Below, one piece after another: positions 1-64,000 of a stretch of DNA of 64,000 nucleotides. The stretch is from Colius striatus (lineage: Eukaryota; Chordata; Aves; Coliiformes; Coliidae): contig NC_084790.1 of NCBI RefSeq assembly GCF_028858725.1, positions 3,726,001 to 3,790,000 on the forward strand. The letters are read 5' to 3'. The position numbers and the translations under genes were made by a program. The notes below the pieces were generated by a model that worked only from the letters and a program-made list of their open reading frames with translations, was not told the DNA's origin and ran no database searches. The stretch's first letter is position 1. Each line of letters starts with the position of its first letter.

Positions 1-1793
1 ACAGACCTTGGTGCAGGACACATCCTTACTCCTGAGCCTCTCTTACAGACCAGCCTGCCAGTCCTGGAGACAAAACCTATCAGAGGCTCAGGAGACACAG
101 TGAAGTCTGGGCTAGAAGAAAGCTAAATGGGTTTGATGTGTTTATTCATTTCTGCAGTCCTTAAAATCCTTTCTTAGCTCTTTTGAGAGCGTTAACTGGC
201 GTGACTCTTGATCTGTAGCCGCACCGAGCGCCGTACGCTGCGAGCTGCAGCAGACAGCAGCAATGTTTTGCTTCTAAGTCACTAATCTCCATGAGTCTGT
301 GCTATTCTGGGTGTCTCTCCAGCAGGAGGAGAGGCTTCTTCAGGGTTTTATAATCCACCAAGGGCACAGCCAGCCTGTTTTGAGCCACCTCCATAACAGC
401 TCTCAACACCCAACACGGCAATTAGTCACCACTTACCAGACATGACGTACCCCACCAGCCCAGCTCCTGCCCGCGCCCACGGGGGTTACGGACTGGCTGC
501 CCGAGAGCAACGACTCTTCTTTCTTAATCCGGTGACTCCATAGTTCATCAATCCGAGATAGGCAAGTAAATAAGTCAGGCATTCAAGACTGATGCAGGAA
601 AGGGCAAATATGTTACTAAGCGTAGCCCACTGTTTGTATGCATTACACACCAGGTCTGCACAGGATGCGGAGGAGGGAGCTCTGAGCTGTAGAATTACCT
701 CCTGTCAGAGAGCCTTTGGCTCTGGCTCTCTGGACACCGTGGTCCCCATTGGTGCTGCCTTCCCCAAGGACCAGAGAGGACGGGCACGTTCCCATGCAGC
801 TGGTGCTGTACAGGCATGGGGAATATGCTTGGCTTTGATGTCCCTGAACAGAGATGCTGGGGTTTGGCTGGCATGGTGGGTATGGAGAGGGATAGACTGA
901 TTTTCCTTATCCCGAGACAAATGAGTGAGGTTCCTTCAGTGCACTTGGTGGAAGAGAGTGTTGCTGAATGGCAGCTCCCGGCGTGCCAATGTGCAGAGAG
1001 GCACGAGGAAAAGCAGCAGCCTGTGGGACCTCACTCATGTGCTGCTGCAGTGGGACCAACTCCCCATTTCCAGTGTCCAAAGACTGTGTGCCTGGAACCT
1101 CCAAGGGAAGCCTGCCTTCTGCCATGGGGTTTTTTAATGGAGAGTTAAAAAAACCTCCTTCCTAACTAAAGGGAAGCCAGTAATCAAAATGTAATAGCAC
1201 TCAGATTGTTAAAGCAGTGCCTTGACTGAGAAAACAGCCACATGCAGAGGCTTCCAGGACTCAGCTCACTTTGTACCAGCAAAATAAACCCTCAGATTAA
1301 ATGTACACCCTCTCACAGAACGTTGCTCTGGCAGGCAGCTCCAATCTCTCTGACTCACTGCAGGTCCACCCCGCGTGGCTGGGGGCTCACTGTCTGCCGT
1401 GGCCTCTCCGGGTGGCTTCCCAGGGTCAGGGTCCCATGCAAAAGTCATCAGAGTGATAGTTCATTTGATTCTGTGATCCTTAGACGCAAAAAAAAACCAC
1501 CTCCAAAAACCCAACAAGCACTGTGCAAATAAAGCAGAATGTAGATTTTAGGCCCTTGAATCCTGAAAAGCTGTTGCAAATTAATCCTCTTTGCACTTGC
1601 CCAGATGCACTGTGGCACCAGGACCGGAGGCTGGAGGGCGGAGGGGGGGGGGGTGGAAAAGCAATACAGGATGACTTGTTTTCTTATGAGCTGGATTCCA
1701 CTCCAAATCCCCAGTTTTTATAGACTTTTCCGCTGAAGTCTGCTCCTGCCCGGGGCATGCCTGTGTAACCGCTCCTCTCTCTGCATTCCTCAG
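1..1793. other. 5' flank of TNS4, no gene seen
   Basis: No coding exon can be supported here. The open frames are short, overlap on both strands and resemble no family I know. A polypyrimidine tract ending in CAG at 1791-1793 looks like a splice acceptor. That would make the sequence from 1794 the 5' UTR part of the first coding exon of TNS4, with a non-coding first exon and promoter further upstream, possibly within or beyond this stretch. A run of about 12 G with one T lies near 1640-1655. Confidence 0.5.
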
Positions 1794-1931
1794 ATTCTTC
1801 TTCTGCCTGAGACGCTGGATTGAAGAAGAAGGGGTCCCCGCTGGAGAAAGAGAGGCAAGGAGGAGGAGGAGGAGGTGGTGGAGGAGGAGGTTTCCCTTGG
1901 ACTTGAAGCTGTCAAACCAGAAAACCAAACC

Positions 1932-4900
1932 ATGTCACAAGTCATACAGAACCACGTGTTGCGTGTTGGACAGAGCGTGTGTGTTTCCTCACAGGAGGAA
2001 AGTAAGAGCTTGCACCCAGGCTGCTCCTCTCTGCCGATGAAATACACCTACTACTCGGCACAGGGCTGGGCTGACCAGCCAGCAATGGTGCTTCAAGGAG
2101 CCCACCCTGTGTTTGAGCAACAAAATACCTCTCTGGAGAGACCCAATGCCCTGTATCAGCCAAAGGATGAGGAGAGGGAGGACACCGGCACAGATCCTGA
2201 GGCTCACCTGGTGTCTCCTACGTTGGACATCTCGATTGAGAGCCTCAACCAGCTGATCCTGGAAATAGATCCGACCTTTCAGCCGCTCATGTGCAAGCCA
2301 GTGAAGGAGGCGGTCCAGGCTGCTTCTCAGGGTGACACTGCTGCCACCAAGAAACAAGATCGGGAGGCAATAGGTGAGGCAAAGGGCTCTAATTGTACAG
2401 TGGAGCCAACACAGCTCAGACCTCATGAAAACCCTGTGCAAGAGGCAAAGTCCAGGGCAGAGAGCTTGGCTACACACCAGCCTCAGTGGGCAAGGATGAG
2501 GTCCTGTGCTCCTGCGGAGGGCTGGAAATGGGCGTTGGTGGCATCCCCCGCTGTCCTCAGTGAGATCAGTGTGGGATGCTTGTCTTCAGATATCAGGTTT
2601 TCACATAAAGAAGCAGAACAGACTGTGTGTCCAAGCTCTCTGCTTAGGTGGGGCCCCTGTGTGATCACTCTTGAAACATCTCATGTCCAGCCAGATCAAC
2701 AGGATACAAAACAAAACAGGGAGAACAGCCTGTAATTGAGCTTGGTGTTTGTTTCCCTGTGTTTGGAGAAAACATTTCGTGTTAGAACTGGGACTTGTAG
2801 CTCCTAATCCAAGTTGCTGCCATCAGTGACTAGAGACAGGCCCTGACCTCTGGATGCAATGTGTGACCATGCTTTTCCTCAGAGCAGAGCCCCAGCTCTA
2901 CCAAAGGGCCTTTCCCAGGGTCATACTTGACCTGTAGAAGCACAAGGATTTGAAGCCAGATTTCCAAAGCCCTGGGCTAAGGTACTGATCGTTACACAAC
3001 CATCCCATTTAAATGTTCCCAATCATTTTGCCAGGGAAATTCTTCTTCCAGGGCTTATGCACTCCTCCAGCAGCATACCTGGCATACACGAGGCAGAACA
3101 CCAGCAGCACATATCAACCCCCTCTTTCTGCTCTCAAGCATGGATGCCTTTTGCAACACTCCTCTGTCATCCCTGCACTTCAAAGCTCTTCTGCCTGTGC
3201 TGCTTCTGGCCCAAGCATTCTTGGCTGTGGCTCTTTTTGCAGCGTGTGAGCTGCTCGACACTCTGTGCACAGGACAGCACCAGCAGACAGCGTGTTGCAC
3301 GCTGCTGCAAGTCTTCTGGTGCTCTGGAGGACAGATCTGTGATGTGTTTAGGTGCCTAACCTAGGGCTCTTTCCAGGGGAAGGTCACATGAGAAGATGTT
3401 AAACCATGAAAAAAATATCTGTTCTTCCTGAACCCTCGTGCAAACATCTGCATGAGGAAGGTGAGGTTGGAGGAGGACAAAGTGCCTCTGCAGCCCAGGC
3501 AGGCGTGAGGGGCCCGATGCTCTAGCAGGGAAGCAGCTAAGCTGAGTCAGGGGGAGCTGTAGGATGGAAGAGGGTGGTGGCTTTGCAGATGAAATACCGT
3601 GGCAAAGTGCAAGTTCAACTCTTGGCTCCTCAGACTAGTGTTTGGAGGCATTCAGGTGCCTCTCCTTTAGGCATCACTCAAGGGTTAGAGACCCAAGCAG
3701 TTCAGCAGGTAGCACGCTGGTGGCTTTGAAAAGCTGGCTCCAAGTATGGAACTGAACATCTGGGAATCTGGCCCTGAATTCAGTGAGAAAAGCCTCTTTT
3801 CAGCCTTTTTCTTGGTTTTAAATTGTTATTTCTTTAAGAGCTCTTCTTTTTTGTACAAAGTCCCTACTGAGGCACAGCATCCCAGCTCACCCACCTGCTC
3901 CTGCTCCAGCCCTGTGACCTGTGCCTGCCCTGCTGCTTTTTTTTTCCCCCTGTGGAAAAGCTCCCATCGGGTTCCTGCCTCCCCCTACTTCCCCCCTTGG
4001 CCATGCAGAGAGGGCAGCACAGGACCCCATTGCACTGTTTGAATAATTCCCACCCCCTTCCTTTTTGCCTGAAGTATAAATTCCCTACAACTTGATGTGA
4101 GGGCTGGCAGGAGACTGATGGTGCCCAGAGTCTGTGAGAGGGGCTTGTTCTTGTCTAGTGGAAACCAGAAAGAGGGATTTTGGCATAACAGACGCTGTAA
4201 CAGTCAGAGGCATTGATGAGAGTCACTGACTCCCGCTGGTCCCTGCTTGTTCCTGGAGGAGAGCGTCCGGGCTCGCGTGACAGCTGGGCTCCGTGTTTGC
4301 GGCACTTTTGCCACTCCTTGATGCTGAAAAGCTTGCCAAGGTCCTGAGCAAATATTTGAGGTTTAACCACGCATGATAAGCAGGAGCAAAGGCAGAAAAG
4401 CAGGAGGCAAAAGGCCTCCTTTGCCCAGTGCACACATGCTTCTCAGTTATTTCTTTAAAGGACAATTAAAAACCCTCATTTCATTTCCCTTTTTTGAGGG
4501 AGACATTGACAAAAAGCATCTGGCCAAGAGCTTGCTGTAAGGGAGAGCAGAACCACATGGCTCCTGAGCCTTTCGGAGGACAGGCTTTAGAGGAGCTGCT
4601 CCTGGCTGCCAGTGGCAGTGAGGGTTTGGAGAGGGAAGGCTGTGGTTCTGGCTCCTTCCCGTGCGTGGTCCAGCTGCATCCCCGCTGGGGACCAGCCCTT
4701 CTGCCTTCCCTGGCGCCTCCTCGGCGGCTCTCTGCTGGCCGTGCACTGGGATCCGCAGAGAAAAGGGGCTCAGGGAGTAACTTTTGTACAGACTTGTGCT
4801 TTTCCTGCTCAGCAAGCTTTATGCCCCAGAGGTCTGGTTGTTCCTTGCAGTAAACAGGGTCCGCAGTGCTTGGCAGTCTGGAGCCAGCTGCGCTTCCCCA

Positions 4901-7900
4901 GCCAGCTACCCTCACCAGAAGGTCCCAGCGCAGGAGCGAGGCACATAACATCAACTGTCAGGGAACTCAGGGCTGTTTAGAGCAGTTTTTTTATTACTGC
5001 AGCAAAAAAAGGTTTCTCTCTCTCCAAGAAACACTTTTAAAAGGTGGAACTTTCCTGAACTCTATGGCAGGGCAAGAACCAGGAGCTGAAAACAAAGCTG
5101 GGCACGTTCAGACTAGAAAGGAGGTGCAGGCTGCTAGCAGTGGAGGTGATTAACCACAGGAACAACTTCCCTCGGGAGGTGATGAATTTGCCATCGCTCC
5201 AAGGGCTTAAATCAAGTCTGGGTGTCTCTTGCTAAAAGGTGTCTTCTAGCTCAGCCAGAAGTGGTGGCTTTACTCAAGGAACCCAGTGGCTGACATGCAT
5301 CAGGCACCTGGGGAGCCAGGCACTCCTTTGTCCTGGCCATGAGGTTTCCCCAAAGGTCTTAGAGCAAGTGATGTTCTGTCAGATGTGTTACCATATAAAT
5401 GGGGCTAGGACGTGCATTCCATGCTCCAAGCATGAACAGAACAGAAAGAAACTCACAGCAGGACACAGGCACAGGAACTGCCTTGGAAATTACAGAATCT
5501 TTTTTGGTTGGAAAAGCCCTTGAAGCTGCTGCAGTCCCAGCCCTGCCCTCACCCTGCCCAGCCCACCACTAACACACAGCCCTCAGAACCTCAGCTCCAC
5601 GGCTTTGGGATCCCTCCAGGGCAGGGCAATCCCCCAGGTCCCTGGGCAGCCTGGCTGACACTCCTCTCAGGAAAACAGTTCTGCCTCAGCTCCAACCTCA
5701 ACCTCCCCCGGGGCAGCCCGTTTCCTCTTGTCCCGTCACTCTTCACTAGAGAGAAGAGACCAACTCCCAGCTCACTCCAGCCTCCTGTCAGGGAGTTGCA
5801 GGGAGTGCTCATGTCTCCCCTCAACCTCCTCAGCTGAACACCCCCAGCTCACTCAGCTGCTCCCCATCAGACTTGTGCTCCAGACCCTTCCCATCTCCAA
5901 TGTCCATCTCTGGACATGCATCTTATGTCTCTAGAGAGACTTGTGCATGGTGGGATAAGGGAAGAGAGAACAGCCAGCCCCTGCTCTGTGCTGTGCACTT
6001 GCTGCTGACATGGCCAGTCTCATACCTGACCCTCAGAGCCATATAACTGCCTTTGTCCCATGTGGCTTCCCTCTGCCTGCCACTCCACAGCCATGGTGCA
6101 GTTGGTACTGGTGTCCAGCTGTGCCTCAGGGCCAACTGACATCCCTCATGATCCTCCCCGCTGACAGCTCAGAGGGTGCACACTACTGACATGGGCACCC
6201 TCCAAACTCAACATCATCCCTGAGGGGAGCAGCCAGATGTTCTTCTCTTGAGTCAGGTACAAACAGAGCAGCTGCTGGAGGAAACACCCTCCACTGGCTG
6301 CAGGTCTGGGCAAGAACCAGGGGCTGTGCAGGCAGACGTGACTGCCTGTAACCCCTCTGCCCTGGGAACCTGCCAGTGATGGGGTGGGTCACCATGGCTT
6401 GGTGGCTGTGAAGAAATCAGCCTTCAGGGAGTCTTAACAAAGGCCATTGTTGGGCCATGGGGTCTCCCTGCAGAGCCTGGGGTTCTCCCCTGTGCCCAGG
6501 CATCCTGCAGGGCATGTTGACCTGACCCACAATTAATAGCAAGAGCAGAGACCTGTGACTCCCACAGAGCATAGCTGATGCAGCTAAGGGCTTAGAGACA
6601 CCAAAATGCTGAGGGGGTTGGAACATCTTTCTTAAGAGGAAATGCAGCAGGACCTGGGACTGTTGAGCCTGGAGAAGGCTGAGGAGGGACCTCATTAACA
6701 CTTACAGGTACCTAAGGGGTGGGTGTCAGGAGGATTGGGGTGACACTTTGTTCTGTAGTGTCCAGCAACAGGACAAGGGACAATGGACATAAACTGGAAC
6801 ACAAACAGTTCCACTGGAACACAAGGAAAACTTGTTTGGTGCTGAGGTGAGGGAGCCCTGGCCCAGGCTGCCCAGGGCGGGTGTGGAGGCTCCTTCTCAG
6901 GACGTTTCCAAACCCACCTGGACACGTTCCTGTGACCCTGATCGAGGGGAACCTGCTTTGGCAGGGGATTGGGCTGGATGAGCCTCAGAAGTTACTTCCA
7001 GCTCCCGCCATTCTATGATTCTAACAAACCTCACTCCACCACTGAATCAGTAACAACCTCCTTTCTTCCTGCAGACATTAAATACATAGAGATGACTCCA
7101 AGCAGAGCCACAAGTTCCGAGCTGCTGCAGGGCTCCCCCAGCCCTTCAGGCACACCATTCTCAAGGTCTCCCCAGGGCAACAGCTTCCTGCCCCAAAAAG
7201 GGGGTCTCAGAGGTAACTACAGCACCAGTGGCAACGTGGTTTTCTCAAGCCCAGCCAGCCCCTTGAGCCCCTGCTCAGGCACCTCGAGCTGCGCTGCCTC
7301 CCCGCCCCAAAGCACCGCGTCCGAGTGTGTGGCCGCAGGCACAGACGCCATCTCCTACGGCCCCGCTGCTCTCGGCACCTCCCCAGCCTTGGACAACTTG
7401 CTGAAGCCAGTGCAGGTGGTGAGGGCCCAGCAGAGGGGCAGCTGGGTCTCCCTGCTCTCCACAAGCCCTGGCTCAGACACCAGTTACATCCTTGGAAGGT
7501 AAATGCTGCTTTATGTCCCACTCGTGGGCTGGTGATGGGGATGGGAGGGGTGTTGGAGTGGTTACCCCAAGTCCCACTGTCTGAGACCCCCTTTCTGAGG
7601 CTGGAAGTCGGTGCCCCACGAGGTCTGTGGCTGTGCATCACGTCCCAGCTGAACAGCCCCACTGATCTCCTTCTGCTCTCTGGCTCCCTCTTGCAGCAGC
7701 ACCCACTCTCTCCACAATGATGACTCAGATGCTCACCCCACTGCCTGCAGCTCCACCGACTGCCTGTCCCCTGCCAGCTCTCTGGGCAGTCCCTGCCCAC
7801 CTTCCCCAAGCATCAGGTCTCACTCTGGAGAAGCTTTTGGCCTGAGTCCCCACCAGCCCAGGGCAGCCTGCACCACCAAAGCCAACACCTCTCCATCCCA

Positions 7901-10900
7901 GAAGACACAGGCCAGCAGCTGCCCTGCCTCCATCCTCAACACCACAGCTGACATCCCAGTGCTGCTGGTGAACGGGTGCCTGGAACAAGGAGATGCATCT
8001 TCCAAGCTGGCCAAGGCTCCTCCAGCCTCTGCCAAGCAGATCCCCCCTCCCAGCTGCAGCCCAGCCTCGAGGCTTGGTGGCTTGAACAATGCACTGTCAG
8101 CACCAGCGCTCTCCTCTGCCTCAGACAGTAAGTCACCTCCCTGCCATCAGGCAGGTCTGCTGGGAAAGGGGCTGTAGACCTCAACAGCTGCCTGGTTTAT
8201 CTGTGAATGATAGAGATGAAGGACAGGAGGTCCTTGATCTCCACAGGGCTGCAGGGCTCTGTGGTGACCTCCAGCTCTTTGCTGATGACCCTGCATTGGC
8301 CATGGTGTTTTGCCTAGCAGGGTGCTGAGGCACAAGCTCAGCAGGCAGAAGGACTTTGGTCCCCTCAAGGAGGTGCAAACATATTTATTTATAGCACCTG
8401 AGAATGAGAACCATAATTCTGTCATTTCATCCTTGTTTGAGGGCCCAGAATGGGTAGGGAGGAGGGGTTGGGGTTCCAGTTTGCTCTGGAGAGCATCTAA
8501 TGATACCAGAGTTTATAAGGCCCCTCATTCAAGAGTAAACAATAGGGCTATTGTTCTCTGGAGGAGATTAGCAGAGGCAGCTCTCTGGGCAGAGGGTTTT
8601 AATTGGGATTCTTATGGGAACAGCAGGAGAACTTTGTGGGTCGGATCCTCAGCTGGTGTAAATCCCTGTGGTTCAGCAGACTTGTGCAGGGCTGAGCAGA
8701 CTGGCATTGCTGGGGGATCCCACGTGCTGCCCTTCTGTGCTCCATCACAGCCTGCCAAGAGATGTAATTACATGGAGAATTAATTATTCTGAGTAAGGAG
8801 GAAGCTCTGTTCAAAAGGATTGGGAAAAAACCACAACCTTCAACCCTGACCAGCCTGAAAGAGAAATCTCTTTGCTAGGGCTCTGTCCTGCTCACTGATG
8901 TCTGCTTTGAAGGTCTTTCAGGTCCTCCACTGGCCTTGACACCATGAGCTCTCTTGCAGGTGCCTCAAGATCTGGGCAGCCGACCATGAAGTTTGTGATG
9001 GACACATCAAAACACTGGTTCAAGCCAAGCATAACCAGGGACCAAGGTAAGACACAGCAAATGTCTCTGCTGGGATAACCCCCCCTGAGTCTTGCTCTCT
9101 GGTCTCCGAGCTGGAGTTTACCTCCCTGCAGCACCTCAGTCCAGCTCTTGCCCATGCTGAGGTCCTGTGAGCACTCCATGGTGGCAACTCAAAGTCTACT
9201 GAGGGCTGACTGGTATGGAGAAACCCACTCATAGATCCAGGGGGAAGGCTCAGAAACATAGGCTGTGCCTCTCTGTCCCCTACCTCAAGTCCAGCAGAAC
9301 TTCTCCTGCCTCTGACTCCTCTGACTGTGCTGATACTCAGCATGGCCTGGGGAGGGGCTGGCTGTGTCCTGGGGACCACAGGGACCCACGGGACTGAGCC
9401 AGGGCCCATCAGTCCACGGGGACACAAGGGACATGTGTGGCCTCAGCCAACGCTCTGGAGGGTTTCTCACGGCTGCCAAAGAGCAACTCCCCGCGAGAAC
9501 ATCAGCTGGAGGCAAAAGGCAAAGCCAGGGAGGTTCCACCTGTTTTGCTTGGCTGAGCCTCTGCCTGTGCTTTGACAGCAATCCAGCTGCTGAAGGACAA
9601 GGAGCCAGGCACGTTCGTGGTGCGGGACAGCACGTCGTACAGGGGGTCTTTTGGACTGGCCATGAAGGTTCCTTCCTCTCCATCTGGCAGCCAGACAGGT
9701 ACAGGGGCTTGCTTTGGAAAGGTGGGCTTGGCTTCAAGGATTTAATTGAAATCAGTCAAACAAGCAGAGAAGCCACAGGACTCTAGTTGTGTGAGGGATG
9801 CTGGCAGCAGAGTCTGTGCGTGCCCATCACAACCCTGCAAGGGGAGTGACAGTGTGCTCACCACTCAGAGTAGAACCCCCAAGGGACGCTCTGGGATGTG
9901 GGAAGGGGAGGGCAGGGGTGAAACACTGGTGCTGGAGCTGTCTTTGACCCCACTTGCAGGTGAGGAGAGCAGTGACCTTGTCCGGCACTTTCTCATCGAG
10001 TCCTCTGCCAAAGGGGTGCATTTGAAAGGAGCCAGCGAGGAGCTGTATTTTGGTAAGGATGGTGCTGTTACCCCCAGGAGCTGTTTCCAGAAACCCCTCA
10101 GAGCACCAGCCAGGGCTGGGGCTGCTCCACAGCTCCTGCCCACACTTCTCTGCCAGGGAACCTGTGGCAGCAGTCTCCAAAACAGGAATGTGGGATGGGG
10201 GGTTGGAGAACCCACCTTTATCACTGTAAGGCCCTAAATAGTCCAGCTTAACCCTCCTTCCCTCCTTATGAGCTCCCTGGGACACTGATGTGAGGCCAGA
10301 GGCACGTAGGAGGGAAGTTTCAAGCCTCAGGGCCCTCTAAATCATCTATTGCAGGGAGCCTCTCTGCCTTTGTGTATCAGCATGCCATCACCCCACTGGC
10401 ACTGCCCTGCAAGCTGAGCATCCCCACACGAGGTAAGTGTTGAGGGCAGCAGAGGTGCTCTGAGAGGTCCCTCCTGCTGGTCTGGGGAGGTGGGAAAGTT
10501 CCACAGTGGGGAGGGGGCTGAACAGCCTGGCGCCCCTGCAAACAGGACCCACTGCCCTGGCTGGAGCCAGAGCAGGGACCTGCAAGAGCTGAACTTTGAG
10601 TCCAAGAGGATGGTGACTTGCTTTTGCTGGAGGTGGAGGGTGGTCAGCAAAGCAGCAAGGAGCAGGGGACCACTGAGCGTGGGCAGGAAAGGAGGAGTGG
10701 GGAGAACAGAGGTGGACAGAGCCAGGAGAGGGAGATGGAAGACAATTTATTATTGCACTAAACCCCTGCAATTTAAGTGGTCCTGGGCTTTTAGGCCTCT
10801 TGTGAGATAAGGAATCACCACCCAGTGTCAAGTGGTGACCCAGAGCAGCCTGACGTGTGGCATCAGGGCTCCTGCTTGTTGTTTGTGCAGATCTCACTGA

Positions 10901-12111
10901 TGGAGAAGACAGCCCTGACTGTGCTCCAGAGTCCACACTGTCCCTGCTGAAGAAAACTGCTGGTAAGGAAAGAAGCAGGCTGCTGTCACCAGGGGACAGT
11001 CCAGCTGGAAATAGCTACAGCTCTGGACATGCACCCATGCTTTGGGCTTTACAGAATCACAGAGTCATAGAATGGTAGGGGCTGGAAGGGCCCTCCAGAG
11101 CTCATCCAGCCCTGCGACAGCAGGTTCCCCTCCATCAGGGGGCACAGGAACATGTCCAGGTGGGTTTGGAAACCTCCCACAAAGGAGCCTCCACACCCTC
11201 CCTGGGCAGCCTGGCCCAGGGCTCCCTCACCTCAGCACCAAACAAGTTTGTCCCAATGTTCCAGTGGAACTTTTTGTGTTCCAGCTTGTGCCTTTTACCC
11301 TTTGTCCTGTCACTGGCCACCACAAAACAAAGACTGGCCCCATCCTCCTGACACCCACCCTGTAGAGATTTATCAGCATTGACAGGGTCCCCCCTCAGCC
11401 TTCTCTTCTCCAGGCTCAACAGCCCCAGGTCCCACAGCATTTCCTCATCAGGAAGATGCTCCAGGCCCCTGATCATCTTGCTGGCCCTGTGCTGGCCTCT
11501 CTCTCCGGCAGTTCCCTGTCCCTCTGGAGCTGGGGAGCCCAGAACTGGATGCAATAAAGTCCAGTTAGTCCTTACCTATCAAACACCAGGTTCTATCTTT
11601 TTATATCATCCACTTCCGACACCATTCACAGCAAAAGCTGTGAAAAGCCAGCGCTGGCTTTGGAGCTGGGCAATGCAGGAGGTCACCCCAGGGTCTGTGT
11701 GGGTGACAGTGCCATGTCCCCCTCCTGGTTTTGTCACCAGGCTGGAGATACCTGCAGGTTTTCTTCATGTCCTCAGATTGTGGGCCTGAAAGACAACCTG
11801 ATATGGGGTTTTTTTCTCTTAAGAAAGGAGACTTTTGGTCATTACAGTGGTTAAATAAATCTTGAAAGGACAGTTCTTGAGGTCACAAGGCTGATCAGAG
11901 ACCCACAGTTCCCTCTATTTTAAACAGCCTCTGATTTCTAATTCTCTGTCTCGATTGGCTTTGATCAGTGTTTGAACTGATGAACATCTGGAGTTTCTAG
12001 GAGAGGGATTGGGGCAGTTGAGGGCTGGAGAAATTCCTGAGAAGCCCTATGTGAGATGCGTGGAGACCGCACAGCAGGACAGGGAAGGGTCTTTGCTCCC
12101 CTTGGGTACCC

Positions 12112-12145
<34 letters not shown>

Positions 12146-14671
12146 CTCCAGGTGAGAGCAGAGAGCAGAGGGTGTGTGAGAGCCCACACGGATGGGTCAC
12201 AGCACGCCCAGGGCAGTCAGGAACCGCTCTGTTTTGCTGGTGATTTTGAAAAAAAACCCACGTTGGCAAGCCAAAAAGTTTAGTTTGACCCAGAACAGCC
12301 CTTTAAACAGCTCAATCAGCCCAAAATGTCATGTTTTAGGTTGGCCTTGGGCCATGAGTGAGCTGGCTCGGAGTAGTTCTGCTTTTCATTAAAGGAAATA
12401 TGTAAGAAACAGGAACAAAAATCTCCGAGTGTGACATTTAGAAACCGGAAATTAAATAACTTTGACTTTTAAAACAATTAGTGCGAAGAATTAAAAGTAA
12501 ACCAAAATCAATCTGTGAAGAATTTCTGAGTCACCAAATCTTTCATTTCCATCAAAACAAATCTGCCCCACGTCCGTGTGTCTGGTTCTGCAGGGTGAAG
12601 CCTGGGAGCCTGCCCAGGACCCATCCTGAGCTGAGCTCTGTGCTGTCCTTTCAGTGTGTAACGTCCTGTACCTCAACTCAGTCAACGTGGAGACACTGAC
12701 GGGAGCCCCAGCCATCCAGAAAGCCATCTCTTCCACCTTTGAGCTGGAGACGCTGCCCACACCCACCCTTGTGCACTTCAGAGTGACTGAGCAGGGAGTG
12801 ACGCTGACAGACATCCAGAGGAAGTAAGAGCTGCCTGGGGAGGGTCGGGATGGAGCCAAGGGCTCACCCACCAGTGGGGAGGTGCAGGGCAGAGCTGAAT
12901 GGCTCATGGAAACAGAGCTTGCCTGAGACCACCCAAGCTCCTTTCTTGCCTCTCAAGAAAAACTGGCCTGCTCAGACAAATCCAAGGACAGACTTGACCC
13001 CCTTCTGTTACAGCACAGGGCATGATGCTGCTTTGTGTGAAGTTCAGTGGCAACACCTCAAGAGTGGGAAGCAGGAGCTGGCTGAACCAAAGAGCTGCCT
13101 GCACTTTGCCTGCTGCCAGCTCAGCAGGACCCTCACACCCTCTGTCCCCCACACCCCCCCGTTCCCAAGCAGGGCTTGAATCTGCAAATACCTGTTTCTC
13201 CCACCAGCCCTACCCAGGCACTTTCCCCTTCTAACCCCACATTCTCTTCCTCCTCCTGACAGGGTGTTTTTCAGGCGACACTACCCCCTGGCTTCCATCA
13301 GGTTCTGTGGGATGGACCCTGAGAACAGAAAGTGAGTTATTGGCCAGTCTGGGGACTGAGGGACTCTGGGCTGAGGGTGTCCATGCTGGTCTGTGCTCCC
13401 TTCCCCAAGGGGTCTGGGCTGAGGGTGTCCATGCTGGTCTGTGCTTACTTCCCCACCATTCCCAGTGCAGCTCCATCACTGCACCACTTAAAATCCCAAA
13501 TCCCAGCCCCCAGCAGTGCAGCCCCTGCCATGGGATTAACTCACTGGGTTTAGCTAAATATAAACCTTGACTTTGCAGCTGATGGAATGAGTTAAACATG
13601 AGTCTTTGAGTAAATCCAATTCTGTTCTTCCCTCAGGTGGCAGAAATACTGCAAGTCCTCAAGGTAAGACCTGTGTGGGAACCTGCCACAGCCGAAGCTC
13701 CCCCAGGAGAGGGGAGATGGAAGCTCCCCCAGGAGAGGGGAGATGCTGCTTTGGCCCAGCCTCGCCTCTTTTGCAGAGCAGCAAAAAAAGCCAAAGCTTA
13801 AAAATGAATCATAGGATCATTTTGGTTGGAAAAGACTTTTAAGATCATCGAGTTCAACCCCTGCCCCCACCACTAACCCACGGCCCTCAGCACCTCAGCT
13901 CCAGGGCTTTGGGATCCCTCCAGGGCTGGGCACTCCCCCAGCTCCCTGGGCAGCCTGGCACAGGGGCTGACACCCCTCTCAGGGAAACAGTTCTGCCTCA
14001 GCTGCAGTCTCAACCTCCGCTGGGGCAACCTGAGGCCATTTCTTCTATTCCTGTCATTGGGAGAAGAGATTGATCCTCACTTCACTACAGCCTCCTCTCA
14101 GGGAGCTGCAGAGAGTGAAGGGATGTGATAAAAGTTAACATGGTGGCAGGATGAGAGGTGGGACAGACGGGTGAAGCTTTGTGGGGAGTGTTGCTCTGTA
14201 GGTCTTGCTGAGAGGCTTGGCTGAGCCCAGTTCTCCACATCCCCTCATGTAGAAAGCCCCCGTTCCAAATCTGTCAGCCTTCCCAGTGCCTCTCTTGCTC
14301 CAGGCTCAGGAAGTGAGTTTATATCTGGCTCTACCTTGCGTTCAAGAAACTTTTCACAGCTGGGGAAGCTTTGCCAGAAACACTTCTCCCGGCTGTTTTG
14401 CTTCCAAGCAAACGTGATTGGGGAGCAGGCCAAGGTGGAATTGCTGGAACCAGGGTTTTGTTTTGTGGCCAGGGCTAGTTTAAGCATATTCCTTTAGATT
14501 CCCTGGATGCAAACTGAATCAACCTCTCTCCTTTTCCAAAGAATCTTTGGGTTCGTGGCCAAGAGCCAGACAGATTCGGAGAACCTCTGTCACCTGTTTG
14601 CAGAGTACGACACCGTGCAGCCACCGTCGCTTGTCATCGACCTGCTCTGCAAGCTCCTGCCAGGCCCGTAG
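1932..14671 (+). CDS. TNS4: Tensin 4 (C-terminal tensin-like, Cten), 12 coding exons
   Basis: Focal-adhesion adaptor. The tensin SH2 and PTB domains bind phosphotyrosine proteins and integrin beta tails, but tensin 4 lacks the actin-binding and phosphatase-like N terminus of other tensins. Coding exons: 1932-2373, 7075-7498, 7697-8127, 8960-9046, 9579-9698, 9960-10052, 10355-10432, 10891-10962, 12655-12823, 13263-13331, 13637-13663, 14542-14671; total 713 aa (human about 715). The start is placed at 1932 (MSQV, as in mammals) rather than the in-frame ATG at 1875 inside a GAG-rich 5' UTR. An N-terminal motif ([14 protein letters not shown]) and DIKYIE across exon 1/2 match tensin 4. Residues 150-430 are Ser/Pro-rich and probably disordered. 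The SH2 domain spans about 445-555, with Trp452 and the phosphotyrosine-binding Arg477 in FVVRDS. The PTB domain spans about 582-710. Exon 11 is a 27-bp microexon. The open frame of exon 1 reads through its donor to 2735, which is intronic. Confidence 0.97.
5055..5245 (+). mobile_element. Old CR1-like LINE relic
   Basis: Degraded sequence resembling the 3' part of ancient amniote CR1-like LINEs: a Gly-free non-coding stretch with the typical 'attaacca..ggaacaa' and 'aaatcaag.ctgg.tgt' landmarks followed by 'ctaaaag..' in the expected order. It is more diverged than the other CR1 copies in the window. Family assignment is by recalled consensus only. Confidence 0.45.
5490..5910 (-). mobile_element. 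CR1 LINE 3' fragment (TNS4 intron 1)
   Basis: This matches the bird CR1 3' end in reverse: 'acagaatc..ttggttggaaaag' (complement of the CR1 terminus), then the 'cagccctgccctcaccctgccc', 'gggatccctccaggg' and 'ccctgggcagcctgg' blocks. It is nearly colinear with the copies at 13804-14125, 17925-18418, 53248-53445 and 62465-62930, so these probably belong to one CR1 subfamily. It is 5'-truncated, as is usual for CR1. Confidence 0.85.
6640..7022 (+). mobile_element. CR1 LINE 3' fragment (TNS4 intron 1)
   Basis: Sense-oriented CR1 3' end: 'gttgagcctggagaaggctgagg', 'ggacaagggacaatgg', 'caggctgcccaggg', 'aaacccacctggacac', then 'ggattgggctggatgagcc' and the terminal 'ccattctatgattcta'. It ends only about 50 bp before the TNS4 exon 2 acceptor at 7074. 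Confidence 0.88.
8633..8685. repeat. Half-copy of palindromic MITE-like sequence
   Basis: The segment 'ggatcctcagctggtgtaaat' resembles one arm of the palindromic element at 15476-15560. No clear second arm follows. It lies in TNS4 intron 3. Confidence 0.35.
11048..11570 (-). mobile_element. CR1 LINE 3' fragment (TNS4 intron 8)
   Basis: Reverse-oriented CR1: starts with the complement of the CR1 terminus ('cagaatcacagagtcatagaatgg'), then the complements of the 'cctggacatgttcctgtg', 'ctgcccaggg' and 'ttgagcctggagaag' landmarks. It ends at 'cagaactggatgcaata', a typical 5'-truncated limit. It is the longest CR1 copy in the window. Confidence 0.9.
12115..12143. repeat. (GT)n microsatellite
   Basis: About 14 uninterrupted GT units in TNS4 intron 8. 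No gene function is implied. Confidence 0.95.
13365..13455. repeat. Two-copy 48-bp tandem duplication
   Basis: Two near-identical copies of a segment beginning 'tctgggctgagggtgtccat' start at 13365 and 13413, in TNS4 intron 10 just after the exon 10 donor. Confidence 0.85.
13694..13745. repeat. Two-copy 26-bp tandem duplication
   Basis: The 26-bp unit starting 'gaagctcccccaggagaggg' occurs twice in direct tandem, 30 bp after the exon 11 donor of TNS4. Confidence 0.85.
13804..14125 (-). mobile_element. CR1 LINE 3' fragment (TNS4 intron 11)
   Basis: Reverse-oriented CR1 3' end ('gaatcataggatcattttgg' onward) with the 'gggatccctccagggc', 'cctgggcagcctggca' and 'gggaaacagttctgcctcag' blocks shared with the copies at 5490 and 17925. 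Confidence 0.88.
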
Positions 14672-15435
14672 AGGACAGAAACCCCGGGACAGCTCAGGGC
14701 TGGCAGCTGCCCACACGCTGCCAAGCTTCTACTGCTTGCCTTTTCCTGCTTCTGGGTTGCATTTTGGCAACAGCTCGTATTTATGTTGGGTTTTTTCTTT
14801 CGTTACGTACCCATCATGTCAAGAGTCTCAGTTAAAGATTTTATGCTGTGGTGGGATGAGATGCCTCTCCCAGCCTCTCCATGGGGCAGGGCTCACCATG
14901 ATGGGCACTGCAGGATAGTTGCCTGTGGGGAGTCATGCCAGGCTGGGAGCAGAGCTGTGGGCTGGGAGCTGAGCTCCCTGTACAGAACTTCCACATCACA
15001 CACCGTCTTGCTCTGCTCTGGAGGACTGAAATGCCATTTCCACCAGCAGCAGGGGATGCCTGTACTCAGGATGGCCAAGCTGAGGCATGTTTGGTGGAGC
15101 TGAGCTCCTGCCTTTGGGGATTCAGCCACAACCCCCCCCCACACACACACCTCAGTGCTGTGGGAGAGGGGATGTGGTACAGGCAGCAGGGACTCAGCTC
15201 CCCGACAACAGACCAGCATCAGCAGGCACTTTTGCAAATCAAAGCGTATCAAATCACTAGGCCCTGCTGGGGGATCCTGCCTCCCTCAAAGAGCGAGGCA
15301 GAAAGGTCAGAGCAGTGTGGTTTTGCCTGGTGCTGGTAAATTCTCCTGCCCTTTTTCGCCGAGCTGGGTTACGGGACAGCTCAGCCTCCCAGGCAGCGCG
15401 GCAAGCTGAGGAATAAATGTTGACATTTTCATGAC
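14672..15435 (+). other. TNS4: TNS4 3' UTR with candidate poly(A) signal
   Basis: Sequence after the TNS4 stop codon. The first AATAAA on the plus strand is at 15412-15417, giving a 3' UTR of about 0.75 kb if it is used. It contains a short C-run followed by CA repeats near 15130-15150. Confidence 0.6.
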
Positions 15436-15475
15436 AGTAAAACGTTGGGTTTTTGGAAATGACTTGCATGACTCT

Positions 15476-15560
15476 GGGCCAGATCCTCAGATGACGTAAA
15501 TTGGCGCAGCCCCATGGAAGTCAGAGCTGCCATGATTTACACCAGCTGAAGATTCAGCTC
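15476..15560. repeat. Palindromic MITE-like element
   Basis: The two ends are imperfect reverse complements of each other: 'gggccagatcctcagatgac' at the left and the complement of 'accagctgaagattcagctc' at the right, with 'gtaaat'/'atttac' in the arms and a short centre. This is the shape of a small non-autonomous DNA-transposon (MITE-like) relic. Similar palindromes are common in reptile and bird genomes, but family naming needs a repeat library. Confidence 0.55.
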
Positions 15561-17924
15561 TTGGTGCAGTGTCAGAGTGGAGCAGAGCAGCTCTGAGCCC
15601 ACCACACAGTCACCTCCCCTTAGCACTCATTACCTGGTGCCTCTGCATTGTGTTAATTTTACCCCCTGTGCTAACAAACTCTGATTGGGGGTATTTGCAA
15701 TAGAGCATCAGATCATTTATCTCACCATAAACACTGCAGAGATGTTAGAAGCTGAAAAGCCTTCCTCTGTGCTCTCAAACTGCCAAGCACGTGCCTGCGT
15801 TGCACATAAAGGAAAAGTCACTCTCCCTTGGGCCACCATAAAAACAGATATCAGGGGACAGAAGGGCACCTGCTCCAGATGAGAACAAACAGCTTGGTGT
15901 GTCCACTCATTCTGTCTGCCTCAAGCCCTGCTCTGCCAAAACCCAGCACCCAGCTGGGGCGGAGCTGGGGGAGCCCTCAACCTGCAGCTCTGTACCCATC
16001 AGGCACAGGGGACCCAGAGGAATGTGGACCCCCAAGGTCACAGGCAGCTCAGGATGGATGTGGCTCAGGCTCTGGGTTTGTACCTCCTCAGCCCTGCCTG
16101 GCCCAGGGCCCACAGAGACCTGCAGCCCCTCATGGGAGGGTCAGTGCAGTCAACAAAGGACCCCATCATGTTACCCCATGCCCTGCCTGCACCCTGCCCA
16201 TCTACTGGGGTAAATAAGGACAGAACCACCACCGTGTGCAGAGCTTTCATTACCCAACACTCAATAAGTGCTGTGCCCAGCCCTGGGACTCCACATGCTG
16301 CACAGTCATGAACCGGCGCTGCTTCCCTCCTTTGAGTGTATCACGATGCTGTCCAGGACTGCAGCAATGAGCATGAAGGGAAGATGAACATCCAAAGGCT
16401 TTGGCTGCAATCAGTGCTTTGTGGGGGACAGCGCTGCTGCCCCTGAGCCTGGGCCCCTGCACGCTGCTCCCCTGCATCACCAAATCCTTTTGCAGAACTC
16501 CAGCCATAACCAGGAGGGCTCATCTTCTGGGGAGCAGGACGCTGGCTGCTTTTCCCCGCTGTGGGAAGGGGAGCGGGCCAGTGGCCAGGCACCATCTTCC
16601 ACACGTGGAATGTTTAGTTGAGCGAGCAGCCTTCTGCAGAGCGCAGGCCCAGCCACCGCGGGGACAGTTCAGCCAAAACCACCTGGATTCGGGGAAAAAA
16701 ACAAACAATTCCCTGAGCTCCTCGTGGCTTCCAAAGCTTCTGCCAGGCTTCCTGGAGGCGCAGCTCTTGGTTTTGGTTCCTGGGTCTGTTTCCAGCCCTT
16801 TTGTAACAAACCTAAGCCCTGTCCTGGCCGGGCTGGTGGCTCTGTTCCCGGCAGCCTCTGCCACCGGCGGGCGATGCCGCGTGCGCCCAGCCACGGCGAG
16901 ACCCCGGCAGGCACCAAAGCTGCGGCACGTGGCTGGGCTCATCCTGGTCACAGTGGCAAGGATCACAGACACGTGGGTGCACAGACACGTGTGTGCTCGT
17001 GTGGGTGACACACAAAGCCCCAACACGGCGTTGTGGTGACAGCGGAGTGGGCTGCAGGGGCTCCCGCACAGAAACGTCCTGGCCTGGCACAGAGGACAGG
17101 GAGCTGCTGGCTGTTGCAGGTGGGGCTTTGCTCACCAGAGAGATGCAGAACAGCTCACACGAGGCCCAGACTCACCACTGCATACCTCCTTCATGCTGGC
17201 ACAACGAGGTCCTGCCGTGGCAGCCCAGCACAGCCCTTGGCAGCAGCACTTCCAGACACCAAGAGGGGTGGGAGGGTTTGCTTTGCTCATGTCACTGGCT
17301 TCCTGGTGACCTCCAGAAGCAGGGAAGGGCCACAGCCCTCCCTCGACCAGCAGTGCCCGGGGGAGATCACGGGATGGGGGCAAACCAGCCCCCAGCCCCC
17401 CACTCTCCCAGCAGTTTGTCTGCCAAATGCTCACACAGCCACGCACACACAGACACACACACCCCTTGCTGCAGCTAAACCACGTCCCAAACACAGCCCG
17501 ATGCCCCTGCAGCTGCCAGGGGAGGGGGCAGCTGGAGGGGGTCCCGGCAGTGAGCCCGGGGAGCCCTGGCCCCTGGCAGCCGTTGACACGGAGCTGGGGC
17601 ACCGGGCCAGGCTGGCTTCTTCCCTCCTCCGGCTGCTGATCTGCTGCGCCAGCGAATTACAGCAACTTGTCTACATTGGCTGCAGACGCTGCCTCCGGGC
17701 CCGGCTCCTCCGGGCTGTTTGCACAACCCCGAGCACCAACCCCGGCCGTGCGGCTCCGGTAACCGAGCATCGGGCTGGCACCAGCCCCAGGCAACGCCTC
17801 CAGCCGCGGGGAACCTCGTCACCGGGGACACAGCCGTCCTCCTGCGATGTGACCGCAGGCAACACCACCCAGCACACACCGTGAGAACGCTGAGCCGCGG
17901 CCGGCAGCGCCAGGCAGCCGGGAG
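15561..17924. other. Intergenic, no feature supported
   Basis: Convergent intergenic DNA between the 3' ends of TNS4 and IGFBP4. Several long open frames on both strands (for example 17033-17884) are a by-product of high GC content and low stop frequency. None shows a recognisable domain, a consistent splice structure or a conserved motif. Confidence 0.6.
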
Positions 17925-18418
17925 GAGCGTGGCCAGCAGCATTCCCACAGCTGGGCATCCACCGAGGGGCTGCAGCGTGGCCAGAGCCCGGCACAGAGCT
18001 GGGGAAGGGGCTGGAGCACAAGGGAGGGGCTGAGGGAATGGGGGTGTTGAGCCTGGAGAAGAGGAGGCTGAGGGGAGACAGGAGCCCTCTGCAGCTCCCT
18101 GATGGGAGGCTGTGGCCAGGGGTTGGGCTCTGCTCCCAAGCAACAACTGGCAGAACAAGAGGAAACAGCCTCAAGTTGCCCCAGCGGAGGTTGAGGCTGG
18201 AGCTGAGGCAGAACTGTTTCCCTGAGAGGGGTGTCAGCCCCTGTGCCAGGCTGCCCAGGGAGCTGGGGCAGTGCCCAGCCCTGGAGGGATCCCAAAGCCA
18301 TGGAGCTGAGGTGCTGAGGGCAGTGGATCAGTGCTGGGCTGGGCAGGGTGAGGGCAGGGCTGGGACTGCAGCAGCTTCAAGGGCTATTCCAACCAAAATG
18401 ATTCTGTGATTCCATGAT
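17925..18418 (+). mobile_element. CR1 LINE 3' fragment (intergenic)
   Basis: Sense-oriented CR1 3' end: 'gaggggctgcagcgtggcca', 'ttgagcctggagaagaggag', 'gccccagcggaggttgaggc', 'ggctgcccagggagctgggg', ending 'aaaatgattctgtgattcca'. Closely matches the copy at 62465-62930. Confidence 0.92.
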
Positions 18419-20187
18419 CTCCCAGTTGTGTCCCTTGACACTCTCCCAAAACACTGCGTAGAGCCAGTGATGCTGGGTGCATATTGGCACAACGTGGGCC
18501 ATGGGCTGTGGCACTGTGAGGCTGGTGGCAACCCCTGGCCACGAGCATGTTGCTTTGGCGTGAGCCAGCGCCTGTCCCTGTCCTCCCCTGAACTTTGAAG
18601 CCTGTCCAGTGTCTTGTCTCAGCCTTGACACCATCTCCAGGCCCCACCACCGCACTGTGCCACTGTGCAGGGTCAGTGGTGACACTCGTCCCTTCCTTTG
18701 CAGTGGCATCGAGCAGAGGCTGAGCTGGGGCTCACAAGGAGGCACAAACCATTTGCTTCCAACCCCATCCGCGCTCGGCGCAGCTCTCCCTGAGGCTTTG
18801 TGTGTGCCCGGGGGCTGCTGAACCCCAAACCCAGCACAGTATTCCCCAAGCTGAGGGCAACCAGGTCAGGACTTGTCTCCCCTCCCCCGGGACAGGATGC
18901 CCAGCGCCGAGCCCCAGTCCTGGCTGTGTGTGCTGCTGAGCTCAGGTGGGTGCTGGCCTTGCACCCATAGCCCAGTCCCAGCATCTGCTCTCAGCTCAGG
19001 CATTTTTTCCACTTCCAAGCCATTGTGAGCTGGTTCCTCACCCTCCCCCAGCTCCCCCTACCCTCCTTTATCCTGGCCTGGCAGGCAGGTACCCTTGGGG
19101 ATGGCCAAAGGGGGTCCTTGCTCCAAGGGTGTGAGGCACAGCCCAGGGCACAGCCTGCAACGAGCTGCACCCACTGGAGCTCAAGGAAGGTTCCTGCTCC
19201 CCAGGAACCCACTGGTGCTTCTGAATGATGCCACTTGCTGCCACCAAGGATCCTCCCTGTAGCCAGTGCAGCCTCGCTGCTCTCCCCAGCACCCCAGCTC
19301 TGCTCCCAGTGGTGCTACCAGCACTTCCCAAGGCGGATCCCACTGGTGCTCCCCATGGATGTGGTTTGAGGGGGTGGTTCGAGATGGTGGCAGGAGGGTG
19401 CCAAGGTCATGGGCAGTTGCTGGTTTACTTCAGGTTGTATGGAAGGAGAGTGTTTCCCTACAGCACACACTGGCACCACAGGGACACAGCACCCAACCGA
19501 GTGGGATCCCCACAGACCCCTTACTCCTTCTCTGCTCTGCCTCCCTCCCTCTCCTCTCCTTGAAAGCAATGCAAAGATCAAATGCACGCCACAGAAACAC
19601 ATTCAATAAAAGGGAAAAATTAAATACAGTAATTACCTTTTTGTTTCTTTTTTGACAATACAAAGGTTCAAGTTTACTGCAAAAGAGAGTCGGTGCTACG
19701 TGGGAGTCTGAAGGGATTGGGCTTGGCCCAGGAGGAACCGACGGGAACCACAGTGGCACAGAAAAACGTCACTGCGGCTGGGGAGCCTTATGTGTGTAAA
19801 TACAGCCTTAAACTACAGGAGAGACGCTAGAAAATGCTGGAGCCCTCTGCCCTGCACACAGAACGTGCCCTTGCAAGTGCCCACACCCTTCACCAGCCAC
19901 CCAAAGCCAGGAGAGGCTCCGCTGGGCGCAGGTGGCTGAGCTTGGGTAGGCTGGGGTGGCTGCTGCATCCATCCTGCACCCCAATATGGTGCTGTGGGCA
20001 CAGGGACTGGCATCACGACCCCACCACTACTGGGAAACCCATCCCTTGCACAGTGGCACCAGAGGGCAGCAATCCCCATCCTCACCAACCACCATCCTGG
20101 CAAATGGACTCAGTTGAGAAGTTGTGTGCAGTCTGCCCTGAGCAGGGCCAGGGGCAAGCAACAGGTCCAGCTGGATGCTGGGGCCAG
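18419..20187. other. Intergenic / possible distal IGFBP4 3' UTR
   Basis: No coding sequence supported. An AT-rich patch near 19590-19690 stands out from the GC-rich surroundings. On the minus strand it could be the end of a long IGFBP4 3' UTR, but I found no canonical AATAAA on that strand to fix a poly(A) site, so this is a guess. A plus-strand AATAAA at 19605 has no plus-strand gene to serve. Confidence 0.35.
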
Positions 20188-20392
20188 CTGGGGATCCATC
20201 AGGGTGCCAGGGCAGGCAGAGGATCCAGCTGGGCACAAGGGCAGGCAGGGGATCCAGCTGGGCACAAGGGCAGGCAGGGGATCCAGCTGGGCACAAGGGC
20301 AGGCAGGGGATCCATCAAGGTGCTGAGGCCAGCAGAGGATCCATCAGAGTGCCAGGGCAGGCAGGGGATCCATCAGGGTGCCAGGGCTGGGG
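20188..20392. repeat. Minisatellite, 29-bp unit, about 7 copies
   Basis: Direct repeats of about 29 bp based on 'ggatccagctgggcacaagg' plus 'gcaggcagg'. The three central copies are nearly identical and the flanking ones carry 'ggatccatcagggtgccagg' variants. The open frames across it are repeat artefacts. It lies downstream of the IGFBP4 stop codon. Confidence 0.93.
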
Positions 20393-21549
20393 GTGCAGGG
20401 GGGCAGGGGAAGCAGTGCAGCCCCATGGGACCCAGGGTGGAAGGTGCTGGTGCCACGCTGTGACACGTGTGCCTGGGGACATGGGATGTGACACGGGGAC
20501 ACTGTCACCCTGATGAGAAGCCAGGGGAGGCTGTGCCAATGAGCTGTGAAGCTCAGCCCTGTGCCAGCTCCAATGCTGGTCTGCTCCATCCTTTCTGCCT
20601 GGACCTTGGGATGATGGCACTTGCCAGTCCCTGTCCCCACCTGCACCTCCACCAAGAGACATCAGGACCTCCCCACTGGTGCCAGGGAGCTGCCATGCCA
20701 TGCCAGGCTGTGTCATGCCGTGCTGGGGACCAGGGGAGCAGAAGAGTGTTTCACTAAAACTGAAACATTCTGCTACAGGGCAAATCCACACAGACAAACC
20801 AAAATCTTCCACTGCAGCCATGGAGCTGGGGGTGGGTCAAAGGGAGAGCGGCAGAATCCACCCCCCACCTTTGGCACACTTGCCAAAGCATCCAGCACGG
20901 ACATTTCTCACCTAAAAGACATTTAGGTGAAAAATTCCCAGCCCAGCTTTAAAAAAACCAAAAACACAAAGAAGAAGAAGTGGGGAAAAAAATGCTACAA
21001 AAACAGTGGCGATTTCTCAGCCGAGAACGTTGTACTGGTGACATCTGCAGATCCTCACCGCTGAGACACGCCACAAATTCATCCTGGTTTCCTCACACTG
21101 GAAGAAGCCAGAAGCCAAGGTGGTGCCCTGTTGAGATGGGGGATCCCAACCTCGGAGGCCACACGGTCGCTTCTAAGATCCCCTCAACTACATCATTTAA
21201 ATACTATAAACCTTTGGGGAAGGGAAAAAAAAACCAGACAAACCCCAAACCCAACAGCAGCTCTTGCTGCTGGGAGCCGTTTCCTGGGCCTCTCTTGCAC
21301 CCCAAACCCTCCCCTTGGACCCAGCACCCACAGGATGCACCTCTCTGCACCCCTCTACCTGGGGACGGTGGATGAATATGTGGCAGGAGGAGACAGGATG
21401 GATGGGAGGGAAACGCTGCAGCCAACAGCTTTGTCCCTCACAGGGAGCAGGATGGGGCTGAGCCGTGGTGCAGGTGGTTCCCAGGCTGTGGGGCTGCAGC
21501 AGGGAGGGCAAAGTTCACTTATTGCTCTGTGCGGCTGCGATGCCCGTTG

Positions 21550-21552
<3 letters not shown>
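20393..21552. other. Downstream of IGFBP4, probably 3' UTR or flank
   Basis: No coding sequence supported. A perfect 8-bp-stem inverted repeat (CACCTAAA / TTTAGGTG) lies at 20909-20929. A purine/A-rich patch follows near 20950-21010. This region may belong to the IGFBP4 3' UTR on the minus strand, but no poly(A) signal fixes its end. Confidence 0.35.

Positions 21553-21586
<34 letters not shown>
21553..21586. repeat. (CA)n microsatellite
   Basis: 17 CA units on the plus strand, about 0.7 kb beyond the IGFBP4 stop codon. Confidence 0.95.
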
Positions 21587-21588
<2 letters not shown>

Positions 21589-22268
21589 TGGGTGGGATGG
21601 AGGCAGGGAGGGCCCAGGTAGGCGGTGCAGGGGTCTGGGGGGGTCTCTCCAGCCTCCCCTGCTCCTTGCCTGCAGAGCCTCCCGCTGCCAGGTAGGGCAG
21701 GATGAGGCACTTCTGCTGCCACAGAGGTCTGGCACAGACAGCAAGGCACTGCGGGCAAGGGGTGCCACCACGGACCCCACCAGGCACCAGTGTGTCCACG
21801 GCTGCCTTTCCGTGCTGGGGCAGCAGCCGAGCCTGTGCCAGAGCTGCCAGGCTGCGGGTCCCCAGCTGCACCACAGAACAGAAGGGCCGGGATAAAAGCC
21901 AGGGCGGGGGGATACAGGGGGGCAGGCACCACAGGGCGGGTGGGCAGCACCCAGAGCCGCAGCGTGGTGGGTGCTCTCTACCCTCTCCACCCAGGCAGCC
22001 TGGCACCAGCCCCAGGGCAGCATCTGTCCAAGCAAGTGTCCGTGCGGGATGGAGGTGCCGCTCGGCGACCCCTCAGCAGCAGCGGCTAGTGGTCATGGCA
22101 CAGGGCACGGTGCCGTTGGGCAGCCCGTGGCACAGGGCACGGCGGCGATCCAGGGCACGTGCCGGGCTCCTCTGGCACCGGGGAGCTGCTCAGCAATCGT
22201 ATCCCCTCTCTTCGTCTCCCCGGTGAGTGTCCTGGCCGCGGCACGGCACGGGGCCTCCGCCGTCGTGC

Positions 22269-25200
22269 TCACATGCTGTCGGCCAGCTGGTGACAGTCCA
22301 AGTCGCCCTTCAGCTCTAGGATGCCCGGCAGCTTCACCCCCGTCTTGCGATCCACGCACCAGCACTTGCCGCGCTGCCCGTCCAGCGCCGGGTGACACTG
22401 AGGGGACAGGTTTGGTGAGGGGATGCCCGTGGCTCCATCCCCACGGGCTGCCTGGCCAGGGCAACCACGAGCTCTTGTGGCAGCTTTGCCACCCCCCACA
22501 TCCCACCCCAGGGCTTTTGTGAAGGGCCTCGTGACACCCAAAGGGTGATCCCCACCGAAGCCAGGAGCTGCGGGCAGGCTCCGCCGTGCCCTGGAACTGG
22601 CTCACCCACCCGTGCTCCCCTCCCAGCCTCACCCTGGCTCTGCAAAATGCCCCCAGGAACAGCTCCCCCAAGCCCCCCTGGTCACCTGCTTGGGGTGGAA
22701 GTTGCCGTTGCGGTCGCAGTTGGGGATGGGGATGACGTACAGGTCCTCGTGCGTGCGGGTCTGCGAGGCAGCCAACCTCTCCAGCGCCCGGTGCAGCTCG
22801 CTCTGGCACGAGCCCTGCACCTGTGGGAAGCGATGGGGGGGGGGGGGGAGGATGAGCTGGCTGTGGGGCTGTTGCATACCCCCAGCACCCTGGGACCTTG
22901 ACCCTGAGGTGCCCACCCTGCCCTCCCCAGCCCGCTGCGGTGCTCACGATGGGCCGCGTCTCCTCGCGGTGGTACGGGCTCCCGCTGCTGCGCATCTTGT
23001 TGCCGTTGTTGACCCTCTTCGCCTGCTGCTTCTGCAGGCACTTGCGGTCGTGGATGCTGCAGGGGTTGAAGCTGTTGTTGGGGTGGTCAATCTCCTCCTT
23101 CTCTGCAAGGAGATGGAGCAGAAGGGGCTCAGTGCCACGGGGTAGCCCCAGGGACTACGGTACCCCCACGGTGCCCCAGTCCCTGCGGAGAAACTCGTGC
23201 CACAGGCACAACGTGCAGCCAGTGCCTGACCCCACATCACCCTCCTTGGTCCCCATAGGCATCACCCACAACTCTGGATTCCCCTCCTGACCTTGTGTCT
23301 GCGCTGGGCTGAGCTCTCCCTGTGGCACTGGGAAAGGCTCTCAGGAGTTTTCACAACTCCTTTAGCCACAGTTATCATGGAAACACAGAATCCCAGAACG
23401 GTGGGGGTTGGAAGGGACCTTTGGAGATCACCCAGCCCAAAAATCCCCTTGCCAAAGCAGGTTCACAGGCTTTTTGTCAGTGTTATTGTAGGGTTGAAAA
23501 ACGCAAGCTTGTGGCCCAAACAGACACATCCCACCATGCACCACAAGGCTGAAAGGTGGCCCTGGAAACCCATACCCAGGGAGCCTCAAGAAGTCCCCAG
23601 AAACCTCCCTCTGAGGAGCTGCAGTGGGAACAGGGGCATCAAGGTCTGCAGTGGGGCGGTTGCTGAGCACCCTCCGAGCCTGAGGCAGCGAGCGGGCGCT
23701 GCATCCAGGAGCAGAGCCGTGCTCTGCCATGGGGCACAGCCCCCGCAAAGACATGAAAGAAGAAATTCCTGGAATAAGAAAGTTAATCTCCCGCGGGGCC
23801 AATCCCGAAAGGCGGCGCTTGGCACCGTCGCCAGGAGCGCGGCCAAGCTGCGATCCCAGATGTTGGCAGCTGGATGGAGCGTCATGAGACCCGAGCTCTC
23901 GGCAAGACTTTCTTCTTTACAAAGCTGCCGGTCCCTCTGGTTTGGGGCCCGTTAACGCTCTGTGGATGGGGGTCCCCCCGGGCGCTCACTACAGGGGTCC
24001 TGCTTGTGCTCAGAGCTGCATCGGGAACGGCCTGAGAAGCGTTTTGACCCCCAACCTGCCTGTGCTGCAAAAGGAAAGCAGCCAGGGCTCCCTGCCCAAG
24101 TTTATCCCGAGTGGCTGGGCTTATACTAATCAATATTGCAGCCAGCAGTGGGAAAAAAACCTTCCGAAGCCAAGCTGGGGGGCAGTGACAGCACAGCACG
24201 GGTGGAAGCACCCCAGGGCTCAGAGCACCGGGGATGGAGGCTACCCAGGGCATGCCCAACGACCACAGGCATGCAGCAGGGTTGCAGCCACAGCCTCATG
24301 CCCACCACATCCCCACGGGATCCCAGCCCCAGTCCCCCACTGACACCTCACATGGCGGCTGCTGCTGGCGGGGCGCCCGGCAGCCTGGTTAAAGTTCACG
24401 GCGAAGCCCCGATCAAAGCCTCCCCGTTCGTTCCTGTTATTTGCCTTTTGGTTTAATCTTTTTCTGTTGGGTTGGTTTTTTTTTTTCCAGGAAATGGCTC
24501 ATGCCCTTGAAATCTGAAACACGAACCCAAAGCCTCCAGGACCCCGCGCAGAGCGGTGCCAACCCTGGCACACACCAGCCCCGCTCGGCTGTGGCGCAAC
24601 GCGGGCGCCGGCGGCAGAGCCCAGCTGGGGGTTCATAGGGGGCTTGGGCAAGGATGTGCCTTCCCTCCCCAGCCTTCCTCTTGCACCTCAAGGCAAGAAA
24701 GAGCCGGGTGGGAGGTTTGGTACTGGTGGGGACCATCATGCCAACACCCCAGCACCTCCATGCACCGCTTCTACGCTGTGGAAAGGCAGGACAGGGAGGC
24801 AACAGCTCTGCCTGGGGGAAACCCTTGCCCCCCAGCACAGACAAACACTCCTCCTCCCCCCACCAGCTGCCTTCAGAGCATCAAATCTCTCGTCTTAAAT
24901 AAAACCAGATGCCAATAACATTTTCATAAGGTCACACAAAACGTTGGTGCCTCTGGACAGCGAGACAGCTCTTGCTGGCGCTCGGCTCCGAGGACAGAGC
25001 TGTGGGATCCATGGGTCCCCCCGACTCACATGCCAGCTCCAGGACCCCTCACTGTGACAGGCATCCCTGTGGTCCTTGGGAATCATAGAATCCCACAATG
25101 GTGGGGGTTGGAAGGGCCCCCCAGAGCTCTTCCAGCCCAAGCCCCTGCTAAAGCAGGTTCTCCTCCATCAGGGGGCACAGGAACGTGTCCAGGTGGGTTT

Positions 25201-28200
25201 GGAAACCTCCTGAGAAGGAGCCTCCACACCCTCCCTGGGCAGCCTGTGCCAGGGCTCCCTCACCTCAACAGGGAAAGAGCTTTTCCTTAAGTTTAAATGG
25301 AACTTTTTTGTGTTCCAGCTTGTGTCAATTACCCCTTGTCCTGTCACTGGCCACCACAGATTTTCCCACCAAGTGACATGCAGCAGCTCGGGGAGCCTCT
25401 CACCTCCCTTGGCCATTCTCCTGCACCAGCTGGGTGAGGAAACTCCTCACACTCCTACAGAGACACAGAAAAAGCAACTCCCCTGGAGCCTGGAGGCCTC
25501 TGACTTGCCAGCCTCTAGCACTGCTCCCTGTGCAGCCCACTCTGCCCTGGCCCCTGGGGAAGCCTTTCCAGACGCCATCCTGGCGTTGCTGGTGCCTGCA
25601 GGCTGCCCCTGAGCCATCCCGGACCTCTCTCCCTGGTCCTGCTCTGCCTGGAAGCCTCAGCACTGGCCACCACCACCCTGGGGCTGTGCCAGCAGAGAGA
25701 GGTTTTTAAGCTCCACAGGAGGAGAGGCAGGGGGGAGGGGGAGTGCTGGCTTGTCCGAGGGCTGGGGGAAGCCCCTCTGCTCAGTTTGGGATGGAAGTGG
25801 GTGCCAAGGGTGCTGCCCTCTCCAGCTGCACAGATCAGCAGCCCCATCCTGGCTGGATCAGCAGCCCCATCTCTGCTTGGCCTGCAGACAGGAGACACAA
25901 ACGAGTCATTCAGCATCTCCATCAATTAACGGGAGCTGCAAATGAGGTTGGTCATGTGTGGAACTTGTGATTCACTGTGCTGAGCCCGTGGGAGCAGCGA
26001 AGGGCTCCTGCTCCACCACGCAGCTCCCATGGGAGTAGAGCCCAGGGCAGTGAGCAATGCCCAGGCACTGTCTGTCTGTCTGTCCCTGGGAGTGGGACAA
26101 GCATCAGGGACGCCGCAGCTCCAGCTCCGCTCCCCCCTACCCCACTAGCCCAGGTGCAAAGGACCCCACATGCCCCAGGGACCAGAGGGGACATATCCAT
26201 GTGTTTTTGGCCAACGGCAGCACATGAGCCACAGTGAGTCCCAGCGCTCTCCACTTCCCCATCTGGCACCCTCGGTGTTGCCTGTGGGTGGTCCTGGCAG
26301 AGCCATGGTGCAGTGCTGGCTCTCTTGGCTGTTGGGGCTCTGGATTTGGCAGGTATCAGCACAGGGCAGTCTGTAATTGTCCTACCTAGAGCTGGCCCAG
26401 TGGAGTGTGGGGAGCTGGAGCATAGGGGTGTCTGGGGCACAGGCTCCAGGCACCTCCTGCCCCTTGGCCAGGGATGCTAGCTGGGGAAGCTTGACCTGTC
26501 CCCATCCCATGGGGATGCGGTGCTGAGCCCTGCCATGCTCAAACACAGCTGAGCACATCTCTGCCTCCTGGCTCAGCATCCATCCTGAGCTTGATGGAGG
26601 AGAGATCAGGATGCAGGAGAAGGAGTGAGGGGTGCAGATGGTTCCCCGTAAGGACCTCAGCAATGCCCAAGGTACAGCTGAAGCCCAGACGCTATCCCCA
26701 GGGATTGATGTGACAGAGCAACAATCTCAACTGGAGCCTAGGTGAACCTGCTTTAGCAGGGGGTTGAACTGGATGATCTCTAAAAGTCTCTTCCAACCCC
26801 CACCATTATGGAATTCTGTGACCCTGACCACTGGAAAGGCGCAATGGTGGGTGCTGCCAGAGTCTGAACCCAGCTTGTCCTCACTGCCCATGCCCCATCC
26901 AGCCTGAGCCATCAACCATCCATCCCGGTCACTGCACATGGGAAGGGAACAGGATCTGTCCCAGCTGCTGCTTATGGCAACCACAGGGGATGAAGGCAAA
27001 CCCCATGGGGTCAGTTTTTTATTTACTCGGCACTAAATCACTCATCATGTGTGTGCTGGGGAAAACGTCCTCACCACTTCCCAGCTGCCACACACAGGTT
27101 CAGCCATCTCTCCCCTCAAGGCACCCACAGGCTGAGTTGAAAAGCCATGGCTGAAACCGCCCATGGTCTGGCAGAGCAGCAGGATGGCCCAGGAGCCAGC
27201 TCAGAGCTGGCAGGGCTTAGAGGCAGGGTCCTACACAAGGTGCCCAGACCCTCAGCCACAAGGAGAGGGTCTCTGGTGAGAGGGGTAACCACCTGCCTCC
27301 TAATAAAAAGTCCCATCCCGTGGGTCCTGGGCAAGCACAGAGGCTCTTTCCTGGAGAGAGAGCCATAGCTCAGCCCCTCTGAAAGCCCAGCCTCAGCCCA
27401 GCCCCCAGTCTCTTCCCAGGAATGCGAGCCCCCCGGGCTGAGCCCCCAGACAAAGTGTTTACTGTAGGAGCTGTACATTAACCGCTTCCCACCCGCTGCT
27501 GCTGCCGTTCATCCCGCACCCGCTCAGCCCCTGGGACGCAGCCGCAGCGGGGTGGGGGACACACACACCTGCTCCATAACCCCTGCCCCTAAACAGGCAC
27601 TTAATTCCCTTCTGCTTATTCAGAGGGGACCCCTCAGAGGTACCAGTGGTGCCAGGGTGCCCTTTCTGTGCCAGGCAGGGCTGTGGTGGGGCGATGGAGC
27701 CTGCAGCCCCCCCAGCCTCACACTCACACTGGCTCCAGGCTGCTGGAGCAGGACAGAGACCCAAGTCTCAGACAACACACCAGGACCTTCCCAGTCCCAG
27801 CGAGCAACGTTCTGAAGGGCATCCTGCCCTGGGCAACGGGGCTCGTCAGTGCCCCTGTCCTTGCCACCTGTGATGCTGGAAGCAGGCACAGCGCCCGGTG
27901 AGGGAGCCCAGCTCCCACGGCCACCCACCCATCCCCAGCAAGGCCAAAACACTGCAGGAAGGAAAGGAAAAAAGCCTGCAAGTCTGTTTCCTAAATTCTC
28001 GGGGAAAAAAATGTGGCGTTACACAGGGCACGGCCAAAACCAACAGGCCTTGGCAGCCTGACGCTGTCCCGGGCCAGGGAGCCCAGACAGCTCCTGCAGG
28101 ATGTGGGATGAGGACAGATAGACAGGCAGGGCAGGGGCGCTCTGCAGAGGGTCCCTTGCTGAGCACTCACAGCCAGCTGCTGTCCCTGGAGAGGGTTGGC

Positions 28201-29692
28201 CAGAGGGGCTCATCCACAAAGGACCCTCCTCACCACAGGGACACCGGTGGAGCTGCCACGGAGCAGCCATGAGAGGAAGGAATAGATGTGGGGCCCAGCC
28301 CTCAGGGCAGGCAAACACTGCTCCAACTCCTTCTGCTTACTGGGGAGCTCCAGGTGACCTTGCTCAGGGACACAGGGCTGGGACAGCTTGTGGGCTGTCC
28401 CGTGGCAGGATGCTGCTGCTCCCCAGCTCCAGGGGATGTGGTGCTGCAGGATGGGGAAGGGGTGGCATGGCATCCAGACCCACCGACAGGCCAGCCTCAT
28501 GAACCACGTCTCCACACTCAGCCCCCCAGGAGTGGCTCCATTCCCACTGCCAAAGCCAGGGTGGGATCTGCACAGCTCTAGGGTTGGGTTCCCACCTCTG
28601 GCTCTGCTGCTGCCTCCCACACTCTGTCAGGAGAGTGGTGGGGGACTACAATCAACACCTGCCAGAAAACCCTCAGACAAACACAAGCAGGCAGAGCCTA
28701 CAGGCAGCGGCTTCTCAAGCCTGGCCCTGGCTGCTGCCTGAACTCCGCTGCCCTGTCTGGCCGTGGGAAGGGCATAGCCCTCTGCAGAGCCAAAGCACAG
28801 AGCCCTGTCTGACCTGTCTGCGAGGGAAGCAGGTCATTTTCCTGTTTCCTTTCAGCAGTAGCAGCATCCCAGGGAAGGGGCAGCACAGGGGTCACCATGC
28901 AACAGGAGTTTCCCTGGAATCAGGACCATGTCCCCAGGGGCCACGGGTGCCTGTGGGCCCCCAGGATGACCTGTTCACCGTGGGTGACAAGTCCCTTGCA
29001 AAGCACCCCCCTGCAGCACACACAGTACCGCTGGCCGTGGCGCTGCTGTGCCCACAGTGGATAAGGATGGCACAAACATGACCCGTAAGCACCCAGCTGC
29101 GGGTGCCCCCTCCCTGGGATCCATGCACGCCCATCCCCGGGCTGTCCCAACCTATGCTGCAACACAATCGCTGCTGAGCCCCTCGCCCCGCTCCCAGCCC
29201 CTTGTCCCCAGCTCTTGCCAAGCGATCGGGGAGCAGCTTGACACAAACACGGACAAGGCTGCCAACCCAGCGAAGGGCCACTCCTGGCACTAGTCCCCAG
29301 CCCCTCCACCGCCCGGGGCCGGCCTTACCTGGGGGGTGGAGGCTCTCCTGGATGGCCTCGACGTCGGCCAGGTCAGTGCAGACCCCCTGGCCGTGCATGA
29401 GGGTGTGCAGGGGCCGCGGCACGCCGCGGGGCGGGTAGCACCGCAGCCCGGCACCGCAGCGCGGGGTGTAGACTCCGCAGGCGGTACCGCGGCCGAGGGC
29501 GCAGGTCGCGCAGCAGCCGCAGCCCGGTTCCCGCACCAGCTCCGTGCAGCCCTGCGGTGCTTTGCAGCGAGCCAGCCGTTCCTCCGAGCACGGCGGGCAC
29601 TGGATCGCCTCCTCGCCGTCGCCCGGTGCCGCCGCCGCCGTCAGCAGCAGCAGCAGCGGCAGCGGCAGAGCGCGCCCGGGGCCCCGGCGCAT
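22269..29692 (-). CDS. IGFBP4: Insulin-like growth factor-binding protein 4, 4 exons
   Basis: Secreted carrier that binds IGF-I/II and limits receptor access; it is cleaved by PAPP-A in mammals. Minus-strand coding exons: 29692-29329, 23102-22948, 22820-22686, 22397-22269; total 260 aa (human 258). The start ATG at 29692 is followed by a Leu/Ala-rich signal peptide (about residues 1-24). The N-terminal IGFBP domain (about 30-108) carries the diagnostic GCGCC at 57-61 and the family cysteine pattern. The variable linker (about 110-173) keeps an N-glycosylation sequon in HPNNSF (near residue 130), as in mammals. The C-terminal thyroglobulin type-1 domain (about 174-255) contains CWCV at 230-233 and the IGFBP4 end CHQLADS. 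No RGD is present near the C terminus, unlike IGFBP1/2. The acceptor of exon 3 uses a 14-C polypyrimidine tract (G-run at 22835-22848 on the plus strand). The gene is convergent with TNS4. Confidence 0.98.
23378..23475 (-). mobile_element. CR1 LINE 3' end, short (IGFBP4 intron 1)
   Basis: About 100 bp of reverse-oriented CR1 terminus: 'acagaatcccagaacggtgg', 'ggttggaagggacctttgga' and 'gccaaagcaggttcacaggc'. Confidence 0.8.
25080..25440 (-). mobile_element. CR1 LINE 3' fragment (IGFBP4 intron 1)
   Basis: Reverse-oriented CR1: 'aatcatagaatcccacaatg', 'aggaacgtgtccaggtgggt', 'ccctgggcagcctgtgccag', 'ttgtgttccagcttgtgtca' and the 'cttgtcctgtcactggccac' block. Same subfamily as the 11048 copy. 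Confidence 0.9.
26735..26822 (+). mobile_element. CR1 LINE 3' end, short (IGFBP4 intron 1)
   Basis: Short sense-oriented CR1 terminus: 'ctgctttagcagggggttga', 'actggatgatctctaaaagt', 'cttccaacccccaccattat'. Confidence 0.8.
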
Positions 29693-30480
29693 CGCGGCTC
29701 CGCGCCCGCGCTCCGTTCCGCGGCTGGCGGCGGGCGCGGAGCGGCGGCGGCTTTATCAGGCCCCTGGCCACACCTCCCGCCGCCGGCACCGGGGCCACCG
29801 GCGGGGCCGCCCCCGCCGACACCGGAGAGACACCGGGGAGAGACGCTTCCCGACCACGGGCGCGGCGGCACCGGCGGCTTCAAGCACCGGGAAGGGCGGC
29901 TTCACAGCGCCGGGGCCACCGGCGGGGCAGCTGCGGCGCTGGGCGTCGTGGAGACACAGCCCGGAGACCCCCGACCACAACCCACACCCGCCCCCCCCCC
30001 ATCCCAAACCTCCGCTCTGCAGACCACCCGCCACCTCCTCGCAGCCCCCAGCCAGCAGCCCCGACATCTCGCCCGCAGCCTCCCGCCCGGTCCTGAGAGC
30101 AACTGGGATGAACTGGGGATGGAAGGGTACACACACCAATACGGGGCTGCATCGCGGGGGCTGTGGCCAAGACCCTCAAGGAGGGCCAGACCAGGGTGGA
30201 CTCCTGACGCGGGGGCTCGCGGTGGGAGCAAAAGTGCTGCCGGCAGCTCAGTCCAGGCTGCCAGGGAGGCCTCGGCTCCCCTTCCTGACCCTGCACCCGC
30301 CGACTCTCCGCGCCCCTCGACACGGCACCCGCCGGTCCCCCCTGCCCCCAGGTCCCGCACCCGTCGGGTCCACGCACCCGCCGGTTCCCCGCGCCCCCCG
30401 GCGCCGCCGTCGCCGGCCCCCCGTGCCCCCAACCCTCCCCCCCCCCCCGCCCCGCAGAGGCCCCTGATGAGATGGAAGCT
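29320..30480. promoter_or_regulatory. CpG island over IGFBP4 exon 1 and promoter
   Basis: CpG-dense, very GC-rich stretch covering IGFBP4 exon 1 and about 0.8 kb upstream on the minus strand. A TATA-like GATAAAG is readable on the minus strand at 29757-29751, about 60 bp before the ATG, so it could set a short 5' UTR. Beyond about 29980 the island becomes C-rich and repetitive ('cacccgccggt' motifs at 30290-30450). Island limits are by eye. Confidence 0.6.
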
Positions 30481-30894
30481 GCCGGCATCTAGTGGCTATT
30501 TAGGAAAACAGGGAAAATGGGGAGGCGGGGAGCGCGATCATCCTGCCCTGCGGCTCCGTCCTGGCCAGAGAGCGGAGAGCCCGAGAGACGGCAGCGGGCA
30601 GGTCCCGTGTCCGGGGCGAGACGGGGCCGCCGAGCATCGCGCAGGGACCTGGTGACCAGTCAGCTGCGCCCATGAGTATCTCAGCCAGTGCCAGGCTCGG
30701 GGTCTGGATGTGCAGGAGGGTCCTGGCCACAACACGGGATGATGTGAGCTCTGGCTCTGGCCTTGTGCAATGGGAGATGCTGCAGTGCCTGGGCATGCAC
30801 CTGGCTCGCTGCAGAGGGTGGCAAGGGGACAGACACCCCCTGTCTGTGTCGCAGGGACAGGATGTGTTATAGCCAGGAGTAGGGCAGAAACCTG

Positions 30895-31080
30895 CTGAAC
30901 TCATGCACTGGCACAGGCTGCCCAGGGAGGGTGTGGAGGCTCCTTCCTTGGAGGTCTTCAAGACCCGCCTGGACACATTCCTGTGCGACCTGGTCTAGGT
31001 GGGACCTGCTTCTGCAGGGGAGTTGGACTGGATGATCTCTAAAGGTCCCTTCCAACCCCCATAATTCCGTGATTCTATGA
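30895..31080 (+). mobile_element. CR1 LINE 3' fragment (intergenic)
   Basis: Sense-oriented CR1 end: 'ggcacaggctgcccagggag', 'cgcctggacacattcctgtg', 'ttggactggatgatctctaa', 'aggtcccttccaacccccat' and terminal 'gtgattctatga'. Confidence 0.92.
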
Positions 31081-31164
31081 GGAGGAGGGGCTGGGCATTG
31101 CAGGGAGCTTTGTTACACATGCCCAGGGACACACCAGCACAGCAGCATCCGGGTCCTGGCCATA

Positions 31165-31293
31165 TCAAAACACTGGTCCTGGTATCAAAGCCACCACTCT
31201 GTACTGCACAAAGACTGACAAGGTGACTACAGCTATCCCCACGATGAGCACCAACAGGAACACAGTGCAGCCTGTCAGGAAGGTGACCTGCAT
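31165..31293 (-). CDS. Possible small membrane peptide, unrecognised
   Basis: A 42-residue open frame (part of a longer frame open from 31557) with a strongly hydrophobic stretch of about 22 residues flanked by a Tyr-Arg. It reads like a single transmembrane segment. I recognise no family. It may be a small-protein gene, one exon of an unseen gene, or chance. No convincing splice sites, promoter or conserved context support it, so confidence is low. Confidence 0.15.
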   Translation of the reverse strand: MQVTFLTGCTVFLLVLIVGIAVVTLSVFVQYRVVALIPGPVF

Positions 31294-32342
31294 CCTGAGC
31301 CCCAGCCTGGCCCCTTGTGTTCCAAAGTGCAGGGGAGAACCACATCCCGCAGCATCTACACTGGCCCCAACACGGACTTGGCTGTGCAGCAGGAGCTGAT
31401 GGGGATTGTGGCTCTGCTCTGCACCACACACAGGGCAATTACTGGTCATTAAACTGATACTGGGCCTCACTGTGGGGTCCTGGTGTGGTAATGGGTGGGA
31501 CCAGAGGAGCAGAGCTAGTCTGTAACACAGGGCACAGTGTGAGAACCCCAAACTCATCTCATGGGTGAGTACATCTACTGCTCAAACTGGTATTTTGAGG
31601 CTTGATTGCCAGCATTGGCTGCAGGGGCTCCCAGGACCACATTCTCTCTCCCATGTAGGCAGAGTCCATGTCCCCCACGTTCCTCAGCCCCTCCTTCTCC
31701 CCTCCCAGCCAGCACAGGGACCCTGAACAGGCATCAGCACCCAGCACTGCTCTGAAGCCCCTGCCCTGCCTGGCACTGCTGCAAGGTGGCCATGACTCGG
31801 AGCAGAGGCATTGGCCTTGACACAGTGTCCAAGCAGGGATTAAACCCAAACAGGTGCCCAGCGCCCCTGAGGCCAGGGCACCTTATCAGGCCTTGGCAGC
31901 TGCTGAACTGCTGCTGCAGGGACTGTTGTGTCTGCGATCAGACCAGCAGCTGGCAGGGAGTGTGGGGGATGGGGACATTCTTGATGCATGGCCCCGGGGC
32001 CTGTCTGCTCTCCCCCTTCACCAGGCACAGCACCTCCAGGTCCCCATCTCAGCATCATCCTGCAAGATGCACCCCACAGCCATGCTGCTCCCGACCCCCA
32101 TCACAGCCCCACAGCCAAGCAGAGGGGCTCAGTATGTGGTGTTTGATGCTTAGTGCTCAGGGCCCACGCAGCTCCCCTGCTTGTGATAGCCCTGTGCCCC
32201 CATCCCCAAGGCTCTGTGGGCTCCCATCATTTCTTTCCCAGCATCAGTGGCTGTTTGGGGTTCTACTCCAAAACTGCTTCCCTAAAGCTACCTCAAACAG
32301 GATCTGGAGCTGCCCCAGCCCTGTGGTGAAAGGTTGCAGGTC

Positions 32343-32615
32343 ACAAAATCACAGAATCACAGATGCTGTTAAGGGCTGCAAGAGACCTTGAAAGATCACC
32401 CAGTCCAACCCCCCTGCCAGAGCAGGACCACCTAGAGCAGGTCACTCAGGAACTCATCCAGGTGGGTTTGAATGCCTCCAGAGGAGACTCCACAACCCAT
32501 CTGGGCAGCCCCTTGCCGTGCTCCCTCACCTCAACAGGCAAGAAGTTTTTCATTGTGTTTCTTTGGAACCTTTTATGTTCCAGCTTGTACTCATTGGCCC
32601 TTGTCAGCATAGGGC
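32343..32615 (-). mobile_element. CR1 LINE 3' fragment (upstream of collagen gene)
   Basis: Reverse-oriented CR1: 'aaaatcacagaatcacagat', 'gatcacccagtccaaccccc', 'agagcaggaccacctagagc', 'catccaggtgggtttgaatg'. Same variant as the 45838-46112 copy. It sits about 0.7 kb upstream of the collagen start codon. Confidence 0.9.
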
Positions 32616-33297
32616 AGGGGCAGAAGTGGGTCTGGGGATCAGAGAGGGCTGGAGACTTCCAGCCAAGGATGGCACTGGGGAGACGCAGAGCCATTCACAC
32701 CCACTGTGGGGTACTGACTGCACACACTGCAGGGCACAGGTATTGCACCCACCACAGGACCCCAGATGCTGTTTTTGCAGCCTTGTGGCCAGCTGATGAG
32801 TGAAACTGCTCTCCATCCACTGCAGGGCACCAGTGGCTGAGCAGACCCCACAGAGCACCCAGCCACTCTCACCACGGCCAATGACCCTTACTCTCAGACA
32901 GCCCCTTCCTCCACTCCTCTCCTCACTGGTTTTATGTCTCATTTCCAGGCAACATCTCTTCCCCAGCCCTCCCTCGCCTCGGTTCCAGCAGCTCCTCTTT
33001 GTCCCTGGCTCCCTTCCCTGCAGTTCCCGGCTGCCCTCCTTGCCCCTGACAGCTGGGGCAAAGGGTGACCTGGCTGTGTGGGTGCTCAGCCGCCACCGGA
33101 TGCATCCCATGGGGCACGGGAGCTGGGGTGGGCCAGGGGCGTGTCGTGCAGCGCGGGGGATGCATTGATAACCACGGGACCCGTGGGGTGATAACCACAG
33201 GAGCTGTGCAGCAGCCAAGCTGCAGGAGCAGATGGCGTGGGAGAGTGGGATGAGCCGAGCAGCCTCATCCTGGGCAGCCAGGCCCCGAGGCAGCAGC

Positions 33298-36200
33298 ATG
33301 AGGTCCGGCAGCACCCAGCACCTCCTCCATGCACTCTGCATCCTCTCGGTGCTGGCTGGGTGCCTGCCCGCTGCCACGGCCCAGTGGTTTAACCTGGGCT
33401 TGGAAGACACCACTCCAGATCCGGACACCAGCCCCACAGCACCCACCCTGGATGGGGAGGAAGGTAGGAATGAGGGGTTGGGGCTTCCCCAGCACCCCCA
33501 GCTCCTGTACCTCAGCAAGGAGGGAGCACCTCTGGCGTAAGGCTGGAGGGTGAGGTTGGGGGTAATGGGGTCTGGGGCTGCTGGTGGCACTGCTCCAGCC
33601 CCAGTGAGTGCCAAGAGCTGGGAATTCTGTGCCTTTCATGTCCTTCTCCAGCCCTGCCACCTCCCCCTCATCACCCCTTTGCTCCTGCAGACAGATACGC
33701 CGTCAGCATGAAGCCCACACAGAAGGTGCTGCTGAGCAAACCCCCGCTGGCAATGGCCCCCCGACGCCGGGACCCCCTCAACAAGGGGGCAGCAAAGGGC
33801 CGGGGCCGTGCCCTCCTGCGCACACAGAGCCAGGTGTCTTTCCCTGGGCAGCATCCTCCCATCTCCAATTCCCCCAACCCTCCTGAAACTCCCTAGCTGC
33901 CACTGGGCCTCTCACCTCATCCTTCCCCTTATCTGAGTGCTGCTCCACCCCTGAGCCACAGCTCAGCCCCCTCCCTGCTTGGAAAGGAACCACAGCAGCT
34001 CCTGGCATCGCCCCACGTGACAAAGCCCCACAGCAGCACTGGGACTCCGCTCCTACCCTAAGCTGTGGGCAGCCACAGCTGCAGGAGGGTCCCACATCCC
34101 CCCAAAGCCCCACACCAAGCTCTCCCATCTGTCCCAGCAGCACCGACCCACTGTCACCCCAGAGAGCTTCGAGGGGAGTGCGGAGGAAGAGGAGCTCCTG
34201 CAAATCAAGGTGGTGGAGGGGTCTTGGTCCCCAGGGAAAGCTCAAAGGGCAGCATGGGATGGACACCTGGGTGAGGGGCTCTGTGGGCTGGCAGGGTGGG
34301 AAGGGGATGGTGCTGTAGGAGATAAGGACAGTGCTCTGGGGTCTTGCTCTCAGCCCCTCCTCTTCTCTGCACAGATGACAGCGAAGGGGCTGCCCCCATG
34401 GGTGCCCCCAGCCTCAGAGACAGATCCTGCCCTCCAGGTGAGAGATGGGTGCAGGTTATCTGTGCCAGACCCTGCAGCTGGAGCTCCCATCCCACAGCAA
34501 ACTGCTCTCTCCTTCTCTAGGGGCACAACAGCTCTGGCTGCATCTGTCCTGTGCGCCCTGGCCCTCCCGGCCCTCCAGGACCCAAGGTGTAGTGGTCATC
34601 CCTGGGGAGAGGTTTGGGCAGGGTGTGGAGACCAACAAGGACTCATTGGGAGAAATCCCAACCTGCTTTTGGCCACAAAAAACCTTTTCTGCTCAGGATT
34701 TGGACTCTTGCTTCAGTGTCTGGGTTGGGGGGCAGCTCAGGTGTGCCCTGGTAGGGAGGCAGCAGGTCCCCATAGGTGGGCACTGGTGAAGCCAGGCTCT
34801 GTCTTTCCCTGACAGGGAGAGAAAGGTGACCGAGGGTTCCCAGGAGAGAGAGGCCAGCCCGGACTCTCTGGGGACAGAGGGAAGTCTGGCAGCCCAGGGC
34901 AGCCAGGTCACCAAGGTCCCCGGGGCCCTCCAGGTCCTCCAGGACCACCAGGACCCCCGGGTCCACCAGGTACCTGGGGAGCCAGGAGCCCACCAGCACA
35001 CGCTGCCCTCCCTGACAGATCAGAGAATGAGGTGAGCTCTGGGGTGAGGGGCTTGGGTGGGCGATGACTGTGCCAGCTGCAGTGTCTGTATCCAGATGGA
35101 CCGGCTGGGATGGGGAGGGCTGGGGCACGTGGCTGTGGGAGTGGGCAGCCCAAGAGGAGGGGACCAGGGGACAAAATATGGCCATTCACCATTCTGCTCT
35201 TTCTTTCTTCCCTCCCTTCAACTCGGCACGCAGCTTGGAGCTTCCAGCCCTGCAGGAAACCCAGGACCCCCAGGCCCCCCTGGACTGCCCGGGCTGCCCG
35301 GACCCCCAGGCTATCCAGGCCACGAAGGGATCCCTGGACGGGATGGGCAGCCGGGACCCCCTGGCCCACCGGGGGCTTTGGGACCACCTGGTTTCCCTGG
35401 GGCTGAAGGGCCTCCAGGCTCAGCTGGGCCAGATGGACCCCCAGGGGCACCAGGGCTCCCAGGACCACCAGGTCCCCCTGGTCCCACAGGACCTGCATCG
35501 CCCCCTTGCAAACCAGGGCTGCAAGGGGAGCCAGGATTCCCTGGATTAAAGGTAAGGTGAGGTCTCAGGCCAGTGCAGAGCCAGCGGGGTAGGGATGGAG
35601 CAGCTGGCTTAGCAGCCCCTCGCTCTGCCCCGGTGGGGAACGGCCCCTGGCTCTGGAGGGCTCCAGGGCTCCTGCTGCTGCAGGCTCTGGGGGCACACGG
35701 GTGCTGAGCCCCCACACCATGTGCCGGCAGGGTGAGAAGGGTGAACATGGGCTGCCTGGCATGCCAGGGAGCCCTGGCCGAGCCGGAGACACAGGCTCCC
35801 CGGGCATGCCGGGTCCCATGGGGCCACCTGGGCCGCCGGGGGACTACCGGGTGAGTCGAGGTGCTGGGGCTGTGGGTGCTGGGGGTGGGGGGCAATCCCC
35901 ACGCTCACCTCAGCACGTCCTCTCCTTCCAGTGCGACCCACGCCACGCAGGGCACCACAGAGCTGCCGGGCCGCCGGGCCCCAAGGTGAGCTGGGGGCTG
36001 TGGGTGGTGGGTGTTGGCAGCGAGGGCACAGGAATGGCATCAGCTATGGCTGCTCCACGGTGCCGGTGCCAAGATGAAACAGCTCCATGGGGGTTGTGAG
36101 CCCATGGAGCAATGCACAGCGCTGGGCTGGGGGGCTGGGAGTGCCCAGGGACCCCCAGAGCTGGAGCACCAACAGGACCTCTCTGCTTTTCTTACAGGGA

Positions 36201-39200
36201 GAAAAGGGCGACCCCGGAGAGCGGGTTTGTAGCCACGGGCATCAGCAGGGGTGGAGATGGCTGCAGGGAACCCATGCCCCCACTCTGAGTGAAAACCCTT
36301 GAGCCCCACGTGTTGCCTCTGCTCCCACACCACCCTCTGTGTCAGGGCAGTGCCAGCCTTCACCTCACCCCGGTGTCATCACCAGAGTCCCCAAATGGGC
36401 TGGGGCAAGAGGGGGTTGGCAAGTCACACTGTTCCCTGCAGCACATGCGAGTGCAGCCATGCACACACGCAGTGCATGCACCCATCCCCATCACCCAGCA
36501 CAGGCTCTAATTGTGCCTCTCTCTGTGATTCACCCAGGGGTGCTGTTATGGGGAACACAGGTGCAAACCAGGACACTTCCCCTTCCCCAGCACTGGCGGC
36601 CAGTCCGGCTCCTGGATTAATGGGTACCAAATGGTGAGTCCTCAGGGCTCCTGGACCCCTACCATGGTGAGGAGTGTCCAGGGACCCCAGTTTGGCTATG
36701 GGAACACTGCTCCCAGAGCCCTTGAGGCTCTGCATACCCCACAGCATGGCTCACCCCACCAGCAGCCCCACAAGGCTCACGGCCCCAGGTGGGATGGAAG
36801 GATGAATGGATGGAGAATAATGAGAGGGAGGATGGAGATCAGCCTCAAACTTCTCTTTCTCTGCAGGGCAGCAAAGAAGAGGCAGAGATTTACGGAGCCA
36901 TCATCCCCCATGTGAGAGACACTGCCTGGCTCCCAGCCACTGCCTGGGGAGGTTCAGCCCAGGGAGGGGAACAGAGTGGGAAGGATGAGGGACAGCTATG
37001 GAGTATCTTATAGCTGCCCCTACAAAAGGCAGCACCAAAATAACCCGGTTCAATCTCCACACTGCTCTACTGCAGGGTCTTCGAGGTCCCCCTGGGAACC
37101 CCGGTCCCCCCGGACCACCTGGCCCCCCTGGAGCACCAGGTCTCCTCTACCTCAACGTAAGGCTCAGAACATGTCTGTGCAGAGCATGCTCACACGTGTG
37201 CGTGCACGGCATGAGGGGCTCCCTGCAAACCTGCCTGTCTTTGCTTCCAGAGAGTGTACCCTATCCGTGGCCAGCCACCCTGCAAGCAGCCGGTAAGCCA
37301 GGGCCTCACTGTTCCTGAGAGAGATCCTATCCTGCCCCTGTGCACTGGGAAGGGTGTCCCTGTGCCTGGCAGCAGTAACGGGCCCCGCTTGCCTTCACAG
37401 GCAGCCGCTGACGCAGGCTGGGCAGCAGGTAAAGGCAGTGCTCAGCTGTTTCAAGGGCTCCAACCTCATAGGAAGCACCTTTGGTGAAGCCCTGTGCCTG
37501 CCTTCTGGGAGCCAGGGCCGTGCTACCTGAATGGATCCCTGGCCCCGGGGCAGCTGGTGACCCCCATCCCCTGTGTGCTCTCCAGATGCTGACATCCCTC
37601 GGACAGAACCGCTGGGCTCTCGCAGCGACCCGCAGGTGCGTCCTGGCTGCGGCGGCGGGCGAGCCCCCCAGGCTGCCCCACGCACCACGGCTGGGCCATG
37701 AACCTCTGCCTCCTCCCCAGCGCCAGACGTGGGTCTTCAGGTCCAAGGAGCAGATGCTGAGGGCGAGCAGCACGGTGCCTGAGGGGAGCCTGGTGTACGT
37801 GCAGGAGGGGAGCAGTGCCTTCCTCCGGACCCCCACCGGCTGGAGCCGCCTCCTGGTACCGTGCACCGACCACGTCCCTCTGGGTCCTTGGTGGGGAGGG
37901 TGAGGGGGTCAAAGCTCCAGCCCTGGCAGCCAACACTGGGCTGAGTTTAGTGCTGAGGCAGCAGAACCTGGGGAAGGAGCCAGTTCCCCCCTAATCCATC
38001 CTTCTGCTTGTTGCATTGAGCAGCTGGAGGATTCGGAACCGCTCTTCGCTGGTGATGACCCCTCCGCCTCCACCCCGCAGTACCAGGTGAGGTACAGGCG
38101 TGGGCAGCCACCAGCTCACACCCAAGCAAGGCACAGGACCCTCCTTTGCATGCTGAGGCAGGGCCCCACAAGGACCATCCTCTCCTTTCCAATCCAGGAA
38201 GCAAAGCGGGTGCAGCAGATGAGAAGCCCTGACACGAGGCCACCGGCACTGGCCCCAACAGAGTCCCTGGTGAGCCCTGACACTTGGTCTGGCTGCACCA
38301 GGAGGGGTGTGTCATGGAGACAGGCTATTGGCTGGGCAGCACCAGCCCGGCACGTGCAGAGCGTGGGGTTGTGATGAGATGGGAATGGTACAGCACTCGT
38401 GGCACCTCATGGCACAGAAGAGAGTGTCTCTGCTCTGACCTGAGCTGCTCCATTCCAGGTCCAGAAGGAGAAGGGACAAGGGCTGCCACAAGTCCTGTCA
38501 ACCACCGTCGCCCCACGGATCCCTTCAGTAAGCAATGCCCAGCCCCAGAGTGGGAGGAGAGGTGCCCAGGAGACCCCTCCAAGCTCAGGCAGTAGAGATC
38601 TTGATGCCTGGCTGTGTCTGAGCCTTCCCACCACTCTGCCACCCCTCCTCAGCTCCGCCTGGCCGCCCTGAACGTGCCCCTCACTGGTGACATGAACGGG
38701 ATCCGGGGTGCCGACCTGCAGTGCTACCGGCAGTCCCAGGAGGCTCAGCTCTACGGCACTTTCCGGGCTTTCCTCTCAGCCCCTTCCCAGGACCTAGTCT
38801 CCATCATCAAGAGGACAGACAGGACCCTCCCCATTGTCAACCTGAAGGCAGGTAGCCCTGTGCCCCATGGGGACTGACAGTCACAAAGCCCTGCAGACCC
38901 CCCCAGTGAGCCTCGGCAGAGGGAACCTCGTCCAGTCCTGCACTGGGACTACCCCACCCTGACTGCTCAGCGCTTGGGTTTTGGGGAGCCAAGAGGAACC
39001 CAGAGCAAGTCATTGCCCACACATGGTCAGGATAAGGGCATTACCCCAGCCCGCTGGCCCCTAGCCCTCAGCTCAGTGCCACTGCTTGCACCTGTAGGGT
39101 CAGCTGCTGGCCAAGTCCTGGAGCTCCCTCCTTCAGGGCCAGTCCAGTGCCACCCCACGAGGCCCTATCTTCTCCTTCAACGGGCGCAACATCCTGACAG

Positions 39201-39577
39201 ATCCCCTTTGGTGAGTGCAGCCACGGGGCAGGTACCAGCAGAGCATCCCCAAACAAATGGGGCTGGGGGGCTGCAGTGGGTCTCTGGTACTTTCACGGGT
39301 GCAGGGGCTGATGCAAAGAGCTGGAGGGTGTCCCCCACCCCCTCATACCTCTATCCCCATGTGCAGGCCCCAACGGCTCGCCTGGCATGGATCCACACCA
39401 CGGGGTAGCCAAGCCCGTAGACGGGATTGCCGAGGCTGGAGCAGCTCTGGCCCCGGGGAGGGCCTGGCTGCTCCCCTGGGTGAGGGAAGGCTGCTGGCTG
39501 GGCAACGGCACAACTGCTCCGAGGCGCTGGTGGTGCTCTGTGTGGAGGTGGCTTTTCCCTACCGGCACATGTGGTGA
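33298..39577 (+). CDS. Multiplexin-like collagen with endostatin-like C-terminal domain, 23 exons
   Basis: Probable secreted basement-membrane collagen of the XV/XVIII (multiplexin) group. Exons: 33298-33463, 33691-33833, 34141-34209, 34375-34437, 34521-34586, 34816-35031, 35234-35551, 35731-35850, 35932-35985, 36198-36224, 36538-36633, 36867-36911, 37076-37156, 37251-37292, 37401-37428, 37586-37635, 37721-37855, 38024-38086, 38198-38269, 38459-38527, 38653-38847, 39098-39210, 39367-39577; 813 aa, all phases close. Signal peptide 1-28. An acidic/basic N-terminal region runs to about 150 with no thrombospondin-N domain visible. Interrupted Gly-X-Y repeats span about 158-485, with Cys-containing breaks ([14 protein letters not shown]). 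NC1 starts at 489 (RVYPI). Trimerisation segment is 529-573 ([16 protein letters not shown]). The endostatin-like domain starts near 642 ([29 protein letters not shown]) with Cys665, 765, 794, 802. Mature exons are mostly in-phase, typical of collagens. Exon 21 needs a GC donor. The orthology to COL15A1 or COL18A1 is unresolved. Confidence 0.9.
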
Positions 39578-39860
39578 ACGTGGCACCATGGCAGCAGTGA
39601 CCCCCCCAGCCACATGCCCCTGGTTCTTCAGGGCTGGAGAAACAGCCCCAGGAGACCAGTGGGCAGTGCAAGGGGAGAAATGCAGTGCTGGAGCTGTGCA
39701 AGAGCACTGAGAGGAATGCTGAACACACGGCTGGCTTGTGCCATCCTCAGTCGGGGCTATGCCATCCCCACAGATCTCCAGGCCCTGGGGTGATGCCAGG
39801 CTGTGCATTGAATGTCTGTACACTGTCCCAGAAATAAAGACACACAAAAAACGTGGTGTT
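39578..39860 (+). other. 3' UTR and poly(A) signal of the collagen gene
   Basis: Sequence after the collagen stop codon, with AATAAA at 39833-39838 followed by a GT-rich stretch ('gtggtgttttggttg') at about +15 to +35, as expected downstream of a cleavage site. Implies a short 3' UTR of about 280 nt. Confidence 0.75.
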
Positions 39861-40439
39861 TTGGTTGACAATCAGGGCTCTCTTACAGGGCACATACATA
39901 CAAACCCCTACCCAGGACATTGCCTGCTGCAGCAAGGGGAGTGGGTAGGCACACTGCAGCCAGTCCAGGGTCAAGAGCCACCTGTGGACTTCATCCCCGT
40001 TGGGATCAGCACAAAGGAGCTGGCAGGGGGATATATACCATATTAGGACTCAGGGTTCCATCTCCAAGGGTCACTGCTGCTGAGAGCTGCATCAACAAAG
40101 CAGCCCCTCCCGGAGTGCAGTGCAGCAGGGTTTGCCTCTCATGGGTCACAAGCAGAGGGGTTTGCCTTTCCTGGATCTCAGGCAGTGAAACTTGCCCTTC
40201 TTGGAGCACAAGCATCAGACGGAAACAGAATGGACAAGAAGTGGTCGATGCTGCAGCCTTGGCATGGGACTGGGGAAGCAAGAGCATGTGGGCAGGGACA
40301 GGGCATGGGGCTGGGCTGCAGGCAGCCAGGTTTGGGCTGGCACATCGGAGCACACACTGGGGCTGTAGCCCAGTGTCCCCATTGTGTCTTCAGCGCCTGT
40401 CCAGTTAAGTACCTGCATGTCAACAGCAGCTGTGCTGTG
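39861..40439. other. Intergenic, collagen gene to minisatellite
   Basis: No coding sequence or repeat family recognised. A run of short near-repeats ('ggtttgcctctcatgggtca', 'ggtttgcctttcctggatct', 'acttgcccttcttggagca') occurs at about 40129-40210, suggesting a small degenerate tandem array of roughly 32-36 bp. Confidence 0.5.
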
Positions 40440-41262
40440 TATCCCAGTATGTCCCTGATGCCTGCCCAGTCCACCCCAGTGTGTCTCAGTGTACTCCCTG
40501 AGCCTGCCCAGTCTATCCCAGTGTGCCTCAGTGTACCCCTGAGCCTGCCCAGTCTATCCCAGTGTGCCTCAGTGTACCCCCTGAGCCTGCCCAGTCTATC
40601 CCAGTGTGCCTCAGTGTACCCTCGGAGCCTGCCCAGTCTATCCCAGTGTGTCTCAGTGTACTCCCTGAGCCTGCCCAGTCTATCCCAGTGTGTCTCAGTG
40701 TACCCCTGAGCCTGCCCAGTCTATCCCAGTGTGCCTCAGTGTACCCCTGAGCCTGCCCAGTCTATCCCAGTGTGCCTCAGTGTACCCCCTGAGCCTGCCC
40801 AGTCCATCCCAGTGTGCTTCAGTGTACCCCAGAGCCTGCCCAGTCCATCCCAGTGTGTCTCAGTGTACCCCCTGAGCCTGTCCAGTCTATCCCAGTGTGT
40901 CTCAGTGTACCCCCAGAGCCTGCCCAGTCTATCCCAGTGTGCCTCAGTGTACCCCTGAGCCTGCCCAGTCTACCCCAGTGTGCCTCAGTGTACCCCTGAG
41001 CCTGCCCAGTCTACCCCAGTGTGCCTCAGTGTACCCCAGAGCCTGCCCAGTCTACCCCAGTGTGCCTCAGTGTACCCCTGAGCCTGCCCAGTCTATCCCA
41101 GTGTGCCTCAGTGTACCCCTGAGCCTGCCCAGTCTATCCCAGTGTCTCAGTGTACCCCAGAGCCTGCCCAGTCTATCCCAGTGTGCCTCAGTGTACCCCT
41201 GAGCCTGCCCAGTCTATCCCAGTGTACCCCTGAGCCTGTCCAGTCTATTCCAGTGCGTCCCA
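40440..41262. repeat. Minisatellite, 41-bp unit, about 20 copies
   Basis: Head-to-tail repeats of about 41 bp (some 42) with the core 'cccagtgtgcctcagtgtac' and 'ctgagcctgcccagtctat'. Copies differ by a few substitutions (cctc/tctc, ctat/ccat/ctac) and by one C in the CCCC run. The array ends about 50 bp before the first TOP2A promoter CCAAT box. Because 41 and 42 differ modulo 3, the array gives overlapping repetitive open frames in several phases, which I treat as artefacts. Confidence 0.97.
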
Positions 41263-41310
41263 ACACAACACCGCCATCACTGCGGAAAGTCCCTGCTCTG
41301 TCCCGCTCTT

Positions 41311-41558
41311 CTATTGGCCAGCCTCGCTCAATTGTCCTTTCTGAGTGGATGGTTTGAATGCGTGTAGCGCCTTCTGATTGGCCAGAGGGAAGGGGCTGTG
41401 CAAACCGAATCCCCGGCCGCCCGCTGCGATTGGCTGCGCTCCGGGAGCCCGCGGGCGGGGATTGGCGGAGGGTTTCGGCGGGCTGAGCGGAGGTTTGAAG
41501 GGCTCCGAGCGGTTGCGGGCGCCATTGTCGCCCCTCAGTAGCACTTCTTGCAGCCGCC
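41311..41558 (+). promoter_or_regulatory. TOP2A: TOP2A proximal promoter (CCAAT boxes, GC box, CHR)
   Basis: Four inverted CCAAT boxes (ATTGG) at 41313-41317, 41377-41381, 41429-41433 and 41461-41465, the latter three in CpG-rich context. A GC box (GGGCGG) is at 41453-41458. TTTGAA, the cell-cycle homology region core bound by DREAM/MuvB, occurs at 41494-41499 and also at 41353-41358. Mammalian TOP2A promoters have the same TATA-less arrangement of inverted CCAAT boxes (NF-Y), GC boxes and CHR, driving G2/M expression, so the site assignment follows from that precedent. Start of transcription is not fixed by the sequence. Confidence 0.8.
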
Positions 41559-44500
41559 ATGGAGCTCACGGAGTCCCCGTCGCCTCTCCGAGTGCGTCCG
41601 GTACCGCAGTCCCACTTCCCCGCACGGTTTCGGCTTTCCCCCGCTCCCCTCGGCTTCTCCCCGGACCCCTCTCGCGGTCTCTTCCCTCACCGCCATCCCT
41701 GCCCTGGCTCCTCAGATGTCCCGTCCTTCAGATCCCCTCCCTTTCCCCTGGTACCGTGTCGGGATACCCCACAGCACGGACCCAGTCCAACCCCCTACCC
41801 CGACTCGATCCCCTCCACCCCTGATTCCTCTCCCGGACCCTCAGCCCCTCACTGCCGCTGTGTTTCCCCGAGCAGCCCGCGGACGAGAATCCTCGAGTGC
41901 ACAAAGGCGATGGTGCGAAGAAGGTGCTCTCGGTGGAGCACATCTACCAGAAGAAGACGCAGCTGGAGCACATCTTGCTCCGGCCAGACACTTATATCGG
42001 CTCCGTGGAGATGGTCACTCAGGTGAGGAGCGGGGGCGGGGAACGGGAGAGCGGCAGGGCTCAGCCGCCTGAACTCCTCGGTGCAGGCCAGAACTCCTTA
42101 ATGTCTGTTTATAAAGCACAAAACATTTGCTTTACAAAATGATGGCGTGGAAGTTGTGCCGGCTACTTATGCATTTCTTGCCTTCTTTTCAGCAAATGTG
42201 GGTTTTTGATGAGGACGTGGGCCTTAACTGCAGAGATGTAACCTATGTGCCTGGCTTATACAAAATCTTTGATGAGATTCTAGGTAAGGTGACTTGTTGA
42301 GTCAGTGATTGATGAGTTCTTCGTGGGTGGTGAATGTCTGAAAAACTAGAAGTAGATGCAAGAACTTATCAAGTGTACTTTGACCAAATCATACCTTTTG
42401 CATAATTTGATGGTGCACTCTGTTAAAAAACAATTCAATTCAGCTTCTCCATTCTGTGTTACTCCTCTTTGTAACTTTGATAACAAAATATTTGCATACC
42501 GCGATGATTTAGTAACTTTTTATATTCACCCCACTGCAAACACTTTCCAATGAATAGTTTGGTCTTGAGAATGTAACAACAGTAATCTTTCCCTTCCAGT
42601 CAATGCAGCAGACAACAAGCAGAGGGATAAGAACATGTCGTGCATTAAAGTTGGAATTGATGTGTAAGTTGTGGTTCGTTTCATTTTTGATCCTTAGCTC
42701 TTGCTAAGCTGGTGCAGTATTGGAGATCTCTGCAACACAGACAGTCCAAGTTCACCAGTATAATTTGCCAGTGCTGAAAACCTTTTTCTTTGCTGAATCC
42801 CTTAGTCTCTCAGACTTTTGAAGTGACTCCTCTTTTTTGTTGTCGTTTGTCTGGGGTTTTTTTCCCATTGTGGCCATTCTTTTCTTCCTATCAACCTTTT
42901 TATTCCATCACTGATTGCAGACAGAGGGTTTTTATGTGTGGAGGTCCATTTCATAGAGGGGATCTGCACATCTGAGGAGTTTGCTGTTGACTTGCCCTCC
43001 CTCTGCTGGCTGCTTCTGCTTTTGCTGAGCAGAGATCTGCCCCTGGTGAAATGGTGGCCTTTACCTAGAGCTTTCATATACAAGACTTGTTTCATAACTC
43101 AGTCGTTTGCAGCCTTCAAAACACACTTGGATTTGTCTGTATTTTTTTCCTCCTAGAGAGAACAACACAATCAGCGTGTGGAACAATGGGAAAGGTATTC
43201 CAGTTGTTGAGCACAAAGTGGAGAAGATGTATGTGCCTGCTCTTATCTTTGGGCAGCTACTAACATCCAGCAACTATGATGACAATGAAAAGAAAGTCAC
43301 AGGTAGGAAAGTCTCAAATACGTGCTAATAATTCTTAGCAGTTTTAAGTGTGCAAACTGAAAAGGGGAAGGGAAAAAGGGGTCTGTGGTGCAACATGGAA
43401 CCAGCTTTCTGAATCCATCAGGGAGAAGTCTCCATGTTCTTATTTTAGACCAATAGTGGTACAAACATGGAGAACAGGAGATATTCTCTTTGAACTTGAA
43501 TCCTAATTAAATATGGGTTTGTAGTCACATACTAAGCTGGTAGGATATTGTTGCTTCTCAATGGTTGTACTTTCTGCTGAAGTGGCTGAACCTCTTTTGG
43601 TCTGGAATTGTTTTAGGTGGTTTTGAACAAAGGTAATAACACAAATCTGCTTCCTTTTAATTCCAGGTGGGCGAAACGGTTACGGAGCCAAACTGTGTAA
43701 TATATTTAGCAAAAAATTTACTGTGGAAACTGCATGTCGTGAATACAAGAAGTTATTTAAGCAGGTATGGACACTTCAGTAAGGTTAGGCCTGAGATTTT
43801 CAAATAAGACTCTTTTTAAGTTTTTGTTCCAAAAATCATGGTTACTCAAGTGTATTAGACTTTGCATCTCACAAAGCCTTCTTTTCTCAGACTTGGACAG
43901 ACAACATGGGAAAGGCTGGTGAGATGAAACTGAAATATTATGATGGCGAAGACTACACCTGTGTCACCTTCCAGCCTGATCTGTCAAAATTCAAAATGAC
44001 AATCCTCGATAAAGACATTGTAGCCTTAATGTGTCGCAGAGCGTATGATGTTGCTGGATCCACAAAGGATGTCAAAGTTTTCCTGAATGGACAGAGGCTG
44101 CCTGTAAGTGAGCATTTAAAAGCAACAGTCATATCTGCAATTCTCATTCCATTTAAATGGTGAGGTTTCATTGAAGCAATCTCTGTCCTCACACATCTTA
44201 AAGGGAGAATTTTCGTGAGTGATTTCTCTACTCACTTTTCAGGAGGATATGCATTAAATATTTATAGAAGCTGTTCTGAACAAGTTGTTTGCTCTCCTCT
44301 GCATGCAGGTGAAAGGATTCCGTAGTTATGTGGACCTTTATCTGAAGGATAAAGTAGATGAAACTGGTAATGCACTTAAAATTATCCATGAGGAAGTAAA
44401 TTCTCGGTGGGAAGTGTGTTTGACTTTAAGTGAAAAAGGCTTCCAGCAAGTTAGCTTTGTCAACAGCATTGCCACCACAAAGGTAACTATTTAGTCACCT

Positions 44501-47500
44501 TAATGCCATATTCTCTGTTAATATTCTTCCCTATTTTCAAATGTATGTGTGTGAAACAGATGCTTAATGTGACAAAGATTATACTTAAAGTTGTAAGTAG
44601 ACAGACATACTTTTTTTTTCCTAATGGACTCACCACTAGGTCTTTGGTCCCGTTTTCCTGTAGGGTGGCAGGCACGTTGATTACGTAGCTGATCAGCTGG
44701 TGACTAAATTAATTGATGTTGTGAAAAAGAAGAACAAAAATGGAGTTGGAGTGAAGCCTTTCCAGGTACCATGGCAGAATTTCCCCAGTGGGGAAACACA
44801 ATTCTGGCATTATTGCAAATTGTAGCTAGAGCTGAATGCATTGGTGTGTTAATAATACACATTTCTACTGTAACATGGAAATTACATACATATAAGGTAG
44901 CAGTATATATAAGATAGCTGATTTTATTAGCATATTTTCCATTTTAAGCCAACTAACAATCTTCTCATTGTTTGACTAATGCATTTTGTAATCAGAACAC
45001 CCTAAATCAGTGTAGATGTGCTAAAACTCATCTGTTATATAGTACCTATTTATGCATCCCAAATCACATAATATCTCGTGGATGCTCATTAACTATCCTA
45101 AATTCTTTGAAGACATCTAGGAAAATCCCAAACCATACAATGATAAGTGACTTTTGGCTCATGGGGCGATTCTGACAGACAAATGCTCTTGCTGAGATGA
45201 GCTTCATGTAACTTGGGATGCTTGTTGTGTTTAACTGTAGGTGAAGAACCATATGTGGATTTTTGTGAATGCCTTGATTGAAAACCCAACTTTTGACTCT
45301 CAGACCAAAGAGAACATGACTCTGCAAGCAAAGAGCTTTGGCTCAACCTGTAAACTGAGTGAAAAATTTATTAAGGGTGTAAGTATTGATATACACAGAT
45401 AATCCAAGAAAAGCTGCATCATGTTTCAACTGGCAAATAAGATACTTTGGAAGTGAGGCCGTGACCTAAAGAAAATGTGGCTATAAATTCTGCCATTGTT
45501 AAGTCTTTTCCCACAATAGTTTTGTGTTTGTTTTTGTATTGCAGGCAGTTGGTTGCGGCATCGTTGAAAGTATCCTAAACTGGGTAAAATTCAAAGCTCA
45601 GAACCAACTGAATAAGAAATGTTCAGCTGTGAAGCACACCAAGATTAAGGGTATTCCTAAACTGGATGATGCCAATGACGCTGGTAAGTGCTTTGCATCC
45701 TTTGCAAAGAGTCCATTCAAAAACAGTTAAGGCTCTTGCATTTGACAGATGAAATTATTGTCTCCCAAGGAAAAATGAGGAAACCTGCAGCTATAGTATA
45801 TCTCCATTTTACAGTCCCATTTACTTCCAGGCTGTCCTCAGTGATGGCCAATGACAGGACAAGGGGCAATGGGTACAAGCTGGAACATAACAAGTTCCAG
45901 AGAAACACAATGAAAAGTTTCCTTGCAGTTCAGGTGAGGGAGCACTGGAAGGTGCTGCCCAGATGGGTTGTGGAGTCTCCTTCTCTGGAGACATTCCAAA
46001 CCCACCTAGATGGGTTCCTGTGTGACCTACTCTAGGTGGTCTGGTCCTGCTCTGGCAAGGGGTTGAACTGGATGATCTTTCCCTTCCAACCCCTGAGATT
46101 CTGCGATTTGCAATCTATGTTAGAAGATATTTATTCTCGTTCCGTTTGTATGCAGGCTTTGATTTCACTTCTTAATTAGAAAATTGACTTGATTTTGTTT
46201 TCTTTTTAGGAAGCAAGAATTCTTTAGGTTGTACACTTATCCTGACTGAGGGAGACTCAGCCAAAACACTGGCTGTTTCTGGCCTGGGAGTGGTTGGTAG
46301 AGACAAATATGGAGTATTTCCACTCCGTGGGAAGATCCTCAACGTCAGGGAAGCTTCTCACAAGCAGGTTGGTTGGGAAATTGTTATAATCTGTGTGTAA
46401 GAAGGTGCAGTGCTGTGTGTCATGCAGTCTTATAACTGAGTCAGTCCAACTAAACAATGTAACTCACAGGACCAGGATCTTAAACACGAGTCTAGTCTTA
46501 TCTTCATGGTTAAGTGGGAATGTTGATTTAGGTGCTATTTAGTGTTTTGCCTGAAGAGATCATGTTTGTGTTGTGGGCTAGAAAATGTTTGGGGTGATCT
46601 AGAATAACTTCAGCAAAAAAAAAAATCCACTGAGGAGAAATCTCAGTCAACATTTTAGACTTTTTTTGAGCAAGATTTTAAGCCTGAAAGGCAAGTTTTT
46701 ATTCCCTGTGGTCTTTTCTAGATCATGGAAAACGCTGAAATCAACAACATCATCAAGATTGTGGGTTTACAGTATAAGAAGAACTATGAAGATGAGGAAT
46801 CTCTAAAGAGTCTTCGCTATGGAAAGATTATGATCATGACAGATCAGGTTAGGCTCACTGAAGTGGAAAACTGAGGGAAAAATAACCAGCACTTGAGTAC
46901 AGAGGAAAGAAGAAAATGCCACCTTTTTCCCACTGCCTCTGTTTGTACCTCTGTATTTGTTTCTTTTTATCATTCTGTATTTTGGTGAGTCATAACATCT
47001 TTTCAGCCACAAATCAAAATAGATAGAGAGAGGAGTGTTACCACCACATAGCTAAATAACTGTTTTTCCAGTCTGCTGATTCTAGGTCTTTGGTACCCTT
47101 TCTCACCAAGAATGTGCCTTTTCTGTTTCTCTTGAGTTTCTAGCAGTTAAACAATGCATGGTCACCTTCTTAGAAGTGGAAGTTAATAGAGTCAGTTAGC
47201 TGAAATTATAGAATCATTTGCTATTAAGCTAACAATTGTCAATTTCATTATGTCCTGGATAAAATATGTCATTTTTTCCCCCCCTTCTTTTGAAATCAGG
47301 ATCAAGATGGATCACACATCAAAGGTTTGCTGATTAACTTCATCCATCACAACTGGCCATCTCTTCTAAGACACAACTTTTTGGAGGAATTTATTACTCC
47401 CATCATCAAGGTGAGAGTTGGGTAGATGGTAAGGTGATTGTGTAAGGACCTGTTAATCCAAATCTTCCTCTCATACCACAGTTAAAATATTTTTCATTGT

Positions 47501-50500
47501 AGGTCTCTAAAAACAAAGAAGAGGTTGCATTCTACAGTATTCCTGAATTTGAAGAATGGAAAAACAGTACACAGAACTACAACACGTGGAAAATCAAGTA
47601 CTATAAAGGTAAATCTGGTGAAATTAAATGAGCCAAGTAAAGAGTGTTCATGATTAAGTTCAGTTCATTTAGCCCTGCCTTTGCAGAAAGATTTTGGCTA
47701 GGGTGTCCTCCAAGCCTCTTTCCCTCCTCAGGCATTCTGATAACAAGTACATGTGCCATAAAATGTAAAAGTAAGGAAACAATAACCACTTAACTGGAAT
47801 AAATCTCAATAAAATCTCTCAAAGTGGAACTACAGTATTGTAGGTAACCATTCTTTCAGCCCTTATTAGGCAATAATGCTCAGCTTTAGGTGCTGTTTTC
47901 CATAGTACAGTCCTTGTCTGCCGTTAGCGCTGTAAGCTAAGTACTTACTCCAGAATTGCTTAACATCGGTAAGAAAGTTGCCAACTGCAGAACAATGGCT
48001 GGATGATGAGGAATCATTTCCAGTTGGCAGTTAATCATTTCAGATATCTACAGGAGTTACAGGCAAAATCCAAAAGAACAACATGCAACTGCTCACTTAT
48101 CCCTGATTCTTCTGGGTTTTATGCCTTACATCTCATTTTAAAGTAACACAGGTTTTCAGTAAGTTACCTTCATGTTGCATACTGTATTGCAGAACCTAGG
48201 CATAGCAAAATATTTCTTTGAACTGCCACTCAGTTTAGGCAAGAAATGACTAGGGTTGACTAGTACTGTCTCTACAGGTTTGGGTACCAGCACATCAAAG
48301 GAGGCTAAAGAATACTTTGCAGATATGGCTAAACATCGAATTGGCTTCAAATATTCTGGGCCTGCAGATGATGCTGCGATCACCCTGGTAACTAAACCCT
48401 TGATTTAATTGCTGATTTTCTACCTTTGGTATTCTGCTGGTTAGAGTGCTGTGTATTTTCTCTTAAAAATGCTCTTAGAAGCCTTTGGACTTGAGACAAT
48501 CTCTTTGTTACCAAGGATACGGCTTTAGTCTAAGCAGCGGAAGCAGATCTGTCTACAGACCTCAGGTCAAGAGTACCCTTCTAATGATAGTTTCTGGGAT
48601 ATAGCTCAGAACAAACTAATCACTACAAAGCAATTGACATTTTCAAACACAATAGTAAATATTCCTTTAATATTTTTCTGCAGCTTGTGCTGCAGCTTTC
48701 TGCAAGTCACACTGTCCCTTTCTCCCTCACATTTTCTTCTTGCAAGGTGTCTCACCAGTGGATTGAAACAGTCGTTACTTTACTTTCCGTAGCCATTGAC
48801 TCTCAAGTATTCTGAGCTGTTAGGCAATGCCGAAAACCCAAGGTTTTCCCCAAAATATTAACTTCCCCCTCCCAAGCCGCTTTAGTTTTCCATTATTGTG
48901 TTCAAAATCCATACATTTAAACCTAACTGCTAAAGGCTGATACACTCTTAGTACACTCAACTACAGAAACCTTTTCTTGGGCTATCAAGGCAGCCCATTT
49001 AGCGTGTTATTCTTCTGGGTGAACTCTTCCTATGTGGTTTTATTTTTGTCTCCAGTGGTTCCAGACCACAGAAGGTCCTAGAATTGATGTTGCTTTTTGT
49101 TCTGTAACATACAGGCCTTTAGCAAGAAGAAGGTAGAAGAGCGAAAGGAGTGGCTGACTAATTTCATGCAAGATCGAAGACAACGGAAGATGCGTGGTCA
49201 GCCAGAGGTAAAAGGTTTATGTATATGGAGGAAACTGGTTTCCTCTTTTTCCCTGGGGCTGCTCGTAGCACCAGCCTGGCACACAAGAGCCACACAGAGC
49301 TCACAGTCAACAAGTTGGTTACTCTGTTACAGGACAGTTAAAATGTTTCAAGATTTTGTGGAACAGTTTCCTCAATGTAGCCTCCTTCTCAATTGTCCCA
49401 ACAGCTGATTTCGTTTTTAACTCTTGTCTACTAGCTTTATAAATACAGAAATTAACAACTCAAACAGCACTGTATAAAAGACTTTGTCTCAAGAAATGGG
49501 CCCGCATCACAGGAAGCCACGTTTCATTTCTTTGTGGTCCTACATGGAGCTTCCATTTTAGAGAAACTAGCCAAGTATGAGCTAATAAACAGATGGTTAT
49601 AATTAAACCAGTTTTGTTTTTCTTAGGAATACCTATATGGGAAAAATACTAATTACCTGACATACAACGACTTCATCAACAAGGAGTTAGTGTTGTTCTC
49701 AAACTCAGATAACGAAAGATCAATCCCCTCACTCGTTGATGGTAAGTTATTTCAAGACAGCAATTCCACATTAGTGAATTCTCCAGACTCAATAAATGGG
49801 TGTTTAGGTGGCATATCATCAGAACTGGGGAACCTACTGGGTTTTCAGGGCTTGTGTTCTGAAGTCTGCTTTCTGCTGACCAAGTTTTTAATATTTGGAT
49901 TAGATATTTCATCCCTTTTGTAGTACCTTTGTTGTTGTAAGTTCTTTACTCTCCTGGTGTACGATCTTTCGGTGTGTAAGTAGTTCTTAGTCCCTAGAGT
50001 GCAGAAGGGAAGTGGAACACATTGTGTGTTCTAATCACAAGGTCTTTTCTTATACAGGTCTGAAGCCAGGTCAAAGAAAAGTTCTTTTCACATGCTTCAA
50101 ACGAAATGATAAGCGGGAGGTGAAGGTTGCTCAGCTGGCTGGTTCTGTAGCTGAGATGTCCTCATACCATCACGGTGAGGTAAGAACCTGGACTGGTTGT
50201 GCAAAATACTTTTTTAAATTAAAGCAAAAAAAGCCCTTCTGTTGGCTTAATATGCCTTCTAAAGAGGATTAGATGTTTTGAGAATGAAAGCCAAAGCAAA
50301 ATGACTGTATATCTGCTATTAATAGCTCAAAATTAATTTAATCTGGAGGTAATCAGTCTGCCTGTCCTCCCCAGACTTTATGGGAGTAGGTTTAGTTCAC
50401 AAAGTAGAACAAGACAAACCCACTTTATTTGTGATAGGCTTAGGCAGATGTCAGTAGCCTTTCTACCTCCATAAGGGGAACTTGAGCACTAGAACAAGCT

Positions 50501-53500
50501 TTTCTTGGCAGACTGGTAGAATTTCCCTTCCGAAGTTTCAAGAACTAGGTAAATGGCAATATATGGCGGGTCACCAGAATCTATCTAGTCACCCAGGCTG
50601 GATGGTCCTGGGGTGGTCCTCGTTCAAAAGGTGAGAATTTCCTCCAGCATTTTATTAGCTGAGTTTATCCTCTCTATCAGTTCTGTTCTTTTAACTTTGT
50701 CTGTTTGATGAAGACTTCTGCATTTTTAGCTTTAAACCTTTCTTTATTGCAGGCATCACTGATGATGACTATTGTTAACTTAGCCCAGAACTTTGTAGGC
50801 AGTAACAACCTCAGCTTACTACAGCCTATTGGGCAGTTTGGCACAAGGCTGCATGGAGGAAAAGACTCAGCCAGCCCTCGATACATCTTTACAATGCTCA
50901 GGTCAGCATTAAAGATTTCTTACTGTCTTTAAACATTCTTAGCATGTTACAGGACTTGATTTGACAGCATTTGAAATGAAAAAAATGTGGTTTTTTCCCT
51001 TTCAAACTTTGGACTGCTTGCATCCTTAAAGTAGCAACAGTTGTAGTGAGATTTGGATCCTAGATTCAGATACATAAACATAGTTGTCATCTCAGAGAAC
51101 AGAAAAACACAGCAGACAATATGGAGATGAGAGTGAAAACAAGGGGAGAAATTTGGGTAGGATATTAAAAAAATGACTTGAGAGAAAGACTTTCAGGTAC
51201 CTGAAAGTGCAGTGCTGTGGCCCAGTGGACAATCAGGTTGGCCAAATGCATTAACCTAGCATCTCTAAAGCAAGGTTTACTGAAGATCCTCGGACATTAA
51301 ATGTTTAATTTACATATTTAAATATGAACTTAAGGTCTCATAGCCAGTGGAACATGTAGAGACTGGTGAGATGGCTGAAGAAATCCATCTCTGATTTGAG
51401 TGTTGCTCCAGGAACCTGATTTTCTAGTGCCAATACCCAAGCTGTATGGCCAGGAATAAACCTGATTGAGGTGTTTCTTTTCTGGGGGATTCTTTTTGCG
51501 TGGTGGTTACTGCTCTGGAACAACAATTTGGGCTTAAATCCCCTTTTTACCATTCTAGCCCCCTGGCACGGCTGCTGTTCCCACCTATGGATGACAATGT
51601 CCTCAAGTTTCTGTACGATGACAACCAGCGTGTGGAGCCAGAATGGTATATTCCCATCATTCCCATGGTGCTGATAAATGGAGCAGAGGGGATTGGTACT
51701 GGCTGGTCCTGCAAGATCCCCAACTTTGATATCAGGGAAGTTGTGAACAACATCCGACGTCTAATGGATGGACAAGAGCCACTGCCAATGGTAAATAACA
51801 TATTTGTAAATCAGTGTTGTGTTTCTTAGTTTGTTCAGCACTTACTGGTGCATTTTGTGCAAGTGCTGAAAAATAGAAGCATCAAGACAAAACTGAACCC
51901 TGTGTTCTTTCTTTTCTGCTCAGCTGCCTAGTTACAAGAATTTCAAAGGCACGGTAGATGAGCTGGGACCTAATCAGTATGTGATAAGTGGTGAAGTGTC
52001 TATCCTTGATTCTACAACCATTGAGATCACTGAGCTGCCTGTCAAAACGTGGACACAGGTAATACACAGTGAATTTGCCCATGTAAAGTAAAAAGTGATT
52101 AGTGAGTTTTTCAAGATTTCATCTGCATGGAAAACGTGGGTCTGACTTTGACTCTTTCCTCAGACTTACAAAGAGCAAGTGCTGGAGCCAATGTTAAATG
52201 GGACTGAGAAGGCACCCCCACTAATCACAGACTATAAAGAATATCACACAGACACAACAGTGAAGTTTATAGTGAAGATGGCTGAGGGAAAACTAGCTGA
52301 AATTGAATCAGCGGGGCTGCATAAAGTCTTCAAACTCCAAACAAATTTAACATGCAACTCAATGGTACGTAATACATTTTGCTTGGTTCTTGGTTTGACT
52401 CAAAGACTGTGTGCACATCTGCAGCTGCTGCCTGTGACAGAAATGCTCTCTTTGCATAACCTATTCACTTTGCTTTTTCTGCTCTTACTGGTTTTAAATC
52501 AGCTTTCTAAATGTGTCTTCAAAAAGGTCAAGGCATGGGCCCAGGCTAGGATGGTTTTGCCTGAAGGAGTCAAAAAATTATCTGAAATCACAGGGTTTAC
52601 AGAGACATGCATGAAGCTCCATGCAAGATGTTTAACCTACAGAGGAAACTGAAGAAACCTTAACCCTTACTATGTGTTTTCAAGAACTCTGAAATCCTAA
52701 CATAGTTATAGTCACTGGCGCTGTGCTTGTAAACAGAAGCAATTTATAAAATGCCATTAAGGTTTTATAACTTGTTGATTCGATTCAGTTGGACTCTAAC
52801 ACCTGTCTTACAGGTAATTTTAAGTGGGCTTGGAAATCAGTTTTATCATCCTAATCCCTGTGTTCTTTGATCTAGGTTCTTTTTGACCACGTGGGATTCC
52901 TGAAGAAGTTCGACACCCCCCAGGATATCCTTAAAGAGTTCTTTGAGCTCAGACTCCAATACTACAATCTGAGAAAGGAATGGCTTATTGGAATGCTGTC
53001 AGCTGAGTCTGCAAAGCTGAGCAACCAGGCTCGCTTCATCCTGGAGAAAATAGATGGCAAAATTGTGATTGGTATGTATTAGTCTGGGTTTAGAAAACTG
53101 GGAGAGGAACTAGGCGCTCCCTTGAGTTCTGTCAGCACCCTCTCAGCCCCAGGCTGGCTCATAACAAACTACACCAGAGCTTATCTTTGTTCCAGTCATG
53201 TGCAAGAGGAAAATACTTCACAGAATATCCTTAGTCTACAGAGCATTATAGAATTGTTTCAGTTGGAAAAGCCCTTTAAGCTCCTGGAGTCCCAGCCCTG
53301 CCCTCACGCTGCCCAGCCCACCCACAGCCCTCAGCACCTCAGCTCCATGGCTTTGGGATCCCTCCAGGGCTGGGGACTCCCCCACGTCCCTGGGCAGCCT
53401 GGCACAGGGGCTGACAACCCTCTCAGAGAAAATAGTTCTTCCTAATATCCAGTCTAAATTATGCACAGATTAATGAAAACAGGATACCCATACAACTTTC

Positions 53501-56500
53501 CCACTGTGTGTCTGACACTATTTTGAGAGTAGAATTTTAATAGTGTAGCAATAACTCTTTATCTATTTTTGACTCAGTATTCAAGTACTGGTGGGGTTGG
53601 AAAGGGATACTATTTTCTGTGGAAATGTCTACTTAAGAACTCCTACCTCTCTGTGTTATGTTTGTGAGCCTCTGCAAGAGGTTCCTCGTGGGTTGAAGTT
53701 TGTAATTTAAAAGAAATTTCAAGTTAGCAGTATCTGAGAATCATGAGCTAGAAAAAAAGAAACAGAACTTTGTTCCCAGCATTCACATTTTTCACTCAAC
53801 TCTTCCACCTCTGTCTCAAAGGCAGTCTGTATTTCCCTTCCATTTGTGGAGGATGCAGCTAGACAAAGTGTCATAAGATGCTTTGTGGTTAGTGTCGGAA
53901 GGCAAACCCAGTCATCCCAACAGCCTGGGTCTGTTTAACTTGACTTGGGAAGAGAAATCATTTCCTTAAAATGCATTTTGTTGGGGTTTTGTGATATGTA
54001 GTTCCAAGGCTGACAGAGCTGCTTTAATATGTGTTGGTGTCTCATGGTTGCTTGCTTCTGACACCTTAAAAAGGAGCAAATTCCAGCTGAAGCATCTCCA
54101 TCCATCGGGACACCTACAACTTAAATTTCCCAGGTGACGTCTGATGAGGAACAGGCTGTACCAAAGCCTCAGGGTGCTATCAGGGGTTTTTTTCCCCTCC
54201 ATCAGCTTATTATTGTGGAACCTTTTTGATACCATCACACTTTTTTTTTCCCCCAAGTTCAAAACCTGCTTAAGGCAAAGGAAATGCAGAAGTGGAAGTG
54301 AAGAAAATTATTTACAGTACTCTGGCAGATGTTCATAACAGGCATAGGAGCAATGCTGACCTGACACATCAGCCAAGTAGAAGCTTTTTAGATATCTGAA
54401 AGGCTGTTTCAGAGCCTGATAGGATGCTAAGCTGCTAGAACCATGGGATCCAAAACTTAAAGCTTGTCTATCTTTCCTAACAATGATTGGCAATGGTCAC
54501 TAACTGGCAATCCTGAAATGTATCTTTCCAGAAAACAAACCCAAGAAAGAGTTGATTCAACTTCTTATCCAGAGAGGGTACAAATCTGATCCAGTGAAGG
54601 CTTGGAAGGAATCACAAAGCAAGGTAATGCTCCCTCTAAGTAAGTCCAAACTGGCCCCTGTTTCTGAAGCTTCATAATCCATACGAAGAAGTTCAAGTTG
54701 CTTTTCAGTTTGTGGGATTCAGGAGCTTGTGTGTGTGGGATGTCTCTGATGGGGAACATAAGACTAGTAAGAATTCAGCTTCCTGCTCAGAAGGCACTGA
54801 GACTCAGTCATTCAGGTCTGAGTCTGTCAGGTCAAGTCCCCAGGCTACAGCAATTTCTACCCTTGCTTAAGGGCTTCCCATCAGACACAGTTGTGGAGGA
54901 TGACCCTTTTTAACTAGCCTGAGGAGACAATCTGGACTGTCAAGACAGAGGGGCTGAGTAGAGAAAAGCAAAAGAGGTTTGGAGAATCGTTTTTGCAGAT
55001 GGATTCCTCTGTGTGACAGCAGCTGAGTCTTCAGGAAGCATAACTTATCCCATTTCTGAATGACTATGTAAGAGCCTAGGATGCCATCAGCACACGGTGT
55101 ACCTGTGATGCAGTCCAAATTTGATCAATAGCCCTACTCTTGCATGTCAGTAGATTTGATGACAACATTTGTGTTCAATCCACAATCAGGAACGAGATGA
55201 GGAAGAAGGGGAGGAGGAGGAGAGTGACAAAGAACCAACTGCAGATACTGGACCAGACTTCAACTATCTGCTGAACATGCCCCTTTGGTATCTGACTAAA
55301 GAGAAGAAAGATGAGCTCTGCAAGCAAAGAGATAACAAAGTATGCTTTCCCTCTTTAGCAAAACATTGTTATGTAATACTCTTTTTTTTTTTTTTAATGG
55401 TGGAATAAAATACACAACTAATCATTATCAACTGTGATTCCCTTCAGGAAAAGGAGCTGGAAACCCTGAAGGGCAGGAGTGCCGTTGATCTGTGGAAGGA
55501 AGACCTTACTAACTTTGTTGAACAGCTTGATGTACGTTGATGTTCAGTGCAGATGACTGTGACTGCCTTGTAGTCTTCTCTACCAGCTCTTTATTGACTT
55601 TCGTGTCACAACAAGGGAACTAAAAAGGATAACTCCTATGTCTTGCATAGGAGGGGAATGAAAGCTTTCTTCACCTTCCTAGCTTGGATAGGAGCAGTAG
55701 TGCTTTGGGCCAGGCAGGCAGGACGCCAAGGTGGCCATTGGAAGGTGGTCCATTACCAGTCTTGAGTAGTGAAGACGGGTTTTAGGAGGGCTTGAGACAA
55801 AACAAGTACTAGGATACAATCTGAGATGTAGATGAAAAAGCTTTTTGGACACTGAAGAGGTTGAGGGAGGAGCTGGACATAACTGAAGAGACCCCAGAGT
55901 GTGGACAGGTGTCTATGCACCATCACACCTCATCACTACCTGTATCTACTCATCTTCCCCAAGTAACCAAACTATAGCTCCGGCTTAAATCATTTCTTGA
56001 AAATGTGCAAACCTGTAGCAGAGTGGGAAGCTTCATTTAAACCGATGGAAGGAAATCTATCAGCAAGTATAGAGGGCTTTGCCACAAGGGCTGTGATGGT
56101 GGGATATTTTCCCAGCAGTACATGGTTTCTTTTGTGTTCTGATGGTTATTTTATCTTATGCTCACCCTTGCAGATTGTGGAAGCCAATGAAAAGCAGGAT
56201 GCAATGGCAGGATGTGTTGGTAAAGCTTTAAAAGTGAAAGGAGGGAAAGCAAAGGTGAAGAAGCCACAGCTGCCAGAAGTCTTGCCATCACCTCATGGTG
56301 TAAGAGTTGTTCCTCGAGTAACTGCAGAGATGAAGGCAGAAGCAGAGAAGAGAACTAAAAAGAAAGTAAAGGTAAAAGAAAAAAGAACATTGCCAACTCT
56401 TAATCCTTCTTTACATCCTTTTCAATACAATCCCAAAGAAATGCAAGTTGGCTGAACTCTAGTCCCAGTGCATCAGGTGTTCAGGGAGAGGAACAGAATC

Positions 56501-59500
56501 TTAGGACACGGGGACACTGGAAATGGGTATTTCTCAGTGTAAAGAAGAGATTCGCTGTAATATGGCTTAAGGGGAAGGCTTTTGGCAAGAACACTTATCA
56601 CAGTGTGAGAGGAGGGTCGGTAGCTTAGAAATGAAAAGGCTATAGATAAAACTAAGGCTGTTCTAGGTGTCCTGGGGATTTTATAAATCCCCTGGCAGGC
56701 AGGGAGTACAGCAAGGAAATTCACTCCCCTAGAGCAGCCTTTGCATTCCCAGCAATGCTTTCAGACACTTAATGCTGTGAATGTTTCTGATATGAAGGAG
56801 ATAAAGAAGATTTAACTCTTTTTATAGAGCTTGTTGAAATACCCTTCAGCCACTTGCAAACATTAGAAATCAAAATACCCCCCTCACCTCTTTTGACCTG
56901 TGAGCCAGGCCTACGTCGCTCCTTTCCTACAGATGGTTCCCCCTAACAGTTTTTTCCAAATAACTTGCTGCTGTTGTTTTGAGAACCCACCCTGTCCAGT
57001 TCTGCATCCTCCACACACCCTGCAGCAGCCATGCCATCAGCACAGAACGGGGACAAAGTTCCTGTTTTTGTTCGTGGTGCATTTCTGCATTGTAAGTCAC
57101 CTGATCTGGGAACAGGTCGTGTCTGATTTACTCATCTGTAATCAATTTTACACTCTGTTCACAAACTTGGGTTTCTGGTATCACCAGCTTTCATGCACCT
57201 AAAACAAGCAGCTCCTTACATTACTCCATGTGCTTCTCCCAATGGTGTGAGCTGACCTTTTGGATATCTGCTTGTTGTCTTCAGAGTGAAAAAAATGAAA
57301 TGGATGAGGCTCAAGGAGAAAACACGTCAAGAGACAAAGAGTCTGTAGCCCTTAAGCAGAGATTAGTGCAGAGGTCAAATCTTGCTCCAGGTAAATGCTT
57401 TCACATGTTGTTCCATCAATGGAAAAGTGAGGGGAGGGGCTGTAAATTTGGTGATCTGACCTCTTCCTGGAGGTGATGAGTTAACATCTAGGATGAGTAT
57501 TTTTGGAAAAAGACTAGATGGAAGAGAAAGGCATCCTGGGTAACAGTCGAAGGGGATGTTTCTCTTCAATATTTAAGCCGGAATCCTCTGAATTTAGTGA
57601 TGTGTTTCTGAGCTTGAGCTGCTGAGCCCAAAGTGCACCTGAAAGTGTGTGGGTTGATCCTGCCTCCCAATATTTTCCAGGTGCCAAGAGACAGGCCACT
57701 CTACCATTTAAGCCATTACAGAAAGTGAAGAAACGAAACCCTTGGTCTGACTCAGAGTCTGATTTGGAGTCCGATTTTGAGACCCCTCCTCGAAGAGAGA
57801 GGGTGGTTCGCCAAGCAGCAGGTGAGTGACAGAAGGGCAGAAGAAGGGACAGTCTGTGGGGGGGAAAAGTGAAGAGTCTGTCCTGAGAGCTCCCAGAGCC
57901 TGAGAGCTCAGCCAGAGATCATTTGGAAGAGGCTTATTGCTTTTACTCTGTATGACAACTGAACGTTTCTACCACTGAAGCAGATTCTTGCCGTTCTTTG
58001 TGAGGAAAAGCTGAAATGGGTAACTAAGGTTGTTGGTTTTTGATGACACAACTGGCTGGATGAATCCAGTGTGTTGTGGGTAAGTGAGCACAGAGCACAT
58101 CTGTGATGTGGAGCCTTTTCACTGCCAGTCTCACTGGCTGCTTGTTTTTATTTAGATCTTTATTGGGTTCCTGAGAACTGCAGCTAAAATATTGAAAAAT
58201 AAACTGATCTGCCTGTTGCCACGTGGATAAAGTGCATAAATAATACATCTGTGTCATTTCATCAGCCAAAGTCAAGGACGTGATCATTTTGGATTCGGAC
58301 GCAAGTCCCTCCGGCTCAGACGAGGAGCCTGAACTGCAGGGCAGCAGCGAAAGCGAGGCTGAGTCGGTTACAAGCTTGAAGGAAAAACCTCCCAAGCCCA
58401 GAACTGCTCTAAAGTGAGTCTTTCTCCACATAATCCCTGGAAATCAGTTGTGCTTCTAGTGTTAATGCTGTACAGAAATTAAGAGCTCTTTTATCTTCAG
58501 TGCATTAGAAGTTGGGAAAAAAACCCAATAACTGGGGTTTTGTGTTCTAGGAGAACCACTGTAAAAGCAGCTAAAGCTCCCAAGCAAAAAGCAGTGTCAA
58601 GTGCTGTGCCTGGTGAGTACACGACCTTCTAAACCTTGTTGACTTTCCTACAACCCCAGGAGAGCACCCTGGGCATCCCAACGGCTGCATAACCTGACAG
58701 AGTCATTGCTGGGCATGAGGTCCAGCAGAGACACTTTGATGCTGGGGTACGAGCTGCCTTCAGTGCAGCCAGTTTAGTTTTATCTAACATGAGCTTGGGA
58801 TTAATCCAGTTTTAATAGTTGTTCTCTTTCAAAAATGGATCAAAATGATTTCCTCCTGCTCTGATGTTTAGAGCCAGAGGAGATAGTTGGACTCTTCCAA
58901 GCTGATTTCTCTCCTTTCTTCTTGTTCATCAGTTCCAGGCGAAGATGTTGCGAATGAAAACGTGAGTCAAGAGCCTGACGCTCCTTCTGTTTCTGCACCT
59001 CACAGTAAGACCACAGCTAAAAAGTCTGTTGCAGCTAAGGCCAGTGCCGCTAAGGGTAAGTCCCAGAATTATTCAGCACTAGCTTTTTTAGATAATGATT
59101 TATTCCTGTGGGGAACAAGTCTGAGCGATTCTTCTACCGATCGTTCAGAGGCTCAAAGCACTCGAGTTCTCGTTTCAGAGCAGGCCTGAGGTTGGTGGCA
59201 AAGGTTGCAGAGCTGTTGCTGTTTTTAAAGGAGTCTGTTTCCAAACATATCATGTTCTCCTTCATCTCAGACATGCTTAAAGGGAGAGAATTTTCGTTTG
59301 GGAACAGGAAAAGTGAATGCTTCCTCCAGTGCTATGTCATACTTGGCAGGAAAAAGCCGAGTGGAATTTGTGTCTTGCAGTCAGCGTTCTACTTCATGTC
59401 TTTTGGGGAAGAAAGCTGCTTGGTAGCTTGAGGAAAAGCTTCTTTTGAGGGTAGCTTGATCTATGGAGTGCCAGTTTGACCTCATAAATCTTCAGCATTT

Positions 59501-60611
59501 GACTCAGGTGCTTTTACACTGAGCCAACCAGAGACTCTGTCAAACTTTGAAAGCTGTTTTGGTTAGTCCATCTCTTGCTGGGTTTGGTCCTGGTGCCAAA
59601 ATGGTGTGTGGCTTCACAGCAAAATGGCTGCTTCTCCCACTTCTCTCATTGAGCATGGCTGTGAGCATTCAGAAATGGCCTGCCCATTTCAGCTTCACTG
59701 GGAGATGTCCTTCAAAATGCCAGGTTACAGGTGAGAAGGGACTCGAGCAGCTGTTTGGTGCAGAAGGTGGATCCAGCCCTTCCCTGAGCAGAAGGCTTGT
59801 GGGTATCAGGCTGGTTACGCAGCCTGGAGAGCTCACAACTTCACAATCTGAAACAGTCTGTAACGTGCTTTTAATTGGATCCTCTAAATGTAGTGGATCA
59901 ACAACTTCCTTTCTCGTCATCTCAGTGGAGTCTTCCTAGAAAACCATGTTCCAACCGAGACTACCCCGGCAGTGGGAATGTGTTGGGGTTGGAAGTCATT
60001 CACAAACTGTGAATGAGAAGGCAACACCAGGAGACTTTAAACACAACCTTCTCTTTCAGTTCACCAGCCATCCATCGTGGATATTCTCAGCAAGAAAAAG
60101 GCTGCACCCAAATCCAAGCAGACAGAGGCCAAGGAGGGATCCCAGGGTGCTGAGACCAGAACGGCGGCTGAGACGAAGCCAGGCCAGGCCAGGGGCCGAA
60201 AGGCTACCAAAAGGCATCAAATCTCTTCAGATTCTGATTCAGATTTTGGCTTGAAGCCTTCCAAATCCAATGTAGCAAAGGTTGGTCCTCTGCAACCCAT
60301 CAGAGCTGAGGTGGAGTGGGGGAGGAGGGGGGTGCAAAAACAGCAAGGTAGAACCTCCTCTGCAACACCCTCTCTTAGGGGAGGGCGGGGGGGGGCTGGA
60401 TACCCCAGAGTGTGTACTTACCCTGCTCAGATTCATGATTCACTTCTTGACTCTGCTTTCCCTCCAGAAACCCAAAGATGACGACGGTTTTGCCGTCAAT
60501 AGCAGCGCCCGGACCGACAGCTCTGTGGCAGCAGCGCCCTGCACCAGGCCTGGCCGCCTCAAGAAGCCCGTCCGGTACTTGGAGTCATCCGACGAGGACG
60601 AGATGTTTTGA
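41559..60611 (+). CDS. TOP2A: DNA topoisomerase II alpha, 35 coding exons
   Basis: Nuclear ATP-dependent enzyme passing one DNA duplex through a double-strand break in another; needed for chromosome condensation and segregation. 35 exons, first 41559-41591, 41876-42022, 42193-42283, 42600-42663, 43157-43302, 43667-43764, 43891-44103, 44309-44482, 44664-44765, 45241-45378, 45545-45683, 46210-46367, 46722-46847, 47300-47410 (rest listed in the next entry). They join to 1555 aa (human 1531) with every phase closing. GHKL ATPase: NNGKG and GRNGYGAKL (about 162-170), QTK loop Lys379. TOPRIM: EGDSA with Glu462, and Asp542/544/546 in DQDQDGSH. Winged-helix: catalytic Tyr806 after ASPR. Residues from about 1190 form the variable, acidic/basic C-terminal domain ending in an acidic patch (SSDEDEMF). 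Exon 1 is read to CGA|GTGCGT because mammalian exon 1 also joins before a Pro; the alternative donor 9 nt later adds three residues. Confidence 0.99.
45838..46112 (+). mobile_element. CR1 LINE 3' fragment (TOP2A intron 11)
   Basis: Sense-oriented CR1: 'aatgacaggacaaggggcaa', 'gggtacaagctggaacataa', 'gttgtggagtctccttctct', 'ggttgaactggatgatcttt'. It ends about 100 bp before the exon 12 acceptor. Confidence 0.92.
47503..60611 (+). other. TOP2A: TOP2A exons 15-35, coordinate list
   Basis: Continuation of the TOP2A splice model: 47503-47608, 48278-48387, 49115-49207, 49627-49741, 50058-50179, 50753-50901 (carries the catalytic Tyr), 51559-51790, 51924-52058, 52164-52364, 52876-53071, 54532-54623, 55190-55339, 55448-55531, 56174-56371, 57285-57390, 57681-57821, 58266-58413, 58551-58612, 58933-59055, 60060-60280, 60468-60611. 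All introns are GT-AG. Exons 26-35 encode the C-terminal domain; exon 26 starts with an acidic run ([10 protein letters not shown]) and exons 30, 31 and 34 carry Ser-Asp/Glu clusters of the casein-kinase-2 type beside basic stretches that could serve nuclear import. Confidence 0.95.
53248..53445 (-). mobile_element. CR1 LINE 3' fragment (TOP2A intron 24)
   Basis: Reverse-oriented CR1: 'tatagaattgtttcagttgg', 'aaaagccctttaagctcctg', 'gggatccctccagggctggg', 'tccctgggcagcctggcaca'. It lies inside the 1.46-kb intron 24. Confidence 0.9.
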
Positions 60612-61795
60612 ATTTCTGTGAAGGTTTTCAAACTGCTGATCCAAAACCAGCCTTCAGCAGAACTCTTTTCACAAAGCTCCCGCTGAAGCACATCTTGGAC
60701 TGGGAAATCCTTCTGCTGGGCTTAAGGTCATTTGAAAGCATTTGTTACAAGTGAATGCAGCTCTGGTTTTGCTGGTTTAAAACAACTTTTACTTAACTTC
60801 CCCCACTCCTTTCTGGTGACCACTGGAGCCATGTGCCCAGCTGGTGCTAAAGCACCTTGCTGTTACTGCTGCGCTAGCTTGTAGTGTTTTGTGGTCATTC
60901 GTACGTGAAAGCAGGTCTTAAGAGCACAGCGAATCTGTTAAAATACCCTCTCCCACAGACACTTAAAATATTTTAATAGAATAGAGAAGCTTTAGCTTAC
61001 AGAGATATAGGTGGGAAGTGGAGGCGTTCAGAACGCCGTGGCAGCCGTGCTCCTTCCCTCACAGCCCTTTTGTCTCTGTGCAGGACCCTGTTGTTCATCC
61101 CCAGCCAAGCTGAGTTTTTAAGCTCAAATGCAGAGGTGGAGGTTTTGTGCAGACTTGTCTCCACAGTCTGCTTGGTGCTCACAGTCTTTATCTTATGTCT
61201 GGCTGCCAAGAAGCCCTGTGCTCAGCCCAGAGGTCATCTCCAGCCTGTGCCTTGCAGTGCTAATGCACCCCCATGGGCTTCTCTGCAGTGTTGGCAGAAC
61301 TGGACAGAACCTTGGGACTGAGGCAGGACACAGGTTTGTCAGTCACAGATCTCTCATCTGCAAGCCAGTGAAAAGCAAGCCAGTGGGTTATCAGCAGGTT
61401 CCTTCATGCCAAGCTCTCCTATCAGCCTTGGCTTCTCCAGCCTGTTTGTTCCTGGGGGCAAAGAACTTCCCCGAGCCTTCCACACTTAGTCCCCTGCTAG
61501 GTGAGGCCTGTTTGTCACCTCAGTGCCACTGGCTGCTCAGACCTTCCAGCCCTCAGGTTCCTTAGCAGCAGCAGGGAAGTATCACCTTGCCCTCGGAGGT
61601 ACTTTGCTGGAGTCTTTAGTAGTATTGATCTTGTTCTTACTCCGTTGTGATTTGCTCCTCAGAGTCATTCCTGTTGCATTGGTTCTTGTCTGTAAATATT
61701 TTCCGTGTTTTCCTTCTTGTCCTGATTTTTCTGTCCTTATAAATATTTATGTGATAAAAGTAGTTTTACTAATAAAAAAACTCCTTTAGCTGCCT
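60612..61795 (+). other. TOP2A: TOP2A 3' UTR and poly(A) signal
   Basis: Sequence after the TOP2A stop. AATAAA at 61771-61776 is the first canonical signal and is preceded by AT-rich DNA with ATATTTAT-type elements near 61690-61750. ATTTA motifs of this kind can affect mRNA stability, but no function is claimed. Gives a 3' UTR of about 1.2 kb. Confidence 0.75.
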
Positions 61796-62464
61796 ATTCC
61801 CTCCGTTTTCCTTTGTGCTGCCTCCCCAGAGCCATGACTTGGCTTTCTTTGTTGTGAGGACTTGAAGCTCTTACTTTTCACAAGAGCAAGAGGCCATCAG
61901 CTCCCACACTCTGCTGCCAAGACTGCTCTTAAATGGGTCAGGTTATTTCCAGTGCTGATTTTAGCCAGTTTTGGCATTGTTATGGAAATGACTGTTGCAT
62001 GAGAGCTTTCATCAAGCCCTCTGCTCCTCCACTGCAAAGTGCAAGCTCTGGTCAGGGTTTCAGGATTGGTGTTGCCACTGTGGCTTTACAAAACCAATAC
62101 CTTGGTCTCACAGCTGAGGTTTCAAAATTCCTGTGAAGACTCCTGTGACACCCATTGTCTGGCCACACAACCCATCCGCCCCAGCTTCTGCTTCTGCGGC
62201 CGCAGGTGAGCGCTGCCTGAAGTTTCTGATGTGCTCAGTGGCCCCAGGATGGAGAGATTTACTCTGCAGTGATGGGGTGTTAACAGACAGATAGGGCTGA
62301 ACATGGGCCAGCAGTGTGCCCAGGTGCCCAAGGACAAAGGCGTCCTGGCTTGTATAAGAAATGCTGCAGCCAGCAGGAGCAGGACAAGGGATTGTCCCCC
62401 TGTGCTGGGCCCTGGGGAGGCTGCAGCTCCAGGGCTGTGCTCAGTGCTGGGCCCCTCACTCACT
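61796..62464. other. Intergenic downstream of TOP2A, nothing supported
   Basis: Unique-looking non-coding sequence with a NotI-type GCGGCCGC near 62197. No exon, RNA gene or repeat family recognised. Confidence 0.5.
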
Positions 62465-62930
62465 GCCACAGGGACACTGAGGGGCTGCAGCGTGGCCAGA
62501 GCCGGGCACAGAGCTGGGGAAGGGGCTGGAGCACAAGGGTGCTGGGGAGGGGCTGATGGAATGGGGGTGTTCAGGCTGGAGAAGAGGAGGCTGAGGGGAG
62601 ACAGGAGCACTCTGCAACTCCCTGACAGGAGGCTGCAGTGAGCTGGGGTCAGTGTCTGCTCCCAAGTGGCAGAACAAGAAGAAACATCCTCAAGTTGCCC
62701 CAGGGGAGGTTGAGATTGGAACTGAGGCAGAACTGTTTCCCTGAGAAGGGTGTCAGCCCCTGTGCCAGGCTGCCCAGGGAGCTGGGGCAGTGCCCAGCCC
62801 TGGAGGGATCCCAGAGCGGTGGAGCTGAGGTGCTGAGGGCTGTGGGTTAGTGGTGGGCTGGGCAGGGTGAGGGCAGGGCTGGGACTCCAGGAGCTTCGAG
62901 GGCTTTTCCAGCCAAAATGATTCTGTGATG
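62465..62930 (+). mobile_element. CR1 LINE 3' fragment (downstream of TOP2A)
   Basis: Sense-oriented CR1 3' end, closely colinear with the copy at 17925-18418: 'gaggggctgcagcgtggcca', 'gctggagaagaggaggctga', 'aggcagaactgtttccctga', 'ggctgcccagggagctgggg', ending 'ccaaaatgattctgtgatg'. Confidence 0.92.
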
Positions 62931-64000
62931 AATTTGTGTAAAGCTGCTGCTCTGGGATGGAGCTTTGGGGGCAGTAGGGATTCTGCTCTGGTTGATCCTG
63001 GCAGAAGCAGGATCAGGGTCATTAATGAGGGCCTGGGGGATGAGCTGTGCTGTCCCGTGTGCCCACAGGTGGGTCCTCAGGGCCCTCAGAGCCTCATAGA
63101 CATGGCTGAAGTGGGGCTGCCATCATGCCAGCAGGCCACAGGGATCTGGCAGTGGCACCTGGCTTGGCATGATGAGGGGCAAGCAGGACACAGCTTCCCC
63201 TCACATCCCTGGCTGGTGATTCCCTGCACATGAGGAGCTTCAGGACCACTTGGCAAAGCCCAGGGGCCCCCATTCCCTGCCAGCCCTGGCGTGGCAGGCG
63301 GGTGCAGGCACTATCGGTGCCACCGAGGTGCTTCGCTGGAACTCAGTCAAGTGTGGAAAGTGCTGTCAGATTTTCCACTGCCGGGCTCTGGAGAGCGTCT
63401 CCGGCGCGTCCCTAACGGAGGGCTGTGCTATTTACAGCTCCCCTCGGTGCAAATGCACCCGCAGAATCAGTTGTCACGACTCACACAGCAAATGGTGAGG
63501 CCACGGCCATGCCACGGGGGCTGCACCGGGACGGCTGCGGAGCTGCTCCCGTAACCCCAGAGTCACTCCGCTTTTATATGCAGGGCTGTGTGTGCAGCAC
63601 ACACAGAGTGCACCACAGTGTCCCTACCGGGGGTTCTCCATCGCAAAATGTCCCTGGCAGGGGCCTCAGGGACACTGAGAGCTGCTAGAGCAGGAGCTGA
63701 GTTGTGGGAAGTTGGGCACCAACCGTGGGCGTCACTTGTTCCCTGGGGGTGAGGAGGGCGAGCCGCATCAGCCAGGGCTCTGCTGGTGTTAGCAGAAGGA
63801 ATCTGAGACACAAGCAAAGGCCATCAGCACTTGTCTGGCCGGGCACAGGCTGGTGGGAGCCCTGACCTTGCCATGCAGAGCTCCACCATGGTAGAAAAAG
63901 AGGTGCCCAGCAGCACGGCGTCCCACCGGCACACGACACAGCCAGTTACAGCCTGAGCTGGTCCACGAGACCCTCTACGGCCCCAACAGCCTGGGTACAG
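62931..64000. other. Right-edge intergenic DNA, nothing supported
   Basis: No coding exon or repeat recognised. A modest CpG-containing patch (about 63370-63550, 'gtctccggcgcgtcc') could be part of a regulatory element. In human the next genes beyond TOP2A are GJD3 and RARA, so a gene may start beyond the window edge; nothing here shows it. Confidence 0.4.

Follow-up and report, generated by a model that had tools for sequence, protein, structure and literature searches.

A very probable third multiplexin paralogue, in addition to COL15A1 and COL18A1, in the bird Colius striatus

Multiplexins are collagens whose chains trimerise via the trimerisation domain of the NC1 region, after which the helix folds toward the N-terminus and proteolytic cleavage of the hinge releases endostatin. 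By family name and general layout, Drosophila Mp and C. elegans CLE-1 are also multiplexins. One study states that invertebrates have one multiplexin and speaks of zebrafish paralogues of collagens XV and XVIII and of "the two vertebrate multiplexins" (PMC7852327). Work on endostatin and the collagens that carry it, as matrix proteins of vessels, eye, and muscle, takes as its premise that vertebrates have two multiplexins. A stretch of 64 kb (C40:3726001-3790000, hereafter the window) of a bird genome was analyzed here and very probably carries a working third multiplexin gene, which would be paralogous to both COL15A1 and COL18A1 and would have split from both before the bird–mammal divergence. 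Among the matches listed in the open literature, no paper describing a third vertebrate multiplexin was found; the gene may already be annotated in sequence databases as "like" COL15A1 or COL18A1.

Gene structure and protein domains

Splicing by script joined 23 exons on the forward strand into an open frame of 814 amino acids (Table 1). The 23 in-frame exons and the whole-gene size of 6.3 kb given in the original prediction were thereby retained, and its length of 813 amino acids was corrected. The introns are 81-313 bases long, and the gene is therefore compact. GT-AG borders were found in 21 of the 22 introns. Intron 21 was assigned a GC donor (exon end AAG, intron start GCAGGT; window 38848-38853), since the GT donor four bases on was rejected for shifting the frame and destroying the endostatin domain. 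At the matching splice position, COL15A1 and COL18A1 of this bird have a GT donor.

Table 1. Features of the collagen gene and its neighbors in the window
Feature	Position	Strand	Basis
IGFBP-domain ORF (IGFBP4-like), transcription directed away from the collagen gene	28895..29752	-	Domain scan
Whole coding gene, third multiplexin-type collagen (23 exons, 814 aa)	33298..39577	+	Splicing, Pfam, Z/W selection tests
Exon 1: start codon, signal-like hydrophobic stretch, start of short N-terminal region	33298..33463	+	Splicing; hydropathy, ~residues 5-28
Exons 2-4: N-terminal non-collagenous region without TSPN domain	33691..34437	+	Splicing; TSPN search
Exons 5-13: five interrupted Gly-X-Y runs (22, 27, 17, 6, 8 triplets)	34521..37156	+	Splicing; triplet count
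Exons 14-16: short linker from last collagenous run to trimerisation exon	37251..37635	+	Splicing
Exon 17: trimerisation domain of multiplexins (PF20010), both ends in phase 0 like COL15A1/COL18A1	37721..37855	+	Splicing, Pfam, locus comparison
Exons 18-20: hinge from trimerisation to endostatin domain	38024..38527	+	Splicing
Exon 21: endostatin part 1; GIRG motif in common with COL18A1; GC donor follows	38653..38847	+	Splicing, alignment
Exon 22: endostatin middle part	39098..39210	+	Splicing, alignment
Exon 23: endostatin end and stop codon	39367..39577	+	Splicing, alignment
AATAAA polyadenylation signal (one)	39833..39838	+	Sequence
Type II topoisomerase (TOP2A-like), likely start codon to last domain stretch; gene continues beyond	41559..52649	+	Domain scan; start read by eye

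The domain content agreed with the prediction of interrupted Gly-X-Y repeats, a multiplexin-like trimerisation segment, and an endostatin-like domain with four cysteines. The protein contains 80 Gly-X-Y triplets, arranged as five runs of three or more, the longest of which (27 triplets, uninterrupted) compares with a maximum of 7 triplets in 2000 shuffles of the protein, and it scored 118 bits with Pfam Collagen (cut-off 27.2). Collagen_trimer was matched at residues 534-577 (37.2 bits, cut-off 23.8) and Endostatin (PF06482) at residues 643-808 (176.4 bits, cut-off 29.4), where the four cysteines line up with their counterparts in human and mouse endostatins and the endostatin core residues are retained. 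Ten further cysteines are present, two of them within the signal-like stretch and several where the helix is interrupted. Compared with solved structures, the NC1 region matched mouse XVIII endostatin (E 1.1e-46), human XVIII (E 2.9e-46), and mouse XV (E 6.4e-43), and the trimerisation domain matched that of human XV (E 0.0032) and, weakly, that of human XVIII (E 0.061).

The bird COL18A1 TSPN domain, which as a query retrieves bird COL15A1 at E 5e-51, found no TSPN in the 64-kb window (best E 0.38). Judged by its sequence, the third multiplexin is a TSPN-less paralogue; TSPN is present in COL15A1 and COL18A1 of this bird but lies outside the definition of a multiplexin. The zinc ligands of type XVIII endostatin are H1, H3, H11, and D76, and in the alignment these zinc-site residues do not occur in the third multiplexin, with exon 20 devoid of histidine, R at position 11, and G at position 76. 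No convincing match to bird COL15A1 or COL18A1 was obtained with the N-terminal region, the interruptions, or the hinge. Ser-Gly pairs are present, which by themselves do not prove glycosaminoglycan chains.

The protein thus described holds the parts that the multiplexin mechanism requires. Its chain would be secreted, three chains would join through the C-terminal trimerisation domain, and the interrupted triple helix would zip from there toward the N-terminus, and cysteines at the interruptions could cross-link the chains; protease cuts in the hinge may then release the endostatin-like domain. Because TSPN and the zinc site are absent and the helix is short, the gene probably encodes a minimal multiplexin of basement membranes or pericellular matrix, with the C-terminal NC1 trimer as the main delivered part.

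Family members and the relationship to COL15A1

The genome (one genome, 1.21 Gb, 191 contigs) was searched in six frames. The Endostatin search yielded eight exon matches in three loci, on C11, C6, and C40 (all 11 candidates scored), and the Collagen_trimer search yielded three matches in the same three loci (8/8 scored). The C11 locus is COL18A1, whose first endostatin exon is 91% identical to mouse XVIII; the C6 locus is COL15A1, with 80% identity to mouse XV and a TGF-beta receptor GS-domain match 21 kb away. All three loci are intact. Neither search picked up the decayed W copy (see below), and the genome may therefore hold more decayed copies beyond the three loci.

The comparison of introns covered the trimerisation exon and the three endostatin exons. 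Their phases are alike in the three genes (0/0 for the trimerisation exon; 0/0, 0/2, and 2/stop for the endostatin exons), and in each gene the first endostatin exon opens at L(H/R)L.ALN, the second follows NL(K/R), and the third begins inside the W codon that precedes PQ(K/R). The common positions and phases indicate a paralogue at the DNA level; a retrocopy is ruled out by the 22 introns, of which those of the trimerisation and endostatin regions lie at the family's positions. The third multiplexin-type paralogue put forward in the original prediction was borne out by the separate COL15A1 and COL18A1 in the genome, by these introns, by the evidence that it is not a recent copy of either gene, and by purifying selection.

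The endostatin domain of the third gene is 45% identical to bird XVIII, 49% to human XVIII, 46% to bird XV, and 44% to mouse XV, and orthologues from bird and mammal share 80% (XVIII) and 75% (XV) of their residues. In the trimerisation domain, the third gene shares 27-37% with the others, and the bird–mammal orthologues share 54% and 61%. Scans of prokaryote genome contigs and viral contigs for outgroup endostatins matched 53 and 13 pattern stretches, respectively, with no relatives, and the trees, with rows from bird, human, and mouse only, are therefore unrooted. The third gene has a long branch (2.39 changes per column, mixture model), so the trees alone cannot settle its placement; this length also implies that constraint is weak or that functions have shifted.

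An alternative that we consider unlikely is that the third gene is a younger, fast-evolving duplicate of COL15A1 that arose after the bird–mammal split. LG+C20 places it beside XV rows: in the best tree of the second tree set it stands with mammal XV at 58/46, bird XV being equally likely (p-AU 0.51), and in the endostatin-alone tree it stands with mouse XV at 70/52 (bird XV, p-AU 0.40); the residues NLKG, TDPxWPQ, and PI(F/Y)SF are also common to the third gene and XV. Under LG, however, the XV rows group together at 87/88, and attaching the third gene to a single XV row lowers the score by 4.7 and 5.5 (p-AU 0.13 and 0.065), while its endostatin identity to XV (44-46%) is no higher than that to XVIII (45-49%). 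The GIRG motif before AD(F/L)QC is kept in the third gene as in XVIII, but all four residues are missing in bird and mouse XV, and the XV-specific residues of bird and mouse XV are absent from the third gene. If the GIRG deletion was a single event, the third gene left the XV line before the bird–mammal ancestor; the deletion thus argues against nesting in COL15A1.

The chromosomal block, its W copy, and selection

Domains were found in three of the 10 window ORFs scanned, namely IGFBP in the ORF listed in Table 1 and topoisomerase II in two stretches at 51470-52649 (+). The IGFBP4 and TOP2A flanks of the original prediction were thus recovered as domains, with IGFBP4 and TOP2A as presumed gene names. 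A minisatellite (window 40453-41225; 41-base unit, 18.7 copies, 94% matches) sits in the interval from the collagen gene to the TOP2A-like start and appears shorter on the W copy, and another (window 20190-20387; 29-base unit, 6.8 copies) lies ~9 kb from the IGFBP exon.

Three DM-domain genes stand in a row on C40 at 52.36-52.46 Mb, and a DMRT cluster is expected on the avian Z. A CHD1-type domain was found on C40, C39, and C9. On C39, topoisomerase II and a trio of nuclear-receptor genes are arranged and oriented as they are around the window. From this gene content, we read C40 as Z and C39 as W, with the collagen block as a segment added to both; C40, with the DMRT cluster and CHD1, looks like a neo-Z, and C39 looks like a neo-W with a decayed, colinear copy of the block. 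The TOP2A-type block is presumably autosomal in chicken (chromosome 27). The neo-sex chromosome of the crested ibis involves chromosome 22 instead (PMC10891136), and no paper linking TOP2A to a bird neo-sex chromosome came up in the literature search.

A W copy of the collagen gene, colinear with the Z copy, is located within C39:40506027-40514010. Exons 21 and 22 are wholly gone, as are parts of exons 6 and 7; the remainder contains frame-breaking indels, several damaged splice sites, and five stops in 627 comparable codons in the Z frame. The TOP2A-like gene has a W copy at C39:40.526-40.550 Mb, which matches window 41.7-56.1 kb, introns included, with 78-89% DNA identity over six stretches and many stops in the translated matches. 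Six single-stretch nuclear-receptor zinc-finger matches, two of them with a stop, were also seen on C39 at 1.2, 8.2, 8.9, 14.0, 15.3, and 16.8 Mb; they are perhaps retrocopies or W-amplified fragments.

In the core introns, Z and W differ at 412 of 2672 sites (0.154), and at codon positions 1, 2, and 3 they differ at 95/640, 63/641, and 119/639 sites (0.148, 0.098, and 0.186), the second positions differing from the introns at p = 2e-4. The Z–W dN/dS was 0.492 (bootstrap 0.385-0.635, 627 codons). In the neutral null, comprising 1000 simulations from the Z sequence over the same codons with CpG-aware rates from introns and flanks, the median dN/dS was 0.765 and the minimum 0.569. The observed pN (0.119) was under all 1000 neutral runs (minimum 0.130), and pS (0.222) was as expected, with 152 of the 1000 runs as high. 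By region, dN/dS was 0.38 in exons 1-4, 0.62 in exons 5-13, and 0.41 in exons 14-23, all point values without confidence limits. With the W copy dead, the deficit in amino-acid change must reflect constraint that acted either on the Z copy or, while the W copy was still alive, on the two together. The collagen protein has thus been under purifying selection, and the signal may in part be older than the death of the W copy.

It is accordingly very improbable that the third gene is a decaying pseudogene or a collection of exons that are open merely by chance. Its long branch, the GC donor at intron 21, and the decayed W copy would fit decay; against it, all 23 exons are open in frame with regular borders in all but one intron, the endostatin cysteines and core residues are retained, and at the level of past selection a pseudogene is rejected by the Z/W divergence, with nonsynonymous change below every neutral simulation.

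Origin and comparison with known multiplexins

Least credible of all is a duplication from within COL18A1: GIRG is held in common, the closest single endostatin match (49%) is mammalian XVIII, and the endostatin-alone tree did not reject a grouping with both the human and the mouse XVIII rows (p-AU 0.124), but the XVIII rows group without the third gene at 100/100 under the mixture model in both tree sets and at 99/99 under LG, and constraining it with one XVIII row gave p-AU 0.039 in the endostatin-alone tree and, in the second tree set, 0.037 and 0.052 (mixture) or 0.003 and 0.006 (LG). The trees, which had been proposed as the means of refuting a third paralogue through nesting in a known gene, thus disfavor an origin inside COL18A1, while the placement of the third gene relative to COL15A1 is model-dependent.

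With regard to the early history of the block, C40 carries topoisomerase II, nuclear receptors at 3.795, 3.885, and 3.897 Mb, and an LRRC3-type gene at 3.979 Mb, and C7 carries topoisomerase II at 18.007 Mb, nuclear receptors at 18.083, 18.621, and 18.693 Mb, and an LRRC3B-like gene at 17.625 Mb. We take these blocks to be TOP2A-RARA-THRA and TOP2B-RARB-THRB, and from their gene content they look like a genome-duplication pair. The whole-genome Endostatin and Collagen_trimer searches gave no multiplexin match on C7. The LRRC3-type protein search recovered the query itself on C7 and the C40:3.979 Mb gene at 55%, and the other 84 of the 86 matches had E 2e-13 or worse; none of these lies near COL18A1 (C11) or on C6. 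Linkage of the three multiplexins in one ancestral block is therefore without support from the one protein tested.

The third multiplexin is not known from mammals. We lean somewhat toward the broader interpretation that it represents an undescribed third class of vertebrate endostatin-collagen, zinc-independent and TSPN-less, which, in view of the partner block on C7, would have arisen in the early vertebrate genome duplications, been kept in birds and probably other sauropsids and lost in mammals, and by now be reduced to a Z-linked gene in this lineage. Such a multiplexin, naturally lacking TSPN and the zinc site and yet under selection, would test which multiplexin parts matter, and it would need to be counted in knock-out and evolutionary studies of birds. 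The Z/W pair offers a natural experiment on its loss.

The third gene shares with collagen XVIII (COL18A1) the interrupted triple helix, the trimerisation domain, the hinge, the endostatin domain, the NC1 intron positions and phases, and GIRG. It differs from collagen XVIII in its endostatin sequence (45-49% identical), the absence of TSPN, a shorter helix, and another locus, as well as at the zinc site, where the exon before the endostatin core has no histidines, R replaces H11, and G replaces D76. With collagen XV (COL15A1), it has in common the architecture, the NC1 introns, the NLKG and TDPxWPQ residues, and the G at the D76 place, which is found in both mouse and bird XV. In contrast to collagen XV, to which its endostatin is 44-46% identical, it retains GIRG and lacks TSPN, and its coding span is 6.3 kb versus ~64 kb from the TSPN exon to the stop codon in bird COL15A1.
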